A stretch of DNA of 64,000 nt from Clostridia bacterium (lineage in GTDB: Bacteria; Bacillota; Clostridia; Peptostreptococcales; Acidaminobacteraceae). The translations under genes and the position numbers were made by a program. Where the stretch lies: NCBI GenBank assembly GCA_018399635.1, contig JAGYOH010000016.1:1-64000 (forward strand). Direction: 5' to 3'. The notes under the pieces are model-generated. The model had not been told where the DNA came from and ran no database searches. It saw only the letters and a program-made list of their open reading frames with translations. Positions 1 to 64,000 of this stretch are shown here, piece by piece (within the stretch, counting starts at the first letter, position 1; each line of letters opens with the position of its first letter).

Positions 1-480
1 ATCGGTATCGGTAAAGCAGCTCACGCCAGACATCAATTCAAAGTAAACGATGTGATCTCCGGAGAATGCGTTCCAGTGCCGGATCCTGACGCTGAACCTA
101 CTGAATATTACAAAGTCTCAAAACTGAAAGTCATTTCACGGGGGAGTATTTCCAATGATTCAGAACCCTGGGAACTGGTGCCGCCTGAACTGGAGGTGTA
201 CAGAGAGAGAGGACACCGCAGACTCTCGGCCAGGACCTATGATACGAAGTGCAGCAGCTGTATGTGGGGAGCTAGGATGTCTGCTGAGATCATCGTAGAT
301 AACTGGAACCCAAGAGGTCGTAGGAAATATCGGTTCGAGACCTTTTGTTATGGGCCGTTAAGCTGTAAATTGTACAAGACTGGTCCCAACCGCAAGGTGG
401 AAGGCCGCAATGGCATGGTGTATATTGAGGAAGATTGGGTGGATGCTATGAATGTGGTGCATCGGGGAGAAGATGAGTAA
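1..480 (+). CDS. Uncharacterised Cys-rich protein, 5'-truncated by window edge (copy 1)
   Basis: The reading frame is open from base 1, so the true start lies upstream of the window. The visible 159 residues correspond to residues 50-208 of the complete copy at 4160-4786 and differ from it at only a few positions. The C-terminal half carries a CSSC pair and, about 35 residues later, two further cysteines (FCYGPLSC), which together look like a metal-binding module. Function is unknown. The gene precedes the RAYT-yifB-dprA operon in the same orientation, with about 200 bp between them. The family is certain from the internal duplication; any role is not. Confidence 0.7.
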   Translation: MGIGKAAHARHQFKVNDVISGECVPVPDPDAEPTEYYKVSKLKVISRGSISNDSEPWELVPPELEVYRERGHRRLSARTYDTKCSSCMWGARMSAEIIVDNWNPRGRRKYRFETFCYGPLSCKLYKTGPNRKVEGRNGMVYIEEDWVDAMNVVHRGEDE

Positions 481-560
481 GTTGAGTTGAATTTGATAAT
501 TTGGACCAATTTTCAACTGATTATTCATATGAAAATGGACCACCTTTAGACTATCAAATA
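1..560 (+). repeat. Direct repeat, left copy (partner 4309-4866)
   Basis: The sequence from base 1 through the end of the gene and about 80 bp of 3' flank is almost identical to 4309-4866. Similarity ends near a shared GACTATCAAATACA. The repeat probably continues upstream of the window. Confidence 0.9.
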
Positions 561-682
561 CAGGTGGGAACGGACATTCGAGGGCCTTCTGGAAAAAAAC
601 GATAAAGCAAAATGGAAAAATACACCAAATTCACGACGGTATGCAGCATCGGTGATATACTGGCCGGGTAAAGGAGGTCAGT

Positions 683-1543
683 ATGGGAAGAAAACCTAGA
701 GTAGAATTTTATGGCGCTATTTATCATGTGATTCAAAGGGGAAATAATCGGAACTATATTTTCAGGGAAGATCGTCACAAAATGAAGTTCATGGAAATCC
801 TGATGGAGGTGAAAAAAGACAGTGATTTCAGGTTGTTGGCCTATGTCGTGATGGACAATCACTATCATTTGATCATCCAGACCATGAATGAACGCCTCAG
901 CAAGATCATGCATCGCGTCAACAACCGGTACAGCAAATACTACAATGCCGTTGAAAACAGGACGGGGGTCAACTTCGGCGAGAGGTATTTCAGCAAGTTG
1001 GTCAAGGAGAAAAGCTATCTGCTGAAACTGGTGTACTATATCCACCATAATCCGACCAAGGCAAAAATCGTCGAAAATACTTCGGACTATCTGTACAGCA
1101 GTGATCGCGATTATCGGGAGAACAATGACCACGAGGTCAGCATCCATAATATTTTAAATCTGATTTCAACCGATCGGCACACCGCCATCACCAAATACTG
1201 CGAGTTGATGGATGGTTTTGAACCCATGGAAGAAGTGGAAATTGAAATCAAAAAAATGTTTGAAGCCTATGTCGCCATCCAATATCAGGGGAAGAGTCTC
1301 GATGATATTTTGCTCGAGGTGTGTCCTGACAATAGAACCTATTTGATGATCAAGAATCGTTCCAAAGCGCCGCAGCTGACGCGCTACAAAATCAATTATA
1401 TCAAGCTGGGGTATCGGGAGCATTATAATTTTGAAGAAATCGGAAAGAATATCAATCTGACAGGCTCTGCGGTTCAGAAAATGCTAATGAGGAGGGACCC
1501 GCAGTGGCTCAATCAGTCTACAGCTTTACAGTCGTTGGAATAG
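683..1543 (+). CDS. REP-associated tyrosine transposase (RAYT, Y1_Tnp/IS200-like)
   Basis: The 286-residue protein belongs to the HUH single-strand transposases that mobilise or process REP palindromes. The catalytic HUH motif is visible as NHYHLII (about residues 58-64), and the nucleophile tyrosine lies in LVYYIHHNPTKA (about residues 117-128), so the active site looks intact. The C-terminal third (about 205-286) resembles a DnaA-like helix-turn-helix domain seen in a subset of RAYTs. The start is supported by AAAGGAGG a few bases upstream of ATG. The 3' end overlaps the next gene by 40 bp, so translation is probably coupled. There are no inverted repeats around it as for an autonomous IS, which fits a domesticated single-copy RAYT. 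Confidence 0.88.
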   Translation: MGRKPRVEFYGAIYHVIQRGNNRNYIFREDRHKMKFMEILMEVKKDSDFRLLAYVVMDNHYHLIIQTMNERLSKIMHRVNNRYSKYYNAVENRTGVNFGERYFSKLVKEKSYLLKLVYYIHHNPTKAKIVENTSDYLYSSDRDYRENNDHEVSIHNILNLISTDRHTAITKYCELMDGFEPMEEVEIEIKKMFEAYVAIQYQGKSLDDILLEVCPDNRTYLMIKNRSKAPQLTRYKINYIKLGYREHYNFEEIGKNINLTGSAVQKMLMRRDPQWLNQSTALQSLE

Positions 1544-3039
1544 ACGGACGGGTTGTCAGAATCGAAACAGAACTCCTGCATGGCATCAGTGGCGTCAGCA
1601 TCATCGGTCTGGGTGACCAGGCTATAAAAGAAGCAAAGGAACGCATTGAGGCGGCCATCATCAATTCTGGGTTTGATTTTCCCCAATACAAGGTCATCAT
1701 CAACCTCGCCCCCGGAGACATGAAAAAGAGCGGTTCCAGTTTTGACCTGGGAATGGCCATCGGCCTGCTTCTGGCTTCGAACCAGTTGGTGAACGCGGCG
1801 AGAGATCTGACAACCCTTGGTTTCATTGGAGAACTCTCCCTGGATGGCAGAATCAGACCAAGCCGTGGTGTTCTGCCCATGGTCATCAAGGCGAAGGAGG
1901 AAGGATTCAAGTCCGTCATCCTGGCAAGGGAAAACGTGCTGGAGGCCAGACTCATCGAAGGTATTGAAATCGTCGGCATGGATACCTTCAAAAACTGTGT
2001 AGCCTACCTCAAGGGAAAAGAGACGGTCGTCCAACCGGTGGTGACGAAATCCAGAGAAGCACCCACCAGGAGTCAGCCGGATTTTCATGACGTCAAGGGA
2101 CAAAAAGAATTGATCCAATACATTCAAATTGCCGTGGCAGGAGGCCACAATATCCTCATGGTGGGGTCTCCGGGATGTGGAAAGTCCATGATTGCCAAAA
2201 GAATACCCTCCATATTGCCGAAAATGAGCCGGGATGAAGCCCTCGAGGTGACAAAAATCTACAGTGTGACAGGTGGTGTGACGAAGGGACAAATCATTGA
2301 ATCAAGACCCTTTCGAGCCCCCCACCACAATGCTTCAACGAATGCCCTGGTAGGCGGGGGTCGCTTGGCCATGCCTGGTGAGATCACCCTTGCTCATAAT
2401 GGGGTATTGTTCCTTGATGAAATTCCACAATTCGAAAAAAGAGCTCTGGAGGCGCTCAGACAGCCCATGGAGGATGGCCAGGTAGCGGTTACCCGGGTGG
2501 AGCAGACCAATACTTATCCCAGCAAGTTCATGCTGGTCGCCGCCATGAATCCCTGCCCTTGTGGATACTACGGACAGGATCGGTGTCAATGCACAGACAA
2601 GGAAATATTGAAATACCGACAAAAGGTATCGGGTCCCATCATGGACCGCATCGATATCCAAAAATATGTGACCCCCATTGACTTTCTTAAAGAGTATGAG
2701 GATGAGGACCGGATTGAATCAGAAACTTTGAGGGAAGCCGTAGAAAGGATCAGGGCCATCCAAGAAAATAGATTTTCAGGGGAAGAAGGCATCCATAACA
2801 ATGCGCAGATGGAAGGGCCCCTCATTGAAAAATACTGCGTGTTGGACGAGGAGTCCAAGCTTCTGATGAAGCAAGCCTTCCAGGCCTTTCATTTCAGTGC
2901 GAGGAGCTACAGCAAATATCTCAAAATCGCCAGGACTTTTGCAGACTACCATGGCCATGAAAATATACTCAAAAGCGACCTGATCATGGCGCTTTCCTCG
3001 AGAGATCTTGAAAAAGAGGAGAGGGACCTGCTGAAATGA
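1504..3039 (+). CDS. yifB: YifB/ComM-family Mg-chelatase-like AAA+ ATPase
   Basis: A 511-residue member of the YifB/ComM family. In naturally competent bacteria ComM is a hexameric helicase that extends branch migration of incoming DNA. An N-terminal ChlI-like domain (about 1-180) is followed by the AAA+ core, with Walker A GSPGCGKS near residue 221 and Walker B VLFLDEI near residue 300. A Cys-rich NPCPCGYYG...CQC loop and the Mg-chelatase C-terminal domain follow. The start is GTG, chosen because AGGAGG lies 9 bp upstream and the N-terminus matches the family. The gene overlaps the RAYT gene and the following dprA (ATGA), giving a three-gene operon. Length is typical of the family. Confidence 0.93.
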   Translation: MAQSVYSFTVVGIDGRVVRIETELLHGISGVSIIGLGDQAIKEAKERIEAAIINSGFDFPQYKVIINLAPGDMKKSGSSFDLGMAIGLLLASNQLVNAARDLTTLGFIGELSLDGRIRPSRGVLPMVIKAKEEGFKSVILARENVLEARLIEGIEIVGMDTFKNCVAYLKGKETVVQPVVTKSREAPTRSQPDFHDVKGQKELIQYIQIAVAGGHNILMVGSPGCGKSMIAKRIPSILPKMSRDEALEVTKIYSVTGGVTKGQIIESRPFRAPHHNASTNALVGGGRLAMPGEITLAHNGVLFLDEIPQFEKRALEALRQPMEDGQVAVTRVEQTNTYPSKFMLVAAMNPCPCGYYGQDRCQCTDKEILKYRQKVSGPIMDRIDIQKYVTPIDFLKEYEDEDRIESETLREAVERIRAIQENRFSGEEGIHNNAQMEGPLIEKYCVLDEESKLLMKQAFQAFHFSARSYSKYLKIARTFADYHGHENILKSDLIMALSSRDLEKEERDLLK

Positions 3040-4073
3040 TCGACGAACTGCTTTTCTGGATATGGCTGACGGAACTGAAAAACATCGGACCCGTCACGCA
3101 AAGAAAATTGCTGAATCGTTTCGTGACACCCTTCAAGCTGTATCAGGCTCAAAGAGGGGATTTTGAGGGAATTGAGGGGGTGGGAAAAAGGACGGTCGAT
3201 GGGATTTTTCTGAGCCGGTCTCTAGAGCATTCGCAATCGGTGCTCAATCAGTGTCAAAAAGAAAATATTGGAATTTTAACCATGGAAGCCGAGGCGTTTC
3301 CCCGGCATCTCAAGGATATCTACAATGCGCCGGTACTTTTCTATTATCAGGGGCAACTGAAGGCGTTCAATCTCGGTGTTTTGGTGCTGGGGGATTATGA
3401 ACCGGATGCCTACGGGAAAAAAGCCACTGAAGAAGTCGTCAAAAGCCTGGTGAATGAAGGGGCTGTGATTGTCGGTGGGCTCTCAAAGGGCACCGAATCC
3501 CAGGCTCATGGCATGGCCCTGGATTATGGCGGGTTCACCATTGCAGTGGCCGGAAGCGGTACCGATATCTGCTATCCTGCCACCCAGAAGAAACTTTACC
3601 GAAGAATGCTTCAAAGTGGTTTGATCCTGTCACCCTATCCACCAGGAACGAAGCCCTTCAAGAGCAATTTGTTGAAAAGGCTCAACTGGATGGTCCTGAT
3701 GGCGGACCGGGTAGTGGTGGTGCAGGCCTCGATATCCAGTCCTTCACTGAAAACCGCCCGTCAGGCCAGGGAATACGGCAAGTCGGTTCTGGTCGTTCCC
3801 AATGACCTGTTCAAAAGACAAGGTCGTGGCAGCAATCAGCTTCTGGCCGAGGGTTTTACGGCCTGGGTCGGATCCGGGAACCAGACAGGGATGACCGATA
3901 TTGAAAACCATTCAACAAAGGGAAGAATCATGAAAATTTTGGAAGGAGAAGCGCTGCCCTTGGAGATTCTAAAAAAACGAATGAAGAACAGTGATATCGA
4001 TTCAGAACTGATGGCACTAGAGATTGAGGGTCGCGTTCAAAGGATTGCGGGTATTATCAGAAAACTGCCCTGA
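3036..4073 (+). CDS. dprA: Divergent DprA/Smf-family DNA-processing protein
   Basis: The 345 residues are arranged as in DprA, which loads RecA on incoming single-stranded DNA: an N-terminal helix-hairpin-helix region (about 1-65), a Rossmann-like SLOG core (about 95-285) and a C-terminal winged helix (about 300-345). Recognisable family marks are GGLSKGTESQAHGMAL (usually SGxARGID..AH), GSGTDICYPATQKKL, and SPSLKTARQAREYGKSVLVVP. The usual RNRIIAGLS segment is replaced by LLKRLNWMVLMAD and the GSR motif by VLGDYEPDAYG, so the protein is clearly off-type. The start overlaps the yifB stop by ATGA. It could be the housekeeping DprA of this organism or a specialised paralogue. Confidence 0.85.
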   Translation: MIDELLFWIWLTELKNIGPVTQRKLLNRFVTPFKLYQAQRGDFEGIEGVGKRTVDGIFLSRSLEHSQSVLNQCQKENIGILTMEAEAFPRHLKDIYNAPVLFYYQGQLKAFNLGVLVLGDYEPDAYGKKATEEVVKSLVNEGAVIVGGLSKGTESQAHGMALDYGGFTIAVAGSGTDICYPATQKKLYRRMLQSGLILSPYPPGTKPFKSNLLKRLNWMVLMADRVVVVQASISSPSLKTARQAREYGKSVLVVPNDLFKRQGRGSNQLLAEGFTAWVGSGNQTGMTDIENHSTKGRIMKILEGEALPLEILKKRMKNSDIDSELMALEIEGRVQRIAGIIRKLP

Positions 4074-4079
4074 CAAGTT

Positions 4080-4108
4080 GTGCCGGGCACGGGCATTCGG
4101 ACATTCTT
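4080..4108 (+). repeat. REP-like palindromic element
   Basis: GTGCCGGGCAC, an 11-mer with 5-bp arms, is followed by GGGCATTCGGACATTC. Similar copies occur at 6492-6520 and 24599-24627 and more weakly near 26924, 570 and 4873. The element sits between dprA and the second 208-residue gene and is a plausible RAYT substrate. Confidence 0.55.
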
Positions 4109-4159
4109 AGTCAATGGAGACTGAAGAATTTGAAGTAGAACAAGGAGGTCTCAAGTAAA

Positions 4160-4786
4160 ATGGACAAGTATTCTTTTGTCGGGAAAATCAACTCAATCCA
4201 GCCCAGGATACGTCTGCTCCGCTCCTTTGATGAGGCCACCCATTCATATCTTGGATATGCAATCACCATGGAGGGTGAGATAGATAGCCAAAAGGCCATT
4301 TTCTCCATCGGTATCGGTAAAGCAGCTCACGCCAGACATCAATTCAAAGTAAACGATGTGATTGCAGGAGAATGTATCCCGGTGCCGGATCCTGACGCTG
4401 AACCTACTGAATATTACAAAGTCTCAAAACTGAAAGTCATTTCACGAGGGAGTATTTCCAATGATTCAGAACCCTGGGAACTGGAGCCGCCGGAACTGGA
4501 GGTGTACAGAGAAAGAGGACACCGCAGACTCTCAGCCAGGACCTATGATATGAAGTGCAGCAGCTGTATGTGGGGAGCCAGGATGTCTGCTGAGATCATC
4601 GTAGATAACTGGAACCCAAGAGGTCGTAGGAAATATCGGTTCGAGACCTTTTGTTATGGGCCGTTAAGCTGTAAATTGTACAAGACTGGTCCCAACCGCA
4701 AGGTGGAAGGCCGCAATGGCATGGTGTATATTGAGGAAGATTGGGTGGATGCTATGAATGTGGTGCATCGGGGAGAAGATGAGTAA
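4160..4786 (+). CDS. Uncharacterised 208-residue protein, OB-like N-terminus and Cys pairs (copy 2)
   Basis: This is the complete copy of the gene truncated at the left window edge. AAGGAGG at 4142-4148 supports the ATG at 4160. The N-terminal 95 residues look beta-rich and OB-fold-like by eye (alternating hydrophobics, GKINSI...GECIPVPDP). The C-terminal part holds CSSC (about residues 134-137) and two later cysteines in FCYGPLSC, spaced like a zinc-binding module. No signal peptide or membrane segment is visible. Its duplication on both sides of the RAYT-yifB-dprA operon suggests either a role in DNA handling or simply a duplicated flanking gene. I do not recognise a named family. Confidence 0.75.
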   Translation: MDKYSFVGKINSIQPRIRLLRSFDEATHSYLGYAITMEGEIDSQKAIFSIGIGKAAHARHQFKVNDVIAGECIPVPDPDAEPTEYYKVSKLKVISRGSISNDSEPWELEPPELEVYRERGHRRLSARTYDMKCSSCMWGARMSAEIIVDNWNPRGRRKYRFETFCYGPLSCKLYKTGPNRKVEGRNGMVYIEEDWVDAMNVVHRGEDE

Positions 4787-4866
4787 GTTGAGTTGAATTT
4801 GATAATTTGGACCAATTTTCAACTGATTATTTATATGAAAACGGACCACTTTTAGACTATCAAATA
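4309..4866 (+). repeat. Direct repeat, right copy (partner 1-560)
   Basis: Near-identical to bases 1-560. Together the two copies bracket the RAYT-yifB-dprA operon (about 3.7 kb of unique DNA). Confidence 0.9.
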
Positions 4867-4922
4867 CACTGGGCAAGGACATTCGAAAACTAGAGAAAAG
4901 ACTTTCTAAAATTTCAATAAAA

Positions 4923-4993
4923 TTTGTCTAAAAGCGTTTGAGTTTGTCTAAATAATAAAATATTTGCATAAAAAGTTGGTATTTGCATAAAAT
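4923..4993 (+). promoter_or_regulatory. Four helically phased repeats (TTTGYMTAAAA) ahead of the AlbA_2 pseudogene
   Basis: TTTGTCTAAA starts at 4923 and 4943, and TTTGCATAAAA starts at 4963 and 4982, so the spacing is 20, 20 and 19 bp (two helical turns). They end about 30 bp before the start region of the broken AlbA_2 gene. This looks like a tandem operator, probably for that gene's own product. Confidence 0.55.
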
Positions 4994-5010
4994 TATAGTA
5001 TTGATTGGAG

Positions 5011-6455
5011 GTGAGAAGGAGGGGTTTGGATGTTAGAAGAAGAATTATCCAATTAGTCAATAAAATCACTTCTGAGAAATGTGAAAAACAGCATATAGAA
5101 CTTAAAAGGCATTAGGTGGTACACCAACTAAGCTTTACGATACGTTATCTAGCTTTTCTAATCAGATTGGCGGCGGGATTAATATTTTTTGGAATTGATG
5201 AAGATTCTGGTTACAAGGTGGTAGGTGTTTATGATGCCCGGGCATCTTCAAAAGAAAGTAGTGAACAATCGTTACAAAATGGAGCCTGTCATGTTAGGCC
5301 TCTGTTTACAGTAGCAACTGTTGAAAAAAGATAGCTGTGCAGAGATTTCAGAGTGTGACATTTACGATAAGCCTTTGCTTTTGCTAAAGGGACCGGAAGG
5401 CTAAGATGATCTTATATTCGCGTTGGTGATTCCGATCAGCCGATGACAGAATACGAAATATATAGTTATGAAGCTTTAAGAGAAGAATCCATGATGAACT
5501 TCGACAGTCAACATCGGGCAACAATGTCTTATTTGAAAAAAGACAATATTACTGAGTATCAATTAAAATTACGCAGGCAAAAAAATAATCTCGCTAATCT
5601 TGAGGATCAACGAATACTGGAAACCCAAGGTATAAGTCAAGATGGCTTACCAACTTTGGCTGGACTCATGCTTCTGGGTGAATACCCACGTTATTTTTTC
5701 CCACAATTAAGCGTTACCCGCGATGGTAGCAGGGAAAAGAGATGGGTGAGCTTGAGTGATGATGGAGAACGATTTGTAGACAATAAACGGAATCGAGGGA
5801 ACCATATCTCAGATGCTTGAAAGTACATTGGCTTTTGTCCGAAGGAATATGAAAGTCAAAACGATCGTTACAGAAGAGGGTACTAGAGCTGATAAGCCAG
5901 AGTATCCGATTAAGGCTTGTTAGAGAAATAATACTGAAATGCACTTATGCACAGAGATTACAGTGTTCATACAGAACGCTCACCAATAAGGTTAATCATG
6001 TATGAGGATAGATTGGAATTAGAGAATCCTGGGGGCTGTACGGTAGAATTGCTGTCGACGATTTAGAAAAAGCGGCTGCAGATACAAGGAACCCATATTT
6101 AGCAGGTGCACTGGAAATTATGATTGATACTGAAAATCGATTTTCTGGGATTCCGACTCATTATAGCTGAACTTAAAAAGGTTAATATGCCCGCTCCTGT
6201 ATTTATAGATAGGCGCGGTGTATTTAAGGTAATTTTCTATAAAAAAGACAAACCGTCCAGATGAAAATTTGACCTGAGCAGGAAATCCTAGACTATTGTA
6301 GGACGCCGAAGGACAAGAGAAGAACTCGATAGGTTTGGTTTTGAAGCACCTAGTTATTTTATTAAAACATATATTTATCCATTAATGGATGCTGACGCAT
6401 CAAAATGACATTACCAGATAAACCAAAGAGTAAATATCAGAAGTATTATTCATAA
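5011..6455 (+). pseudogene. Broken AlbA_2 (Schlafen AlbA) / HATPase_c_4 putative transcriptional regulator
   Basis: In successive frames one reads HIELKR, then GGTPTKLYDTLSSFSNQ, then GGGINIFFGIDEDSGYKVVGVYD (AlbA_2 domain). Next come YIRVGDSDQPMTEYEIYSYE, PTLAGLMLLGEYP, ALMHRDYSVHTERSPIRL, ENPGGLYGR and SGIPTIIAEL (GHKL-like domain). The tail CRTPRTREELDRFGFEAPSY with MTLPDKPKSKYQKYYS ends at 6455. All domains of the family are present in order but need many frameshift corrections and contain stops, so the gene is dead. The start is uncertain (GTG 5011 or TTG 5026, behind GGAGG/AAGGAGG). The central in-frame fragment is 5443-5820. Confidence 0.75.
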
Positions 6456-6491
6456 ATATTTGTGGCACAGAAACCACTACCTTAATTAAAT

Positions 6492-6520
6492 GGTGCCGGG
6501 CACTGACATTCGGACTTTCT
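6492..6520 (+). repeat. REP-like palindromic element
   Basis: GGTGCCGGGCAC followed by TGACATTCGGACTTTCT. This is the same pattern as at 4080 and lies between two decayed gene fragments. Confidence 0.55.
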
Positions 6521-6522
6521 AA

Positions 6523-6640
6523 GAAACATCTATTAGTATAACAAAGATCTACCCGGGTGCCGATTCTGAATTCATCGAGGGAGATGTGTTCACGACAATT
6601 ATTCCATTGACCCCACAAGCTACCCTACATGCCTACATGC
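6523..6640 (+). pseudogene. C-terminal fragment of a second AlbA_2/ATP-binding regulator
   Basis: Reads ITKIYPGADSEFIEGDVFTT followed by IIPLTP. This is a hallmark of the end of the GHKL-like domain in a different subfamily of AlbA_2 regulators from the pseudogene just upstream. Only about 35 residues survive. Confidence 0.45.
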
Positions 6641-6664
6641 TGAAATGGTTGCCTAGGATAAGCG

Positions 6665-6921
6665 GACGGAGTCAATACTTTCTATTGGTACAACAACCAT
6701 CACCACCACAGTGGCCTTAATTTCCTAACGCCAAATCAAAGACACAGGGGAATGGCTCAAGCTGTACTTGCAAACCGCAGCGCCGTTATGAGGCTGCACG
6801 AGCCAGGCATCCAGAAAGATTGACTAAAGCAATTAGAGAGTGGTCACTTGAAGAGAAAGTCTGGCTCAACCCAGAGAAAGACAAGGTTCTAGTCCAATCT
6901 ATTAATGAATCCATATCATGA
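6665..6921 (+). pseudogene. IS3-family transposase orfB C-terminal fragment
   Basis: Reads WYNNHHHHSGLNFLTPNQRH, then after a one-base frameshift AARARHPERLTKAI and VWLNPEKD. This is the typical end of an rve-type IS3 transposase (YNxxRxHSxLxxLTPxxxH then HPERF). The N-terminal catalytic part is absent. Confidence 0.6.
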
Positions 6922-6936
6922 TGGGTCAGTTGTAAC

Positions 6937-8451
6937 TACAGGTTTTATGACACCTTACTTGACAATCACCGTCTCTTCCTGCAGGATATCTATCATCAAC
7001 TGGGCCTCCATCAGATTGCCAAAGCAATCTCTTCGAAATACAAGTTCACCTACGATCTCGACAGCGTCCTGTCAAGACTGCTTTATGGTCGCATCCTGTT
7101 CCCTTCCTCAAAACTCAATACCTTTGAGCTCTCCAAGAACCTTTTGGAACCTTCCCCCTTAGAGCTGCACCAGGTCTACAGGGGCCTTGAGGTCATCGCC
7201 AGGGAGTCCGACTTCATCCAGTCCTCCGTCTACAAGAACAGTCTTGAAATCTCGAGGCGCAACGACAAGGTGCTTTATTACGATTGCACCAACTATTTCT
7301 TTGAAATCGAGCAGGAAAGCGGTCTGAGGCAGTACGGGCCTTCCAAGGAACACCGACCCAGCCCCATCGTTGAAATGGGATTGTTCATGGATGGTGACGG
7401 GATTCCCCTGGCCTTCAGCATCCACAGCGGCAACACCAATGAGCAGCAGACCCTGCTGCCCTTGGAAAAGCAGATCATGAATGACTTTTCACTCTCGAAG
7501 TTCGTGGTCTGCACGGATGCAGGCCTCTCCTCATTGGCCAATCGCAAGTTCAACAACCAACAGGACCGGGCCTTCATCACCACACAATCCCTCAAGAATC
7601 TCAAAAGCCACCTCAAAGAGTGGGCGTTGAGCTCCGAGGGATGGCGGCTGGGCAGTTCAACCGACTCCTTCAACCTCGAGACCATTTGGCACTCTGAAGA
7701 ATTGACGGAGCGCTACTGGAACGCCACCTTCTATAAAGAGAGATGGATCAACGAAAACTCTCTCGAGCAAAGGCTAATCGTGACCTTTTCACTCAAATAC
7801 CAGAACTATCAGCGGACCCTTAGAAATCGTCAGGTGGACCGGGCTCTTGATCTGATTGAAAAGGCGCCCGCTACACTCCAAAAACATCGCCAGACTGATT
7901 ACAAACGCTTCGTTGAGCAGACCATCCTCACGGATGAAGGAGAAATCGCGGACCAGAAAGTGTATGAACTCGATGCCCGGAAAATCCATCAGGAGCAGAT
8001 CTATGACGGCTTCTACGGGGTGTGCACCAACCTCGAGGATGAAGTTGAAGAAATCATACAGATCAATCACAGACGATGGGAGATTGAAGAGAACTTTCGG
8101 CTCCTGAAGACCGATTTCAGGGCCAGACCCGTCTATTTGAGCCGGGATGACCGCATCAAGGCCCACTTCACGACCTGTTTTTTAGCCTTGGTGCTCTACC
8201 GGTACCTGGAGAAACAACTCAGTGAAGCCTTCACCAGCTCGCAAATCATCACACAACTCAGGGAAATGAACTTCTACCACGTTCCCGCTGAAGGCTATGT
8301 GCCGACCTACACCAGAACCGATTTCACTGACGCCCTGCACCAGTCCTTCGGGTTCAATACCGATTATGAGATTGTCAGCACAAAAAACATGCAAAAAATA
8401 TTCAAACAGACGAAGATGAGTAAAAAGGTACGCAAAAAACAAGGCACTTAA
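6937..8451 (+). pseudogene. IS1634-family transposase, 5'-truncated
   Basis: The frame is open from the TGA at 6919, and recognisable family sequence begins around YDTLLDNHRLFLQDIYHQLG. An upstream segment of roughly 60-80 residues present in the family is missing, and no start codon is positioned for it. The rest looks intact: YYDCTNYFF (first Asp), VVCTDAGLSS (second Asp) and WEIEENFRLLK (Glu) of the DDE triad, and a normal C-terminus. It is related to, but clearly a different element from, the intact copy at 18174-20135. The junction near 6940 follows directly on the IS3 fragment, so one element probably landed in or recombined with the other. Confidence 0.8.
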
Positions 8452-8493
8452 AAAGCTCTGAACCTCTTGATTGCAAGGGGTTCAGAGCTTTTA
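8451..8493 (+). terminator. Intrinsic terminator after truncated IS1634 transposase
   Basis: A 13-bp perfect stem (AAAGCTCTGAACC / GGTTCAGAGCTTT) with a 14-nt loop and flanking A and T runs. Confidence 0.85.
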
Positions 8494-8729
8494 TCGTCTT
8501 ACAAGTGTCAAACGCGGGAGTATACTATATATTGTTCGATTTGCGAATTAGATATTTTCCGTTGTACAATATTGAGTTGAGGGGTAGGGGGTCTGTATCC
8601 CCACAGAAAGTCTGAAACGACAACGCACCAGGGTCTTGTGTGAGAAATCGAGAAAAAAGCAAGGGGGTATATCCTAGGATTTATGAGAAAAATTGACTGG
8701 GGTATTAAGAGGTATTAATACGTAGAACT
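8494..8729. other. Gene-free spacer
   Basis: No coding sequence recognised. It probably contains the right end of the truncated IS1634 element and flanking DNA; GTATACTATATATTG resembles a weak promoter. Nothing else is supported. Confidence 0.5.
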
Positions 8730-9660
8730 CTTGAACCTCTCACGACTGAAGTCGCGAGATTCCCAGGAACAGAGCTTACTTGATGTCAAGATTTCTCTTT
8801 TGTCAGCAGCGATTTCACTTTTTTACCAGGCCATCCCCGTCGTACCGATGGTTCCATCAGGAGACTCAGGCCTAATAGCCGCCTCAAGCCTTCGCTTCGT
8901 CTATTGATGCCGGCATTGATGTCGCGGTCCAAGACGGTGCCGCCGCAGTTCGACAGACCCAGTCACGAATGTCCAGAGATTTATGGCCGTCTCTGTAGCC
9001 ACATGCCGAGGAGATTTGACTTAGGGGGTACCAGCGACTGACCTTTGACCACTTTCTTGCCCCACCACCGGGCCTTGTATGCGAGCCTCTGCAATAAATT
9101 TGTTTCAGGAAACATCCGCTATGGCTCCCGAGAGTGCTCCTGTTTTTCACCATGCCTTTGACGTTCAGGTCCTCAATACTGATGCTGTCGGTTTTGACCA
9201 TCTCAGTGCTGAGTTTGTGGAGGAAAACCTTCTCTTTGATTTGGCGATTTCTTTCCATTTATCCCGGGCTACTTTAAGTTTCTGCTTTTGATAGTTCCTG
9301 GCCTTCTGGGGTGCGGTAACCTTTCTTTGGCCAGTAGGGTTCTCTTTGAAAGTTTGTGCTGTCTACGGGCCAACTTTTGAGCTGTCTCCTGGGAAAGTAG
9401 AATGCTGTCGATTTTCTCGCCTTTGAGAGTATGGCAAAATCGGTGAGCCCCAGATCGATGCCGAGGGATTGATTGGTTTTTTCAAAGGTTTTACTTGACT
9501 CAGTAGACGAGGCCTACATGGTATTTGCTGCCCGGTTTTCATAATTACTTTGATTTATCCTGCCCCGCTTCCGGCTTTGGCCAACTTCACAAGGCCGGGG
9601 TTCAGGCAGTTTGATATAATTTTTATTAGGGCAATATTGCCATTGGTGAACTTCGTCGTA
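8730..9660 (-). pseudogene. Decayed IS200/IS605-family tnpB with its hairpin end
   Basis: On the minus strand the TnpB signature is readable in several frames: KLPKLG-like and KSRKRGRINQSN at the N-terminus, SLGIDLGLTDFAIL (first catalytic Asp region), KVFLHKLSTEMV and SISIEDLNVKGMVKN (Glu region), then RWYPLSQISSACGYRDGHKSLD. The second half of the zinc finger is scrambled. Multiple frameshifts and stops make the guide-RNA nuclease inactive. The element end at 8730-8765 keeps the characteristic imperfect hairpin (CGACT GA AGTCG) next to CTTGAACCTCTCA. No tnpA is adjacent. Confidence 0.75.
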
Positions 9661-9665
9661 TAGGC

Positions 9666-10445
9666 CTACAGTTTCAATTTGTTTTCGATATTGTTGAGGA
9701 CGTAGAAACCCTTCTGGTTCAGGGGATTCTTTCGATTGTAGCGCATGGGGGTGTCGTCGAGCTGCATGAAGATGCCCCCGGCCTCGGTGACAATGACCTC
9801 CATGGCGGCGGTATCCCACTCCATGGTCTTTCCCAGGCTGTAGTAGATTTCCGCCTCACCCTGGCGATGACACAGCCCTTTGATGGAACTGCCCATCTCC
9901 ACCACCCTGAATCCGCTCGTGACCGGCATGGCAGCCCTCGATGAGCCTGGGCGATAATTCTTGGATCGGGAGCGCAGGTCACCAGCTCCTGGGTCCTGCT
10001 GGCTACCCGGAGCTTTTTTGATTTCATCCCCCACTTCCAGATAGGTCCCCTCTTCGGCGACGGCGTAGAAGAGTTCCCGGCAGTGGTGGGCAGGTGTGTG
10101 ATCACCCCCAGGACCGGCCGGCCCTGAAGACCAGGGCGATATTGACGCTGAATTCGTCATTGCCCTTGATGAATTCCTTGGTGCTGTCGAGGGGGTCCAC
10201 CAGCCAGCAGTAATCCCTCTCAGCCGGGACTTGTCGTCCACGCTCTCGGCCAGGATGGCCATGTCGGGAAAGGCGGCTCCCAGCCCCGCCACGATGATGG
10301 CATTGGCGGCATGGTCGGCGGTGGTCATGAGAATCGTCTTCCTTGCGTTCAAACCGTAGGCCGACTTGCTGTAAATTTCCAGTACGGCCTTGCCGGCCTC
10401 TACGGCCAGTTCCTTGGCGACTTCAAGTTCTTTGTAATAACGCAT
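9666..10445 (-). pseudogene. Frameshifted 3'(2'),5'-bisphosphate nucleotidase (second cysQ)
   Basis: A 259-codon frame is open throughout, but its middle is scrambled. Residues 1-75 and the last 70 residues (MGSSIKGLCHRQGEAEIYY, EWDTAAMEVIVTEAGG) match CysQ, while the DPLDSTKEF motif is in another frame (read here as [10 protein letters not shown]). Several one-base indels shift out of and back into frame, so the active-site Asp residues are lost in the encoded protein. The intact paralogue is at 38507-39292. CysQ hydrolyses PAP to AMP. The pattern fits either a dead gene with compensating indels or uncorrected sequencing error at G/C runs. Confidence 0.75.
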
Positions 10446-10525
10446 GAAATTTCACATCCTTGATTGTCAGAAAAGCAGGTCATTTTTTGGTTTTTTCATA
10501 AGGCCAGGTATCCCGGCACATGGTC

Positions 10526-11221
10526 TCAAGAGGAGAGGTCCAGAATATGAGTCCTTTGTGACATTCGTTCAATCAGGGCCCTGGAGAGGGCGTTGTCCAG
10601 GAAAACCTCATGCCACCGGTCGGGGGGGAGGGTGGATGTGATGATCAGGCTGCCTTTGTCGTTGCGGTTGGAAAGCAGGTTGAAGAGCAATTCGGCTTCC
10701 GATCGTTCAAAAGACAAATAACCCAGGTCATCGAGAACCACCAGATCATATTTTTCAAATTTTTTCTTGTAGGCAATGAATTTCCGTTGACTCTGCATTT
10801 CAGACAGTTGGGTGATGAGTCCGGCCACCGAGGTGAAGAGGGCGGATTTGCCTTCATAGATGGATTTGACGGTCAAGCCGATGGCCAGGTGGCTTTTCCC
10901 GGAACCAGGAGAACCCATGAGAAAGACATTTTCCTTGTTTTCGATGAAGGCAAGGGTCTCGAGTGCGTTCAACTTTTGGATGAGGTGGGGAGGGTACTTG
11001 TTGCAATCGAAGTCCTTGAGGTATTTCAGATTTGGAAAGCCGGCAGCCTTGATCCGGTTCTGAATCCCCTTGTTTTTCCGATGTTCGTACTCCCGGCTCA
11101 GCAATACGTGCAGGAACTCCTCGAAATTCAGGTTTGTCTCGACGGCTTCTTCAATGATTTCCTGATGGAATCTTTTGATATGCGGCAGCTTCAGCTCAGC
11201 TGCGAATTCCTCGATTTTCAT
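10526..11221 (-). CDS. istB: IS21-family helper ATPase IstB (orphan)
   Basis: A 231-residue DnaC-like AAA+ ATPase that directs IS21 transposition. Walker A is GSPGSGKS (about residues 103-110), Walker B is LVVLDDLGYL (about 160-169), and the C-terminus is canonical (IITSTLPPDRWHEVF...RMSQRTHIL). The start ATG follows a GGAGG on the minus strand and overlaps by ATGA a short upstream frame that could be the last residues of istA. No recognisable istA transposase remains upstream, so this IS21 copy cannot move alone. It abuts the truncated GLUG gene and probably caused that truncation. Confidence 0.85.
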   Translation of the reverse strand: MKIEEFAAELKLPHIKRFHQEIIEEAVETNLNFEEFLHVLLSREYEHRKNKGIQNRIKAAGFPNLKYLKDFDCNKYPPHLIQKLNALETLAFIENKENVFLMGSPGSGKSHLAIGLTVKSIYEGKSALFTSVAGLITQLSEMQSQRKFIAYKKKFEKYDLVVLDDLGYLSFERSEAELLFNLLSNRNDKGSLIITSTLPPDRWHEVFLDNALSRALIERMSQRTHILDLSS

Positions 11222-11445
11222 GGTTTGACCTCCTTTGCCCTGAGCCTCTTGCTGGCTTCAAAGGGCCCGATTGTAACAGCCGGGAAACTGGTGTGGTGTT
11301 TGGGCTCAAGTCCTTTTGAGTGGCTTTGCTCTTTCGAACGCCGCGACATGATCCTGTGAAATTTTGATGAGGGGGCCTCAGTGAACCGGAGTCTCTCTTG
11401 TCGGAGAATGAAACGGGAGGGAGGGGTCCGTCACGAGGAGTTTGT

Positions 11446-12576
11446 TCAAGGGAAAAGGATAAGCCAGGAAATGACCCTTCTGTCCGGTGGTGGCGGGGTT
11501 GCCCTGGGATGGGTAATTGATGGGGGTCCCTGTGCTGACTTGAAGGATGGCTCCAGATCAATTGATCCGGGGGTCGGATTCTGTGCATTGGTTTTCAAAT
11601 AGGGATAGGGGAGGGCGCATTCAGGATTGAGGCCCTGGAGGCTCCAGGTATGGTCAAAGTCCCAGCCGGCCTGGGTGTAGGCGGCTTCCTGTTTCATCTG
11701 TGGGGTGGTCCTGCCGCTGCCGCCCCCTGGGCTTGAAAGTTGACCGGTGGTCTCCATGTCCCAGAAACTGCTGGTGATTTTGATGTTTTCAGCGCTGCCG
11801 ACCAGACCACCTGTATCGGTGACAGGGCCAAGGACGGCGCCTGTGGCATAGGTGTTCTCCAGGAGGGCTCCTTGATCAGCATGTCCGATCAGGCCGCCTA
11901 GAGACCCGGTACCCCTGACATCTGATGTGGCATAAGAATCCCTGATCAGGGAAAAGGTCGCATGGCTGCCGCCGACATAGCCGATCAAGCCCCCGACCCA
12001 GCCTTCATCCACACTGACCCGGCCTGTGGCATAAGAGTTTGTGACGGTGGCATCATACATGAAACCGATCAGTCCGCCGACCTCGTAGGCCCTTCCGCTG
12101 ACTTCCCCGGTTACGGAGGAATTATGCACCCGGGCATCGACAGCGTAGCCGATGAGTCCGCCGACGCTTTCTCCCCCATGGACCGATTCAATGGCTACAC
12201 TGAGATTCATGACGGTCCCGCCCTTGACATAGGCGAACAGCCCCACGTCTTCCTCCTCGGGCCGATTGATGGTCAGTCCCGTAATTTGATAGCCGCTGCC
12301 ATCAAAAACGCCGGTAAAGGGCTGGTGACGACCCTCAGAACCCATGCCGCGAATCGGCTCCCAGTTGTCAAAGTCACTCAGATCGATGTCATTGATCAAC
12401 TTGAAATGCTGGTCCAGGTGATGCCGTACTTCAAAGACTTGTGCCGCCGTTGAAATCTGAAAAGGGTTCCCTTCAGTGCCGTCTCCTGCATCAAAAGGGG
12501 GAGTTTGCGCGAAGACGGCTTGCAGAAGTGACATCATCAGTGCCGACACAAAGAGTAGGATCGCTGATTTTTTCAT
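11446..12576 (-). CDS. Secreted GLUG-repeat surface protein, C-terminally truncated
   Basis: The 376-residue product starts with a signal peptide (MKKSAILLFVSALMMSLLQAVFAQ). A conserved entry module follows (GTEGNPFQISTAAQVFEVRHHL...FKLINDIDLS), then about six GLUG-type repeats of the form VGGLIGY-NSYATG-V-G (about residues 110-260). GLUG repeats occur in extracellular adhesin-like proteins. After PYLKTNAQNPTPG, where the paralogue at 12992-17471 goes on to an anchoring region with SLH domains, the frame runs into unrelated sequence next to the IS21 remnant. The wall anchor is therefore missing and the product may be released. The ATG has an excellent AAAGGAGG. Transcription is likely from the Bce-type promoter at 12710-12785. 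Confidence 0.85.
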   Translation of the reverse strand: MKKSAILLFVSALMMSLLQAVFAQTPPFDAGDGTEGNPFQISTAAQVFEVRHHLDQHFKLINDIDLSDFDNWEPIRGMGSEGRHQPFTGVFDGSGYQITGLTINRPEEEDVGLFAYVKGGTVMNLSVAIESVHGGESVGGLIGYAVDARVHNSSVTGEVSGRAYEVGGLIGFMYDATVTNSYATGRVSVDEGWVGGLIGYVGGSHATFSLIRDSYATSDVRGTGSLGGLIGHADQGALLENTYATGAVLGPVTDTGGLVGSAENIKITSSFWDMETTGQLSSPGGGSGRTTPQMKQEAAYTQAGWDFDHTWSLQGLNPECALPYPYLKTNAQNPTPGSIDLEPSFKSAQGPPSITHPRATPPPPDRRVISWLILFP

Positions 12577-12709
12577 GGTGGATTGCCTCCTTTTCTCTCT
12601 ATTGTTTCTAAGGGCATGTGGATTTTTTTAATATGAAGCTCCCTGTACTGAAGGATGCCTGCGCTCATGGACAGGGGCCCGGGATGCTGTGACAGAGTGC
12701 TTCACCATA

Positions 12710-12785
12710 ATTATAAAAAATCATTCTGCTTGCTGCCATCGATTTACCTTGCATTCAAGGCCCTGAACTTACAGGGATGTAAGGT
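12710..12785 (-). promoter_or_regulatory. Bce-type promoter A, for the GLUG gene
   Basis: Read on the minus strand: ACCTTACA, 4 nt, TGTAAGTT, 12 nt, TGCAAGGT, 6 nt, ATGGCA, 18 nt, TATAAT. The first two blocks form an inverted repeat with the TTACA-N4-TGTAA core typical of BceR-like regulators, and the third is a downstream half-site. The -10 is about 135 bp upstream of the GLUG start codon. Confidence 0.75.
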
Positions 12786-12923
12786 TGTGGCAATGTGTGG
12801 TGTCTTCCTGGCGGGAGCCCGGTAAAGTCCTTCAGTCAGTGGTCTTTGTCGACTCGAAGCGCACCGGCAAGTTTTTCGGCGAGTATTTCTTTAAAACAGA
12901 CCCTCTCGATTCCTTTGCTGAAT

Positions 12924-12960
12924 CGAAAAAAAGTGCACCTCCCGACGGGGGGTGCACTTT
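12924..12960 (-). terminator. Terminator of the GLUG-SLH gene
   Basis: Stem AAAGTGCACC.CCC / GGG.GGTGCACTTT with a short loop, followed on the minus strand by a T run. Confidence 0.85.
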
Positions 12961-12991
12961 ACAAAGAGGGGAAACCGTATTGCTCGATATA

Positions 12992-15900
12992 CTAGTCGTT
13001 GATGAGAATCGCCTTCAGGAGGAGATTGCGAATGGCCGTTGCGGCCTCCGCGTAGGTGAAGGTCCCCTTGGGATTGATGGTGTCCGGGGTTCGGCCGTTG
13101 AAGACCCCGACACTCACCGCCTTTTCGACATGGGGATAGGCCCAGGCGGCGATCTGATTCTTGTCGCTGTAGCCTTCAACACGGTTGTTGTTGATGGCCA
13201 TGAGTTCAACGATGTCCATGGCCCTGGCATACATGGTCATGGCTTCTTCTCTGGAAATGATGCCCTCGGGCTTGAAGCTGCCGTCGGGATAGCCCGAGAT
13301 GATGCCGTATTCGGTGGCGGTGGTGATGGCGTCCGCCAGAACGTGGGTGACAGGAACGTCACTGAAGACCTGGGTCCGGGCCACGCCGGTCCGGTAGAGG
13401 CCCAGGGCCTTGGTGATGTACTCGGCGAATTCTCCCCGGCTGATGGCTTCATCAGGGGTGAAACTCTGGGGATTCTTGATGACCAGTCTGGAGGCCATGT
13501 CATTGACCATTTCCTTGGACCAGTGGTTTTCCACCGAGGCCACGTTCACCGGATTCCAGAGGACGCTGTAGTCGGAGTTGGTCAGGGAGTTGAGTCTGGC
13601 GTACCAGATGCCCTCCTCCTCGAAGACCTCCGTCGGGACATGGCTGAAGGTGCCGTCGGCATTGTAGACGATTCCCGTGGTGATCTTCCTGGGATCGATG
13701 CCTGCAGGAATGGCCATGACCCTCTCGACATATTCATTGAATCTGGATACGTGGACATCCTTCACTTCCCCCGTGGTGCTGGTGGTTCTTGCCATGATGT
13801 TGAAACTTGTAGGGGCTACCAGGACTTCAGCCCCCATTTTCCTGGCGTTTTCCGCCATCTCATCGGCTCTCACGGGGTCGGCCTTTTCAATGTCGATATA
13901 GACTTCGATTTTCTCCAGGCTGTCCTCGGAGACTCCCAGGATTTCTGATACAGTGTCGATGGTCAGTTCCCTGGCCGGAATGATGTAGTCCACCAGGTCC
14001 GTCTTGATGGCCAGGTCGAAGACATTCTCCTCCATTTTCTTGACCAGGTCCCCCGTCAGCAGGGTACTGATGACAGCTGCGTTCTTGCTGGCTACGGGGA
14101 CTTCAAGGGTGTTTTTAGAGCTGCCCTGGATGCCGTCCTCGGCCTGCTGCTCCAGGATGTCGTCGATTTGTCGACTCAGGGTCTTGGCATCAGTAGTCAC
14201 GGTGACGACGGTCTGGCCATTGATGATGGCGGGAATTTCCGTCCCGGCGCTTCCAGGCTCGCCATTGACGATGACGATGGTGTTGGACGCCGCGGGCCTT
14301 GAAGGTCTGCTGCTCCCGCTGCTGTCAGAGGTCTGGGTGATGGTCTGAAGACCAGGTGCCGGGTCCTGGGTGTTGCTCAGCAGGTAGGGGTAGGAAATGG
14401 TGTCGACAGGGTCGCCGGCGACAATCCCCCAGGTGCCCTCCTCGCCAAAGGTCCAGTCCGCCTCGAAAGTCGCTTGTTGCTTCATTTGTGCTGTGGTTTT
14501 GCCAACCACGCCCTCGCCACCAGCACTTTCAGTTTGTTCTGAAGTCTCGGTATCCCAGAAGCTGTTGGTGACTGTTGCCCCATTGTCAGCAACGTAACCT
14601 ATGAAGCCACCTACATTTTCGCCACTACCAGTGACTTTACCTGCCGCATAGGAATCCACTATTTGCGTAGGGAGATCTTGGTTAGAAAGATATTGGTTAG
14701 AAATATAACCAACCAGGCCACCTGCTTCACCATCGCTCACAGTGACATCGCCTGTTGCATAGGAATTTTTAATTTCAGCCATCCATGTAACCGATCGCCG
14801 CCAGCAGTATCCGCACCGTTGACATTGCCGATTGCATGGAATTCAAAACTGTAGACCTATAAGCAGTTCCAAACAGACCGCCCAGACTATCGTCACCAGT
14901 AACTTCGCCTTCAGCATGGGAACCGGTTATTGTGCTGTCTTCAATCTCTCCAATGAGGCCGCCGACGTAGTCTTCGCCCGTGACAACTCCTATTGCGTAG
15001 GAATTCGATACCGTCGTGTTAGCAGCATCTCCAATCAGGCCGCCGACTTCGTCCACACCAATGACATTACCTGTGGCATGGGAATCCGATACTTCGGTTT
15101 CATCAGTAGCCTCTCCAATGGGCCGCCGACAAAGCCCTCTCCTGTGACAACTCCTGTCGCATAAGAACTCGTTATCTTAGCTTCTTCAGCATATCCAATG
15201 AGGCCGCCGACTTGGTCTCCAGTGCTACTGACTGCTCCTGTTGCATGAGAATTCGTTACTTCGGTATTATACCTAGCACGTCCAATCAGGCCGCCAATGT
15301 ACTCTACATCGCCTGTGACATCTCCTGTTGCATAAGAATCCGTGACTCTAGCATCATAAGCCTCTCCAATCAGGCCGCCAACTTGTTCCGGGCCACTGAC
15401 AGTACCTCTGCATAAGAATCCGTTACTGTAGCTTCATCTGCATCTCCAATCAGGCCACCGACTCGCTTTCCTGTTGCCCGTGACATTGCCTGTGGCATGA
15501 GAAACCCGTTACTGTAGCTTCATCAGCCTCTCCAACAAGGCCGCCGACAGTCAACGCCACTGAAGCCCCTTTGCCATGGAAGCCTCTAGGGCAGTTTCTT
15601 CAGCACCGCCAATCAGACCGACATAGTCAACGCCACTGACATTACCTCTGCATGGAACCCGTTACTTGGCACCCATCAGTATACCCAATGAGGCCGCCGA
15701 CATAGTCTCCATTACCTGTATGATGTTTCCTGTGGCATAAGAGTTCCCTACCTCAATCGTCTCTGATCCATAGAAAACACCCCCAAAGAGGCCGCATAGT
15801 CATTGCCACTGACTGCTCCCTGCGTAGAATCGTAGTTGCAAAATAATAAGAGTCAGTACTACTCAGACCAATCACCGATACTGCCAATCAGACCGCCGAC

Positions 15901-17471
15901 ATAGTCTCCAGTGGCAGTGACTGGTCCTGTGGCATAAGAACCCTTCATCTCAACCGTCTCGTATTCATAAGTACCAACCCAATGAGACCGCCAATATTCT
16001 CCACGCCACTGATTGCTCCTGTTGTATGGGAATTGATTATATGAACGTCATATGCTTTTCCAACCAGGCCGCCGACACCCCCATCTTCGTGATTGCTGCT
16101 GACATCGCCCTGTGGATGTGAATTTGTGATGGTGGTATCACAACCACCACCCCCGATGAGGCCCCCACGTTATAAGCCGGGTTCCCACGACATCCCCTGT
16201 CGTATAGACCTTCGTTAGGGTAGTGTATTGAGCGTTCCCAATCAAGCCGCCTACAACGTTCTGACCTAGTAGCGATGCGATTTCCACGCCGAGGTTCTTG
16301 ATTTCTGCATGCTCAACGCGCCAAAGAGGCCTACATCATTTTCCGTCAGTCTGCTGATGGTAAGGCTGATGGTTTTTGTCATTACCATCGAATACGCCGG
16401 TAAACGGATAGTCCTCTTGATCTGAATTGTAAATAACCAATCGGGTCCCAGCCGGCATCTTGATTATAAGGTGCCATACCCAGATCGATGTCATTGTTCA
16501 ATAAAATGTTTGTCCAGGAAATCCCGCACGTAATTCAGTTGTGCCGCAGTCTCGATCTGGTAGGGATCGTTCTCACTGCCATCGCCTCCGGCAAAAATGG
16601 ATTGCAAGCCGGGTGCCGGGTCCTGGGTGTTGCTTTGCAAGTAGGGATAAGAGATTGTATCTCCTGGTTTGATGGACTTGATTGCCCAGGTGGCGCTGAA
16701 GTCCCAACCTGTAAAGGTCCCTTGCTGCTTCATCTCTGCCGTAGTCTTGCCTTCTCCACCGGCACTTTCAGTCTGTTCTGAAGTCTCGGTATCCCAGAAG
16801 CTGTCGGTGACTGTTGCCCCATTGTCAGCAACGTAACCTATGAAGCCACCTACATTTTCGCCACTACCAGTGACTTTACCTGCCGCAGGAGATCCACTAT
16901 TTGCGTAGGGAGATCTTGGTTAGAAAGATGACTGGTTGAAATATAACCAGCAGGCCTACTCTTCACCATCGTTCCGGTAACCTCGCCTGTTGCATAGGGA
17001 ATTGCAATTTCGCTAGCCATTCATGTAACCGATCAAGCCGCCAGCAGTATCCGCACCGTTGACGTACCAGTTGCATGAATTCCAAAACTGTAGACCTATA
17101 AGCAGTTCCAAACAGACGCCCAGACTATCGTCACCGTAACTTCGCCTTCAGCATAAGATCATTATTGTGCTGTCTTTAATCTCTCCAATGAGGCCACCGA
17201 CGTAGTCTTCGCCTGTGACAACGCTCCTATTGCGTAGAGATTCGATACATGCGTATCAGCAGCATCTCAATCAGGCCGCCGACATATTCTTCACCTTTAA
17301 CATCTGTTCTCTCCATGGGTGTTCGTTATAAAATAGTCATCATCATCTCCATGATGCACGCCGATCAAACCGCCGACGTTATATTTACCTTGTCACTGAA
17401 ACTGCTTGCGCCAAGGTTCTTGATCTCTCCATCCTCAACAGACCGGCCGATATTATCTCATCAGGTCTACT
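12992..17471 (-). pseudogene. Large GLUG-repeat / SLH-anchored surface protein gene, 5' end lost, multiple frameshifts
   Basis: The intact 3' frame (14782-12992, 596 codons) holds GLUG repeats, a linker (QDPAPGLQTITQTSDSSGSS), a region of about 250 residues without recognised domain, and three C-terminal SLH motifs (FTPDEAISRGEFAEYIT, DGSFKPEGIISREEAMTMY, NPKGTFTYAEAATAI) that bind wall polysaccharide in Firmicutes. Upstream, about 2.7 kb encodes dozens more GLUG repeats (VGGLIG...SYATG) but switches frame repeatedly through 1-2 base indels. A second entry module (GSENDPYQIETAAQLNYVRDFLDKHF) lies at about 16.5-16.6 kb. The 5' end is replaced by an IS30 fragment at 17472. Its original promoter is probably Bce-type promoter B at 20173-20248, now cut off by insertions. 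Some frameshifts may be assembly errors in the repeats. Confidence 0.8.
14522..17250 (-). repeat. Internal tandem duplication in the GLUG array, period about 2.24 kb
   Basis: The segment beginning at 14523 (GCACTTTCAG, then the FWDTETSEQ-encoding stretch) recurs at 16762, and about 490 bp can be followed in both copies. The upstream copy differs mainly by small deletions. Shorter GLUG repeats of roughly 90 bp fill the interval. Confidence 0.75.
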
Positions 17472-18044
17472 CGATGGTCACAAAGCCGCAAGCGTCAGCA
17501 CAAAAAAATTCTGGGACGGAGCATTGACGAGAGATCCTCTGAAGCCAATGATAGAAGTGAATTCGGTCACTGGGAAATCGATACCGTCATCGGAAAGAAA
17601 ACCAAAGGACAAGCTGCTCTGTTGACGTTGACGGAGAGAAAAACCCGCAAGGAGGTTATTCGCAGACTCCCTGAAAAATCCTCGCAATCAGTTCAAGAGG
17701 CGCTGATCAGATTATCTGAAGAAGCAGGTCCTTTGTTTTCAAAAGCTTTCAAGAGTATTACCTCAGACAACGGGTCCGAGTTCTCTGCACTACAGACTTT
17801 AGAGGCATCAACCGGCACCAAGATCTACTATGCCCATCCCTACACCTCAAGTGAAAGGGGAACAAACGAACATCATAACGGCCTAATCAGAAGATTCATT
17901 CCAAAGGGTAAAAGCATCAATGACTATTCCATCAATACCATTGAACGCATTCAAACCTGGTGCAATACCTTGCCTCGGAAGATCTTGGATTATATGACAC
18001 CAGATGAAGCCTTCACAGCCGAAGTACTTGCTCTACAAACATGA
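17472..18044 (+). pseudogene. IS30-family transposase, 5'-truncated
   Basis: The open frame carries the DDE integrase core of IS30 transposases: SRKRQHKKILGRSIDERS, FGHWEIDTVIGKK (first Asp), ITSDNGSEF (second Asp), HPYTSSERGTNEHHNGLIRRF (Glu) and the family C-terminus. The N-terminal helix-turn-helix half is missing and the sequence joins GLUG-repeat DNA at about 17472. AACTTGCTATTGCAATTCTAG near 18075-18097 may be its right end. Confidence 0.8.
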
Positions 18045-18201
18045 TACATAGAAAAAGATATTACAGATGGACTAGTTCAACTTGCTATTGCAATTCTAGT
18101 ATGGTAATTTATCCATATAATAATAAAAATTCCATAATGTATGCTATGGGCACACCAAAAAAATGCAATTCTGGAGTTTTGCAGCAATATGAAACAAACA
18201 T

Positions 18202-18250
18202 AAGCTTGAAGCACAGTGATACCAACTGCTTCAGGCTTTATTTTTTTTAT
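18202..18250 (+). terminator. Hairpin inside the IS1634 left end
   Basis: Stem AAGC.TGAAGCA / TGCTTCA.GCTT followed by a long T-rich run. It blocks read-through from outside into the transposase gene. Confidence 0.75.
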
Positions 18251-18326
18251 TTTTTATTCTTTTTATAGTGTTCTTATGTGTTGTAATATGGTATAATAGT
18301 CATATAATTCAATATTTGGAGGATAT

Positions 18327-20039
18327 ATGTACTTAAAAAAATCATTCAATCGAAAAACCGGTAGAACCTATTTATCAATTGCAGAGAGCTTTCGAGATAA
18401 AGTCACTAAGAAGTCCAAATCTAAGACAATACAATCATTAGGGTATTTGGATGTGTTAGAAAAGAAATATCCAGATCCTATCAGCCATTTCACAGAAATC
18501 GTTGAAGCAATGGAAAATCAACGTCTTCAAGAAAGAATCAATATTCAATTGAATTTTTCAGCAGCTGAACAACTTGATGTAGGCACCAATAATCGAAAGA
18601 ACTTTGGATACGCCGCTTTTAGCTCGATTTATCATTCCTTAGAGATTGACAAATTTCTCATCGGTCGCCAGAAATCAACTGACATCAAAGCCAATACCAA
18701 CAACCTCATGAAACTCCTGGTTTACTCAAGACTTTTAGCGCCAGCTTCAAAAAAGAAAACCTATGAAAATAGAGAGCAGTTTTTTGAGAGAAGCAACTAT
18801 TCCTTAGATGATGTCTACCGTTCGTTGACTTTTCTTAACGACAAAGCCGATGACCTTCAACTTTGGATCAATGATCGAATCAAAGAAAAATATGGTCGGG
18901 ATACCAGTTTAGTCTATTACGATGTGACCAACTATTATTTCGAATCCGACACAGAGGATGACTTCCGGCGCAGAGGCGTTTCAAAAGAGCACCGACCCAA
19001 TCCGATTGTCCAGATGGGACTCTTCATGGATACGAATGGAATCCCTATTACCTATGACCTTTATTCAGGCAATACCAATGATTCTCTGACGTATCGCCCC
19101 ACCTTTTCACGTCTGAAAAAAGAATACGATCTTGGCAAAGTCATTGTGGTGGCCGACAAAGGCATGTCCACCGGAGACAATATCCATTACACGCTTTCAG
19201 CCAACGACGGCTATGTGTTCAGTCAAACGGCCCGTGGTGCCGACAAGGAGCTCAAGACCTTCATTCTTGAAGAAGAAGGTTATGAATGGATGGGGGATGA
19301 CTACAAGTACAAGGAACGATTGGCACCACGGGAAATCTGGATCACCAATACTTCCGGGAGAAAAGTCAAAAGGACAATCCATGAAAAGCAGGTGGTCTTC
19401 TATAGTGAAAAATATGCTAAAAAAGCCCGCTTCGAGCGAGAAAAAGCGCTTGATAAAGCCAAGAAACTTATCGCTTCCCCGGGCAGTTATCACAAAGCCA
19501 CATCCCATGGTGCCGCTGCTTATGTCAAGAACTTGAGCTTTGTGAAAGAAACTGGAGAAATCGCTTCAGGGAAAGATCTGAAGCTGGATGAAAACAAAAT
19601 CAAAGAACAGGAAGCTTTTGATGGTTATTATGTTTTGGTGACCAGTGAGTACGAGCAAACAGCAGGAAAAATCATCGATATTTATAGAGGCCTATGGAAG
19701 ATTGAGGAATCCTTCAAGGTGACGAAAAGTGACCTGGAGACAAGACCGGTTTATGTATCCACACAAGAACATATCAAGGCCCATTTTTTAACCTGTTTTG
19801 TCGCTCTGGTATTGGCAAGACTTCTCGAACATGTCACGGATCATCGACACAGCATTACCAAAATGATTGAAAGTCTGCAAAAGAGCACCTGTACCAACGT
19901 GCAGCAGAATTATTATCTTTTTGATTATTATGATGATGTCCTTGAGGATATTGGACTGGCTTTGAATGTTGATTTTTCAACAAGGATTAGAACTTTGCAA
20001 CAGATTAAAAAAAATATTTCCGACACTAAAAACCGTTGA
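18327..20039 (+). CDS. IS1634-family transposase, intact
   Basis: A full-length 570-residue DDE transposase. YYDVTNYYFE (about residues 199-208) and VVADKGMSTG (about 272-281) give the two Asp residues, and GLWKIEESFKVTKS (about 453-466) the Glu. RPVYVSTQEHIKAHFLTCF is the conserved C-terminal block. GGAGG lies 9 bp before the ATG, and an extended -10 (TGGTATAAT) lies about 30 bp upstream. Base composition is more AT-rich than the surrounding genes, consistent with recent arrival. It is followed by a terminator. Confidence 0.92.
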   Translation: MYLKKSFNRKTGRTYLSIAESFRDKVTKKSKSKTIQSLGYLDVLEKKYPDPISHFTEIVEAMENQRLQERINIQLNFSAAEQLDVGTNNRKNFGYAAFSSIYHSLEIDKFLIGRQKSTDIKANTNNLMKLLVYSRLLAPASKKKTYENREQFFERSNYSLDDVYRSLTFLNDKADDLQLWINDRIKEKYGRDTSLVYYDVTNYYFESDTEDDFRRRGVSKEHRPNPIVQMGLFMDTNGIPITYDLYSGNTNDSLTYRPTFSRLKKEYDLGKVIVVADKGMSTGDNIHYTLSANDGYVFSQTARGADKELKTFILEEEGYEWMGDDYKYKERLAPREIWITNTSGRKVKRTIHEKQVVFYSEKYAKKARFEREKALDKAKKLIASPGSYHKATSHGAAAYVKNLSFVKETGEIASGKDLKLDENKIKEQEAFDGYYVLVTSEYEQTAGKIIDIYRGLWKIEESFKVTKSDLETRPVYVSTQEHIKAHFLTCFVALVLARLLEHVTDHRHSITKMIESLQKSTCTNVQQNYYLFDYYDDVLEDIGLALNVDFSTRIRTLQQIKKNISDTKNR

Positions 20040-20068
20040 ATTTACGCTACACAAAAAAGAAAAAAAAG

Positions 20069-20113
20069 AAACCCATGAACCGTACTGATTCCAGTAGGTT
20101 TCATGGGTTTTTC
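20069..20113 (+). terminator. Terminator of the IS1634 transposase gene
   Basis: 11-bp stem AAACCCATGAA / TTCATGGGTTT with a T tail. Confidence 0.85.
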
Positions 20114-20172
20114 TGCTTCATTTGCTGCAAAACTCAAGGTCTCTGCCTTTGGTATGTAATGATTCACATTAA

Positions 20173-20248
20173 ATTATAAAAAATGTCCTAAAACCGTGCC
20201 ATCGATTCACCTTACATTTTCACCAGAAACTTTGCATCACTGTAAGGT
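20173..20248 (-). promoter_or_regulatory. Bce-type promoter B, orphaned
   Basis: Minus strand: ACCTTACA, 4 nt, TGCAAAGT, 12 nt, TGTAAGGT, 6 nt, ATGGCA, 18 nt, TATAAT. Spacing is identical to promoters A and C. It points into the IS1634 right end and probably once drove the GLUG-SLH gene beyond it. Confidence 0.75.
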
Positions 20249-20257
20249 GGCGGGCAA

Positions 20258-20286
20258 ACAAAAAGCCCCATCAATGGTGAAGGGGC
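20258..20286 (-). terminator. Terminator of the small kinase gene
   Basis: GCCCC.TCA / TGA.GGGGC hairpin followed on the minus strand by TTTTTGTTTG. Confidence 0.7.
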
Positions 20287-20375
20287 GGGGGTCATTTGCA
20301 AGGAGACCAGCCGGTTGAGCGGCATGACGTCGAAAACGGGTGGGGTGGATCAGGGTGACCGGGACCAGGGGCCTT

Positions 20376-21023
20376 CTAGAAGGCCAGAATCAATCTCATT
20401 CCCTTTGACTCGTTGCTTGTGACCTGGAGGCGGTGGGAAAGGCGGCCGGCAATCTGATGACACAGATACAGCTCGATGCCGGTGGTCTGTTTCATTTTCC
20501 TGGTTTCAGGGCCGGCGTAGTCCTCTTCCATGATGCGGGCCATATCCTCCCGGGTGGCGCTTTCAGAATGATTCTCGATGATCAGGCTTCCTTCACGGGC
20601 GGGGTCCATCTGGATGGTGATGGTATCTTTTTTGCTGTCCTTTGAGACGGCGAAGAGGGCCAGCTCTATCAGCAAAGTGAGCCATCTCTCATTGGAGAGG
20701 ACTTCACCCTGCAAGGGTTGCAGATCCAGCCTGTTCTCATGGGCGATGAATTGCAGCGCCGACCTTCTCAACACCCTTTTGACCGTGGCGTGAAGATCCA
20801 GGGGCTCCCGGCGGGTCTCCTCCGACAGGTCATGAACCTGCAGAAAAGGCAGGATGATATCGATGTATCGTTTCAAGGAGACGAGTTCAGCCTGCAGGTC
20901 CTTTCTCCGGGGAGCGGGATCCTGGTCGAGCAACAACTGCAGGGTCGTCAAAGCGGTGTTCATCTGATGGGTCACGATGCCGTAGTTCTCCTGGAGTTCA
21001 GCAATGAACGGTTTATTTTCCAT
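20376..21023 (-). CDS. Degenerate soluble BceS-like histidine kinase homologue
   Basis: A 215-residue protein resembling the cytoplasmic half of BceS-type kinases: a dimerisation helix with His in YGIVTHQMNTAL and the C-terminal TGIELYLCHQIAGRLSHRL block. It has no membrane segments. The ATP-binding marks are eroded: the N-box Asn is replaced in LIELALFAVSK, and the usual DNG of the G1 box reads ENHS, so kinase activity is doubtful. I place the start at 21023 (AAGGA about 10 bp upstream). The longer frame from 21143 would begin inside promoter C, whose -35 block ATGGCA only mimics a start codon. It could act as a phosphatase or adaptor for the adjacent response regulator. Confidence 0.7.
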   Translation of the reverse strand: MENKPFIAELQENYGIVTHQMNTALTTLQLLLDQDPAPRRKDLQAELVSLKRYIDIILPFLQVHDLSEETRREPLDLHATVKRVLRRSALQFIAHENRLDLQPLQGEVLSNERWLTLLIELALFAVSKDSKKDTITIQMDPAREGSLIIENHSESATREDMARIMEEDYAGPETRKMKQTTGIELYLCHQIAGRLSHRLQVTSNESKGMRLILAF

Positions 21024-21113
21024 TTGGCACTCATCCTTCAATTCAATCATTTGGGGCGGCCACTTCTTTGAAGAATCAAAGCGCTTCTTCAGGGCAAATC
21101 CCCCGTCCCAGCC

Positions 21114-21189
21114 AGTATAGTCAATCCTGTGCTTCTGTGCCATAGCTTTACCTTACAATTCCGTCGTGAAACTTACGCCCCTGCAAGGC
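21114..21189 (-). promoter_or_regulatory. Bce-type promoter C, for the degenerate kinase gene
   Basis: Minus strand: GCCTTGCA, 4 nt, CGTAAGTT, 12 nt, TGTAAGGT, 6 nt, ATGGCA, 18 nt, TATACT. Same geometry as A and B. It lies between the response regulator gene and the small kinase gene and implies autoregulation. Confidence 0.75.
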
Positions 21190-21216
21190 CCGTCAAGACA
21201 GGAGGATCTTTTGCGG

Positions 21217-21888
21217 TCAATCGATATAATAGCCCATCCCTCTTTTGGTCTTGATAAAATCCATCAGACCGATTGAGGCCATTTTTTTTCGCAACCGCGT
21301 CATGTTGACGGTCAAGGTGTTGTCATCCACAAAGGAGTCGTCATCCCAAAGACTGGTGATGAGGCTGTCTCTGGACAGGACCCGGCCGATGTGTGAGAAC
21401 AAGAGACGCAGGATCCGGTGCTCGTTCTTGGTCAACTCCAGTGTCTTCCCCTCATAATCCAGGGTGCTTCTGGAAAGGGTCAGCACCACCCCCCTGTGTT
21501 CGATCACGTCGAGTTCTTCCAGGTAGGAGTAGCTTCTTCTCAAGAGGGCGCCGATTTTCGTCACCAGCAGATCGATATTGAAGGGCTTGACCACAAAATC
21601 ATCGGCTCCCAGATTGATGGCCATGATCATGTTCATGTTGTCGGACAGGGATGAAATGAATATGATGGGGACCCTGGACTGCTTTCGGATGGCTTTGCAC
21701 CAGAAATACCCGTCATAATAGGGAAGATTGACATCCAGTATGACCAGATGGGGCTGGTAGTGGATGAACTGTTCCTGGATGGTCTTGAAATCCTGGACAT
21801 AGAGGACCTCATAATCCCAGGTTCTTAAATGGTAGGCCATGACCTTGGCCAGGGACAAATCATCCTCCACCAACATGATTTTATACAT
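21217..21888 (-). CDS. BceR-like OmpR-family response regulator
   Basis: 223 residues. The receiver domain has the acidic pocket (LVEDD), phospho-acceptor Asp in VILDVNLPYYDGYFWC and Lys in DDFVVKPF. The stretch YYDGYFWCKAIRKQS...GADDFVVKPF closely follows the BceR/YvcP group, which normally answers antimicrobial-peptide transporters. The C-terminal winged helix is complete (LELTKNEHRILRLLFSH...RLRKKMAS...TKRGMGYYID). The start is the ATG at 21888, overlapping the hybrid kinase stop by 8 nt; the longer open frame is spurious. No BceAB transporter is present in the window. Bce-type operators instead precede GLUG surface genes. Confidence 0.9.
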   Translation of the reverse strand: MYKIMLVEDDLSLAKVMAYHLRTWDYEVLYVQDFKTIQEQFIHYQPHLVILDVNLPYYDGYFWCKAIRKQSRVPIIFISSLSDNMNMIMAINLGADDFVVKPFNIDLLVTKIGALLRRSYSYLEELDVIEHRGVVLTLSRSTLDYEGKTLELTKNEHRILRLLFSHIGRVLSRDSLITSLWDDDSFVDDNTLTVNMTRLRKKMASIGLMDFIKTKRGMGYYID

Positions 21889-24097
21889 AATGAACCCCCT
21901 TCTCCAACCAGTATTTGAGACTTGCATATAATTCGAATCTGTCGATCGGCTTTGTGAGGCAGGCATCCATTCCGGCGGCTTTACAGGCGGCCTTGTTCTC
22001 TTCCATGGCATCCGCCGTCATGGCCAGAATCGGGGTACGCCGCCCCCCCTCCTTTTCCAGCTGACGGATCGCCATGGACGCCTGGTAGCCATCCATGACG
22101 GGCATATGACAATCCATCAGGATCAGGGCGTACCGGTGATGCTGACAGGCTTCCAGGGCCTGTTGGCCGTTTTCTGCGGTATGGACTTCCAATCCCATTT
22201 TTTCGAGGAGCTCGGTGGCGACAAGCTGATTGATGGTGACGTTATCCTCCACCAGGAGCAGGGGCTGGGGTGACGACAGGGCCAGGTCCCGGGTCCCGTC
22301 ATAGAAAGCCGGATCAGTCGGGTCGCCCAGGTCAAAGGGGTCGTCCTTCGGGACCTTGTCCAGCCATACCGTGAACCAGAACCGGGAGCCCAGACCCTCG
22401 CGGCTTTCCAGGTTGATGGTCCCCCCCATGAGCTCCACCAGCCTCTTGGCGATGGCCAGACCCAGTCCTGTTCCTTCAAAACGCCGGGTGGTGGAATTTT
22501 CAATCTGGGTGAATTTGTGAAAGAGCTTGACCGTGTCCTCGGCTTTGATGCCGATTCCCGTATCCCTGACCTCAAAGGAGACTTCACTCCTGCCGGCTTC
22601 ATCCCTCAGTCGCCGGACGGTTAGAACAACCCTGCCCCGGTCCGTGAACTTGAAGGCATTGCTCAGCAGATTCAGGAGAATCTGGGACAAGCGGATCCGG
22701 TCTCCTGAAAAAGTCGGGAATTCATCGAGAATCTCAACCTCGTAAGCCAAGGACTTGTGTTTGAAGTTGGACCTGACGATTTTGCTGACTTGCCGGACAA
22801 GGTCGTCAATGACCAGGGGATCATGGAGCAGGGTGACTTTGTGGGCTTCTATTTTCGCCAGGTCCAGGATATCGTTGGTGATGTTCAGGAGCAGGTTGGA
22901 GGACTCCTTGATGGTGGCCGCATATCTGACTTGTGCCTCAGTCAGGTCGGTGGCCAGCAGGAGTTGGGCCGAGCCGGCGATGCCGTTCAAGGGGGTCCTG
23001 ATTTCATGGCTCATGGTGGCCAGAAAGACGCTCTTTGCCGCATTCGCTTCCTCAGCGATTCGTTTGGCTTCGGCCATTTTCTGTTCAGAGTGAAGACGCT
23101 CCGTGACATCGACAATGATCATGTGGACCAGGTCCTGTCCATCCTGATTGAAGACGGCGGGGTAGACTTCAACCTCCCTGAGATTGCCACCGGAAACCAC
23201 CTGCCGGTCCAGATAGATCCGATCCATGGGGTCTTTCAGGTAGTCTGCAAAGGCATGTGTGGTGGTGGACAGATCATCGATGTGCTTTTCCTTGAGGGCG
23301 GCCAGGGAAAGACCGTAGTAGGCCATGGCCGCAGGGTTGGCATTGTCGATATTCCCCTTTGCGGGATCGATGACCAGTTGGACGGTTTTCGATTTGAGAA
23401 AGAGCTCCTGGTACTTCTGTTCGACGCGATTGTTCTCGATGATTTCAGACTGCAGATACAAGTAGATGATCAGGAGGGCGAAGGCTGTCATGACCCAGAC
23501 GACGGCGATGCCGTAAAATACGATTTGCAGGAGGGCGCCGAGGAAATTGGGGAAGACGAACATCATCAAGGCCAGGAACTCTTTCCGGCTGAGGGAGGCT
23601 CTTTTTCGAATCACGACGACGGCGGAGGCGATGAGGTACACATAGGCCGTCGCCGGCATCAGGGCGAAATAGTCTCCGCGATGGTAGACGTTGTAGGGGT
23701 CGACGTAAAAGGTGAAATTGCCGAAAACGCTGACGACGGAAAACAGGGTGTTCAAGAACAGGGGGATTCCTACCATGGCCAGCAATGAAGGGGTCAGATT
23801 TTTGACGGTTCTTGTAAAATTGAGGACATACAAAAGCCAAAGGGCCCCTGAAAAGGGGTTCAATATGTAAAAAACCATGACGATGAAGGTGAGAATCCCT
23901 CTTGAGGTATCCGAATCCTTTCCCGTGCTGAGATTGAGGAGCAGTTCAAAGATCAGGAGCAGGGCCGTGACCAGCAGCATGGTCGAAAAGATATGTTCAC
24001 CCGGGTCTTTATTTCCGAAGTGTTTGCGCATGTTGACGGCAATCAACAGAATAATCGCCAATCCCGTCAAGCTGGTCTGCACATAGTAGACTGACAA
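21881..24097 (-). CDS. Hybrid sensor histidine kinase with 7TM sensor, PAS and receiver domains
   Basis: About 738 residues. The N-terminal 225 residues hold about seven hydrophobic helices (7TM kinase sensor type). A PAS domain follows (about 225-345), then HisKA with MSHEIRTPLNG, HATPase_c with an intact N box (LLNLLSNAFKFTD), DTGIGI and GTGLGLAIAKRLVELMGG, and a C-terminal receiver (LLVEDN, LILMDCHMPVMDGY, LTKPID). A TTG at 24097 preceded by AGGGGGG is the best start; a GTG lies six codons upstream. It overlaps the response regulator gene, so the two are translationally coupled. Presumably phosphate passes through its receiver or directly to the BceR-like protein. The usual Bce sensor transporter is absent. 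Confidence 0.92.
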   Translation of the reverse strand: MSVYYVQTSLTGLAIILLIAVNMRKHFGNKDPGEHIFSTMLLVTALLLIFELLLNLSTGKDSDTSRGILTFIVMVFYILNPFSGALWLLYVLNFTRTVKNLTPSLLAMVGIPLFLNTLFSVVSVFGNFTFYVDPYNVYHRGDYFALMPATAYVYLIASAVVVIRKRASLSRKEFLALMMFVFPNFLGALLQIVFYGIAVVWVMTAFALLIIYLYLQSEIIENNRVEQKYQELFLKSKTVQLVIDPAKGNIDNANPAAMAYYGLSLAALKEKHIDDLSTTTHAFADYLKDPMDRIYLDRQVVSGGNLREVEVYPAVFNQDGQDLVHMIIVDVTERLHSEQKMAEAKRIAEEANAAKSVFLATMSHEIRTPLNGIAGSAQLLLATDLTEAQVRYAATIKESSNLLLNITNDILDLAKIEAHKVTLLHDPLVIDDLVRQVSKIVRSNFKHKSLAYEVEILDEFPTFSGDRIRLSQILLNLLSNAFKFTDRGRVVLTVRRLRDEAGRSEVSFEVRDTGIGIKAEDTVKLFHKFTQIENSTTRRFEGTGLGLAIAKRLVELMGGTINLESREGLGSRFWFTVWLDKVPKDDPFDLGDPTDPAFYDGTRDLALSSPQPLLLVEDNVTINQLVATELLEKMGLEVHTAENGQQALEACQHHRYALILMDCHMPVMDGYQASMAIRQLEKEGGRRTPILAMTADAMEENKAACKAAGMDACLTKPIDRFELYASLKYWLEKGVHYV

Positions 24098-24235
24098 GTG
24101 ATTCCCCCCTGTCACATTTATTCCTGGCGGTGGCGGCTGCGGGAATTTTCAATATTTCTCCGCCCGGCTGGTGGATTGAATTTTCATGGAAAGTCAAGGG
24201 TCCATGGCAGGCAAGTCGGACAAGTCTCTTGAGCC
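24098..24235. other. Intergenic, divergent upstream region
   Basis: Lies between the minus-strand signalling operon and the plus-strand glycan block. No gene recognised. A minus-strand promoter for the kinase operon must lie here, but no convincing -35/-10 pair was found. Confidence 0.4.
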
Positions 24236-24340
24236 GGGCTTCTTTAGAATACTAAAGACGTGGCTGCGAACTGTCGCGGTTCAGTGCCTGTCAAGCCCTC
24301 ATGAGAAGGGCGCAGTCCCCCGCCACCATATCGTGTTCCC
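24236..24340. ncRNA. Candidate structured RNA or multi-stem element
   Basis: A nested set of complementary segments: CTTTAG/CTAAAG hairpin at 24242-24257; then closing stem GTGGC (24260-24264) with GCCAC (24322-24326); inside it TGCG with CGCA, ACTG with CAGT, and GCCCT with AGGGC. This gives a three-way-junction fold on either strand. No known riboswitch consensus was recognised, so the strand and role are open. Confidence 0.35.
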
Positions 24341-24497
24341 GTCCTGCTCCCTGGTGATACCGACCCGGTCTTTCCTGCTCTAACCGGTACCTTGGTCCTG
24401 GTATTGATAAGTGATAACATTATCGTTTTCTTATTCTATCACAGAGACAAGCTGAAAGTCCATCAGCGGTGCCGGCGGGGGCAGTGGGACATCGATA

Positions 24498-24583
24498 AAA
24501 TTTCCTGATGGATGGTTTTGAAAGTGTTGTATAATATGTTTAGGAACAAAATCCTGCAATTGAACTGAACGTGAAAAAATTTT
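24498..24583 (+). promoter_or_regulatory. Glycan-block promoter/leader P1
   Basis: TTTCCTGATGGATGG, then TTGTATAATA (-10 at 24530-24535), then GCAATTGAACTGAAC and GTGAAAAAA. The same ordered blocks with the same spacing recur at 39598-39686 before the second glycan block. No good -35 is visible, suggesting activation or post-initiation control. The -10 lies 160 bp before the first start codon. Confidence 0.6.
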
Positions 24584-24598
24584 GAGTCGATGACCAGC

Positions 24599-24627
24599 GG
24601 TGCCGGGCGGGGATACCCGGACATTGT
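24599..24627 (+). repeat. REP-like element in the P1 leader
   Basis: GGTGCCGGGCGGGGATACCC followed by GGACATTGT. It can form a CCGGG/CCCGG hairpin in the leader RNA and matches the elements at 4080 and 6492. Confidence 0.45.
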
Positions 24628-24689
24628 CGGCTTGATCTGAGGAGATGAGTTGGTGAAAGATTTCTTGAGACTTGGCGGGAACCAGGCCC

Positions 24690-25964
24690 ATGACTAGGAA
24701 AAATAGGCCCTCGGAAAAGAAGACTGATCTGAGGCCCCCGGGCCGGGGGAAGGACAAGGTGGTGGTCCTGGCAGAACCCTACTGGCAGGAAGGCCACTTC
24801 GAGACCCAGATGCAGCTGTTTTTATCCCTGATCCTGCCTCAGGGCTTCCGGGTCATGGTGCTCTGCGCCGGGCCCGAGGTTGTCAGGGCCTGGGTGATGA
24901 AGGAGTTTCCGGATGATCAGGAGTCTTTTTTTGCGGACTATTATTATCTGGGGGATGAAGACGGCCTAAGGACCATCAAGACGGGAAGGGCCTGGGACCA
25001 TCTGGCCCGGGCGGTTGAAAGGGCCGAGGTCAGAAGCGGCTGGCGGGCGGATCTGGTATTCATCACCTTTGTGGACGCCTTCATCAATTACAGCTTTCGC
25101 AGCAGGGGCCCGGGTCGACGTTTCCAGTATCCCTGGGTGGGGCTCTATTTTCTGCCGGGATTCTTTCGCCACCGGGGAGGATTGCTGAAAAGACTGATTC
25201 AGCGGATTGATTACAGCCTGGTCAATCACATGAAAAACTGCCGGGGTCTGGGCATCCTGGACGAGGGGGTCCAAACCCCCATGCAGGCGGTTCTTAGCAG
25301 AAAAAAACTGGTGGTCTTTCCCGATGTCACCGATGAAAGACTGCCCGATGTCCCCCTGAAGAATCTGGATCGGATCAGGGAAGAGGCGGGGGACAGACCG
25401 ATTTTTGGATTGATCGGAGTCCTGCATAAAAGAAAGGGCCTCATCAGTTTCTTGAGAGGGATGGCGGCGATGGCTCCTGAAAAAGCCTATTTTCTCGTCG
25501 TGGGTCATCTGCCCATGGGCGACTACACCGAGGAGGAAGAAAGGGAAATCCAAGGGCTTCTGGTCACCTTGAACAGTGGCAGAGGCCGGGGGATTCTGGG
25601 CTATATGGAGGATCCGACAGTCTTCAACGCCTATATCGCGCTGTGCGATGTCCTCTTTCTGGCCTACGAAGGTTTTTATCACAGCAGTGGGATTCTCACC
25701 AAGGCCGCGGTGTTTGAAAAACCGGTGATTGCCTCAAAGGGATATTGCATGGGGGAACGGGTTGAAAAGTTCCGGATGGGATTGACGGTGTCTGAAGGCC
25801 ATGAAGATGAAATTCTCCAAGCCATGACGACCCTGTCGGAAATGAGCATCAGAAGGCGGATGACCGATGAGGCGCAGTTCAGCCGCTACCGGGAGAGCCA
25901 TAACCGGGGCCGGCTGGAAGAGGCCCTGAATGAATTGTTGACTATGGAGGGAGACGTGTCATGA
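24690..25964 (+). CDS. GT4-like glycosyltransferase
   Basis: About 424 residues with the two-domain layout of GT-B glycosyltransferases. The C-terminal half has a nucleotide-sugar domain: IFGLIGVLHKRKGLISFLRG, then YFLVVGHLPMGDY, then LCDVLFLAYEGFYHSSGILTK with the ExFxxSSG-like donor motif, and a C-terminal helix bundle. No membrane segment is visible. It is the first gene of glycan block 1. The ATG at 24690 is chosen; a TTG six codons upstream is possible, and neither has a strong ribosome binding site. It overlaps the next gene by ATGA. Donor and acceptor are unknown. Confidence 0.8.
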   Translation: MTRKNRPSEKKTDLRPPGRGKDKVVVLAEPYWQEGHFETQMQLFLSLILPQGFRVMVLCAGPEVVRAWVMKEFPDDQESFFADYYYLGDEDGLRTIKTGRAWDHLARAVERAEVRSGWRADLVFITFVDAFINYSFRSRGPGRRFQYPWVGLYFLPGFFRHRGGLLKRLIQRIDYSLVNHMKNCRGLGILDEGVQTPMQAVLSRKKLVVFPDVTDERLPDVPLKNLDRIREEAGDRPIFGLIGVLHKRKGLISFLRGMAAMAPEKAYFLVVGHLPMGDYTEEEEREIQGLLVTLNSGRGRGILGYMEDPTVFNAYIALCDVLFLAYEGFYHSSGILTKAAVFEKPVIASKGYCMGERVEKFRMGLTVSEGHEDEILQAMTTLSEMSIRRRMTDEAQFSRYRESHNRGRLEEALNELLTMEGDVS

Positions 25965-26920
25965 GAGCTTTGGTGACGGGAGCGGGAGGCTTCATCGGCC
26001 ATCATCTGGTCAAAAGACTGAAGGCCGAAGGCTACTGGGTAAGAGGTGTCGACTTGAAACATCCTCTCTTTGAGCCTACCCTGGCCGATGAATTTTTCAT
26101 CGGGGACCTGCGAGGCCCTGAAATGGCCCTGCAAGCCGTGGAAGGGTCCCTGGACGAGGTCTACTAGCTGGCGGCGGACATGGGGGGAGCCGGCTATATT
26201 TTTACCGGGGACCACGACGCCCAGATTATGCACAATTCCGCCATGATCAATCTCAACCTGCTGGAAGCCTGTAGAATTCAGGGGATCAAGAAAATCTTCT
26301 ACTCCTCCTCCGCCTGCATCTACCCGGCCTACAACCAGCAGGACCCAAAGAACCCCCTCTGCACGGAAGCATCCGCCTATCCGGCGGATCCCGACAGTGA
26401 ATACGGGTGGGAAAAGCTTTTCAGCGAAAGGCTCTACCTCTCCTATCAGAGAAATTACGGGATTCAGGTCAGAATAGCCCGATTTCACAATATTTTTGGT
26501 CCTTTAGGGACCTTTGAGGGCGGGAGGGAAAAGGCCCCGGCGGCCCTTTGTCGCAAGACGGCCATGGCCTCGTCTGGTGAGGCCCTTGAAATCTGGGGAG
26601 ACGGCGGGCAGAGCCGGACCTTTTTGTACATCGACGAGGGGATCGAAGGAATCCGACGCCTCATGGCCTCTGATTTTTCAGGCCCCGTCAACCTGGGTTC
26701 GGAGGAAATGATCACCATTGAGAATCTGGCCAGAATGATCATCGGCATTTCCGGCAAGGACCTGTCCCTCAAGAATATTCCAGGCCCCCAGGGGGTAAGA
26801 GGCCGCACCTCCGACAACCGGCTGCTTCAGGAGAAAATCGGCTGGGTTCCGACCCGTCCCTTAGAGGAAGGCCTTCGGGAGACCTACCGCTGGATTGAAG
26901 CAAGCATCAACAAGGGATGA
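25961..26920 (+). pseudogene. GDP-mannose 3',5'-epimerase-like NAD-dependent epimerase, interrupted by one in-frame amber codon
   Basis: Full-length extended SDR of about 319 codons with NAD motif TGAGGFIGHH at the N-terminus, catalytic SSSACIYP and YGWEK (Tyr/Lys), and the characteristic GPLGTFEGGREKAPAALCRK, QSRTFLYIDEGIEGIRRLM and GPVNLGSEEM of GDP-mannose 3',5'-epimerases. Codon 69 is TAG, between EVY and LAADMGG, where the family has a His, Gln or Asn; CAG to TAG would explain it. The frame is otherwise perfect on both sides, so the lesion is either very recent, a base-call error, or suppressed. A downstream ATG at 26180 would give a protein lacking the NAD-binding strands. It belongs to glycan block 1. 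Confidence 0.85.
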
Positions 26921-27079
26921 CCGATGCCGGGGTTGGACATTTTCAGAAAAATCGCATTGGACCACCCCAAGTGAAACGCTGTTGATTATTTTACGGGAAT
27001 CCTGCAGACTCACCCCTTTGAGTCGATAGTGGCGGCTTCCTGATTTGCGCAGAAGAATTGATTGAGCAGTTGGAGGAAT

Positions 27080-27994
27080 ATGATGGCCTTGATCAGTGTG
27101 ATTATCCCGACCCACAACCGGAAATTGCTTTTGAAAAGAGCAATCAGGAGTGCCTTGAAGCAATCCTATACCCAGATTGAAATCATTGTGGTCGATGATG
27201 CTTCGACGGATGGCACCCCGGAGATTGTAGAAGCAATAATGGATGACAGGGTCAGGTATCATTATGTCCGGGGGGGAAGGGGGAGCAACCACGCGAGAAA
27301 TGTGGGAATAGGATTGTCCCGTGGTGCCTTCATCGCTTTTTTGGACGATGATGACGAATGGCTGCCCCGAAAACTGGAAAAACAACTGGCATTGTTCAAG
27401 GCCGATTCGAACGTTGGACTGGTGTTTACTGGAACAAAGGTCATCTTTGATGACTGGCACCGGCATTATGACAATCTGCCTTCTCTTGGCGGTAATCTGA
27501 AGCGGGCGATTCTGGTGAAGAATCAGATTGGATCTACCTCTACAGTCATGGTGAGAAAGGAAGTATTAGACGGGTCTGGTGCCTTTGATGATACCCTAGG
27601 GGCCCGACAGGACCATGATCTCTGGATTCGAATCTGTCAGCAGACCCGGGTCGCCCCAGTTGCAGAAGCCCTGGTGATTTATCACAACAGCCTGAGTCAC
27701 AGGCAGATTTCAAATTCGACTCAAAAGTACCAGGAAGCGACTGACTACCTCAATGTGAAATATGCGGCACTCTACGAGAAGATGACGGACGAAGAAAGAA
27801 CCCTTAAAGAAAAAAATGACCTCTGGGTCCTTTTCACCAGGGCCTTGCGCAACGGTGAAAAGAAAAGGGCCAGAAGGTATCTGCAGGAGAGTTCGGCAGC
27901 CATTGGTTTGATGAAAAAATTCCTGATGTGGGGAATGACCCTGCTGGATTACAGGACCTTGCTGAAAATCAGGGGCAGGCACAAAATCGGTTAG
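27080..27994 (+). CDS. GT2 family glycosyltransferase
   Basis: About 304 residues with the GT-A fold of family 2: N-terminal ISVIIPTHNR, IIVVDDASTDGT (first Asp pair), ARNVGIGLSRGAFIAFLDDDDEW (DXD metal site), then LGARQDHDLWIRI as the acceptor-side catalytic region. The C-terminus is hydrophilic with no membrane anchor. The start is ATG 27080 behind GGAGG; an ATG directly follows. It probably adds one sugar to the surface glycan made by block 1. Confidence 0.88.
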   Translation: MMALISVIIPTHNRKLLLKRAIRSALKQSYTQIEIIVVDDASTDGTPEIVEAIMDDRVRYHYVRGGRGSNHARNVGIGLSRGAFIAFLDDDDEWLPRKLEKQLALFKADSNVGLVFTGTKVIFDDWHRHYDNLPSLGGNLKRAILVKNQIGSTSTVMVRKEVLDGSGAFDDTLGARQDHDLWIRICQQTRVAPVAEALVIYHNSLSHRQISNSTQKYQEATDYLNVKYAALYEKMTDEERTLKEKNDLWVLFTRALRNGEKKRARRYLQESSAAIGLMKKFLMWGMTLLDYRTLLKIRGRHKIG

Positions 27995-28216
27995 ACGAAT
28001 TAGCAGTGTGTGGTGTTAATCTTTGAAAGCCGACGAAAAGATCAAGCAGAATTGTAGTTGATACAGGAAGGTATGCTTTGCTTCAGGGTCATTTGTGGAA
28101 TTGACCCCGAAGGAGAACGCCCGGTTGAAGTGCTTCTGAGAGCGCACCATGAAGACGACGTGATAGAGGAAGAGACCAGACCCGATGGAGTTTTCCTGAC
28201 TAAGAAAGGAGAGCCT

Positions 28217-28957
28217 ATGATTTCAGTAATCACGCCCCTGTACAGCAAGGAGAAATTCATCGCATCGACAATCGAATCCGTAATGGGTCAGACGGTTGCG
28301 GACTGGGAGATGATCATTGTCGATGACGGGTCAAAGGACAGCAGTCTTTCCATAGCAAGAAGGTATGCTGATAATGACCCGAGAATCAGACTGGTGGCGG
28401 TGAGTGAAAACCAAGGGGCGGCCGTGGCCCGAAACAAAGGACTCTCCAGGGCGAAGGGGCGTTACATTGCTTTTTTGGATGGGGATGACCTGTGGGAACC
28501 CTGCAAGCTCGAAAGACAGCTTGAATTCATGGAGAGAGGTGGATGGGGATTCACTTATACGAACTACGGTCTGATCGACCACGAGGGAAAAATCATCAAG
28601 AAGGGTTTCAGGATGCCGCTTGAGTTCAATTACGAGGATTTGCTCAAAAATACGGCCATTGGCTGTTCCACGGTCATGATTGACCGCCAGAGAATGGGTG
28701 ACTTCAGGATGCCTTTAAAACGAGCCGGACAGGATACGGCGACCTGGCTCATGCTTCTGAGACAAGGGGGCAGTGCCCACGGCATTGACGAACTCCTGGG
28801 ATGGTATAGAAAGCTCCCTGGTTCCGTTTCCAGCAACAAACTCAAAGCCCTTGCAAGAACCTGGGAGACATACCGCACTTTTGAGGGGCTCTCCGTGAGT
28901 AGAGCCATCAGGAGTTATCTGCCCTATGTGTTCAATGCCATCAAAAGAAGGTACTAG
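28217..28957 (+). CDS. GT2 family glycosyltransferase
   Basis: A 246-residue GT-A enzyme: MISVITPLYSKEKFI at the N-terminus, MIIVDDGSKDSS, ARNKGLSRAKGRYIAFLDGDDLW (DXD) and a short C-terminal domain (RAGQDTATWLMLLRQG). The ATG at 28217 has AAAGGAGA 7 bp upstream; the frame is open further upstream, but that part has no family similarity. The size fits the short WcaA-like GT2 group. It is next to another GT2 in the same orientation. Confidence 0.87.
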   Translation: MISVITPLYSKEKFIASTIESVMGQTVADWEMIIVDDGSKDSSLSIARRYADNDPRIRLVAVSENQGAAVARNKGLSRAKGRYIAFLDGDDLWEPCKLERQLEFMERGGWGFTYTNYGLIDHEGKIIKKGFRMPLEFNYEDLLKNTAIGCSTVMIDRQRMGDFRMPLKRAGQDTATWLMLLRQGGSAHGIDELLGWYRKLPGSVSSNKLKALARTWETYRTFEGLSVSRAIRSYLPYVFNAIKRRY

Positions 28958-29018
28958 GGACGTAGACCAGATTCGCTGCTGTTTACAAGTGAATGGGTGA
29001 CGTCAATCAGGAGGATGG

Positions 29019-29936
29019 ATGAGGAATTATAAAAAGCTCACTTTCAGGAAATGGATGAATCGATGGCTGGCCTTCTATTTTCAGAAGGCCCCATGGCCGG
29101 AAGGTCACCTGTCGATGGTTTTTTTCCTCAAGACCGGGAGAAGACTCAAACTGAAAAATCCCAAAATGTATAACGACAAGATCCAGTGGATCAAGTTGTA
29201 TGACCGCAATCCCTTGCTGCCCCGTTTGAACGACAAGCTGCTGGTGAGGGATTATGTGGCCGGCAAGGGGTATGGAAATCTCTTGAATGAACTTCTGGGG
29301 GTCTATGACCGGGTTGAAGCAATCGACCTTGAAGCCTTGCCCGGGGCCTTCGTCCTCAAGGCCAACCACGGTTCCTCCTGGAATATCATCTGCAGGGACA
29401 AGGAGGGCATGGACTGGCAAAGGGAACTGGGCAGGATGGATCTCTGGATTCACTCGAATTATTGCCACGCCAACTATGAGTGGGGGTACCGTGATATCAA
29501 AGCCCGGATTCTCTGCGAAAAATACCTGGGAGACGAAAGGGGTGACCCCCCCATGGATTACAAGTTTTTCTGTTTCAAGGGCATTCCCCGGGTGGTGGCG
29601 GTGGACTACGACCGCTTCAAGAATCACAAGCGGAATCTTTATGACATGGACTGGCACTTCATGGACTGCCGGATCAATTTCGAAAATGACCGGGGTCATC
29701 ACATTGACAAGCCGGTCAATTTTGAGACCATGAAACAGGTGGCGGCTGACTTGTCCCGGGATTTTCACCACGTCCGGGTGGATCTGTACGAAGTCGAGGG
29801 AAAAGTGATATTTTCTGAATTGACTTTTTACAACGGAAGCGGCATGAGCCGGTTACGGCCGGAATCCTTTGAGGAACAGATGGGGGAATGGCTGCAGATC
29901 CCTGAGATTGAAAGGAATGACCATGAAAAAAGATAA
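29019..29936 (+). CDS. TupA-like ATP-grasp protein
   Basis: 305 residues of the ATPgrasp_TupA family: LKNPKMYNDKIQWIKLYDRNP at the N-terminus, FVLKANHGSSWNIIC (ATP-binding loop), ILCEKYLGD, PMDYKFFCFKGIPRVVAVD, and a C-terminal metal-site region VRVDLYEVEGKVIFSELTFYNGSGM. The family is found in capsule and teichuronopeptide loci and is thought to attach amino acids or similar groups to glycans through an acyl phosphate. It overlaps the next ATP-grasp gene by 14 bp. The exact substrate is unknown. Confidence 0.85.
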   Translation: MRNYKKLTFRKWMNRWLAFYFQKAPWPEGHLSMVFFLKTGRRLKLKNPKMYNDKIQWIKLYDRNPLLPRLNDKLLVRDYVAGKGYGNLLNELLGVYDRVEAIDLEALPGAFVLKANHGSSWNIICRDKEGMDWQRELGRMDLWIHSNYCHANYEWGYRDIKARILCEKYLGDERGDPPMDYKFFCFKGIPRVVAVDYDRFKNHKRNLYDMDWHFMDCRINFENDRGHHIDKPVNFETMKQVAADLSRDFHHVRVDLYEVEGKVIFSELTFYNGSGMSRLRPESFEEQMGEWLQIPEIERNDHEKR

Positions 29937-31038
29937 GACGAGACATATCCCCATCCACAATCCCGTTTATCTGGCCATGGGTCATCACCTGGCCAGTGGA
30001 CTCAAAGAGATCAGCTACCGAAGTCGGATCCGCAGAGATGCCGGAAAGATCAGCTTTGAAAGGGACACAGATTATTGCCGGAAGGTGAGGGCCTATTACC
30101 GGTGTTACGGGCTGAGAGGGATTGATTGTTACTGGCACGAACTTTTCAGGAAGACCAGCGGCATAGAAAGTGTCGAATATGTTCCTGAAAACCTTTTCTA
30201 TCGATTCATCGAGCCTCACCACAATGAACTGGAACTCGCGCGGGCCTATGCCGACAAGAGTCTGTACCGGGACCGGTTCGGGGATCTGGTAAAGACCCCC
30301 CGCAACATCATGTGGAAGGGGAGGGGAATTTATCAAAATGACAAAAAAGAAAATATCGGCTTAAGGGGAGCGGTGGACAGTCTCCTCTCAATGCAGGGCA
30401 GATTCGTCATCAAACCGTCATTGATTTCAGGTGGGGGGAGGAAGGTCGCCCTGCTTGAAATCGGGAAGGGAAGGCTTTCCCTCAATCAAGATCCCGTTGA
30501 TCCTGACGAACTGTTGGGTAAGTATGAGGAGCATTTTGTCATTCAGGAATTGATTCACCAGGACAGGAGGCTCGACGGATTCAATCCGGATTCAGTCAAT
30601 TCAGTCAAGGTCATGACCTTGAGAAAGGATCAGGAGATCGTCTTCTTGAACGCTTATCTTCGATTTGGCAGAAGGGGATCTGTTACTGACAATGTCAAAT
30701 CCGGGGGTCTGATGGCAGGTGTCAACTCCCATGGTGAACTGACAGGCCTTGCCATCAGCGGCTCATTTGTGAAATTCGAAGCCCATCCCGACACCGGTCT
30801 GGCATTCAGAGGACCCTACCCCGGTTTTGCTGACATTGTCAAAAGGGCCTTGCTGTTGCATGAAAGGCTTCCCTATTTCAGGTTTGTCACCTGGGACATG
30901 GTCCTCGATGACGAGGGGGAAGTCGTTCTCATTGAAGTCAATTTGTCCCAGCAGGATGTCCGGGGATACCAATTGCTTGGAGGACCGGTTTTCGGCGCCT
31001 ATACGGATTGGATTCTCCGGGAAACCTTTTTAGGGTAA
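29923..31038 (+). CDS. Sugar-transfer-associated ATP-grasp protein
   Basis: About 371 residues of the ATPgrasp_ST type: FVIKPSLISGGGRKVALLEI as the ATP-binding loop, EEHFVIQELIHQD (hinge), SVNSVKVMTLRKDQE, and VTWDMVLDDEGEVVLIEVNLS with the C-terminal Glu/Asn metal ligands. ATG 29923 is preceded by AAAGGA at 6 bp spacing. Two different ATP-grasp enzymes encoded back to back suggest carboxylate-amine or amide-type decoration of the glycan. It is the last gene of block 1, followed by a hairpin. Confidence 0.82.
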   Translation: MKKDKTRHIPIHNPVYLAMGHHLASGLKEISYRSRIRRDAGKISFERDTDYCRKVRAYYRCYGLRGIDCYWHELFRKTSGIESVEYVPENLFYRFIEPHHNELELARAYADKSLYRDRFGDLVKTPRNIMWKGRGIYQNDKKENIGLRGAVDSLLSMQGRFVIKPSLISGGGRKVALLEIGKGRLSLNQDPVDPDELLGKYEEHFVIQELIHQDRRLDGFNPDSVNSVKVMTLRKDQEIVFLNAYLRFGRRGSVTDNVKSGGLMAGVNSHGELTGLAISGSFVKFEAHPDTGLAFRGPYPGFADIVKRALLLHERLPYFRFVTWDMVLDDEGEVVLIEVNLSQQDVRGYQLLGGPVFGAYTDWILRETFLG

Positions 31039-31065
31039 GAAACGGTATTGGACAAGGATATTTGG

Positions 31066-31110
31066 AAAAAGGCGACCCATATTCGGTTGGCTTCCCATTC
31101 GCCTTTTATC
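31066..31110 (+). terminator. Probable terminator of glycan block 1
   Basis: Stem AAAAGGCGA / TCGCCTTTT (9 bp) with a 23-nt loop and T-rich end. Confidence 0.55.
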
Positions 31111-31216
31111 CCCATGCCTGAAGCGAGGGGTGTTTCACCGCAGTTTGGTATATTGTTTTCTGAAAGGAGGAAGGCGGGGTGGCTTTTTCTCCCCCACTTG
31201 AAGCAGGGGGGTATCC

Positions 31217-32065
31217 TTGCCAAGGATGATGAAGCGTTTGACAGTGGGCAATATGGCCAAGATCAACAATATTTCAGCCCAGACCTTGAGGTACTATGAC
31301 AGAATCGGGCTGCTTTCTCCCAATGAAATCGATCCACAGACCGGTTATCGGTACTATCATATCACCCAGAGCGTCAAGCTCGATCTGATCAGTCACATGA
31401 AATACCTGGGCATGAGCCTGGACAAGATCAGAGAGCTCTTTGAAGAAAATGACCAGAAGCGCATCGCCCAGAACATCGACCTTCAGCTGGAGCATCTCCA
31501 GGAAGAAAAGAGGAAGCTTGAAATCATGGAGAAGGCCGCCTTGAAATTCAAGCACAATCTAGAGGAATACGCCCTCGAATCCAAGAAAACCGGGGCGGAG
31601 GTCAGAACCTTCAAGGAGAGAAAAATATTCTGCTACGACGGCAGAGTCAATATTTACGAAAGCGACATGGAGACCTACGAATACATCCTCAGGGAACTGA
31701 AAAAACAAGTCATCCTGAAGAATCTGCCCATGGTGTACTTCTGCAATGCGGGTTCCATCATCCGGGAGAGGGATATCCGAAAGGCGCATTTCATTTCCAC
31801 GGAAATCTTTCTCTTTCTCGATGAATTCTTTCCCCCGGGAGATGGTGTGGCCATCGTTCCCGAGGGCAGATATGCCTGCATCTCCTTCAAGGGAGAGGAG
31901 GGCTTCAGCAATGAGGTTGAAGAAGCCAAAAGACTCCTCGCCTTCATCAGGGACCAGGGGTTTGAAATTGCCGGGGATTATTTGTGCGAGGTGATTACGG
32001 AATTCCCCCTTTTTGAAAAAGACCACCGGGAAATGTTCATCCGACTGCAGATTCCCGTCAAATGA
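31217..32065 (+). CDS. MerR-family transcriptional regulator with effector-binding domain
   Basis: A 282-residue BmrR/BltR-like activator. The N-terminal winged helix (TVGNMAKINNISAQTLRYYD and GLLSPNEIDPQTGYRYY) is followed by a dimerisation coiled coil (about 75-120) and a GyrI-like drug/ligand-binding domain (about 125-280, ending EVITEFPLFEKD...MFIRLQIPVK). The start is TTG 31217 behind AGGGGGG; ATG at 31226 or 31229 is possible. A textbook MerR-type promoter with a 19-bp spacer follows directly downstream, so its target is probably the next transcript (AOR) rather than only its own gene. Confidence 0.88.
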   Translation: MPRMMKRLTVGNMAKINNISAQTLRYYDRIGLLSPNEIDPQTGYRYYHITQSVKLDLISHMKYLGMSLDKIRELFEENDQKRIAQNIDLQLEHLQEEKRKLEIMEKAALKFKHNLEEYALESKKTGAEVRTFKERKIFCYDGRVNIYESDMETYEYILRELKKQVILKNLPMVYFCNAGSIIRERDIRKAHFISTEIFLFLDEFFPPGDGVAIVPEGRYACISFKGEEGFSNEVEEAKRLLAFIRDQGFEIAGDYLCEVITEFPLFEKDHREMFIRLQIPVK

Positions 32066-32070
32066 AATTC

Positions 32071-32101
32071 TTGACCTTATAGCCACTATAAGGTTTATAA
32101 T
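32071..32101 (+). promoter_or_regulatory. MerR-type promoter with 19-bp spacer and palindromic operator
   Basis: TTGACC (-35) and TATAAT (-10) are separated by exactly 19 bp. The spacer overlaps the dyad ACCTTATAG CCA CTATAAGGT. An over-long spacer with a centred dyad is the hallmark of promoters untwisted by MerR-family activators. It fires rightward toward the AOR gene. Confidence 0.8.
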
Positions 32102-32217
32102 GAGGGCAATACCATACACCACTCCGATTCTGTTTTTCCTGCATCGAGGGGCGACAATCACTAGGAGGACAGAACTACAGGGTTCAAGAAGGAATTCTTC
32201 AGCCTGCCGTGATTGCA

Positions 32218-32260
32218 AAGGAGTTTATTCATTGAGTTGAATAAACTCCTTGTCTATTTT
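32218..32260 (+). terminator. Leader terminator upstream of AOR
   Basis: 14-bp perfect stem AAGGAGTTTATTCA / TGAATAAACTCCTT, then TTTTTT. It lies between the MerR-type promoter and the AOR start, so it may attenuate that transcript. Confidence 0.8.
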
Positions 32261-32328
32261 TTGAAAGCGGGGGGTGGTGGGTTGTTCTGCCGGCGCTTCA
32301 TGAGATTTTCAAAGGAGAGGTGAAAGGG

Positions 32329-34170
32329 ATGAACAGGCAAGGTAAACGATTGAGAATTGATTTAGGACAAAGGAGTTTCAAGATCGACAGCATTCCTGAT
32401 GAATGGTATGAAAAATTCATCGGAGGAGAGGGTTTCGCGGTAAAAACCCTTTATGATGAAATCGAGGCCGGGATGGATGCCATGAGTGACAAGAACCTGC
32501 TGGTCTTCGCTCTCGGATCCCTGACAGGCACCAAGGCGCCGGCTTCAGGCAGGCTGTGCATCGGCTTCAAGTCGCCCCTTTCGGGGGCCCTGGGCATGTC
32601 CAATGTCGGAGGTTTCCTCGGCCCCATGATCAAAAAAGCGGGATATGATCTTGTAATCATCGAAGGCAAAAGTGAGAGCCCGGTGTATTTGAGTGTCGTC
32701 AATGACACCGTGGCATTTTTGGATGCCACCGGGCTCTGGGGCCTGGATACGGAAGCAACCGAGGATCGAATCAGAGAAGCCCTGGGGAACGACAAGGTCA
32801 GGATGGCTGAAATCGGTCCTGCCGGAGAAAACCTGGTGAATTTTTCAGCCATCATGATCGACAAGCACCGGGCCGCAGGCCGGGGGGGTGCCGGGGCGGT
32901 GATGGGGAGCAAGGGACTCAAGGCCATCGCCTTCTACGGGGATACGGGCTATGAGGATGCCGACCCTGAAATGATGAGTGTCTTTGCCAAAAGAGCCCGG
33001 GAGGAACTGGATGCCGAGGATTTTGTCAGGGAGGAACTCAAGCCCTTCGGGACGCCCTCCTTCATGGATTCCATCAACGCACTGGGTCTGCTGCCCACGA
33101 AAAACTGGCAATACACCACCTTTGACGCCATGGACAAGATCGGCCATCAGGCCTACCACGAACAGCTTGAAGTCAAGGCCTGGCCCTGTTATGGCTGTCC
33201 CATCGCCTGTGGCAGACACACCACCATCAAGGAGGGGAAATACAAGGGCGAATCAGGAGGCGGTCCTGAATACGAGACCCTGGGGGCCTTCGGTTCAAAA
33301 TGCTTCGTGGATGACCTGAACAGCATCACCATGGCCAACTACATCTGCAACCGCATGGGGATGGATACCATTTCCGCCGGTCAGGTCATCGCCACGGCCA
33401 TGGAGTGGTATGAAAAAGGCTTGATTGATGAAACCACCACCGGTGGCGTCAAGCTGGAGTTCGGCAACGGCGACGCCCTGGTGGCCATGGTGGCAAAAAT
33501 CGCCCGGCGGGAAGGTTATGGAGACGTCCTGGCTGAGGGATCGGTCAAGGCCGCCCGGAAGCTTGGCGGTGAGGCCATGAAGTACACCTTCACGGTGAAG
33601 GGCGTGGAACTGGCCTCCTGTGGTGTCAGAGCCAGCAAGGGGGAAGCCCTGTCCCATGTGATTTCACCCCGGGGGGCGGACCACCTGAGACCCTATGCCT
33701 CGGTAATCGATGCCTTCGGGTATTTGGAAGCCGAGCTCGGGATTGTGGAAAAAGTCTCCCCCTTTGAAGACCGGAACAAGACCTGGGTCAAGCCCTTCAT
33801 GGAACTCTCCATGCTGACCAATCTGCTGGGGGTCTGCCTCTTCAACAGCATCACCCTGGCAGTGAAGGGTTCCACCTGGACGGGACTTTACAATGCGGCG
33901 ACGGGAGAGAAACTGACCCTTCAAAACCTCTTGAAGGGGGCGGAAAGAGTCATCAATCTGGAGAGGATGTTCAATTTCAGAGAGGGCTTTGACATCAAGG
34001 ATGACCAGCTGCCTGTCCGGTTGACCACCGAACCGGCTCCTGACGGACTGGGCAAGGGGGAGGTCGTTGACAATGGACTGATCCTCAGGGAGTTCTATGA
34101 AAGCATGGGCTGGGAGACTGACACCGGCATCCCCACGGAGGCCAAGCTCAATGAACTGAATCTGCTGTAG
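32329..34170 (+). CDS. aor: Tungsten-dependent aldehyde:ferredoxin oxidoreductase family protein
   Basis: 613 residues, the usual AOR length. These cytoplasmic enzymes oxidise aldehydes to acids (or reduce acids) with ferredoxin, using a bis-pyranopterin tungsten cofactor and one 4Fe-4S cluster. The N-terminal domain has IGGEGFAVKTLYDE and GSLTGTKAPASGR; AAGRGGAGAVMGSKGLKAI is a cofactor-loop signature. Cluster ligands are CYGCPIACG (about Cys 287, 290, 294) and a distal Cys in LLGVCLF (about 503). ATG 32329 is chosen, with AAAGGAG about 11 bp upstream; GTG 32320 is too close to it. No ferredoxin or cofactor genes are adjacent, so the gene stands alone under possible MerR control. Confidence 0.92.
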   Translation: MNRQGKRLRIDLGQRSFKIDSIPDEWYEKFIGGEGFAVKTLYDEIEAGMDAMSDKNLLVFALGSLTGTKAPASGRLCIGFKSPLSGALGMSNVGGFLGPMIKKAGYDLVIIEGKSESPVYLSVVNDTVAFLDATGLWGLDTEATEDRIREALGNDKVRMAEIGPAGENLVNFSAIMIDKHRAAGRGGAGAVMGSKGLKAIAFYGDTGYEDADPEMMSVFAKRAREELDAEDFVREELKPFGTPSFMDSINALGLLPTKNWQYTTFDAMDKIGHQAYHEQLEVKAWPCYGCPIACGRHTTIKEGKYKGESGGGPEYETLGAFGSKCFVDDLNSITMANYICNRMGMDTISAGQVIATAMEWYEKGLIDETTTGGVKLEFGNGDALVAMVAKIARREGYGDVLAEGSVKAARKLGGEAMKYTFTVKGVELASCGVRASKGEALSHVISPRGADHLRPYASVIDAFGYLEAELGIVEKVSPFEDRNKTWVKPFMELSMLTNLLGVCLFNSITLAVKGSTWTGLYNAATGEKLTLQNLLKGAERVINLERMFNFREGFDIKDDQLPVRLTTEPAPDGLGKGEVVDNGLILREFYESMGWETDTGIPTEAKLNELNLL

Positions 34171-34198
34171 GAACCATAGAAAGAACCTGATTGGTGAA

Positions 34199-34237
34199 TG
34201 AAGAAGAGCCTTGTGACAGGCTCTTCTTCATATTTTG
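34199..34237 (+). terminator. Terminator of the AOR gene
   Basis: 12-bp stem GAAGAAGAGCCT / AGGCTCTTCTTC, loop of 6, then a TATTTTG tail. Confidence 0.8.
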
Positions 34238-34498
34238 TTGTCTGTGACGATTTCAGCCGCCTTGTATGCTTTGTTGCCAGAACACGCTCGATTTCAGTCG
34301 TGAGAGGTTCAAGCGAAATCAAAGACCGGGAGCCGAAAACACTCCAGCAATCATCTTCCGGTCCGATGAAAGCTGCAGGAATAATTTAATCGGGCTTTTC
34401 AATCTCAATGGGCTTATAATGGAAACAAGTTGACCTTTGCTTTTATCCGGTGAAGGTTTTCAAGTAGGAATAATCCAAAAGGACAATGGAGGGTGACG
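34238..34498. other. Intergenic with an IS605-type end relic
   Basis: Bases 34293-34313 repeat, inverted, the hairpin-flank sequence at 8730-8750 of the decayed tnpB element (21 of 21 bases). No transposase sequence remains here. A TATAAT at 34415-34420 may be the -10 of the following glycosyltransferase gene. Confidence 0.5.
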
Positions 34499-35395
34499 AT
34501 GGATGTTTCAATCATCATGGTCAATTACAACACCAGGAATCTGACGGCTACGGCCATAGAGTCCATCATCGAAAAGACCAAAGGGATTCTTTACGAGATC
34601 ATCCTGGTGGACAATGGTTCCATGGATGATTCGGTGGGATATCTTCAAAACAAGTTTGGTGACCTTGTGAGTATCATTGAATCAGGCAGCAACCTGGGAT
34701 TCGGCAAGGCCAATAATCTGGGGGCAAGGTTGGCAAAGGGGAAATATTTGTTCTTTCTCAATACTGACACGGTGCTCATCAACAATGCGGTTGCAATTCT
34801 CTTTGATTTCATGGAAACCAGGGATGAGGTGGGAATCTGTGGTGGAAATCTTTACAATGAAGCCCACCAGCCCAATCATTCATATGGTTCCAGAATTCCG
34901 ACGGTGCTTTCAGAGTTGACGGGACCTGTTCTGGTCAAACTCCTGGGCAAAAGTACCTTCAGTTTCAATCATCAGGGTGATCCCAGGGCGGTCGGCTATG
35001 TGATCGGGGCCCATATGATGGTGAGGAGCAGGCTGTTCCAAGCGGTCGGAGGGTTCGACCCTGACTTTTTTCTCTACTACGAGGAGGTAGAACTGACCTG
35101 CAGGATCAGAAAAATGGGATACCGGGTGTTTTCAGTGCCTGATGCAAAAATCATCCACCTGGAAGAGGGTTCCCAGGAGGAAGAACAAGGAGCCCGCAGA
35201 CATGAATGGTTCATGGCAAGCATGCTCTTGTTCTATCAAAAGGTTTACGGGACATCTTCAGTAAAATGGGCTTATTATTTTTGCCAGATGAAGAATATCT
35301 TGCAAGTGCTGATCAAGGGTAAAAAGGAAAATTTCTTGATTACCAGAAGACAGTATCGGCTTTGGCGGGGGAGGGTGAAGGAAACCGACCGGTAA
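34499..35395 (+). CDS. GT2 family glycosyltransferase (rhamnosyltransferase WbbL-like)
   Basis: 298 residues with VSIIMVNYNTRNLTATAIES, EIILVDNGSMDDS, SNLGFGKANNLGARLAKG, YLFFLNTDTVL (DXD) and the acceptor-side GGFDPDFFLYYEEVELTCRI, all typical of the WbbL/rhamnosyltransferase branch. ATG 34499 follows GGAGG. The gene is alone between AOR and the convergent cysNC and has its own terminator, but probably serves the same surface glycan as the flanking blocks. Confidence 0.87.
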   Translation: MDVSIIMVNYNTRNLTATAIESIIEKTKGILYEIILVDNGSMDDSVGYLQNKFGDLVSIIESGSNLGFGKANNLGARLAKGKYLFFLNTDTVLINNAVAILFDFMETRDEVGICGGNLYNEAHQPNHSYGSRIPTVLSELTGPVLVKLLGKSTFSFNHQGDPRAVGYVIGAHMMVRSRLFQAVGGFDPDFFLYYEEVELTCRIRKMGYRVFSVPDAKIIHLEEGSQEEEQGARRHEWFMASMLLFYQKVYGTSSVKWAYYFCQMKNILQVLIKGKKENFLITRRQYRLWRGRVKETDR

Positions 35396-35426
35396 TGCAA
35401 GAAGTGGATTGGAAGTTTGTCGAGAG

Positions 35427-35462
35427 TTTTCCTTTTCATTGAAGCCATGAAAAGGAAAATTC
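35427..35462 (+). terminator. Terminator after the WbbL-like gene
   Basis: 13-bp perfect stem TTTTCCTTTTCAT / ATGAAAAGGAAAA with a 7-nt loop. Confidence 0.75.
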
Positions 35463-35730
35463 AACCCTTTACCGATGATGAGCCCTCCAGGGCTCATTGT
35501 TGATGTCTTCCTCAGTGGCAATGACAAGGGCTTCTTCGGCGAGGGCACAAAGGAAAATTCCCATTAACCATCAAGGATTTCTTCCATTGGACTTGACCGG
35601 ACAAGGGGTTCAATGTGGTTGGGCTCAGATTTCTGAACCTGTCAAAGAGACGGCTGCAGCCTGGAGAAGACCGGAAAAGTCCCCAAAATCCCACGGATGA
35701 GGTCCGTGGGAAGGGGCGACGGCGGATGCA
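35463..35730. other. Intergenic with a terminator hairpin for cysNC
   Basis: No gene recognised. TCCCACGGA / TCCGTGGGA at 35689-35711, followed on the minus strand by ATTTTGGGG, should terminate cysNC. A further short hairpin (GAGCCCT/AGGGCTC) lies near 35480. Confidence 0.5.
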
Positions 35731-37602
35731 TCAAAGGGGAGACAAATACCTTGAAATCTGCTGCATCAGCAGGTCGGTGGCTTCTTCTATGGAGATGTGG
35801 GTCGTATCGATGCTGATATCCGGCGAAAGAGGTTCTTCGTAGGGGCTGGAAATGCCGGTGAAGTTGGGAATCTGGCCGTTTCTGGCCTTCTGGTAGAGGC
35901 CCTTGACATCCCTCTTTTCACACTCTTCGAGAGGGGTGCTCACATGGATTTCCATATAGCTGTCTCCGATGATTTCTCTGGCGTTGCCGCGGTCCCGTTC
36001 ATAAGGAGATATGAAGGAGGTGATGGCGATGAGGCCGGCATCGTTCATGAGCCTGGCTACTTCGGCGATTCTTCGGATATTTTCAACCCGGTCCACCTCC
36101 GTGAATCCCAGGTTTTTATTGAGGCCGTGGCGGACATTGTCACCATCGAGAAGCATGGTATGCCTGCCCATTGCCAGGAGTCGCTTTTCAACCTCGTTGG
36201 CCAGGGTGGATTTGCCTGAACCCGACAAGCCGGTGAACCAGAGGGTGAGGGGCTTCTGGTTTTTCTGGGCCGCCCGGACCTCCCTGGTGACATCTGTCTT
36301 TTGCCAGATGACATTGGTGGAGCGTCTCAAGGGGTGGTCGATGGTCCCGCAGGCCGAAGTCATGTTGGTGAGACGGTCCATCAGAATGAAGCTGCCCAGT
36401 GTCCTGTTGTGCTTGAACTCATCAAACACCATGTTTTCTGAGAGAGAAATGTCACACAAGGCCATTTCATTCTTGAACAATTTCCCGGCGGGAATCTGCC
36501 TGCCGGAGGTCATATCGATCTGGTGCTTGATGGTCATCACGGTGGCAGGAAGAACCCGGGTGCCAAGTTTCAGCAGATAGCTCCTGCCTGGAATGAGTTC
36601 TGTGTCATCCATCCACAGCAGGGTGGCGGTAAACAGGTCGGCGACATTCAGGTCCGGATTCTGGACCAGCAAACAGCCCCTTGAAATGTCCACATCCCGG
36701 TCCAGTTGCACCGTCACGGGCTGTCCCGTGGTGGCCAATTCAACGGTCCGGTCTGTCACAAGAAGGCTTTTGACCCTGGCACTTTCACGACCGGGCAGTG
36801 AGATGAGGGTGTCTCCTACAGAGACCCTGCCCGAGGCAATTTGTCCTTGAAATCCTCTGAAGGCATGATTGGGACGACTGACCCGCTGCACAGGGAGAAT
36901 GAAGCCCGCATCAAGGGCTTCCCGGGTCACTTCAACCTGTTCCAGATAGGGAAGGAGGGGAAGGCCCTGGTACCAGCCGGTATTCAGGGACCGGGTGGTG
37001 ACATTGTCCCCCTCGGTGGCGGATACCGGGATGATCTGCAGGGTTTTCACCTCATAGGCCGAGGCCAGACTCAAAAAGTCATTTTTAATGGCTTCAAATC
37101 GATGGTGGTCATAGGCAATCAGATCCATTTTATTGACAGCCACTACAAAATGACGGATTCCCATCAGGGCGGAGATTCTCAAATGGCGTTTCGTCTGGGT
37201 CAGTATCCCCTGGGTGACATCCACCAGGATCACCGCCAGATCCGCAAAGGAGGCCCCGACGGCCATGTTCCGCGTATATTGTTCATGACCCGGAGTGTCG
37301 GCCACGATGAAGGACCGCTCCTGCGTGGTGAAATACCGGTAGGCGACGTCGATGGTGATGCCCTGCTCCCTTTCTGCCGTGAGGCCGTCGAGGAGGAGGG
37401 AGTAATCCATCCTGCCTTCACGGCTGCCTAGCCGGCTGTCCAGCAAGAGGGTCTGCTCCTGGTCGGCGTAAATCAGCTTGGCGTCGTAGAGCATGTGACC
37501 GATGAGGGTGGACTTGCCGTCGTCGACGCTGCCGCAGGTGATGAATTTCAACAGAGAACGGGTGGGGTGGGTCATTTTTTCCATGGGCTTGGCTGGCTTC
37601 AT
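35731..37602 (-). CDS. cysNC: Bifunctional sulfate adenylyltransferase large subunit / APS kinase (CysNC)
   Basis: 623 residues. The N-terminal EF-Tu-like GTPase (P-loop GSVDDGKST near residue 24, DTPGHEQYTRN, NKMDL) couples GTP hydrolysis to APS formation by CysD. The C-terminal APS kinase (P-loop GLSGSGKST near residue 445, DGDNVRHGLNKNLGF, CEKRDVKGLY) makes PAPS. It starts one base after cysD (TAAGATG), so the pair is coupled. PAPS is the donor for sulfotransferases or for sulfate reduction; no PAPS reductase or sulfite reductase is nearby, and the setting among glycan genes favours sulfation. This last point is inference. Confidence 0.95.
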   Translation of the reverse strand: MKPAKPMEKMTHPTRSLLKFITCGSVDDGKSTLIGHMLYDAKLIYADQEQTLLLDSRLGSREGRMDYSLLLDGLTAEREQGITIDVAYRYFTTQERSFIVADTPGHEQYTRNMAVGASFADLAVILVDVTQGILTQTKRHLRISALMGIRHFVVAVNKMDLIAYDHHRFEAIKNDFLSLASAYEVKTLQIIPVSATEGDNVTTRSLNTGWYQGLPLLPYLEQVEVTREALDAGFILPVQRVSRPNHAFRGFQGQIASGRVSVGDTLISLPGRESARVKSLLVTDRTVELATTGQPVTVQLDRDVDISRGCLLVQNPDLNVADLFTATLLWMDDTELIPGRSYLLKLGTRVLPATVMTIKHQIDMTSGRQIPAGKLFKNEMALCDISLSENMVFDEFKHNRTLGSFILMDRLTNMTSACGTIDHPLRRSTNVIWQKTDVTREVRAAQKNQKPLTLWFTGLSGSGKSTLANEVEKRLLAMGRHTMLLDGDNVRHGLNKNLGFTEVDRVENIRRIAEVARLMNDAGLIAITSFISPYERDRGNAREIIGDSYMEIHVSTPLEECEKRDVKGLYQKARNGQIPNFTGISSPYEEPLSPDISIDTTHISIEEATDLLMQQISRYLSPL

Positions 37603-37603
37603 C

Positions 37604-38503
37604 TTAAAAATATCCCTCCCTCTTGCGACGCTCCATGCTGGCGGCGGATTCCCGGTCGATGACCCGGCTGGTGCGCTCCGAGGTCAGGGTTGCCAGGGTT
37701 TCATCGATGATGGCCTGCAGGGTGTCGGCGTTGGACTCAAGGCCTCCTGTCAGGGGGTAACAGCCGAGGGTCCTGAAACGCACTTTTTTCATTTGGATTT
37801 CCTCTCCCGGGCGGAGTTTGAACCGATGGTCATCCACCATGATGAGATTCCCCTCCCGGATGACGACAGGACGTTCCTTGGCAAAGTAAAGGGGCACGAT
37901 TTCAATCTTTTCTCTTTGAATATACTGCCAGATATCCTTCTCAGTCCAGTTGGAAAGGGGAAAGACCCGGAGGCTTTCTCCCTTGTTGAGCCTTGTGTTG
38001 AACAGCTGCCACAATTCCGGCCGCTGGTTCCTGGGATCCCAGGCGTGGGCGCTGTTTCTGAAAGAGAAGATTCTTTCCTTGGCCCGGGATTTTTCTTCGT
38101 CACGTCTGCCGCCGCCAAAGGCCGCGGTGAAGCCGTGGTGCTGGAGTCCCGCCTTCAGGGCTTCGGTTTTCATGATATCCGTGTAGGCGCTGCCGTGGTC
38201 AAAGGGATTGATGCCCTTTTGGACGCCTTCCTGGTTGGTATGGACCAGCAGTTCAATCCCCAGTTCAACGGCTTTTCGGTCTCTGAACCGGATCATTTCC
38301 TTGAATTTCCAGGTGGTGTCGATATGGAGCAGGGGAAAGGGGGGCTTTTCAGGATAAAAGGCCTTGAGGGCCAGGTGGAGCATGACGGAGCTGTCCTTGC
38401 CGATGCTGTAGAGCATCACGGGCTTCTCACACTCTGCCGCCACTTCTCTGATAATGTAGATGGCCTCCGCCTCCAGTTGATCCAGATGTGACAATGTCTT
38501 CAT
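37604..38503 (-). CDS. cysD: Sulfate adenylyltransferase small subunit
   Basis: 299 residues with the PP-loop signature [10 protein letters not shown] (about residues 32-41), which binds [37 protein letters not shown] and the C-terminal [20 protein letters not shown] are all family hallmarks. It forms the heterodimer with CysN that adenylates sulfate. It lies between cysQ and cysNC in one minus-strand operon. The 3-bp gap to cysQ shows co-transcription. Confidence 0.95.
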
Positions 38504-38506
38504 GGT

Positions 38507-39292
38507 CTACTCTCCTTTCACCCAGATGTTTTCTCTTCGATTGACGGCATAAAAGCCCTTTTCATTGAGATTGTTCAGCCGGTTGTAAAGCATTTCAGAG
38601 CCGTCCATCTGTCTGAAGATTCCCCCGGCCTCTTCAACGATGCACTGCATGGCCGCCGTATCCCATTCCGAGGTCAGACCGAAGCGGTAATAGATATCGG
38701 CCCTGCCTTCGGCCACCATGCAGCCCTTGAGAGAGCTGCCGGCGACAAGGGTGCGACCGATGACTTCCCGGTGGGAGTCAATCAGCCGGTCCTCGTTTTC
38801 CGACGAGTGGGACCTGCTGCCGACCCAGGTGAGATCCGCCAACTTGTCCGAAACCTTCAACCTTGTCCTTGAACCGGATGCCAGGTCTTCCACATAGGCG
38901 CCCTCTCCCTTGGAAGCCGCATACAACCGCTGACTTGCAGGGGCGTAGACGAGGCCCAAAATGGGTCGGCCTTGAAAGGTGAGGGCGATGTTGACGGTGA
39001 ACTGGCCGGTGCCCCTGATGAACTCCTTGGTGCCGTCGAGGGGATCCACGATGAAGCAGTAGTCGGATTCCAGTCTGCCGAGGTCATCCCTGGATTCCTC
39101 GGAGAGAATGGCATGATGGGGAAATGCCTTTTTCAAGGCGGATACAATGATGTCATTGGCCCGGGTGTCCGCCAGAGTCAAGGGGGAGAGGTCCTCCTTC
39201 AAGGTGACCTCAAAATCCGTCTTGTAGAGGGTCATGATGGCTGCTCCGGCTTCAAGTATGCAGTCATGGATTGCTTGATATTTTTGAAACAT
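38507..39292 (-). CDS. cysQ: 3'(2'),5'-bisphosphate nucleotidase CysQ
   Basis: 261 residues of the inositol-phosphatase fold: LSEESRDD (first metal Glu), DYCFIVDPLDGTKEFIRGTGQF (DPLDGT metal site) and EWDTAAMQCIVEEAGG (last Asp). It removes PAP, the inhibitory by-product of sulfotransferases. ATG 39292 with AAAGGGTGAT upstream is the start; the longer frame is not supported. It is the first gene of cysQ-cysD-cysNC. Having PAP removal with PAPS synthesis implies that PAPS is consumed by transfer in this organism. Confidence 0.93.
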   Translation of the reverse strand: MFQKYQAIHDCILEAGAAIMTLYKTDFEVTLKEDLSPLTLADTRANDIIVSALKKAFPHHAILSEESRDDLGRLESDYCFIVDPLDGTKEFIRGTGQFTVNIALTFQGRPILGLVYAPASQRLYAASKGEGAYVEDLASGSRTRLKVSDKLADLTWVGSRSHSSENEDRLIDSHREVIGRTLVAGSSLKGCMVAEGRADIYYRFGLTSEWDTAAMQCIVEEAGGIFRQMDGSEMLYNRLNNLNEKGFYAVNRRENIWVKGE

Positions 39293-39597
39293 CTTATCAC
39301 CCTTTTGTATAGGATTTATGTCTATTCTTCCAGTGGATAAAGATAATCGGTGCAAATCACCGGCAACTGGTGAATTAATTAAAGTGATAGATTTTAGTGT
39401 TAATGGAAATAATCATCGAATCCAACGGTTGAATTTGAGAAAAGAATTTTTGAGAAAGAATCTCGAAATCTGGGCCTGAAGTGTTCTGTTTTTTTGTTTC
39501 TTTTTCATGGGAATCCCTTGAGAAGGCTCTTCATGGTAACATCAGGAAACTAGGACAAAGTAAGCCAAAGCGGTGGCACAAAAGGCAACTGCCTGGT

Positions 39598-39686
39598 GAA
39601 ATTTCCTGATGGATGGCGTTGACATTGTTGTATAATAGGATTAGATTTGAAATTTTGCAGATGAACTGAACATGAAAAAAATCTAG
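39598..39686 (+). promoter_or_regulatory. Glycan-block promoter/leader P2
   Basis: TTTCCTGATGGATGG, TTGTATAATA (-10 at 39631-39636), GCAGATGAACTGAAC and ATGAAAAAA repeat P1 with the same order and spacing. The -10 lies 162 bp before the first start codon of block 2. The rest of 39293-39790 shows no gene. Confidence 0.6.
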
Positions 39687-39792
39687 CGTTTAAGAGAACC
39701 TACGTGATAAATAGAAATCGACCTTGACCAATCACCCACATGAAATAGCGATGGATAGTGAGGTCATTATTCCCTTGAGGAAGTGATAGAGA

Positions 39793-40527
39793 ATGAGTAT
39801 TCCCAAGAAAATACATTATTGCTGGTTTGGAGGATCAGAAAAGCCGGAATTGGTTCAGAGGTGCATCGAAACTTTTGAAAGATTCATGCCGGACTATGAA
39901 ATCATCGAGTGGAACGAATCGAATTTTGACTATGCAGTGAGTGAGTTTGCACTGAAAAATTATGAGAGAGGCAAGTATGGTTTTGTCTCAGACTACTTTC
40001 GCCTGAAAACACTATATGACCATGGAGGAATCTACATTGATTCTGATGTGGAGATTAAAAAAAGTTTCACACCCCTTCTCGCCCATGAGATGTTCATGGG
40101 ATTCATGATCAACTGCAATCTGGGCACCGCCGTCATCGGTTGTGAAAAGCATTCAAGGGTCATCAAAGAACTGCTGGATGAATATGAAAATCTTGAAGTC
40201 AGCGAAACGCCAAGCAACGACATATTCACACGATTTTTTTTAAGAAAATTTCCATCTTTTCTATTGAACAATCAATTCCAACTATTGGATGGACAAGTGG
40301 CCATTTATCCAAAAGAATATTTTGAAAGGCCTGCCTGGAAAAAGGACAGGGGCTATGCCGTCCACCACTATCTTGGATCCTGGTATGACAAGAAAAGCAG
40401 TTTGAGCAAGGGGCTTGCCAAAAAGGTTCTTGGGCCCCTTGTCTACAGTTGGCTGGCTCATTACCGTGCACTGAAAAAGTCGCCTTTTTATCCCCTTTAC
40501 AAGGAACACAAACGCAGAAGGCATTGA
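39793..40527 (+). CDS. GT32-like glycosyltransferase (Och1/DXD-containing)
   Basis: 244 residues beginning IPKKIHYCWFGGSEKPELV, the usual N-terminus of this family, with YGFVSDYFRLKTLYDHGGIY and IDSDVEI supplying the DXD site. The C-terminus is basic (KEHKRRRH). It is the first gene of glycan block 2, 162 bp behind the P2 -10. It probably transfers a hexose; the donor is unknown. Confidence 0.87.
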   Translation: MSIPKKIHYCWFGGSEKPELVQRCIETFERFMPDYEIIEWNESNFDYAVSEFALKNYERGKYGFVSDYFRLKTLYDHGGIYIDSDVEIKKSFTPLLAHEMFMGFMINCNLGTAVIGCEKHSRVIKELLDEYENLEVSETPSNDIFTRFFLRKFPSFLLNNQFQLLDGQVAIYPKEYFERPAWKKDRGYAVHHYLGSWYDKKSSLSKGLAKKVLGPLVYSWLAHYRALKKSPFYPLYKEHKRRRH

Positions 40528-40811
40528 GATGTTCTTTAGAAGCATCAAAGTGAAGGGGACGGAGTATTCCATTAAGGGAAATGGAGGATAAATTGCGTTT
40601 GCAGGTTCGATGGTGCCGGGTATTTCAAGGTGAAGGGACAGGAAAATCGACATGTTCACTGGCCATTCAAGGCAAGACTGGAGTTGTCGAGGATTTAGCA
40701 ACAAGGCATGAGAATCGATGCCTGCAGAAAAGAATTGAATTCTGAGGGTGTCCTGCTCTGTTTCAACAGGGAGGCGCCTCCCATGGAAAGATGGATAGGA
40801 GGCAGCAAGCA
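40528..40811 (+). other. Gene-free interval, possible relic
   Basis: A short frame from the ATG at 40529 (MFFRSIKVKGTEYSIKG) stops after about 20 codons. Other short open pieces follow without family similarity that I can recognise. A partial REP-like GGTGCCGGGT is at 40613. Confidence 0.35.
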
Positions 40812-41828
40812 ATGCATATCGCTCTGGCGAGTGACGACCGCTATGCCAAACCCATGACGGCCGCCATCTGCTCGGTCCTGGAAAACAACAGGGAAGCCGA
40901 CCGGATCACGTTCCATATTCTGGACAGTGAAATTTCAAAGAAAAACAAGGAAAAAATCATGAAGACCGTTGGAGCCCATGACAAGGGGAGTGTCGTGTTT
41001 TATGATTTTTTGAAATTGATGAGTCGGTTCGACTGTGTTCTGACGCTGACCGAGCCCTCCCTGCCCAGGGTCTCCTATGCTAGACTCTTTCTAGGAGAAA
41101 TACTCCCCCTTGATGTTGAAAAAATCATCTATCTGGATTCGGACATGATTTGCGTCGACTCTCTTCAGGAAATCTGGGAGATGGACATGGGGGACCATCT
41201 GGTGGCCGGCGCCCTTGACACCGCCCGCACAGAGGCCAGGGTCAAGGTGGGCCTTTCGCCTCAAAGCGTTTACATCAACTCAGGGTTTCTTGTGATCAAC
41301 ATCTCGCTATGGCGAAAAGAAAACACCCTTGGAGCTTTTCTGGCCTTCATCAAAGAGCGTGGTGGCAATGTGTTTCACAACGACCAGGGGGTGATCAACG
41401 GGGTGATACCAGATCGGATCAGAATCATCGCCCCGAGATACAATGCCATGACCCCCTATTTCATGGTGAATCATGACAATCTGATGGGGAAATTCGAGCT
41501 GGATGCCTTTTACACGGCGGAGGAGATCGAAGAGGCTGTCTCACAACCTGCAATTCTCCATTTTGTGGCCTTCACGGCTTCAAGACCCTGGGAGAGGCAC
41601 TGCAGGCACCCCCTCAGGCATGAATATCGCCACTATTTGGAAAAAAGTGCATGGGGTGAGTTGGAACTGGAAAAAAACCACCGTTCAGTGGCAAGAAGAG
41701 CCCTGCTGAGACTCTATGAGAAGCTGCCAGGAACATGGTCCTGCGTGCTTGCCAGAATATATCGAAAAGCCAGAAGAAACACAGCAATCTTTTGTCGAAT
41801 GATTCCCGGGACCAGGAATCATCGATAA
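40812..41828 (+). CDS. GT8 family glycosyltransferase
   Basis: 338 residues with the LPS galactosyl/glucosyltransferase pattern of family 8: MHIALASDDRYAKPMTAAIC, RVSYARLFLGEILP, KIIYLDSDMICVDSLQEIW (DXD), YINSGFLVINISLWRK, FHNDQGVINGV and a C-terminal ILHFVAFTASRPW with the metal-binding His. AGGAGG 8 bp upstream fixes the start at 40812. It acts in block 2; the acceptor is unknown. Confidence 0.9.
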   Translation: MHIALASDDRYAKPMTAAICSVLENNREADRITFHILDSEISKKNKEKIMKTVGAHDKGSVVFYDFLKLMSRFDCVLTLTEPSLPRVSYARLFLGEILPLDVEKIIYLDSDMICVDSLQEIWEMDMGDHLVAGALDTARTEARVKVGLSPQSVYINSGFLVINISLWRKENTLGAFLAFIKERGGNVFHNDQGVINGVIPDRIRIIAPRYNAMTPYFMVNHDNLMGKFELDAFYTAEEIEEAVSQPAILHFVAFTASRPWERHCRHPLRHEYRHYLEKSAWGELELEKNHRSVARRALLRLYEKLPGTWSCVLARIYRKARRNTAIFCRMIPGTRNHR

Positions 41829-41838
41829 GAAATCAAGG

Positions 41839-42927
41839 GTGGTGATCGATTTGAACTCAAATGTGGAGAACTTTCTTTCTGGGACTGATCATTTTGAAAA
41901 AATCAGCGTGGTGCCTTCCCGTTTATGCCGGGGGGACAGGGAAGCCATCCCAAATCCTTATATTACCATTGCCATTCCCACCTATCGAAGGAATGATTTG
42001 TTGAAATGGTCGATGGAAAGCGCCCTTGCTCAAGAGAATCCTGGCTGTGAGTATGAAGTCGTGGTGGTCGATAATGAAGGGTCATCCTCGGAAACAGCCA
42101 CTGGAGCCGTGGTCAGGTCTTTTCAGGATGGCCGGCTTTTGTATTACAAGAATCAGAAAAATCTCGGAATGTTTGGTAATTTCAATCGATGCATCGAACT
42201 GGCCAGGGGAGAATGGGTGGCCTTTTTACACGATGACGATATGCTAAGGCCCACTTATCTCAGGGATGTCTGTCAGCTCCTCAAGAGGAAGAAACACATC
42301 GGTGGCATTGTTGCCGATACGATAGATATTGACAATTCTCTGTCGGTTGGGGATCAAAGAGAAGCTGTCAAGGTGGGATTCAAGGGATTTATCAGACGCC
42401 TTGAAGAGAAAAAGCTCATGAGGTTGACCACCCGTGACAGTCAAATTCTTGGCAATATCTACGGGGCGCCCACCTGTGGCAACATTTTCAGGAGGGATTA
42501 TTTATTGGCCGTGGGGGGGTTCGACCAGGCGCTTTTCCCGTCGGCGGATTACTTTTTCCTCCATGCCTTCAACGATGCTTTTCGCATCTACCGCACCAAA
42601 ACTTATTTCGGCTATTATCGGTGGCTGGACAACGAATCTCTCAAGCCCTCCACCTTGGAGGCCTTCATCACCCAGACTGAGGCACTGAGGGAGGTGTTGG
42701 CAAAGGAAACCCTCCTGGGCAGGGTATTGGACAAGTTATTCAGAAACGAGAGACACTTCCAACTGCAAAGGGGGGTGAAAACACTGGACAAGGACTCCCG
42801 GGTGGATTTCGATGCTCTGAGCCGGTCTCTGGGCTACACCTTTCACCCCTTCAAGTATCGCGTTTTCATCGTCTTGCGCTACGGTTACTGGTATGCCAGG
42901 AGAGTGTTGACGATTCTATTTAGCTAG
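41839..42927 (+). CDS. GT2 family glycosyltransferase
   Basis: About 362 residues: a 40-residue N-terminal extension, then ITIAIPTYRRNDLLKWSMES, EVVVVDNEG, NLGMFGNFNRCIELARGEWVAFLHDDDM (DXD) and FPSADYFFLHAFND. The start may be GTG 41839 or TTG 41851; neither has a strong ribosome binding site. It starts 10 bp after the GT8 gene, so it is in the same operon. Confidence 0.85.
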   Translation: MVIDLNSNVENFLSGTDHFEKISVVPSRLCRGDREAIPNPYITIAIPTYRRNDLLKWSMESALAQENPGCEYEVVVVDNEGSSSETATGAVVRSFQDGRLLYYKNQKNLGMFGNFNRCIELARGEWVAFLHDDDMLRPTYLRDVCQLLKRKKHIGGIVADTIDIDNSLSVGDQREAVKVGFKGFIRRLEEKKLMRLTTRDSQILGNIYGAPTCGNIFRRDYLLAVGGFDQALFPSADYFFLHAFNDAFRIYRTKTYFGYYRWLDNESLKPSTLEAFITQTEALREVLAKETLLGRVLDKLFRNERHFQLQRGVKTLDKDSRVDFDALSRSLGYTFHPFKYRVFIVLRYGYWYARRVLTILFS

Positions 42928-43020
42928 GGGTGGCGGGATCTTTCAATGGCATCAAGGGTGTCAAAAGAGGTGCAAGCCCAACTGCAGCTGTGCAGCGCTT
43001 GTCGATAAAGGAGGAATTTT

Positions 43021-43797
43021 ATGAAGGTCGTGATTCTGGCAGGGGGCTTCGGAACCCGGATCAGCGAAGAGAGTTACTTGATTCCCAAACCCATGGTTGA
43101 AATCGGTGAAAGGCCCATTTTGTGGCATATCATGAAATATTATTCGGCCTACGGTTTTCATGAATTCATCATCTGCTGCGGCTACAAGCAGTACGTCATC
43201 AAGGAATTTTTTTCAGATTATTATCTGCATCTGTCGGACGTCACCTTCGACTTCACATCGGAGAATCGGATGATCATCCACAACAACAAAACAGAGCCCT
43301 GGAAGGTCACCCTGGTGGATACGGGGCTGAAGACCATGACCGGAGGACGCCTCAAAAGGGTCAGGGATTATATTGGAGACGAGACCTTCATGCTGACCTA
43401 TGGAGACGGGGTCTCCAATGTGGATTTGAACCGGCTGGTGAGTTTTCACCGGTCTCACGGGAGGATTGCCACGGTTACAGGAATTCAGCCCGGGGGCAGG
43501 TTCGGTGTTTTGGAAATGGATGAGGCAGGTGACATCAGAAACTTCAAAGAGAAGTCCAAGGAGGAGGGAGGCTGGATCAATGGGGGATTCATGGTTCTGG
43601 AATCGAAAATTTTCAATTACATCCAGGGGGATGACACCGTCTTTGAAAGAGAGCCCCTTGAAACGCTTGCTCTTGAAGGACAATTGAAGGCCTACAGGCA
43701 TCATGGATTCTGGCAGTCCATGGACACCATGAGGGATAAACGGAGTCTGGAGAAACTTTGGGCGGAAAACAAGGCTCCCTGGCTGGTCTGGCAATGA
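43021..43797 (+). CDS. rfbF: Glucose-1-phosphate cytidylyltransferase
   Basis: 258 residues with the nucleotidyltransferase signature LAGGFGTRISEESYLIPKPM at the N-terminus, then GERPILWHIMKYYSAYG, FMLTYGDGVSNVDL (metal Asp) and VFEREPLETLA. This is the RfbF/DdhA group that makes CDP-glucose from CTP and glucose 1-phosphate. It has an AAAGGAGG site. The usual next step, a CDP-glucose 4,6-dehydratase, is not obvious; the following SDR looks more like a UDP-glucuronate decarboxylase. Confidence 0.92.
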   Translation: MKVVILAGGFGTRISEESYLIPKPMVEIGERPILWHIMKYYSAYGFHEFIICCGYKQYVIKEFFSDYYLHLSDVTFDFTSENRMIIHNNKTEPWKVTLVDTGLKTMTGGRLKRVRDYIGDETFMLTYGDGVSNVDLNRLVSFHRSHGRIATVTGIQPGGRFGVLEMDEAGDIRNFKEKSKEEGGWINGGFMVLESKIFNYIQGDDTVFEREPLETLALEGQLKAYRHHGFWQSMDTMRDKRSLEKLWAENKAPWLVWQ

Positions 43798-43827
43798 ATC
43801 TTCACAAAGGCATTATGGGGGGATCAA

Positions 43828-44919
43828 ATGAATGATATCTTCAAACAGGACCTGGAACAGATTCTTGGGTCATTGACGGATCAAGAAAGAAGGGCATTCA
43901 ATGACAGCACTCTGCTGCTGACAGGGTGCGCCGGTTTCTTGGGGTTTTATTTCATGAATTTCTTCAGTCACTATCAGGAAATGCTGGGCATCAGGCGGAT
44001 CATCGGACTTGACAATTTCAAAATGGGTTGTCCTGGGTGGCTCAAGGACCTGGATGAGCAGGGAAAAGTTGATTTGCATTCCTTTGACATCACTTCGGAT
44101 GACCTGTCCACCATTGACGAGGCAGGGAGGGTGACCCACATTCTGCACATGGCCTCCATCGCCTCGCCGGTTTATTACCGCCAGTATCCTTTAGAGACCC
44201 TGGATGCCAATATCACGGGACTGCGGAAACTCCTGGATTTTTATCACAAGAAACCCCTCAAGAAAATCATGTTTTTCTCCTCGAGCGAGATATACGGGGA
44301 TCCACCGGAAGGTTTCATCCCCACTCCTGAGGACTTCAGGGGTTATGTGGACTGCCAGGGACCCAGGGCCTGCTATGATGAATCCAAGAGGCTGGGTGAA
44401 ACTCTTTGCTATATCTACCATCAAAGGTTTGGAATGCCGGTCGCCATTGTCAGACCCTTCAATATCTACGGGCCTGGCATGCGACTCAGGGACGCCCGGG
44501 TCCCCGCGGATTTTGCCAGGGCGATTTTTGAGAACAGAGACATCGTCATCTACTCCGACGGGTCACCTACAAGGACCTTCTGTTACATTTCCGATGCCAT
44601 TGTCGGTTATATCAAGGCCCTCCTTCATCACGGGTTTGATACCTTCAATATCGGGATCGATCACCCGGAAATCTCCATTGCAGAACTGGCCGAGATATTT
44701 CAGGATCAAGGGCGACGCGTTCTCGGGTACCAGGGGGAGATACGGTATGAGACCCATGAAGATCGGGAATATCTCACCAATAATCCGGTCAGAAGATGCC
44801 CTTCAATCGAAAAGGCCAGGCAACTGCTGGGTTTTGCACCAGTCGTCAGTCTGGAGGAGGGAGTCGGTCGCTTCCTGAAGTACGTGAAACTGGCCAGAAA
44901 GGATGAAGTCGAGTGGTAA
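43828..44919 (+). CDS. NAD-dependent epimerase/decarboxylase, UXS-like
   Basis: 363 residues, extended SDR: LLTGCAGFLGFYFMNFF (NAD), HMASIASPVYY, FFSSSEIYGDP, PRACYDESKRLGETLC (catalytic Tyr-Lys), FNIYGPGMRLRDARVPADF, SPTRTFCYISDA. The YDESKRLGE block resembles UDP-glucuronate decarboxylases. An N-terminal extension of about 25 residues precedes the Rossmann fold. Given rfbF upstream and a UDP-sugar dehydrogenase downstream, it may act on either a CDP- or a UDP-sugar. Its stop codon overlaps the next start. Confidence 0.82.
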   Translation: MNDIFKQDLEQILGSLTDQERRAFNDSTLLLTGCAGFLGFYFMNFFSHYQEMLGIRRIIGLDNFKMGCPGWLKDLDEQGKVDLHSFDITSDDLSTIDEAGRVTHILHMASIASPVYYRQYPLETLDANITGLRKLLDFYHKKPLKKIMFFSSSEIYGDPPEGFIPTPEDFRGYVDCQGPRACYDESKRLGETLCYIYHQRFGMPVAIVRPFNIYGPGMRLRDARVPADFARAIFENRDIVIYSDGSPTRTFCYISDAIVGYIKALLHHGFDTFNIGIDHPEISIAELAEIFQDQGRRVLGYQGEIRYETHEDREYLTNNPVRRCPSIEKARQLLGFAPVVSLEEGVGRFLKYVKLARKDEVEW

Positions 44920-46163
44920 TCACCGTAATCGGTCTGGGGTTTGTGGGCTTGACCACGGCCCTGGGTCTGGCGGAAATCGGGCACAGGGTCTACGGCATCG
45001 ACAAAAGCGCTGGGCGTTTCAAGACAATCGCCTCAGGTCAGCTTCCCTTTCTGGAACCGGGGATGGAGGAGGTCCTGAAGAGGCACTTGAAGAATCAGTT
45101 CATCCCGACTGAAAATCTGGCGGCTGCAGTTGCTGATAGTGAAGTGGTGTTTTACTGCGTGGGAACCCCCTCCGGTGAAGAGGGTCACTCCGACCTTGAA
45201 GACCTGACGGCCGCCCTGGAAGACACCCTTGATGCCATCCGTGACCATCACTACCGGGTTCTGGTCATCAAGTCCACCATTCCCCCCACCACCACCCGGT
45301 CAAGAATCATTCCCCTGATTGAAGCCAGGGGGTTGAGGGTGGGGGAGGATGTGGGAGTGGCCCATAATCCGGAATTTCTCAGAGAAGGTCACGCCTGGGA
45401 GGATTTCATCCATGGAGACCGGATTGTCCTGGGGGTGGATGAGGCAAGGTCTGAAAATCTGCTCAGGGTCTTATACGGCGGATTGGGGATACCCGTCTAC
45501 ACGGTGACACCCGGCACCGGGGAATTCATCAAATACCTTTCCAACACGCTGCTGGCGACTTTGATCAGTTACGCCAATGAAATGAGCCTCGTAGCAGACA
45601 GGCTGGGGGACATCGATATCCCCGAGGCCTTCCGGATGCTTCACAGGGATCACCGCTGGGGAGGTGGCAGCATGAAATCCTATGTGTATCCGGGCTGCGG
45701 CTATGGCGGCTACTGCCTGCCCAAGGACACCCGGGCTCTTTTTGCCCTGGCCAAGGATGCCGGCTTTGAAGCTCCCATTTTGAAGCAGGTGATGGCGATC
45801 AATGACCGGATGCCGGCCTATTTTTCCAACAAGATCATTGAAGCCGCCGGGAATGGTCCTGAGACAGTGATCGGGATTCTGGGCCTTTCCTTCAAACCCG
45901 GCAGTGATGACGTTCGTAACTCGGCGAGCGGGAAAATCATCAGGGCTTTGAATGAGGGAGGGTATCACGAAATTCTCGCTTATGATCCTGTAGCTGCGGC
46001 GGAGTTTCAAAAGCACTATGCCCTCACCTACCAACTGAGAGAGTCACTTGAGGACATTTTGGCAGAGGCTGACCTGCTGGTCATCGCCACGGCCTGGCCG
46101 ATTTTCAAGAATCTCGATGAACTGACTCAAAAACCGATTATTGACTGTCGTTATGTGCTTTAG
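44913..46163 (+). CDS. UDP-glucose/UDP-sugar 6-dehydrogenase family
   Basis: 416 residues: ITVIGLGFVGLTTALGLAE (NAD), VFYCVGTPSGEEG, VIKSTIPPTTTR, VAHNPEFLREGHAWEDF, GEFIKYLSNTLLATLISYANEM (catalytic Lys), and YPGCGYGGYCLPKDTRAL with the catalytic Cys. It converts UDP-glucose or a related sugar to the uronic acid in two NAD-dependent steps. A GTG start overlaps the preceding stop by 7 bp. Together with the UXS-like enzyme it could supply UDP-glucuronate and then UDP-xylose. Confidence 0.9.
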   Translation: MVITVIGLGFVGLTTALGLAEIGHRVYGIDKSAGRFKTIASGQLPFLEPGMEEVLKRHLKNQFIPTENLAAAVADSEVVFYCVGTPSGEEGHSDLEDLTAALEDTLDAIRDHHYRVLVIKSTIPPTTTRSRIIPLIEARGLRVGEDVGVAHNPEFLREGHAWEDFIHGDRIVLGVDEARSENLLRVLYGGLGIPVYTVTPGTGEFIKYLSNTLLATLISYANEMSLVADRLGDIDIPEAFRMLHRDHRWGGGSMKSYVYPGCGYGGYCLPKDTRALFALAKDAGFEAPILKQVMAINDRMPAYFSNKIIEAAGNGPETVIGILGLSFKPGSDDVRNSASGKIIRALNEGGYHEILAYDPVAAAEFQKHYALTYQLRESLEDILAEADLLVIATAWPIFKNLDELTQKPIIDCRYVL

Positions 46164-46183
46164 GAAGGGGAGTGAAGGATGTC

Positions 46184-47128
46184 ATGAAGTCTGCTGTGGT
46201 TACAGGAGCAACGGGGTTTTTAGGTCGGTGGCTGGTGAGGGAATTGGTTGACCGGGGTGTGGCGGTTTGCGCCCTCGTCAGAAGTCCAACCGATGTTTTC
46301 GATGAGTTGTTCGCTACAGGAAGGCTCCGACTGGTTGAATGTGACCAAGCCCATTTCGACCAATTGCCCTTAAAAATCGAAGAGCGGTCCTTCGATGCCT
46401 TCTATCACCTTTCCTGGGAGGGGGTGTCCGGTGCCTTGAGAGGGGACTATCAAACCCAGTTGGATAATGCGGCGGGGGCTGTCAAGGCTGTCAAAGCGGC
46501 GGTTTCTCTTGGCTGTTCAAGATTCATCGGCATGGGAACCATCATGGAGGAGGAGGCCTACAAGGCCACCTGTGAGGACGGGGTTCAAACCGGCAGGGGT
46601 TATTTCTACGGCACATCGAAACTGCTCGCCCACTCCCTGACCAAGACGATTGCCCTGGAGGAGGGAATCGATTTCATTTGGGTATGGTTGACCAACGCCT
46701 ACGGAGAAGGAGAGGATTCCCAGCGGTTCATCAATACCACCTTGAGAAAAATCATTAAAAAAAAGCCCCTTGAATTCACCGAGGGGAGGCAGAACTATGA
46801 TTTCATTCACGTTTCTGATGCAGTCCATGGTCTTTTTTTGCTAGGTGAAAAGGGAAAAGACAAGGTCAGTTACACCCTTGGCAGCGGCAAGGCGAGACCC
46901 CTCAGGGACTACATTGAAGCAATCAAAGCCCTCTTTGCCTCAAATCAGGCATTCCAGTACGGTGAGGTGCCCTATTCTGGCATCAGTCTGCCATTGGCAA
47001 GCTTCAGCATTGAAAAGATTGTCCATGATACCGGATTCAAGCCTCAGGTTCCCTTCAGGGAGGGACTGAGACGGACCATGGCTTCAATCCTTGATGAAGA
47101 GGGTCGCAGCGGGGAGGATCTCCCATGA
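46184..47128 (+). CDS. NAD-dependent epimerase/dehydratase
   Basis: 314 residues: AVVTGATGFLGRWLVREL (NAD), FYHLSWEGVSG, MGTIMEEEAY, YFYGTSKLLAHSLTK (Tyr-Lys), WLTNAYGEGE, NYDFIHVSDAVHGLFL. An atypical SDR sugar epimerase or dehydratase; the exact reaction is not decided. ATG 46184 (AAGGA at 5 bp) or GTG 46172 (GGAAGGGGA) could start it. It overlaps glf by 4 bp. Confidence 0.85.
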   Translation: MKSAVVTGATGFLGRWLVRELVDRGVAVCALVRSPTDVFDELFATGRLRLVECDQAHFDQLPLKIEERSFDAFYHLSWEGVSGALRGDYQTQLDNAAGAVKAVKAAVSLGCSRFIGMGTIMEEEAYKATCEDGVQTGRGYFYGTSKLLAHSLTKTIALEEGIDFIWVWLTNAYGEGEDSQRFINTTLRKIIKKKPLEFTEGRQNYDFIHVSDAVHGLFLLGEKGKDKVSYTLGSGKARPLRDYIEAIKALFASNQAFQYGEVPYSGISLPLASFSIEKIVHDTGFKPQVPFREGLRRTMASILDEEGRSGEDLP

Positions 47129-48300
47129 TCGACAAGGTGGTCATCGTCGGAGCGGGATTGACCGGCAGTGTTCTGGCAAGACTTTTCGCAGAAAAAGGGA
47201 AACTTGGCGTCACGGTTCTGGACCGCAGAAATCATGTCGGTGGCAATGTCTACGACTATCAGAACGAGGCGGGGATCTGTATACAGAAATACGGTCCCCA
47301 TGCCTTTCACACCAACAGTACAAAGGTGTATGATTTCATCACGGAGTATGGGCGTTGGATTCCCTATGAACTCCGGGTCAGGGTGGCTCTGTCGGGTAAA
47401 ATGACCCCCTCCCCTTTCAATCTGAGGACCATTGATGATTTTTACAGCCAAAAGGATGCCCGCCGGTTGAAAAAATCCCTCGAAGAGGCTTATCCGGGCA
47501 AAGGCACAATTACCGTGACTGAGATGATGGCATCTGAAAATACCTTGATCAAAGCCCATGCACAGATGCTCTTTGACAAGGACTACCGTCTTTACACGGC
47601 CAAGCAGTGGGGGATACCCGTCAGTCAAATCGACCGTCGAATCCTAGAACGGGTCCCGATTCGACTGGATTATCAGGACCGTTACTTTGACGATGAATAC
47701 CAGTGTCAGCCGGCACAGGGCTATACGCAATTCATCGAAAACTTACTGAATCATCCCGGTATTTCCGTCGAAATCAATCGCGAGGCATTGAAGGACATCA
47801 ACTTTGATGAAGGGAATAATCGGGTGTCATTCAAGGGAATCTCTCTTAAAGAGAAAATCCTCCTGGTCTACACCGGTGCCATCGATGAACTTTTTGATTA
47901 TCGCTTTGGTGAACTCCCCTATCGTTCTCTGAAATTCCAATACCAGACCCACCATCGGGACAGTTTCCAAGAGGTTCCCATCGTGGCCTATCCCCAGGAC
48001 CCTCACTTCACAAGAATCACGGAATTCAAAAAACTCTATCCTGCCGGTGTGGCAGGGGTGACGACCATTGCTTATGAATATCCCCTGAGCCATGTGGTGG
48101 GCGGCGGCAGGGACCCCTATTACCCCGTGCTGACAAAGGACAGTATGCAAAGATATCAGGAGTATCGTGAAGCCTCAAAAAGATACAGGAATCTGGTCCT
48201 GTGTGGCCGGTTGGCGGACTTTCAATACTATGACATGGATCAGGCCATTGAAAAGGCCCTGTCGGTATTCGAGGGGCTGTCAGCAAACCACTCAAATTAG
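47125..48300 (+). CDS. glf: UDP-galactopyranose mutase
   Basis: 391 residues: VVIVGAGLTGSVLARLFAEK (FAD), RNHVGGNVYD, YGPHAFHTN, KQWGIPVSQID, and the C-terminal GRLADFQYYDMDQAI. It converts UDP-galactopyranose to UDP-galactofuranose with reduced FAD, so the block 2 glycan probably contains galactofuranose. The start overlaps the preceding gene by ATGA. It is the last gene of the block, and the next gene converges. Confidence 0.95.
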   Translation: MIDKVVIVGAGLTGSVLARLFAEKGKLGVTVLDRRNHVGGNVYDYQNEAGICIQKYGPHAFHTNSTKVYDFITEYGRWIPYELRVRVALSGKMTPSPFNLRTIDDFYSQKDARRLKKSLEEAYPGKGTITVTEMMASENTLIKAHAQMLFDKDYRLYTAKQWGIPVSQIDRRILERVPIRLDYQDRYFDDEYQCQPAQGYTQFIENLLNHPGISVEINREALKDINFDEGNNRVSFKGISLKEKILLVYTGAIDELFDYRFGELPYRSLKFQYQTHHRDSFQEVPIVAYPQDPHFTRITEFKKLYPAGVAGVTTIAYEYPLSHVVGGGRDPYYPVLTKDSMQRYQEYREASKRYRNLVLCGRLADFQYYDMDQAIEKALSVFEGLSANHSN

Positions 48301-48375
48301 AGGCTTTTCCGGGTGGTTTGCTTGAAGAAAATTATCAGTACAAGCAAAGCAATCTCCCTCCTTTGAGAGGCGGCT

Positions 48376-49329
48376 TCAAGCAGGACCATCCTCCTTTGCG
48401 AGGGCCTCTTTCTTCAAACCCAGATAGATCCTCAGGGCATGGATCAGAAAGAATAGACCCAGGTATTCTTCGAAAATTTCTGAATGTCCCTGAAAACTGT
48501 AAAGCATGGCGAAAAGAACGATAGGGAAAAGACTCGGAGGAGGGATCAGAATCATCAGGAGTTTTGAAGATTCTCTCTTGGGAAAGAACCAGAGGATAAA
48601 GAGTGTCGTGAACATTGCAATGCCCGCCAGGGGATACATCAGGTCGAACAAGGGGTTGAAAAAATTATGCAGGTTGGTTTCCTGCTGGAAGTTGTTGCTG
48701 GCAAAATGGCCAGTGGCTTCCCAATTGAAAAGATGCTGTCCCCAACTGATTTCTTCTCCAAAAATGAATAACAAGGCAAGTGATAAGCCGATCAAGAATA
48801 TGACGGCTCTTTTTTTCTCCTTTGGAGAGAAAAAACTTTTTTTCAAAAGAAAAAGGCTGCGGATCAATATGCCGGCTGCTATGATGAAAAAAAGGGAAGT
48901 AACGGTTTCCAGGGGGCTTTCGGCTTCGATATCCGGAAAAAAATAGAAAAAGAAATACAAACCCAGAACGCCGATGCTGGAGATTAGCAAGGTCATTCTA
49001 GAGTATTCCGGGGTGATTTCGTCTTGAGTAAAGAAACCCATGAGATAATCAAGGTCTACAAGAGAATCAAGAACTCTCGCGGCTGATTGAAGAAGTTTCT
49101 GCAAGAGACCGGTGGCGTAACAAAAGATCAACAACAATAGTGTGAGCAAAATAGCGGTATAGGTGATGGATACGAAATCAACGGCATTGGCATCAAGATA
49201 ATGGTCTTTGCTGACAGTGATTTCCAAAAAATTGATCAGGGTGGGAAGATTTCGTACCTTGGTCAGCAAAAAATAGATGGCAAGACCTGCGGTTATCATG
49301 ATTCCGATACCCCACTTAGAGTTTTTCAT
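48376..49329 (-). CDS. Polytopic membrane protein of unknown function
   Basis: 317 residues with about eight hydrophobic helices and a short charged C-terminus. The most striking segment is FGEEISWGQHLFNWEATGHF followed by NNFQQETNLHN, polar residues between helices that look like a catalytic or binding loop; similar GEEISWGQ proteins are often annotated only as hypothetical. GGGAGG lies 8 bp before the ATG. It faces the end of glycan block 2 (convergent), so a link to the glycan is guilt by location only. Confidence 0.75.
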   Translation of the reverse strand: MKNSKWGIGIMITAGLAIYFLLTKVRNLPTLINFLEITVSKDHYLDANAVDFVSITYTAILLTLLLLIFCYATGLLQKLLQSAARVLDSLVDLDYLMGFFTQDEITPEYSRMTLLISSIGVLGLYFFFYFFPDIEAESPLETVTSLFFIIAAGILIRSLFLLKKSFFSPKEKKRAVIFLIGLSLALLFIFGEEISWGQHLFNWEATGHFASNNFQQETNLHNFFNPLFDLMYPLAGIAMFTTLFILWFFPKRESSKLLMILIPPPSLFPIVLFAMLYSFQGHSEIFEEYLGLFFLIHALRIYLGLKKEALAKEDGPA

Positions 49330-49474
49330 TGGATGGACCTCCCTAGGAAAATTTCATTCACAAATCGATTATATCAAAATGTCAAGAGTGATGTTTTTAC
49401 GCCTCATGCCAACCCGAAGTGACGTTTCCATTCAGGAACCACAGGTTTTCAATCAAAAAGAAAGGAGAATACCA

Positions 49475-50236
49475 ATGACGGTCAAAGCTATCTATTTCAG
49501 TCCCACCCATACGACAAAAAACATCTTGAAAGAGATCTTCGCCCGGCTGGCGGGTGCGGGGACCTTCTATGACGTCACCACCCCCCGGGGGAGGGAAATT
49601 CCTCTGGTGCTTTCCTCCAATGACCTTTTGCTCATAGGGGGACCGGTCTACTCCGGCCGCCTGCCCGGAATTTTCGCCGACTATCTGCGTCGCCAGGATT
49701 TTACCGGCATGAAAATCGCAGGAGTGGTGGTTTACGGCAACCGGGCCTGCGAGGACGCCCTTATAGAGCTCAAGGACATCATCGTCTCCAGGGGAGGCAT
49801 CCTCATCGCCGCCGGTGCCTTCATCGGCGAGCACTCCTATACGGAAAGCGTGGCCTATGGCCGGCCGGATGACCAGGACCTTGAAAAGGCGGGGGTCTTC
49901 GCCGAGGCGATTGAAGGGAATATTTCCCGGGAAACCTCCGTCATGGTGCCGGGCGACCACCCCTATCGGGACATCCGGTTCTCCCATCCCATGGGACCCC
50001 ACACAGCCGACACCTGTGTCCAGTGTCATCTGTGCGCCGAGACCTGTCCGGCGGGGGCCATCGATTTTTTGGATTCAAGAATCGCCGACTTCGACAAGTG
50101 CCTCCACTGTCACCGCTGCGTCTACAGCTGTCCCGTCAAGGCCAAGGTCTTTGACCAGGGGATGGTTCCCATAGTCAGATGGCTGGTGGCCAACTGCACT
50201 CAAAAGCGCCTGGAGCCCCGATTTTTCCTGGAATGA
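49475..50236 (+). CDS. EFR1-type flavodoxin/ferredoxin fusion protein
   Basis: 253 residues: an N-terminal flavodoxin-like domain (IYFSPTHTTKNILKEIF as the FMN phosphate loop, LLIGGPVYSGRLPG) and a C-terminal pair of 4Fe-4S motifs (CVQCHLCAETCP and CLHCHRCVYSCP). Such proteins carry electrons in anaerobes. AAAGGAG upstream sets the ATG at 49475; the frame is open for 198 bp more upstream without similarity. It is monocistronic as far as can be seen. Confidence 0.9.
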   Translation: MTVKAIYFSPTHTTKNILKEIFARLAGAGTFYDVTTPRGREIPLVLSSNDLLLIGGPVYSGRLPGIFADYLRRQDFTGMKIAGVVVYGNRACEDALIELKDIIVSRGGILIAAGAFIGEHSYTESVAYGRPDDQDLEKAGVFAEAIEGNISRETSVMVPGDHPYRDIRFSHPMGPHTADTCVQCHLCAETCPAGAIDFLDSRIADFDKCLHCHRCVYSCPVKAKVFDQGMVPIVRWLVANCTQKRLEPRFFLE

Positions 50237-50351
50237 TCCGGGATTTTTTTTGTTCAAATTCCGGGAGCCCGGGTTTGGTCTGATTCAGAGCGGGCATATA
50301 TGATAATGCACAGGTGAACCATCCCAATAGGTTGTAGAAAGGGTGATGAGA

Positions 50352-50764
50352 TAAAACTCAGGGGAAAATCAGCCAATGTCACTGGAGCCAGCTCGGGCAT
50401 GGGAAGAGCCATTGCTTATCAATACGCCAAGGAGGGCGGCCATGTCCTGGCTCTGGCCAGAAGAAAGGAAAAACTTGATGACCTCGTGACCTCCGCCCAG
50501 GGTCTGGAGGGGCGAATCATTCCTTATGAGGGAGATGTCACTGAACTTGACAAGATCAGCCACATTTTTGATGAGGCCATCAAGGATTTCGGCAAGGTGG
50601 ATATCCTGGTCAACAACGCCGGCATCATGGATGATTTCAGCGGTGCCGGTGAGGTGGTCCCGGAAATCTACGACAAGGTCTTTGAGGTCAATGTCAAGGC
50701 TCCCCTCTTTTTCATCAATGGCCAGCACATCGTGGCGGACGGCGGCTGGACCGCTGCCTTCTAG
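50352..50764 (+). pseudogene. Short-chain dehydrogenase with internal deletion and lost start
   Basis: The N-terminal half is good SDR sequence (VTGASSGMGRAIAYQYAKEG, DILVNNAGIMDDFSG, VFEVNVKAPLFF). It then jumps directly to INGQHIVADGGWTAAF, the C-terminal end, skipping about 100 residues including the catalytic Ser and YxxxK. The frame continues unbroken across the junction, so this is a clean in-frame deletion. Upstream, no start codon fits the first residues: the ATGAGA at 50346 is out of frame. The product cannot be a working dehydrogenase. Confidence 0.8.
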
Positions 50765-50770
50765 GCAATG

Positions 50771-50808
50771 AAAAAGGCTCCTCTTCTTGAAGAAAAGGAG
50801 CCTTTTTT
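50771..50808. terminator. Bidirectional terminator
   Basis: AAAAAGGCTCCT / AGGAGCCTTTTTT with a 13-nt loop, between the convergent SDR remnant and the TRAP permease gene. Confidence 0.9.
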
Positions 50809-50820
50809 CCATGGACCGGT

Positions 50821-52761
50821 TCAGGCGCTGAGGAGTTTTTCCTTGGCTTTTTTGTTGCGGTAGAGGTTGCTGAGGATGAAAAGGGCCATAAGGGCGATTC
50901 CCATGGAATCCGTCAGATAGCCGGGTTTGATCATGAGCAGGGCCGCCCCGAGGGCCATGAGCCGCTCGTGGATCTTCAGGGGCGACCTGAAGTAGTTTTC
51001 GTTGGCCACGCCCAGACTGTAGATGCCCAGAAGTCCCGTGATGACGGTCATGATGAGATAACCGGGCACCACGTTCTGCATGAGCAGGATGGGGGAATAG
51101 ACGAACATAAAGGGGATGATGAGGCCTGCGATGGCCAGTTTGAATCCGCTGAAGGCCACCTCCGTGGGGTTGGCACCGGAAATCCCCGCCGCCGTATAGG
51201 AAGTCAGGGCCACCGGTGGCACCACCGCGGAAAGGGTCCCGTAGTAGAAGGCGAAGAAGTGGGCGGCGATGGGCAGGACGCCCATTCTGATCAGGGCGGG
51301 TGCCGCGACACTGGCGGTGATGATATAGCAGGCCGTGGCCGGCAGACCCATCCCCAGGAAAATGGAGGCGATCATGACCAGAATCAGGGCCAGCCAGAGA
51401 TAGCCGAAGGAAAGCTTCATGATGTTGAGGGCGATGACCTGGCCCAGGCCCGTCATGGCCACGACCCCGACGATGAAGCCCACCACGCCGCAGGCGATGG
51501 CGATGGCGACAGCCGTCCGGGCCCCTTCATCCAGGGCGTTGAGGATGTCCTTGAGGCTCATCCGGGTGCTCTTCTTGAGGCCGCTGAAGACCACGGTGGA
51601 GATGAGTCCGAAGAAGGCGGCGTAGAGGGGGGTGACCCCCTTGACCAGGAAGTAAAGGATGACCACGATGGGGAGGGCGAGGTGGCCCTGTTCCTTCATG
51701 ACATCCTTGAGAACAGGGATTTCACTTGGATCCAGCCCCTTCAAGCCGATTTTCTGGGCCCTGAAGTCCACCACGACAAAAATGGCGAAGTAGTAGAAGA
51801 GGGCGGGGATGATACCGGCATACATGATCTTCAAGTAGGGAATCCCCAGGAAGGAGGCCATGATGAAGGAAGCCGCCCCCATGATGGGGGGCATCAGAAT
51901 GCCACCCGTGGAAGCCGCCGCCTCCACGGCGCCTGAGAACCGGGGGGAATAACCCACCTTTTTCATCAGGGGAATGGTAAAGGTCCCCGTGGTGGCCACA
52001 TTGGCCTGGGCCGAGCCGCTGATGGTGCCCATGAGACCCGAGGCCATGACCGCCACCTGGGCGGGGCCGCCCCTCAGTTTTCCTGCGAAGGACAGGGCGA
52101 AGTCATTGAAAAATCTGGCGGTTCCCGAATAATGGAGAAAGGAACCGAAGAGGATGAAGAGAAAGACGTAGCTCATGGAAACCATGATGGAGACCCCGAA
52201 GAGGCCTTCTCCTGTCAGGTACATCCGGGTGAGGATCCGCTCCCAGCTGAAGCCCCGGTGGGCCAGGACGCCGGGAAACATCTGCCCGAACCGGGCGTAG
52301 ATGAGAAATGCAATGGAGAGGAGGGGAAGGACGACGCCCACGGCTCTTCTCGCGGCCTCCAGGGTGAGGAGGACGGCGATCACCGCAAAGACATAGTCCG
52401 AGGGGATGGGAATCAGGGCTCTCTCAATCAGGGAATCATAGGTGAAGAAGATATAGAATCCGATGGCCAGGCTGGCCAGGGCCAGCAGGTAGTCCAGTTT
52501 GGATGGATTGGTGCGGTCTGACTTTCTGGTGGCCGGATACATCAAAAATGCCAGGGCCATCATCATGCCCAGGTGGATGGCATTTTTCTTGATGACGATC
52601 ATCAGGCTGAAACTGTTGAGATAGATGTGGAAAATGGAGGTGGCAATGGCGTAGATTGTGACCATCAGGGCGATCCGGCCTGAAAAGCTTCGGGCTCCGA
52701 TGGACTCCCGGGTCACCTTGGTTTTTTTTTCTTTTTTAGGTTTTTTTTCCTTAGACAGCAT
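50821..52761 (-). CDS. TRAP transporter fused permease (4TM + 12TM)
   Basis: 646 residues with about 17-18 hydrophobic helices: a DctQ-like N-terminal part and a DctM-like large subunit (GTISGSAQANVATTGTFTIP, EAAASTGGILMPPIMGAASF, FLGMGLPATACYIITASVAA). It uses an ion gradient to import the ligand delivered by the adjacent TAXI binding protein. The first 18 residues are very Lys-rich and encoded by A runs of 8, 6 and 9 bases. It sits 97 bp after the TAXI gene with a hairpin between them that may lower permease expression. Confidence 0.94.
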   Translation of the reverse strand: MLSKEKKPKKEKKTKVTRESIGARSFSGRIALMVTIYAIATSIFHIYLNSFSLMIVIKKNAIHLGMMMALAFLMYPATRKSDRTNPSKLDYLLALASLAIGFYIFFTYDSLIERALIPIPSDYVFAVIAVLLTLEAARRAVGVVLPLLSIAFLIYARFGQMFPGVLAHRGFSWERILTRMYLTGEGLFGVSIMVSMSYVFLFILFGSFLHYSGTARFFNDFALSFAGKLRGGPAQVAVMASGLMGTISGSAQANVATTGTFTIPLMKKVGYSPRFSGAVEAAASTGGILMPPIMGAASFIMASFLGIPYLKIMYAGIIPALFYYFAIFVVVDFRAQKIGLKGLDPSEIPVLKDVMKEQGHLALPIVVILYFLVKGVTPLYAAFFGLISTVVFSGLKKSTRMSLKDILNALDEGARTAVAIAIACGVVGFIVGVVAMTGLGQVIALNIMKLSFGYLWLALILVMIASIFLGMGLPATACYIITASVAAPALIRMGVLPIAAHFFAFYYGTLSAVVPPVALTSYTAAGISGANPTEVAFSGFKLAIAGLIIPFMFVYSPILLMQNVVPGYLIMTVITGLLGIYSLGVANENYFRSPLKIHERLMALGAALLMIKPGYLTDSMGIALMALFILSNLYRNKKAKEKLLSA

Positions 52762-52789
52762 CCTTGGTCACACCTTCCTGATTATTGCT

Positions 52790-52831
52790 TAAAAAACCAG
52801 CCATGCCCGGCTGTTTCGACCGGGCACGGCG
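52790..52831 (-). terminator. Hairpin between TAXI and permease genes
   Basis: GCCGTGCCCGG / CCGGGCATGGC on the minus strand followed by TGGTTTTTT. It is probably a partial terminator that favours binding-protein expression. Confidence 0.6.
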
Positions 52832-52858
52832 ATTTTTGGGAGAAACATGATGACTGGC

Positions 52859-53884
52859 TTATTGAGGCATCATTTCGGCCGGAATTTCGATGCCCTTTTC
52901 CTGGTAGTATTTGACCGCACCCGGATGCAGCGGTACAGGAGGCAGTCCGACAACGGCGTTGTCAAGGGTCACGCTTTCAAGAGCCTGGTGGGAACCGACG
53001 ATGTCTTCATAATACTCATACATGGTCTTGGTCAGTTGATAAACCAGGTCCTCGTCCACACTGGCATTGGTGAAGAGGGCGGATTTGATGCCCACGGTCT
53101 TGACGTCTTCATCGAGTCCCGGATAGAGGCCGGCAGGTACGGTGAACTGGCCGTATTGCGGGGCTTCAGCCTTCAATGTGGCGTATTCTTCATCGGTGAA
53201 GGACAGCATCTTGACCTCGGTCTTGCCGGCGAAGATTTCAGAAACTGAAGAGGTGGGAATGCCGGCTTCCGCGTTCATGGCGTCAAGCTGGCCGTTCTGC
53301 ATGGCGCTGGAGGCTTCGGAATATCCGAGATGCTCGGCGGTGTAGTCATCAGCAGTGAGGCCGCCTAGAATTTCAAGCATTTTGAGGGTGCCGTATTCGG
53401 TGCCTGATCCGGCTCCGCCCACGTTGATGGAATGACCGGCCACGTCGGCAAGGCTGTTGATGCCCGAGGATTCAGTGACGACGATCTGGGACAGTTCAGG
53501 CCACAGGCCCGTGATGAGTCGGACGTCTTCAAACTGATTGTCGGCGAAACCTTCTTCCCCCGCCATGGCGAAGTAACCGAGACTGGCTACGGCGATGCCC
53601 AGCTGAGCTTCGTTGCTCTTGAGCATGTTGAGGTTTTCAACCGAACCCCCTGAGGACTGGGCGGCGGCGACAATGCCCTGGTCACCGAGTTTTTCACTCC
53701 AGAGTGTCGCCAGGATGGTGCCGACAGGGTAGTAGGTTCCTCCGGTGGAGCCGGTGACGATGGTGACGAATTGTTTTTCAGGTGCCGGTGCTTCTCCTGC
53801 GGGAGTTTCGGAGCTGCAACCTGCCAGAGAACCCATCAAGAGAACCATAACCAGCAGCAGTGATAGACGTTTTTTCAATTGCAT
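52859..53884 (-). CDS. TAXI-family TRAP solute-binding lipoprotein
   Basis: 341 residues with a lipoprotein signal (LKKRLSLLLVMVLLMGSLAGC, lipobox LAGC) and the TAXI fold: VTIVTGSTGGTYYPVG, QSSGGSVENLNML, LGIAVASLGYFA, INVGGAGSGTEYGTLKMLE, GQLDAMNAEAGIPTSS. Members bind glutamate, aromatic acids or other carboxylates; the ligand here is not decided. AAGGAGG lies 9 bp before ATG 53884. A canonical sigma-54 promoter is 32 bp upstream. Confidence 0.94.
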   Translation of the reverse strand: MQLKKRLSLLLVMVLLMGSLAGCSSETPAGEAPAPEKQFVTIVTGSTGGTYYPVGTILATLWSEKLGDQGIVAAAQSSGGSVENLNMLKSNEAQLGIAVASLGYFAMAGEEGFADNQFEDVRLITGLWPELSQIVVTESSGINSLADVAGHSINVGGAGSGTEYGTLKMLEILGGLTADDYTAEHLGYSEASSAMQNGQLDAMNAEAGIPTSSVSEIFAGKTEVKMLSFTDEEYATLKAEAPQYGQFTVPAGLYPGLDEDVKTVGIKSALFTNASVDEDLVYQLTKTMYEYYEDIVGSHQALESVTLDNAVVGLPPVPLHPGAVKYYQEKGIEIPAEMMPQ

Positions 53885-53915
53885 TTCATAATCCCTCCTT
53901 TTTAACATTAATTAC

Positions 53916-53931
53916 TGCAAGTATCGTGCCA
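53916..53931 (-). promoter_or_regulatory. Sigma-54 promoter of the TAXI-TRAP operon
   Basis: Minus strand TGGCACGATACTTGCA: GG (-24) and GC (-12) separated by exactly 10 bp, matching the TGGCAC-N5-TTGCA consensus in full. Confidence 0.92.
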
Positions 53932-53974
53932 TAGGATTGAAGGGGGGTTTCAAGGGGAAAAGGGGACGGGACCA

Positions 53975-54006
53975 CAAAAACCACCCTGCAAAATTTGCAG
54001 GGTGGT
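53975..54006 (-). terminator. Terminator of the regulator gene, also a perfect palindrome
   Basis: CCACCCTGCAAA / TTTGCAGGGTGG with one central base, followed on the minus strand by TTTTT. It lies 50-75 bp upstream of the sigma-54 promoter, and an adjacent second TTTGCAGG is present at 54012-54019, so the palindrome could also bind the regulator. Confidence 0.8.
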
Positions 54007-54022
54007 AAAATTTGCAGGGGAG

Positions 54023-55381
54023 TCACCCCTCGTATTCCTTGAGTTTGTATCTGAGATTTCTCTCGCTGATGCCCAGGACCTCGGCGGTTTTTCTCCGGTT
54101 GCCCGCCATGGCCTCCAGGGTTTTGAGAATCACCTCCCGGGTGATTTCCTCCAGGGACTGGCCGATGGTCACTGGAATGAACCGGTGACCGCCCAAAAGA
54201 TTCTTCTTGGAGGCCATGGCGATGATTTCATCCGGCAGATCGTCGACTTCAATGTAGCTGTGGTCCGTCAGGGCGGCGGCTCTTTCGAGAATGTTTTCCA
54301 GTTCCCTCACATTCCCCGGATAGTCGTAGGCCTCCAGGGCGAGGAGGGCTTCCCTGGTAATCCCCTTGATGCCCTTGCCGAGGCGCTGGTTGCACTTGTC
54401 GATGAAATGCCGGGTCAGGAGGGGAATGTCCTCTCTGCGCTTGTCCAGGCCCGGCAGATCGATGCTGATGACATTGAGGCGGAAATAGAGGTCCTCCCTG
54501 AAATTCCCCTTCTCCACTTCCTTCCTCAGGTCCTTGTTGGTGGCGGCGATGATTCTGACGTCCACGGGCTTCGATTCTTCTGAACCCAGGGGGGTGATCT
54601 CCCTTTGCTGGATGACCCTGAGCAGCTTCACCTGGAGGTTGAGATCGAGTTCCCCGATTTCATCCAGAAACACGGTGCCCTTGTGGGCGAGCTCGAACCG
54701 GCCCTTTTTCTTTGAACCGGCACTGGTATAGGCGCCTTTTTCGTGGCCGAAGAGTTCGCTTTCCAGAAGATTTTCCGGGATCGCCCCGCAGTTGATGGCT
54801 TCAAAACGACCGTTTCTCCGATTGCCTTCATAGTGGATGGCCCTGGCCACCAGTTCCTTGCCGGTACCGCTGGGACCCTGGAGGATGATGTTCACATCCA
54901 CGTCCTTCACCTTCTGGATCAGATCGAAAACCTCCCGCATTCTCTTGGATTTTCCGATGATCCCCCCGAGGCCGTAGCGCTCGGAGACCTCGTTCTGCAG
55001 GTAACTGACTTTTTCCTTGAGGAGCTTGTATTCCAGGGCCTTGCCCAGGAGGGCCTTGAGCTGGGTGATTTCAAGGGGCTTCATGATGTAATCGTAGGCG
55101 CCCTTTTTCATGGCCTCGATGGAGGTCTGGATGCTGCCGTGGGCGGTCATCATCACCACGAGGGTCTCCGGGGCCCTGGCTTTGATCTGTTCCAGGATTT
55201 CCAGGCCTGAAATTTCTCCGAATTTCAAGTCCAGCAGGACCAGGTCGAAGAAATCATTTTCAAGGTGGTGGTTGGCTTCCAGGAGGTTGCCCGCCATGCT
55301 GATTGAAAAATCCTTGCCCAGGGCATAGCCCAGGGAAGAAAGAATGGCCTTTTCGTCGTCGATGATCAAGAGTTTTCTCAT
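54023..55381 (-). CDS. NtrC-family sigma-54-dependent response regulator
   Basis: 452 residues: receiver (LLIIDDE, phospho-Asp in LVLLDLKFGEISG, Lys in YIMKPLE), AAA+ domain (Walker A GPSGTGKELVA, Walker B GTVFLDEIGEL, arginine-finger region VRIIAATNKDLR) and a C-terminal Fis-type helix-turn-helix (GNRRKTAEVLGISERNLRYKL). The sigma-54 contact loop reads GAYTSA instead of GAFTGA. Its start overlaps the kinase stop by ATGA. Two sigma-54 promoters flank the kinase-regulator pair, so the TAXI-TRAP operon and the cyclodeaminase-family gene are the obvious targets. Confidence 0.94.
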   Translation of the reverse strand: MRKLLIIDDEKAILSSLGYALGKDFSISMAGNLLEANHHLENDFFDLVLLDLKFGEISGLEILEQIKARAPETLVVMMTAHGSIQTSIEAMKKGAYDYIMKPLEITQLKALLGKALEYKLLKEKVSYLQNEVSERYGLGGIIGKSKRMREVFDLIQKVKDVDVNIILQGPSGTGKELVARAIHYEGNRRNGRFEAINCGAIPENLLESELFGHEKGAYTSAGSKKKGRFELAHKGTVFLDEIGELDLNLQVKLLRVIQQREITPLGSEESKPVDVRIIAATNKDLRKEVEKGNFREDLYFRLNVISIDLPGLDKRREDIPLLTRHFIDKCNQRLGKGIKGITREALLALEAYDYPGNVRELENILERAAALTDHSYIEVDDLPDEIIAMASKKNLLGGHRFIPVTIGQSLEEITREVILKTLEAMAGNRRKTAEVLGISERNLRYKLKEYEG

Positions 55382-57348
55382 GGAGCTTCCTCCTTCAGAT
55401 GGGATTTCGGGAAAATGAGCATGACCGTGGTCCCCTCCCCGGGGGCGCTTTTGATTTCAATATCGCCGCCGTTTTCCGAGGCCAGCTGATAGCTGATGGA
55501 AAGACCGAGACCCGTGCCGGTCTGCTTGGTGGTGTAGAAGGGATCGAAAATCTTCTCCAGGTCTTCCTTGGGAATTCCGATGCCGTTGTCCGTGACCCGG
55601 ATGACAATCTGGTCCTTGTGCGCCTTGGCACTGATGGTGATTTTCGGCGGGGCGGCCATATCCTTGAAGGCTTGAATCCCGTTGATCAGGAAGTTGAGCA
55701 TGACCTGTTTGAACTGCTGTTCATCGATATAAAGGTAGAGGTCTCCGGGGCAGTCCAGGCTGACGGTGATGCCCTTTTCCTCGAACTGGTTGGCGAAGAG
55801 GGTGAGGATTTCCGAAAGACATCGGTGCACCGGGAAAAGCTCCTTCTGGCTGACCTTGGGACGGGCATAATCCAGGAGTTCCGTGACGAAGCCATTGAGC
55901 TTGTTGATTTCCCTGGGCAGGTCCCGGGCGATTTCATCTCTGAAGCGGGGATCTTCAAAATTGTCGGGAAGCACCTCCACGTAGGTTTTGATGGCGGTGA
56001 GGGGATTGCGGATTTCATGGGCGATTTCCGTGACCAGGAGTCCCAGGGACTCCAGCTTGTCCTGCATGGCCAGCTTTCTGCGCATGTATTTTTCCTCCGT
56101 GACATCCGCCATGGTGAGGGTCAGTCCCGTGACCTGGTTCTTTTCAATGATCAGGGGGTAGATATTGTACTCCAGTATCCGCTTTTCACCCTCCCGGACA
56201 TAGGATTTCTCCACTTCCTTCTTATGAAGGCCCGTTTTGAGGACATGGGCGAAGTCCCGGTCGTAGAAAAGCTTGTCCAGGGGGGTTTCCTTGTAGTGGC
56301 GATGAAGGGACTCGAGGTAGTCCGGCCCCAGGAAGTAGGCCATTTTTTCGTTCATGGAGAGAATCCGGCCCGCCTTGTCAAAGGTCACAAGGCCGTTGAA
56401 GATGCTGTTGAGGGTCTGCTCCTTGTAGGTGGACTCCATGACCAGGTTTCTGGTCTGTCTGGCGACTTCCTTTTTCAGCAGCTTGTTCCAATGGTAGAAG
56501 AGAATCAGAACCAGGGTGAAGAAGGCGAAAATGATGAGACCAAAATAGAGGAGGTTTCTCACATAGGCCTGGGGCAGACCGATGGGTTCGCCGAACCATT
56601 TGCTGTAGATCTTGTCGTAGGTGCCCTTGCGCTTGATGGTGGCCAGGCCCTCGTTGAAGATCTCGAGGAGGGCGTCATCCCCCTTGGCCACGGCGATGCC
56701 GTAGTCGCTGGGGAGGAGCTCCTCGCCGGTGATTTTGACCTGGTCCCGGTAAGCACTTCGCTGGACCGTGTACAGGCCCGTCAGCCGGTTGCCGACATAG
56801 GCGACGGTCTCTCCGCTCAAGAGCTTGTCGATGGCCATTTCATGGGTCTCCGACTCCACGAGTTCGATCTCCCCCACGCTCAGGAGATAGTCCGAGGCGA
56901 AATCGTCCTTTTGCACCGAGACCTTGACCCCCTTGAGGTCCTCGAGGTTGACGATGTAGTTGTTGTCGGATTTCACGAAAATGGAGAGGGAGGAGACCAG
57001 GTAGGGGTCGGCGAAATCGTAGAGCAGGCTCCTGCCCTCGGAATATTTCATTCCCTGTATGGCGCGGATATCTCCGTTTTCCAGGGCAAGAATCGCATTG
57101 TACCAGGGCATGGGGAGGATTTCAAGGTCCAGTCTCATTTCAATGGCGATGGCTCGCATGATATCGATGTTGAAGCCCTTGTAAACCCCGGTTTCATCCA
57201 CGTACTCAAAGGGAGGGAAGTAGTAGTCCCCCCCCACGACGATGGTTTCGCCGGTAAAATCCGCTTCATCGGAAAAAGCGGGGGTAGAAAAAACCCCCAT
57301 AAGAAGAATGACGAGCATGACGGCCGGCAGTCTTGATCTTGTCCTCAA
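55378..57348 (-). CDS. Sensor histidine kinase with fused periplasmic SBP_bac_3 domain
   Basis: 656 residues: signal peptide (MLVILLMGVFSTPAFS), an extracytoplasmic family-3 solute-binding domain (about 35-255: GETIVVGGDYYFPPFEYVDE, GFNIDIMRAIA, PSDYGIAVAKGDDALLEIFNEGLATI), one membrane helix (about 272-292), a PAS domain (about 320-420), HisKA (EIAHEIRNPLTAI) and HATPase (DNGIGIPKEDLEKIFDPFYTTK, GTGLGLSISY). SBP_bac_3 domains usually bind amino acids, so this kinase probably senses one directly. A TTG start is likely (AAAGGGG upstream). It forms an operon with the NtrC-type regulator. Confidence 0.94.
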   Translation of the reverse strand: MRTRSRLPAVMLVILLMGVFSTPAFSDEADFTGETIVVGGDYYFPPFEYVDETGVYKGFNIDIMRAIAIEMRLDLEILPMPWYNAILALENGDIRAIQGMKYSEGRSLLYDFADPYLVSSLSIFVKSDNNYIVNLEDLKGVKVSVQKDDFASDYLLSVGEIELVESETHEMAIDKLLSGETVAYVGNRLTGLYTVQRSAYRDQVKITGEELLPSDYGIAVAKGDDALLEIFNEGLATIKRKGTYDKIYSKWFGEPIGLPQAYVRNLLYFGLIIFAFFTLVLILFYHWNKLLKKEVARQTRNLVMESTYKEQTLNSIFNGLVTFDKAGRILSMNEKMAYFLGPDYLESLHRHYKETPLDKLFYDRDFAHVLKTGLHKKEVEKSYVREGEKRILEYNIYPLIIEKNQVTGLTLTMADVTEEKYMRRKLAMQDKLESLGLLVTEIAHEIRNPLTAIKTYVEVLPDNFEDPRFRDEIARDLPREINKLNGFVTELLDYARPKVSQKELFPVHRCLSEILTLFANQFEEKGITVSLDCPGDLYLYIDEQQFKQVMLNFLINGIQAFKDMAAPPKITISAKAHKDQIVIRVTDNGIGIPKEDLEKIFDPFYTTKQTGTGLGLSISYQLASENGGDIEIKSAPGEGTTVMLIFPKSHLKEEAP

Positions 57349-57405
57349 TGGAAAAACCCCTTTACGATTCTGTCAATTCTATTATGCACTGAATGAAGCC
57401 GTTTG

Positions 57406-57443
57406 TAAAAAAAGCTCTCCCTCTTTTCACAGCTGGAGAGCTT
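57406..57443 (-). terminator. Terminator after the cyclodeaminase-family gene
   Basis: AAGCTCTCC / GGAGAGCTT on the minus strand followed by a run of seven T. Confidence 0.85.
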
Positions 57444-57456
57444 CTTGAAAAATGAC

Positions 57457-58536
57457 CTAGCCGAGGATCGGATTGTCCCAAAGGGGGAGGGTCAGGCCGA
57501 TGCCCTGGGCTTTTGCATTGGTGTAGACGCGGTAGGCTTCTGAAAGGTCGTGGATGCCGAGACCGATGGGGTTGAAGAAAATGATGTCCTCGGGGGACTG
57601 CCTCACCTGGAGACGGCCCACCACGGTCTGGCCCAGGTCCGTGACCTTTTCTCTTGGAATGGTCCCGTCCTGGACGGCCCGGTAGCTGACATCCACCCCG
57701 TGTCCGGAGACGGCATCAAAATCATCCACCACCACATGATCGACGAATTTCAAAGCCTCGGGAGGGGTATCCCAGAAGGAGATTTCACAGTGGAGGGCGC
57801 CTTTCTTGTACCACTCTCCCTTGACATAGGGGGCCTTGGCCATGGTGGCGGTGGCGATGACATCGCTGTCCCTGAAGGCTTCCTCGGCGCTGTCCACGAT
57901 GGTGAAGGTCATGTCGGGGATTTCCCGGGTCATCCTCTCCACGAAGCTTTCGCAGGTTTCCCGGCTGAGATCGTAGACCTTGCAGACCTCCAGGCTCGGG
58001 GCACCGGCCTTGAAGGCGTGGGTCTGGGTGATGCCCTGGACAGAGGCGCCCACAAGACCCATGACCCTGGCGCCGGGGTTGGCCAGGTATTTGACAGCCA
58101 CACCGCTGGCGGCACCGGTACGCATGGCGGAAACAAGGGACCCGTCCATGACGCAAAGGGGCATCAGGGTCTCGGGATCTGCGATGATGATGAGGGCGTT
58201 GGCCCTGGGCAGACCGTACTTTCGGGGGTTGTGGGGCTTGGAGGGGATCCATTTGATGCCTGAGGTATTGACGGGTCCCAGGAGATCTCTGGCCTTGAGT
58301 TCCTCCCGGTAGGCCTCGCCGCCTAAAAAACTGGGCATGGACATGATGCGGCCGATGGTTTCCTCGGTTTCGGGACCTCCCCAGCGGATGACGGGTTTGT
58401 GGGGCAGGATGTAGTCCCCCTTGCCATGCAGGAAGAAGGACCGTTCGGTTGCCTTGAGGGCGCCTGACATGTCATAGCCTCCGGCTTTCACACAGTCCTC
58501 CTGCTGCAGATACAAAAATTCCACACGACGATTCAT
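57457..58536 (-). CDS. Ornithine cyclodeaminase / mu-crystallin family enzyme
   Basis: 359 residues: substrate-side RWGGPETEETIGRIMSMPSF, GIKWIPSKPHNPRKYGLP, CVMDGSLVSAMRTGAASGVA (catalytic region), NAD-binding GLVGASVQGITQTHAF, and the C-terminal FNPIGLGIHDLSEAYRVY. The family includes ornithine cyclodeaminase, alanine dehydrogenase and imine reductases; this longer variant is sometimes annotated as tyramine oxidase subunit B, so its reaction is uncertain. GAGGAGG sets ATG 58536. A perfect sigma-54 promoter lies 40 bp upstream. Confidence 0.88.
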   Translation of the reverse strand: MNRRVEFLYLQQEDCVKAGGYDMSGALKATERSFFLHGKGDYILPHKPVIRWGGPETEETIGRIMSMPSFLGGEAYREELKARDLLGPVNTSGIKWIPSKPHNPRKYGLPRANALIIIADPETLMPLCVMDGSLVSAMRTGAASGVAVKYLANPGARVMGLVGASVQGITQTHAFKAGAPSLEVCKVYDLSRETCESFVERMTREIPDMTFTIVDSAEEAFRDSDVIATATMAKAPYVKGEWYKKGALHCEISFWDTPPEALKFVDHVVVDDFDAVSGHGVDVSYRAVQDGTIPREKVTDLGQTVVGRLQVRQSPEDIIFFNPIGLGIHDLSEAYRVYTNAKAQGIGLTLPLWDNPILG

Positions 58537-58575
58537 TGCTAATCCTCCTCGATGACTCAAGATACCTATGAATGA

Positions 58576-58591
58576 TGCAATAACAGTGCCA
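58576..58591 (-). promoter_or_regulatory. Sigma-54 promoter of the cyclodeaminase-family gene
   Basis: Minus strand TGGCACTGTTATTGCA, full match to TGGCAC-N5-TTGCA with the -24 GG and -12 GC ten bases apart. It lies in the 153-bp divergent region shared with the agmatinase-family gene. Confidence 0.92.
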
Positions 58592-58689
58592 ACATTCTCC
58601 CCTGTCGGCTGAAATGTCTGTGGTGCTCTTCAGGAAAACATGATAGCATTGAGATGTAGCACAGAAATGAAATCTGAGGAGTGAAAAAA

Positions 58690-59649
58690 ATGGCAGACAG
58701 TGGTCCTCCCATCACGGGCATCTGTACCTTCGGCAGGTATCCCCTGGCGGGAGATCTGAAGGCCCTCAGAGGAGATATCGGGGTCCTTGGGGTTCCCTAT
58801 GATCTGGGAGTCGGTTTTTTATCCGGCACCCGGTTCGGACCAAGAAGAATCAGAGAAGCCTCCACCCAGTACGGCAGAGGCAGTCAGGGCTTTTACGATC
58901 CGGATAAAAAAGCCGTCTATCTGGGGTCCGGGCAGCAGATCATCGACTGCGGCGACGCCCTCATTGTCACCGGCGATCAGGAAGCCTCCTTTGCCAACAT
59001 CGAGTCAGCGGTGAGAAATATCCATGATCAGGGGCTGGTTCCGGCGGTGATGGGGGGAGATCATTCCATTGCCATTCCGGTGGCCAGGGCCCTGGCCGGC
59101 ATTGAGGACCTCACCGTGATCCAGATCGACGCCCACCTGGACTGGTCGAAAACCAACCAACCGGGGAGAATCACCAACGGCTGTCCCATGCGGGCCATGG
59201 CGGAGATGGGCCACTTCAAGCATATGGTCCAGATCGGGCTGAGGGGCATGGGAAGCTCCCTGGCGTCTGATTTTTCAGATGCCCAGGCCTACGGCAGCCG
59301 GCTTATCACGGCCAGGGAAGCCAGGGCCATGGGGATGGCGGAAGTTCTTGACAGAATCCCCGCTTCAAAGCACTACTATGTGACGCTGGATATCGATGCC
59401 TATGACATCACCCTGGCTCCGGGAACGGGATCCCCCCTGCCGGGCGGGTTTGACTTTGATGAAATGATGACCCTCCTGGAGGGTATCGCCGGCAAGGGAC
59501 AGGTGGTGGCCTTCGACCTCGTGGAGGTGGCGCCCCAGTACGATCCTGCCGGCATCACCCCCAGGATCGCCGCCCTCACCATGCTGCAGTTCATGGGCTT
59601 CATCTTCAAGGAAAAGGAAATTTTGACCAACAAGGAGAATCAGGAATGA
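58690..59649 (+). CDS. Agmatinase/arginase family ureohydrolase
   Basis: 319 residues with the binuclear manganese motifs: GGDHSIAIPVARAL, QIDAHLDWSK (usually DAHxD) and DIDAYDITLAPGTGSPLPGG. This places it in the SpeB-like branch that hydrolyses agmatine, guanidino acids or formimino compounds. GAGGAG 8 bp upstream favours ATG 58690; GTG 58681 is an alternative. It starts a plus-strand operon, divergent from the sigma-54-controlled cyclodeaminase-family gene. Its stop overlaps the next start by ATGA. Confidence 0.9.
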   Translation: MADSGPPITGICTFGRYPLAGDLKALRGDIGVLGVPYDLGVGFLSGTRFGPRRIREASTQYGRGSQGFYDPDKKAVYLGSGQQIIDCGDALIVTGDQEASFANIESAVRNIHDQGLVPAVMGGDHSIAIPVARALAGIEDLTVIQIDAHLDWSKTNQPGRITNGCPMRAMAEMGHFKHMVQIGLRGMGSSLASDFSDAQAYGSRLITAREARAMGMAEVLDRIPASKHYYVTLDIDAYDITLAPGTGSPLPGGFDFDEMMTLLEGIAGKGQVVAFDLVEVAPQYDPAGITPRIAALTMLQFMGFIFKEKEILTNKENQE

Positions 59650-60038
59650 ATCGATTAAGACGAATGATGCAGGGAAGAAACGGTTCGGATCAATTTGCCA
59701 TCGCTTTGCTGTACTTTGGAGTCATTCTGGCCCTTTTCGGGTCTCTGCTGGAGCTGGGGTATCTCTTGATCCTCAGCTATGTGCCTCTGATCATGAGCAT
59801 TTTCAGGACATTTTCAAAGGACATCGCCAGCCGGCGGAGGGAGAACCAGGATTATCTCACCGCCATGGCCCACTTGAAGGCCATGGTCTGGCGAAAGAAG
59901 CGGTCCGTCACCGGCAGCGAGACGCATCGCTACTACATCTGCCCCTACTGCAAACAGAAGTTGAGAGTTCCCAAGGGCAAGGGCAAGGTGGCCATCACCT
60001 GTCCCCACTGCGGCAAGGAATTCAAGAAGAAATCCTGA
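59646..60038 (+). CDS. Small membrane protein with C-terminal zinc ribbon
   Basis: 130 residues: two close hydrophobic helices (about 17-52, IALLYFGVILALFGSLLELG and YLLILSYVPLIMSIF), a charged linker, and a C-terminal CPYCKQKL...CPHCGKEF zinc ribbon facing the cytoplasm. Such proteins are common and unassigned in Firmicutes. The 4-bp overlap with the ureohydrolase gene and the 15-bp gap to the ligase gene show co-transcription. Confidence 0.82.
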   Translation: MNRLRRMMQGRNGSDQFAIALLYFGVILALFGSLLELGYLLILSYVPLIMSIFRTFSKDIASRRRENQDYLTAMAHLKAMVWRKKRSVTGSETHRYYICPYCKQKLRVPKGKGKVAITCPHCGKEFKKKS

Positions 60039-60053
60039 CAGGAGATCAACCCC

Positions 60054-61466
60054 ATGGCAAAGACCTGGGATTTGAAAAAATTCGGGAGTCGGATCGCCTT
60101 GATCGGGGATGAGGGCGAAATGACCTATCAGGAACTTGACCGGGCATCGGTTTTTTTGGCGAATCATATGTCGCCAAGAAGCCTGGTCTTCTTGTTGTGC
60201 ACCAATACCCCGGGTGCGGTGATCGGGTACACGGGATGCCTCAATCAAAAAATTGTTCCCTTGATGATCAAGGGAGATACCGAGAGAGACCATCTGGACC
60301 GGCTCCTTGAGGGGTATCAGCCGGAGTACTTGTGGGTGCCCGAGGTCAGGATGTCGGATTTTCCAGCCTGCAAAGTCCTCCTGCAGGCCTTTGGCCACGC
60401 CCTCCTGGAAACCGGTTCAAAGACTAGTGCTGAACTCTATCCGGACCTCGCCCTGCTCCTCACCACTTCAGGATCCACGGGCAGTGCCAAAATGGTGAGA
60501 CTGAGCTATGAAAACCTTGCGTTCAATATGGAAGCCATCGTCGATTATCTTGGAATCACTGAGGAGGAACGGGCCATTACCACCCTGCCCCTGTCCTATA
60601 CCTATGGCCTCTCCATCATCAACAGCCACCTTCACGCGGGTGCCGCCATCATCCTCAACGAGGCTTCCGTGCTGCAAAAGAAGTTCTGGCAAAGGGTGGA
60701 CCAATACAGAGCCACCTCCTTCGGTGGTGTTCCCTATACCTATGAGCTTCTGGACCAGATCGATTTTTATCACCGGGAAATCAAATCCCTGACAACCATG
60801 ACCCAGGCGGGAGGAAGGTTGTCCACCCGCCTTCATGAAAAAATCGCCCGGTACGCCCTTTCAAAGGAGATGGATTTCATCGTCATGTACGGGCAGACTG
60901 AAGCCACGGCCCGAATGGCTTATCTTCCCCGGGAGGCGACCTTGAAAAAAGTCGGCAGTGTCGGTGTGGCGATTCCCGGCGGTCGCTTTTATCTCATGGA
61001 TGAGGACAAGTGGCTCATCGAAGAGGCGGGACGGGCGGGTGAAATGGTCTACGAGGGGAGGAACGTGGCCCTGGGCTATGCCGAGAGTCGGGATGATCTG
61101 ATCAAGGGGGATGAATTTGCCGGGAGGCTTTTCACCGGCGATCTTGCCCAGAGAGATGATGAGGGGTTCTACTTCATCGTGGGCCGGAAAAAGCGGTTTT
61201 TGAAAATGTTCGGCAACCGTGTCAATCTTGATGAAGTGGAGGATTTGATACGGGACAGCTTTGATGACATGGATTGCGCCGTTGCCGGTAGGGACGATGC
61301 CCTGGTGGTGTTCATCACTGACCCTGACCGGGTCTCGCCGGTAGAGGGGCTGGTCCTTCAAGGCACAGGAATGCCTTCCTTTGCGGTGAAAATGGTGGTC
61401 ATTGAAAAGATTCCAAAAAACGCCTCTGGAAAGACCGCTTATGTTGAATTAAAAAAGTTGTTTTAA
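60054..61466 (+). CDS. AMP-forming acyl/aryl-CoA synthetase-family ligase
   Basis: 470 residues, somewhat short for the family: phosphate loop LLLTTSGSTGSAKM (about 138-151), TLPLSYTYGLSIINSHLHAGA, FGGVPYTYELL, YGQTEATARMAYL (A5 motif), LFTGDLAQRDDEGFYFIVGRKK (hinge Asp/Arg and Lys) and a reduced C-terminal lid ending NASGKTAYVELKKLF with the catalytic Lys. It adenylates a carboxylate; acceptor and substrate are unknown. It is encoded with a ureohydrolase and a membrane zinc-ribbon protein, so an amino- or guanidino-acid derivative is plausible. Confidence 0.88.
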   Translation: MAKTWDLKKFGSRIALIGDEGEMTYQELDRASVFLANHMSPRSLVFLLCTNTPGAVIGYTGCLNQKIVPLMIKGDTERDHLDRLLEGYQPEYLWVPEVRMSDFPACKVLLQAFGHALLETGSKTSAELYPDLALLLTTSGSTGSAKMVRLSYENLAFNMEAIVDYLGITEEERAITTLPLSYTYGLSIINSHLHAGAAIILNEASVLQKKFWQRVDQYRATSFGGVPYTYELLDQIDFYHREIKSLTTMTQAGGRLSTRLHEKIARYALSKEMDFIVMYGQTEATARMAYLPREATLKKVGSVGVAIPGGRFYLMDEDKWLIEEAGRAGEMVYEGRNVALGYAESRDDLIKGDEFAGRLFTGDLAQRDDEGFYFIVGRKKRFLKMFGNRVNLDEVEDLIRDSFDDMDCAVAGRDDALVVFITDPDRVSPVEGLVLQGTGMPSFAVKMVVIEKIPKNASGKTAYVELKKLF

Positions 61467-61470
61467 AAAA

Positions 61471-61503
61471 TAAAACCGATGCCCGGGAAAGGGCATCGGT
61501 TCA
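61471..61503. terminator. Bidirectional terminator
   Basis: ACCGATGCCC / GGGCATCGGT with a 6-nt loop and A/T-rich flanks, between the convergent ligase and ABC-F genes. Confidence 0.85.
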
Positions 61504-61517
61504 GTTCTGTTTTGGGA

Positions 61518-63143
<1,626 letters not shown>

Positions 63144-63145
63144 TT

Positions 63146-63228
63146 AAGGACGGTAGGTCCTTTGCCTCCTTAATAAAGTAAAAATTCACACTGCCTCCTA
63201 TTATATGTCGAAAAGCGTCATGAATCAA
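63146..63228 (-). promoter_or_regulatory. Sigma-A promoter and structured leader of the ABC-F gene
   Basis: Minus strand TTGATT (63223-63228), 17 bp, TATAAT (63200-63205). In the leader, AGGAGG (63165-63170) is followed by a hairpin AAGGAC / GTCCTT (63146-63162) and then the start codon at 63137, so the hairpin separates the ribosome site from the start. Confidence 0.8.
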
Positions 63229-63338
63229 GGTTCTGGAGGAAATTCAGGGGTGAAATCCTCGGAAATGGAAGAGAAAAAGATTGCATGACAGTTCACAGGT
63301 GTCAAAGGCAGATGAAATTGAAAAACCGGTCTTTTCCT

Positions 63339-64000
63339 TCAAAAAATATTTTCAATGCGCCGCAAGACCATCCCTATCAGAAAAGGGGGATGAAGATGAG
63401 ATAGTCGATCGCGCTTGTGTTGAAGACGGCCGTGCGGGTCCTGGTCGGAGCCGGATTCTACTTTTCCTGAATCAAAGGAGATTCTTTCTATGGCGTCGAA
63501 GGCTTCTTTCAGTTTTTCAATGTCCACGGTACAGGCAAGGCGGATATAGCCCTCCCCGCAGCGGCCAAAGGCGTTGCCCGGTATGGTGAGGACCCGGGCC
63601 TTTTCCAGGAGCATTTCACTGACCCGGGCGGAGGTCATTCCGGTGGCCTTGATATTGACGAAGAGGTAGAAGGTCCCCTTGGGAGGCAGGACCTTCATCC
63701 AGGAGATTCCCTGGATTCTCTTGGCGGCATAGACCACCCTTTCCCGATAAAGCCTGACGGCGGGGGGCTGGATGTCATGGCGGTGCCTTATGGCGTAGAG
63801 GGCCCCCCGCTGAGAAATGGAGGGGGCGGTGAAGACCACGTTTTCATTGATGAGCTGGCAGGTCCTGATGATTTCAGGGGGGGCGATGATGTTGCCCAGC
63901 CGCCAGCCCGTCATGGTGTAGTCCTTTGAAAAGCTGTTGAGAATAATGAGACGGTCCCGGATCTTTTCAAGGGTGATCATGGAGACAAAGGGCTCGTTAA
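63339..64000 (-). CDS. PLP-dependent aminotransferase class I/II, N-terminus beyond window edge
   Basis: The frame is open to the window edge, reading FVSM before ITLEKIRDRL. It contains the Schiff-base Lys in LNSFSKDYTMTGWRLGN, the substrate-domain SISQRGALYAI, KGTFYLFVNI, and FGRCGEGYIRLACTV with the carboxylate-binding Arg. This is the aspartate/aromatic aminotransferase fold I. After the normal end near DAIERI the frame continues for about 45 residues of Arg/His-rich sequence unlike the family, which suggests a frameshift near the 3' end or a read-through tail. The specificity cannot be judged from this part. Confidence 0.85.
   Translation of the reverse strand, partial: NEPFVSMITLEKIRDRLIILNSFSKDYTMTGWRLGNIIAPPEIIRTCQLINENVVFTAPSISQRGALYAIRHRHDIQPPAVRLYRERVVYAAKRIQGISWMKVLPPKGTFYLFVNIKATGMTSARVSEMLLEKARVLTIPGNAFGRCGEGYIRLACTVDIEKLKEAFDAIERISFDSGKVESGSDQDPHGRLQHKRDRLSHLHPPFLIGMVLRRIENIF

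Follow-up and report, generated by a model that had tools for sequence, protein, structure and literature searches.

The 64,000-nt stretch of Clostridia bacterium DNA that was analysed here (the window) harbors a gene cluster that is, on sequence grounds, well supported as a Bce regulon in which the transporter is missing and another sensor has taken over. In classical Bce systems the BceAB transporter is also the sensor. The complete scenario, in which three promoter arrays belong to a BceR-like regulator, the BceAB transporter has been lost and a 7TM hybrid kinase provides the input, appears rather probable to us.

The three arrays are located on the minus strand, namely array 1 at positions 12710 to 12785 (ACCTTACA-4-TGTAAGTT-12-TGCAAGGT-6-ATGGCA-18-TATAAT), array 2 at 20173 to 20248, 3' of a BceS remnant (ACCTTACA-4-TGCAAAGT-12-TGTAAGGT-6-ATGGCA-18-TATAAT), and array 3 at 21114 to 21189, flanked by the regulator gene and the BceS remnant (GCCTTGCA-4-CGTAAGTT-12-TGTAAGGT-6-ATGGCA-18-TATACT). 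The initial annotation had proposed three copies with identical spacings at these positions, and a gap-free 8-4-8-12-8-6-6-18-6 layout indeed fits all of them, with the spacings of 4, 12, 6 and 18 nt being exact. Its assumption that the half-site letters are the same throughout has to be given up. Half-site 1 reads ACCTTACA in arrays 1 and 2 and GCCTTGCA in array 3, half-site 2 is TGTAAGTT, TGCAAAGT and CGTAAGTT in arrays 1, 2 and 3, half-site 3 is TGCAAGGT in array 1 and TGTAAGGT in the other two, and the -10 element is TATAAT in arrays 1 and 2 and TATACT in array 3, which leaves ATGGCA as the only invariant element (3/3). The divergence of the spacer bases at constant spacing, a further claim of the initial annotation, is documented by the pairwise comparisons: 29 to 32 of the 36 motif positions agree versus 13 to 16 of the 40 spacer positions (Fisher p = 1.1e-6, 1.8e-6 and 3.2e-4 for the three pairs).

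A genome-wide search of the 2.36-Mb genome with the array pattern retrieved only these three loci, which are grouped no more than 9 kb away from the single BceR-like gene of the genome; the reversed pattern gave no match in the same genome, nor did the array pattern in shuffled window sequence. The position-weight scores of 50 to 56 bits (array 1: 55.6), set against a maximum of 13.9 for a random 1-Mb sequence, are descriptive, because the matrix included the three scored copies. The combination of an inverted repeat and a downstream half-site at fixed spacing is that of a Bce-type promoter, for which Fang and colleagues are said to have described in 2017 a third half-site after a 13-nt linker. 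The inverted repeat TNACA-N4-TGTAA is exact in array 1 and contains one or two changes in arrays 2 and 3. It had been named as the recognition repeat of BceR-type regulators, and this is confirmed by the published Bce regulator consensus, which was reported together with EMSA (PMC9020739). Two other identities of the arrays were rejected. Rfam matched nothing but a molybdenum riboswitch at another place in the window, which speaks against an RNA element beneath the arrays, and mobile-element ends were ruled out, given that none of the arrays is part of an IS gene and that arrays are likewise present ahead of bceA in other families.

Five other genomes of the same family contain an array with the same four spacings, flanked by a bceS-like gene on one side and a bceA-like gene on the other. 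At the order level (395 genomes), 26 others contain one copy each, 20 of them directly before bceA; at the class level (393 genomes), 21 matches were found in 19 others, and 17 of the 20 classifiable ones precede bceA. Since 37 of the 46 classified arrays from both searches (788 genomes) are located directly before bceA and thus represent bceAB promoters, the array is, judged by its genomic position, the standard Bce-type promoter of this clostridial group. The others precede SLT transglycosylases (two genomes), a PBP-type transglycosylase named from its sequence only (one genome), HlyD-type adaptors (two genomes), a glucosaminidase (one genome) and unknown proteins; envelope genes are predicted to be occasional further targets of the Bce-type promoter in this group. 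Weaker array matches in other genomes precede cell-wall genes.

The regulator gene (21217 to 21888, minus strand) encodes a protein of 223 aa with a REC and a winged-helix domain and the phosphorylatable residue Asp52. Its previous assignment as BceR-like is borne out by two lines of evidence. Among solved structures, NsrR of S. agalactiae (5dcl, 5dcm) matches with 195 bits versus 112 bits for the next family, a gap of 83. In a maximum-likelihood tree, the regulator and the orthologue from the one congener compared (MAG ML8_F1, a bin assigned to the Firmicutes and obtained from Mahoney Lake; PMC4846661) are nested among 25 bceAB-linked regulators, whose clade is separated from other OmpR-type regulators with a support of 100/99. 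In addition to this placement and the Asp residue, the protein possesses the Ser/Phe switch residues that have been described for BceR, BraR and NsrR (PMC4773095), here Ser79 and Phe98 in the motifs SSLSD and ADDFVVKPF. The DNA-binding segment DDNTLTVNMTRLRKK is common to the regulator and the bceAB-linked proteins, and we found no second regulator of the same closeness in this genome. Its descent from BceR is thereby supported at the sequence level.

The initial annotation had noted that BceAB is missing from the window, and for BceB this extends to the whole genome assembly. At E <= 1e-5 a BceB query retrieved no homologue from the congener or from the 95.6% complete assembly of this genome, where bceAB may be located on an unassembled stretch, while it retrieved one from each of six other relatives (6/6). 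BceB is likely to be absent from the genome, and the arrangement of a Bce detoxification module, BceAB beside a two-component system, was not found. In S. agalactiae the deletion of bceAB silences BceRS signalling (PMC11502775), and a transporter-less system would therefore need another input. The obvious candidate for the source of the signal is the 7TM hybrid histidine kinase (21881 to 24115, minus strand; 744 aa), which has a 7TM-HisKA-HATPase-REC composition without HPt. Its proposed location in the sensor position is supported by its operon partnership with the regulator: the two genes share 8 nt at the 5' end of the regulator gene, and the congener harbors the same pair, with 66% identity of the kinase and 78% of the regulator. 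Because of this shared pair, the input was probably changed before the two species diverged and has been maintained since. The intact and paired state of both genes in the congener makes it less likely that the input side has decayed recently.

The soluble BceS remnant (20376 to 21023, minus strand) comprises about 215 aa with a DHp and an ATP-binding domain. A kinase start at 21143 was rejected; this ATG belongs to the ATGGCA of array 3, so the true start has to lie downstream of it, most likely at the ATG at 21023. The frame from 20376 to 21143 aligns with the BceS-type kinases of 13 relatives from about residue 48 onward, with less than 30% identity. It is uninterrupted, and the homology begins just past the promoter and after the membrane part, the upstream DNA being filled by the promoter. 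The remnant is devoid of transmembrane helices and hence of the two that characterize an intramembrane-sensing kinase. Its phospho-acceptor His is kept (THQMNTAL), and the N, G1 and G2 motifs are lost: the N-box Asn is absent, DTGIGI has become ENHSES, and TGIGL has become TGIEL with the loss of one Gly. BceS is the only sequence match in the PDB and also the top fold match (8g3a) of the structural model, which exhibits a DHp and ATPase fold with a mean pLDDT of 83; the 50 top fold matches shown comprise BceS and other histidine kinases, and Spo0B and ChpT are not among them. The structural signature of the Spo0B/ChpT type, i.e., a retained DHp His and fold together with lost ATP motifs, is present in the remnant. 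The “degenerate kinase” of the initial annotation is, by homology, the cytoplasmic half of BceS. No counterpart was found in the congener.

Array 1 is located directly upstream of GLUG1 (11446 to 12576, minus strand), the sole GLUG gene so placed, which encodes a secreted GLUG-repeat protein of 376 aa with a signal peptide and an AGGAGG ribosome-binding site. GLUG1 has no SLH anchor and its 3' end abuts the remnant of an IS21-type element (IstB, 10526 to 11221, minus strand), by which it has probably been truncated. Of GLUG1 and GLUG2, only the broken one, the GLUG2-SLH pseudogene (12992 to 17480, minus strand), contains SLH. Its SLH end is intact over 596 codons (12992 to 14782), and the upstream part exhibits many frame changes with 34 to 43 stops per frame. 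Judged by the refuting condition set in the initial annotation, a linkage of the array to GLUG genes is not conserved in relatives, whereas the linkage to bceAB is. Two pattern searches found no array in the 98% complete assembly of the congener, where the contig with the regulator gene ends 226 nt past it and the GLUG-SLH gene has none upstream, and a position-weight scan upstream of the GLUG genes on contig 1 of this genome, in the congener and in three of the five same-family relatives mentioned above detected no array.

The assertion that two arrays precede GLUG genes and one the degenerate kinase is correct for array 1 with GLUG1 and for array 3 with the BceS remnant; array 2 faces an IS1634-family transposase gene (18327 to 20039, plus strand), which is inserted between it and the GLUG2 remnant. 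By inspection, the IS1634 element ends at about 18170 and about 20140, the latter within about 35 nt downstream of array 2, so that a transcript from this array would enter the element. Further along follow a transposase fragment with an integrase core (rve; 17622 to 18044, plus strand) and finally the frameshifted GLUG-SLH gene. In relatives the bceAB promoter is located behind bceS, and array 2 holds precisely this place with respect to the BceS remnant, so that its former connection with GLUG2 can only be surmised. There is about an even chance that array 2 is the ancestral bceAB promoter whose genes have been lost, that only arrays 1 and 3 have been recruited, and that GLUG2 has never been under Bce control. 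The position of array 2 and the interval between it and GLUG2, which consists of mobile-element DNA, support this reading and nothing contradicts it; the GLUG claim is thereby narrowed to one gene. It is compatible with the transporter-less regulon outlined above. Of the earlier proposal that a rewired Bce pathway controls surface GLUG proteins, the changed input, with a 7TM kinase and no BceB, is retained, and the output does not extend beyond one SLH-less GLUG gene. The case for GLUG as physiological output is thin, as it concerns one probably 3'-truncated gene whose “adhesin” role is putative.

According to the preferred reading of a Bce regulon with a replaced sensor, the three arrays are predicted to be activator-dependent promoters that the regulator binds and activates. 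A dimer would occupy the TNACA-N4-TGTAA repeat and, at a distance of two helical turns downstream, another subunit would contact the third half-site; together they would recruit RNA polymerase to the weak -35 element ATGGCA, 18 nt before TATAAT. The lineage would have lost the BceAB transporter together with the membrane half of BceS, and the input would now arrive via the 7TM hybrid kinase, whose gene shares an operon with that of the regulator. The regulator would drive the BceS remnant from array 3, GLUG1 from array 1 and the former gene or genes behind array 2.

The main rival is a decay of the locus, in which IS rearrangement has removed bceAB and scattered promoters beside GLUG genes by chance, thus leaving arrays without a current target. 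The presence of IS1634, the integrase-core fragment and the IS21 remnant within 10 kb is in accordance with such a relic, and so are the many frame changes of GLUG2, the lost anchor end of GLUG1 and the lost catalytic motifs of the kinase. However, half-sites, ATGGCA and -10 element agree far better between the copies than the spacers do, both the regulator and the hybrid kinase are undamaged and have conserved counterparts in another species, and the frame of the BceS remnant is open despite its low identity to relatives; we consider decay to be unlikely. The fact that all genes downstream of arrays are damaged or simplified (GLUG1, GLUG2, kinase remnant) counts against the preferred reading, and so do the failure to find an array or a BceS remnant in the congener and the incomplete assembly, which could conceal bceAB. 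It is highly improbable that the arrays serve another OmpR-type regulator, e.g., a WalR- or PhoP-like one, with the neighboring BceR-like gene being incidental: several regulators of the OmpR family recognize TGTAA half-sites, and the weaker matches before cell-wall genes would fit, but the five-part geometry tracks bceR-bceS-bceAB loci in 37 of 46 cases and three copies are located within 9 kb of the sole BceR-like gene.

Hybrid kinases normally transfer phosphate from their receiver via an HPt to the final regulator. Because of this usual HPt step, and because the BceS remnant keeps both the His and the body that formerly met BceR, we propose the remnant as a phosphotransferase. In the manner of Spo0B and ChpT, it may shuttle phosphate from the receiver of the hybrid kinase to the regulator, and it would presumably keep its BceR-facing surface while being unable to bind ATP normally. 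The resulting four-step phosphorelay, leading from the 7TM kinase via the BceS-remnant phosphotransferase to the regulator and on to the secreted GLUG protein and the relay's own phosphotransferase, both expressed from classical Bce promoters, with the transporter gone, is a tentative and rather speculative scheme. Two HPt-type matches elsewhere in the genome, only one of which exceeds the cut-off of the family, could serve instead of the remnant. The Spo0B/ChpT-like role that the remnant may have, drawn by analogy, is a new idea.

The locus resembles BceRS-BceAB modules for peptide antibiotics such as BceRSAB of B. subtilis, NsrRK-NsrFP of S. agalactiae and the pneumococcal TCS01 in its BceR/NsrR-type regulator, its BceS-derived kinase domain and the TNACA-N4-TGTAA repeat with a third half-site, spaced as before bceA in relatives. 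It differs from them in the absence of BceB from the assembly, in a kinase without membrane part and ATP motifs, in the 7TM hybrid kinase of the regulator operon and in the promoters before a GLUG gene and the kinase remnant. The action of a Bce regulator on non-transporter genes has a parallel in ApsR/PsdR of L. paracasei, which act on dlt and mprF (PMC10858260), but in those organisms the transporter is still present and serves for sensing. With Spo0B and ChpT (PMC3433190, PMC6136694) the remnant shares a DHp and ATPase-type fold and a phospho-acceptor His without a working ATP site, and it would likewise connect a hybrid kinase or receiver with the final regulator; its ancestry from BceS sets it apart, and its phosphotransfer activity is putative.

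Bce systems are the textbook case of a transporter that acts as sensor. The retention of regulator and promoters without a detectable transporter or membrane BceS suggests that an old antibiotic-sensing pathway has been taken over by a new sensor, and it would show a change of input and output under conservation of the DNA code. If the relay is true, the BceS remnant would represent a fresh, kinase-born phosphotransferase whose parental pathway is still recognizable.

The bceAB promoters of relatives could form a hairpin, in which the linker and the third half-site of the array pair with the spacer between the -35 and -10 elements, followed by a T run (array positions 21-70 in the relatives' loci L074-L077, L081, L084-L087, L102, L108 and L112). 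The hairpin is species-specific, and the stems of the real linker-spacer pairs are longer than those of swapped pairs (mean 6.18 versus 4.56; 0 of 5000 permutations). This hairpin with its T run resembles a terminator of bceRS lying inside the bceAB promoter. The linker/spacer hairpin is weak or absent in the three arrays of the window. A molybdenum/tungsten cofactor riboswitch is located elsewhere in the window (32110-32239, plus strand, 48.6 bits).

The ATGG element, positioned 8 nt past TGTAAG and 20 nt ahead of the -10 element, is almost invariant class-wide in the Bce promoters of relatives (L071-L087, L112-L120, L140-L157), a count biased by search patterns that themselves included ATGG. 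Despite this near-invariance it is a poor match to a -35 element.

A further hybrid kinase gene (PAS-HisKA-HATPase-REC; 5458-8675 of locus L117) is located directly upstream of bceR in Eubacterium sp. SUG269, whose bceRSAB locus is complete.

Bce-type arrays also precede genes for an SLT lytic transglycosylase in two loci, L134 (10127-10751 of this locus; genome G149) and L142 (G683), and in G149 the array and the gene adjoin bceR and bceAB. The SLT lytic transglycosylase gene represents a second kind of putative Bce target.
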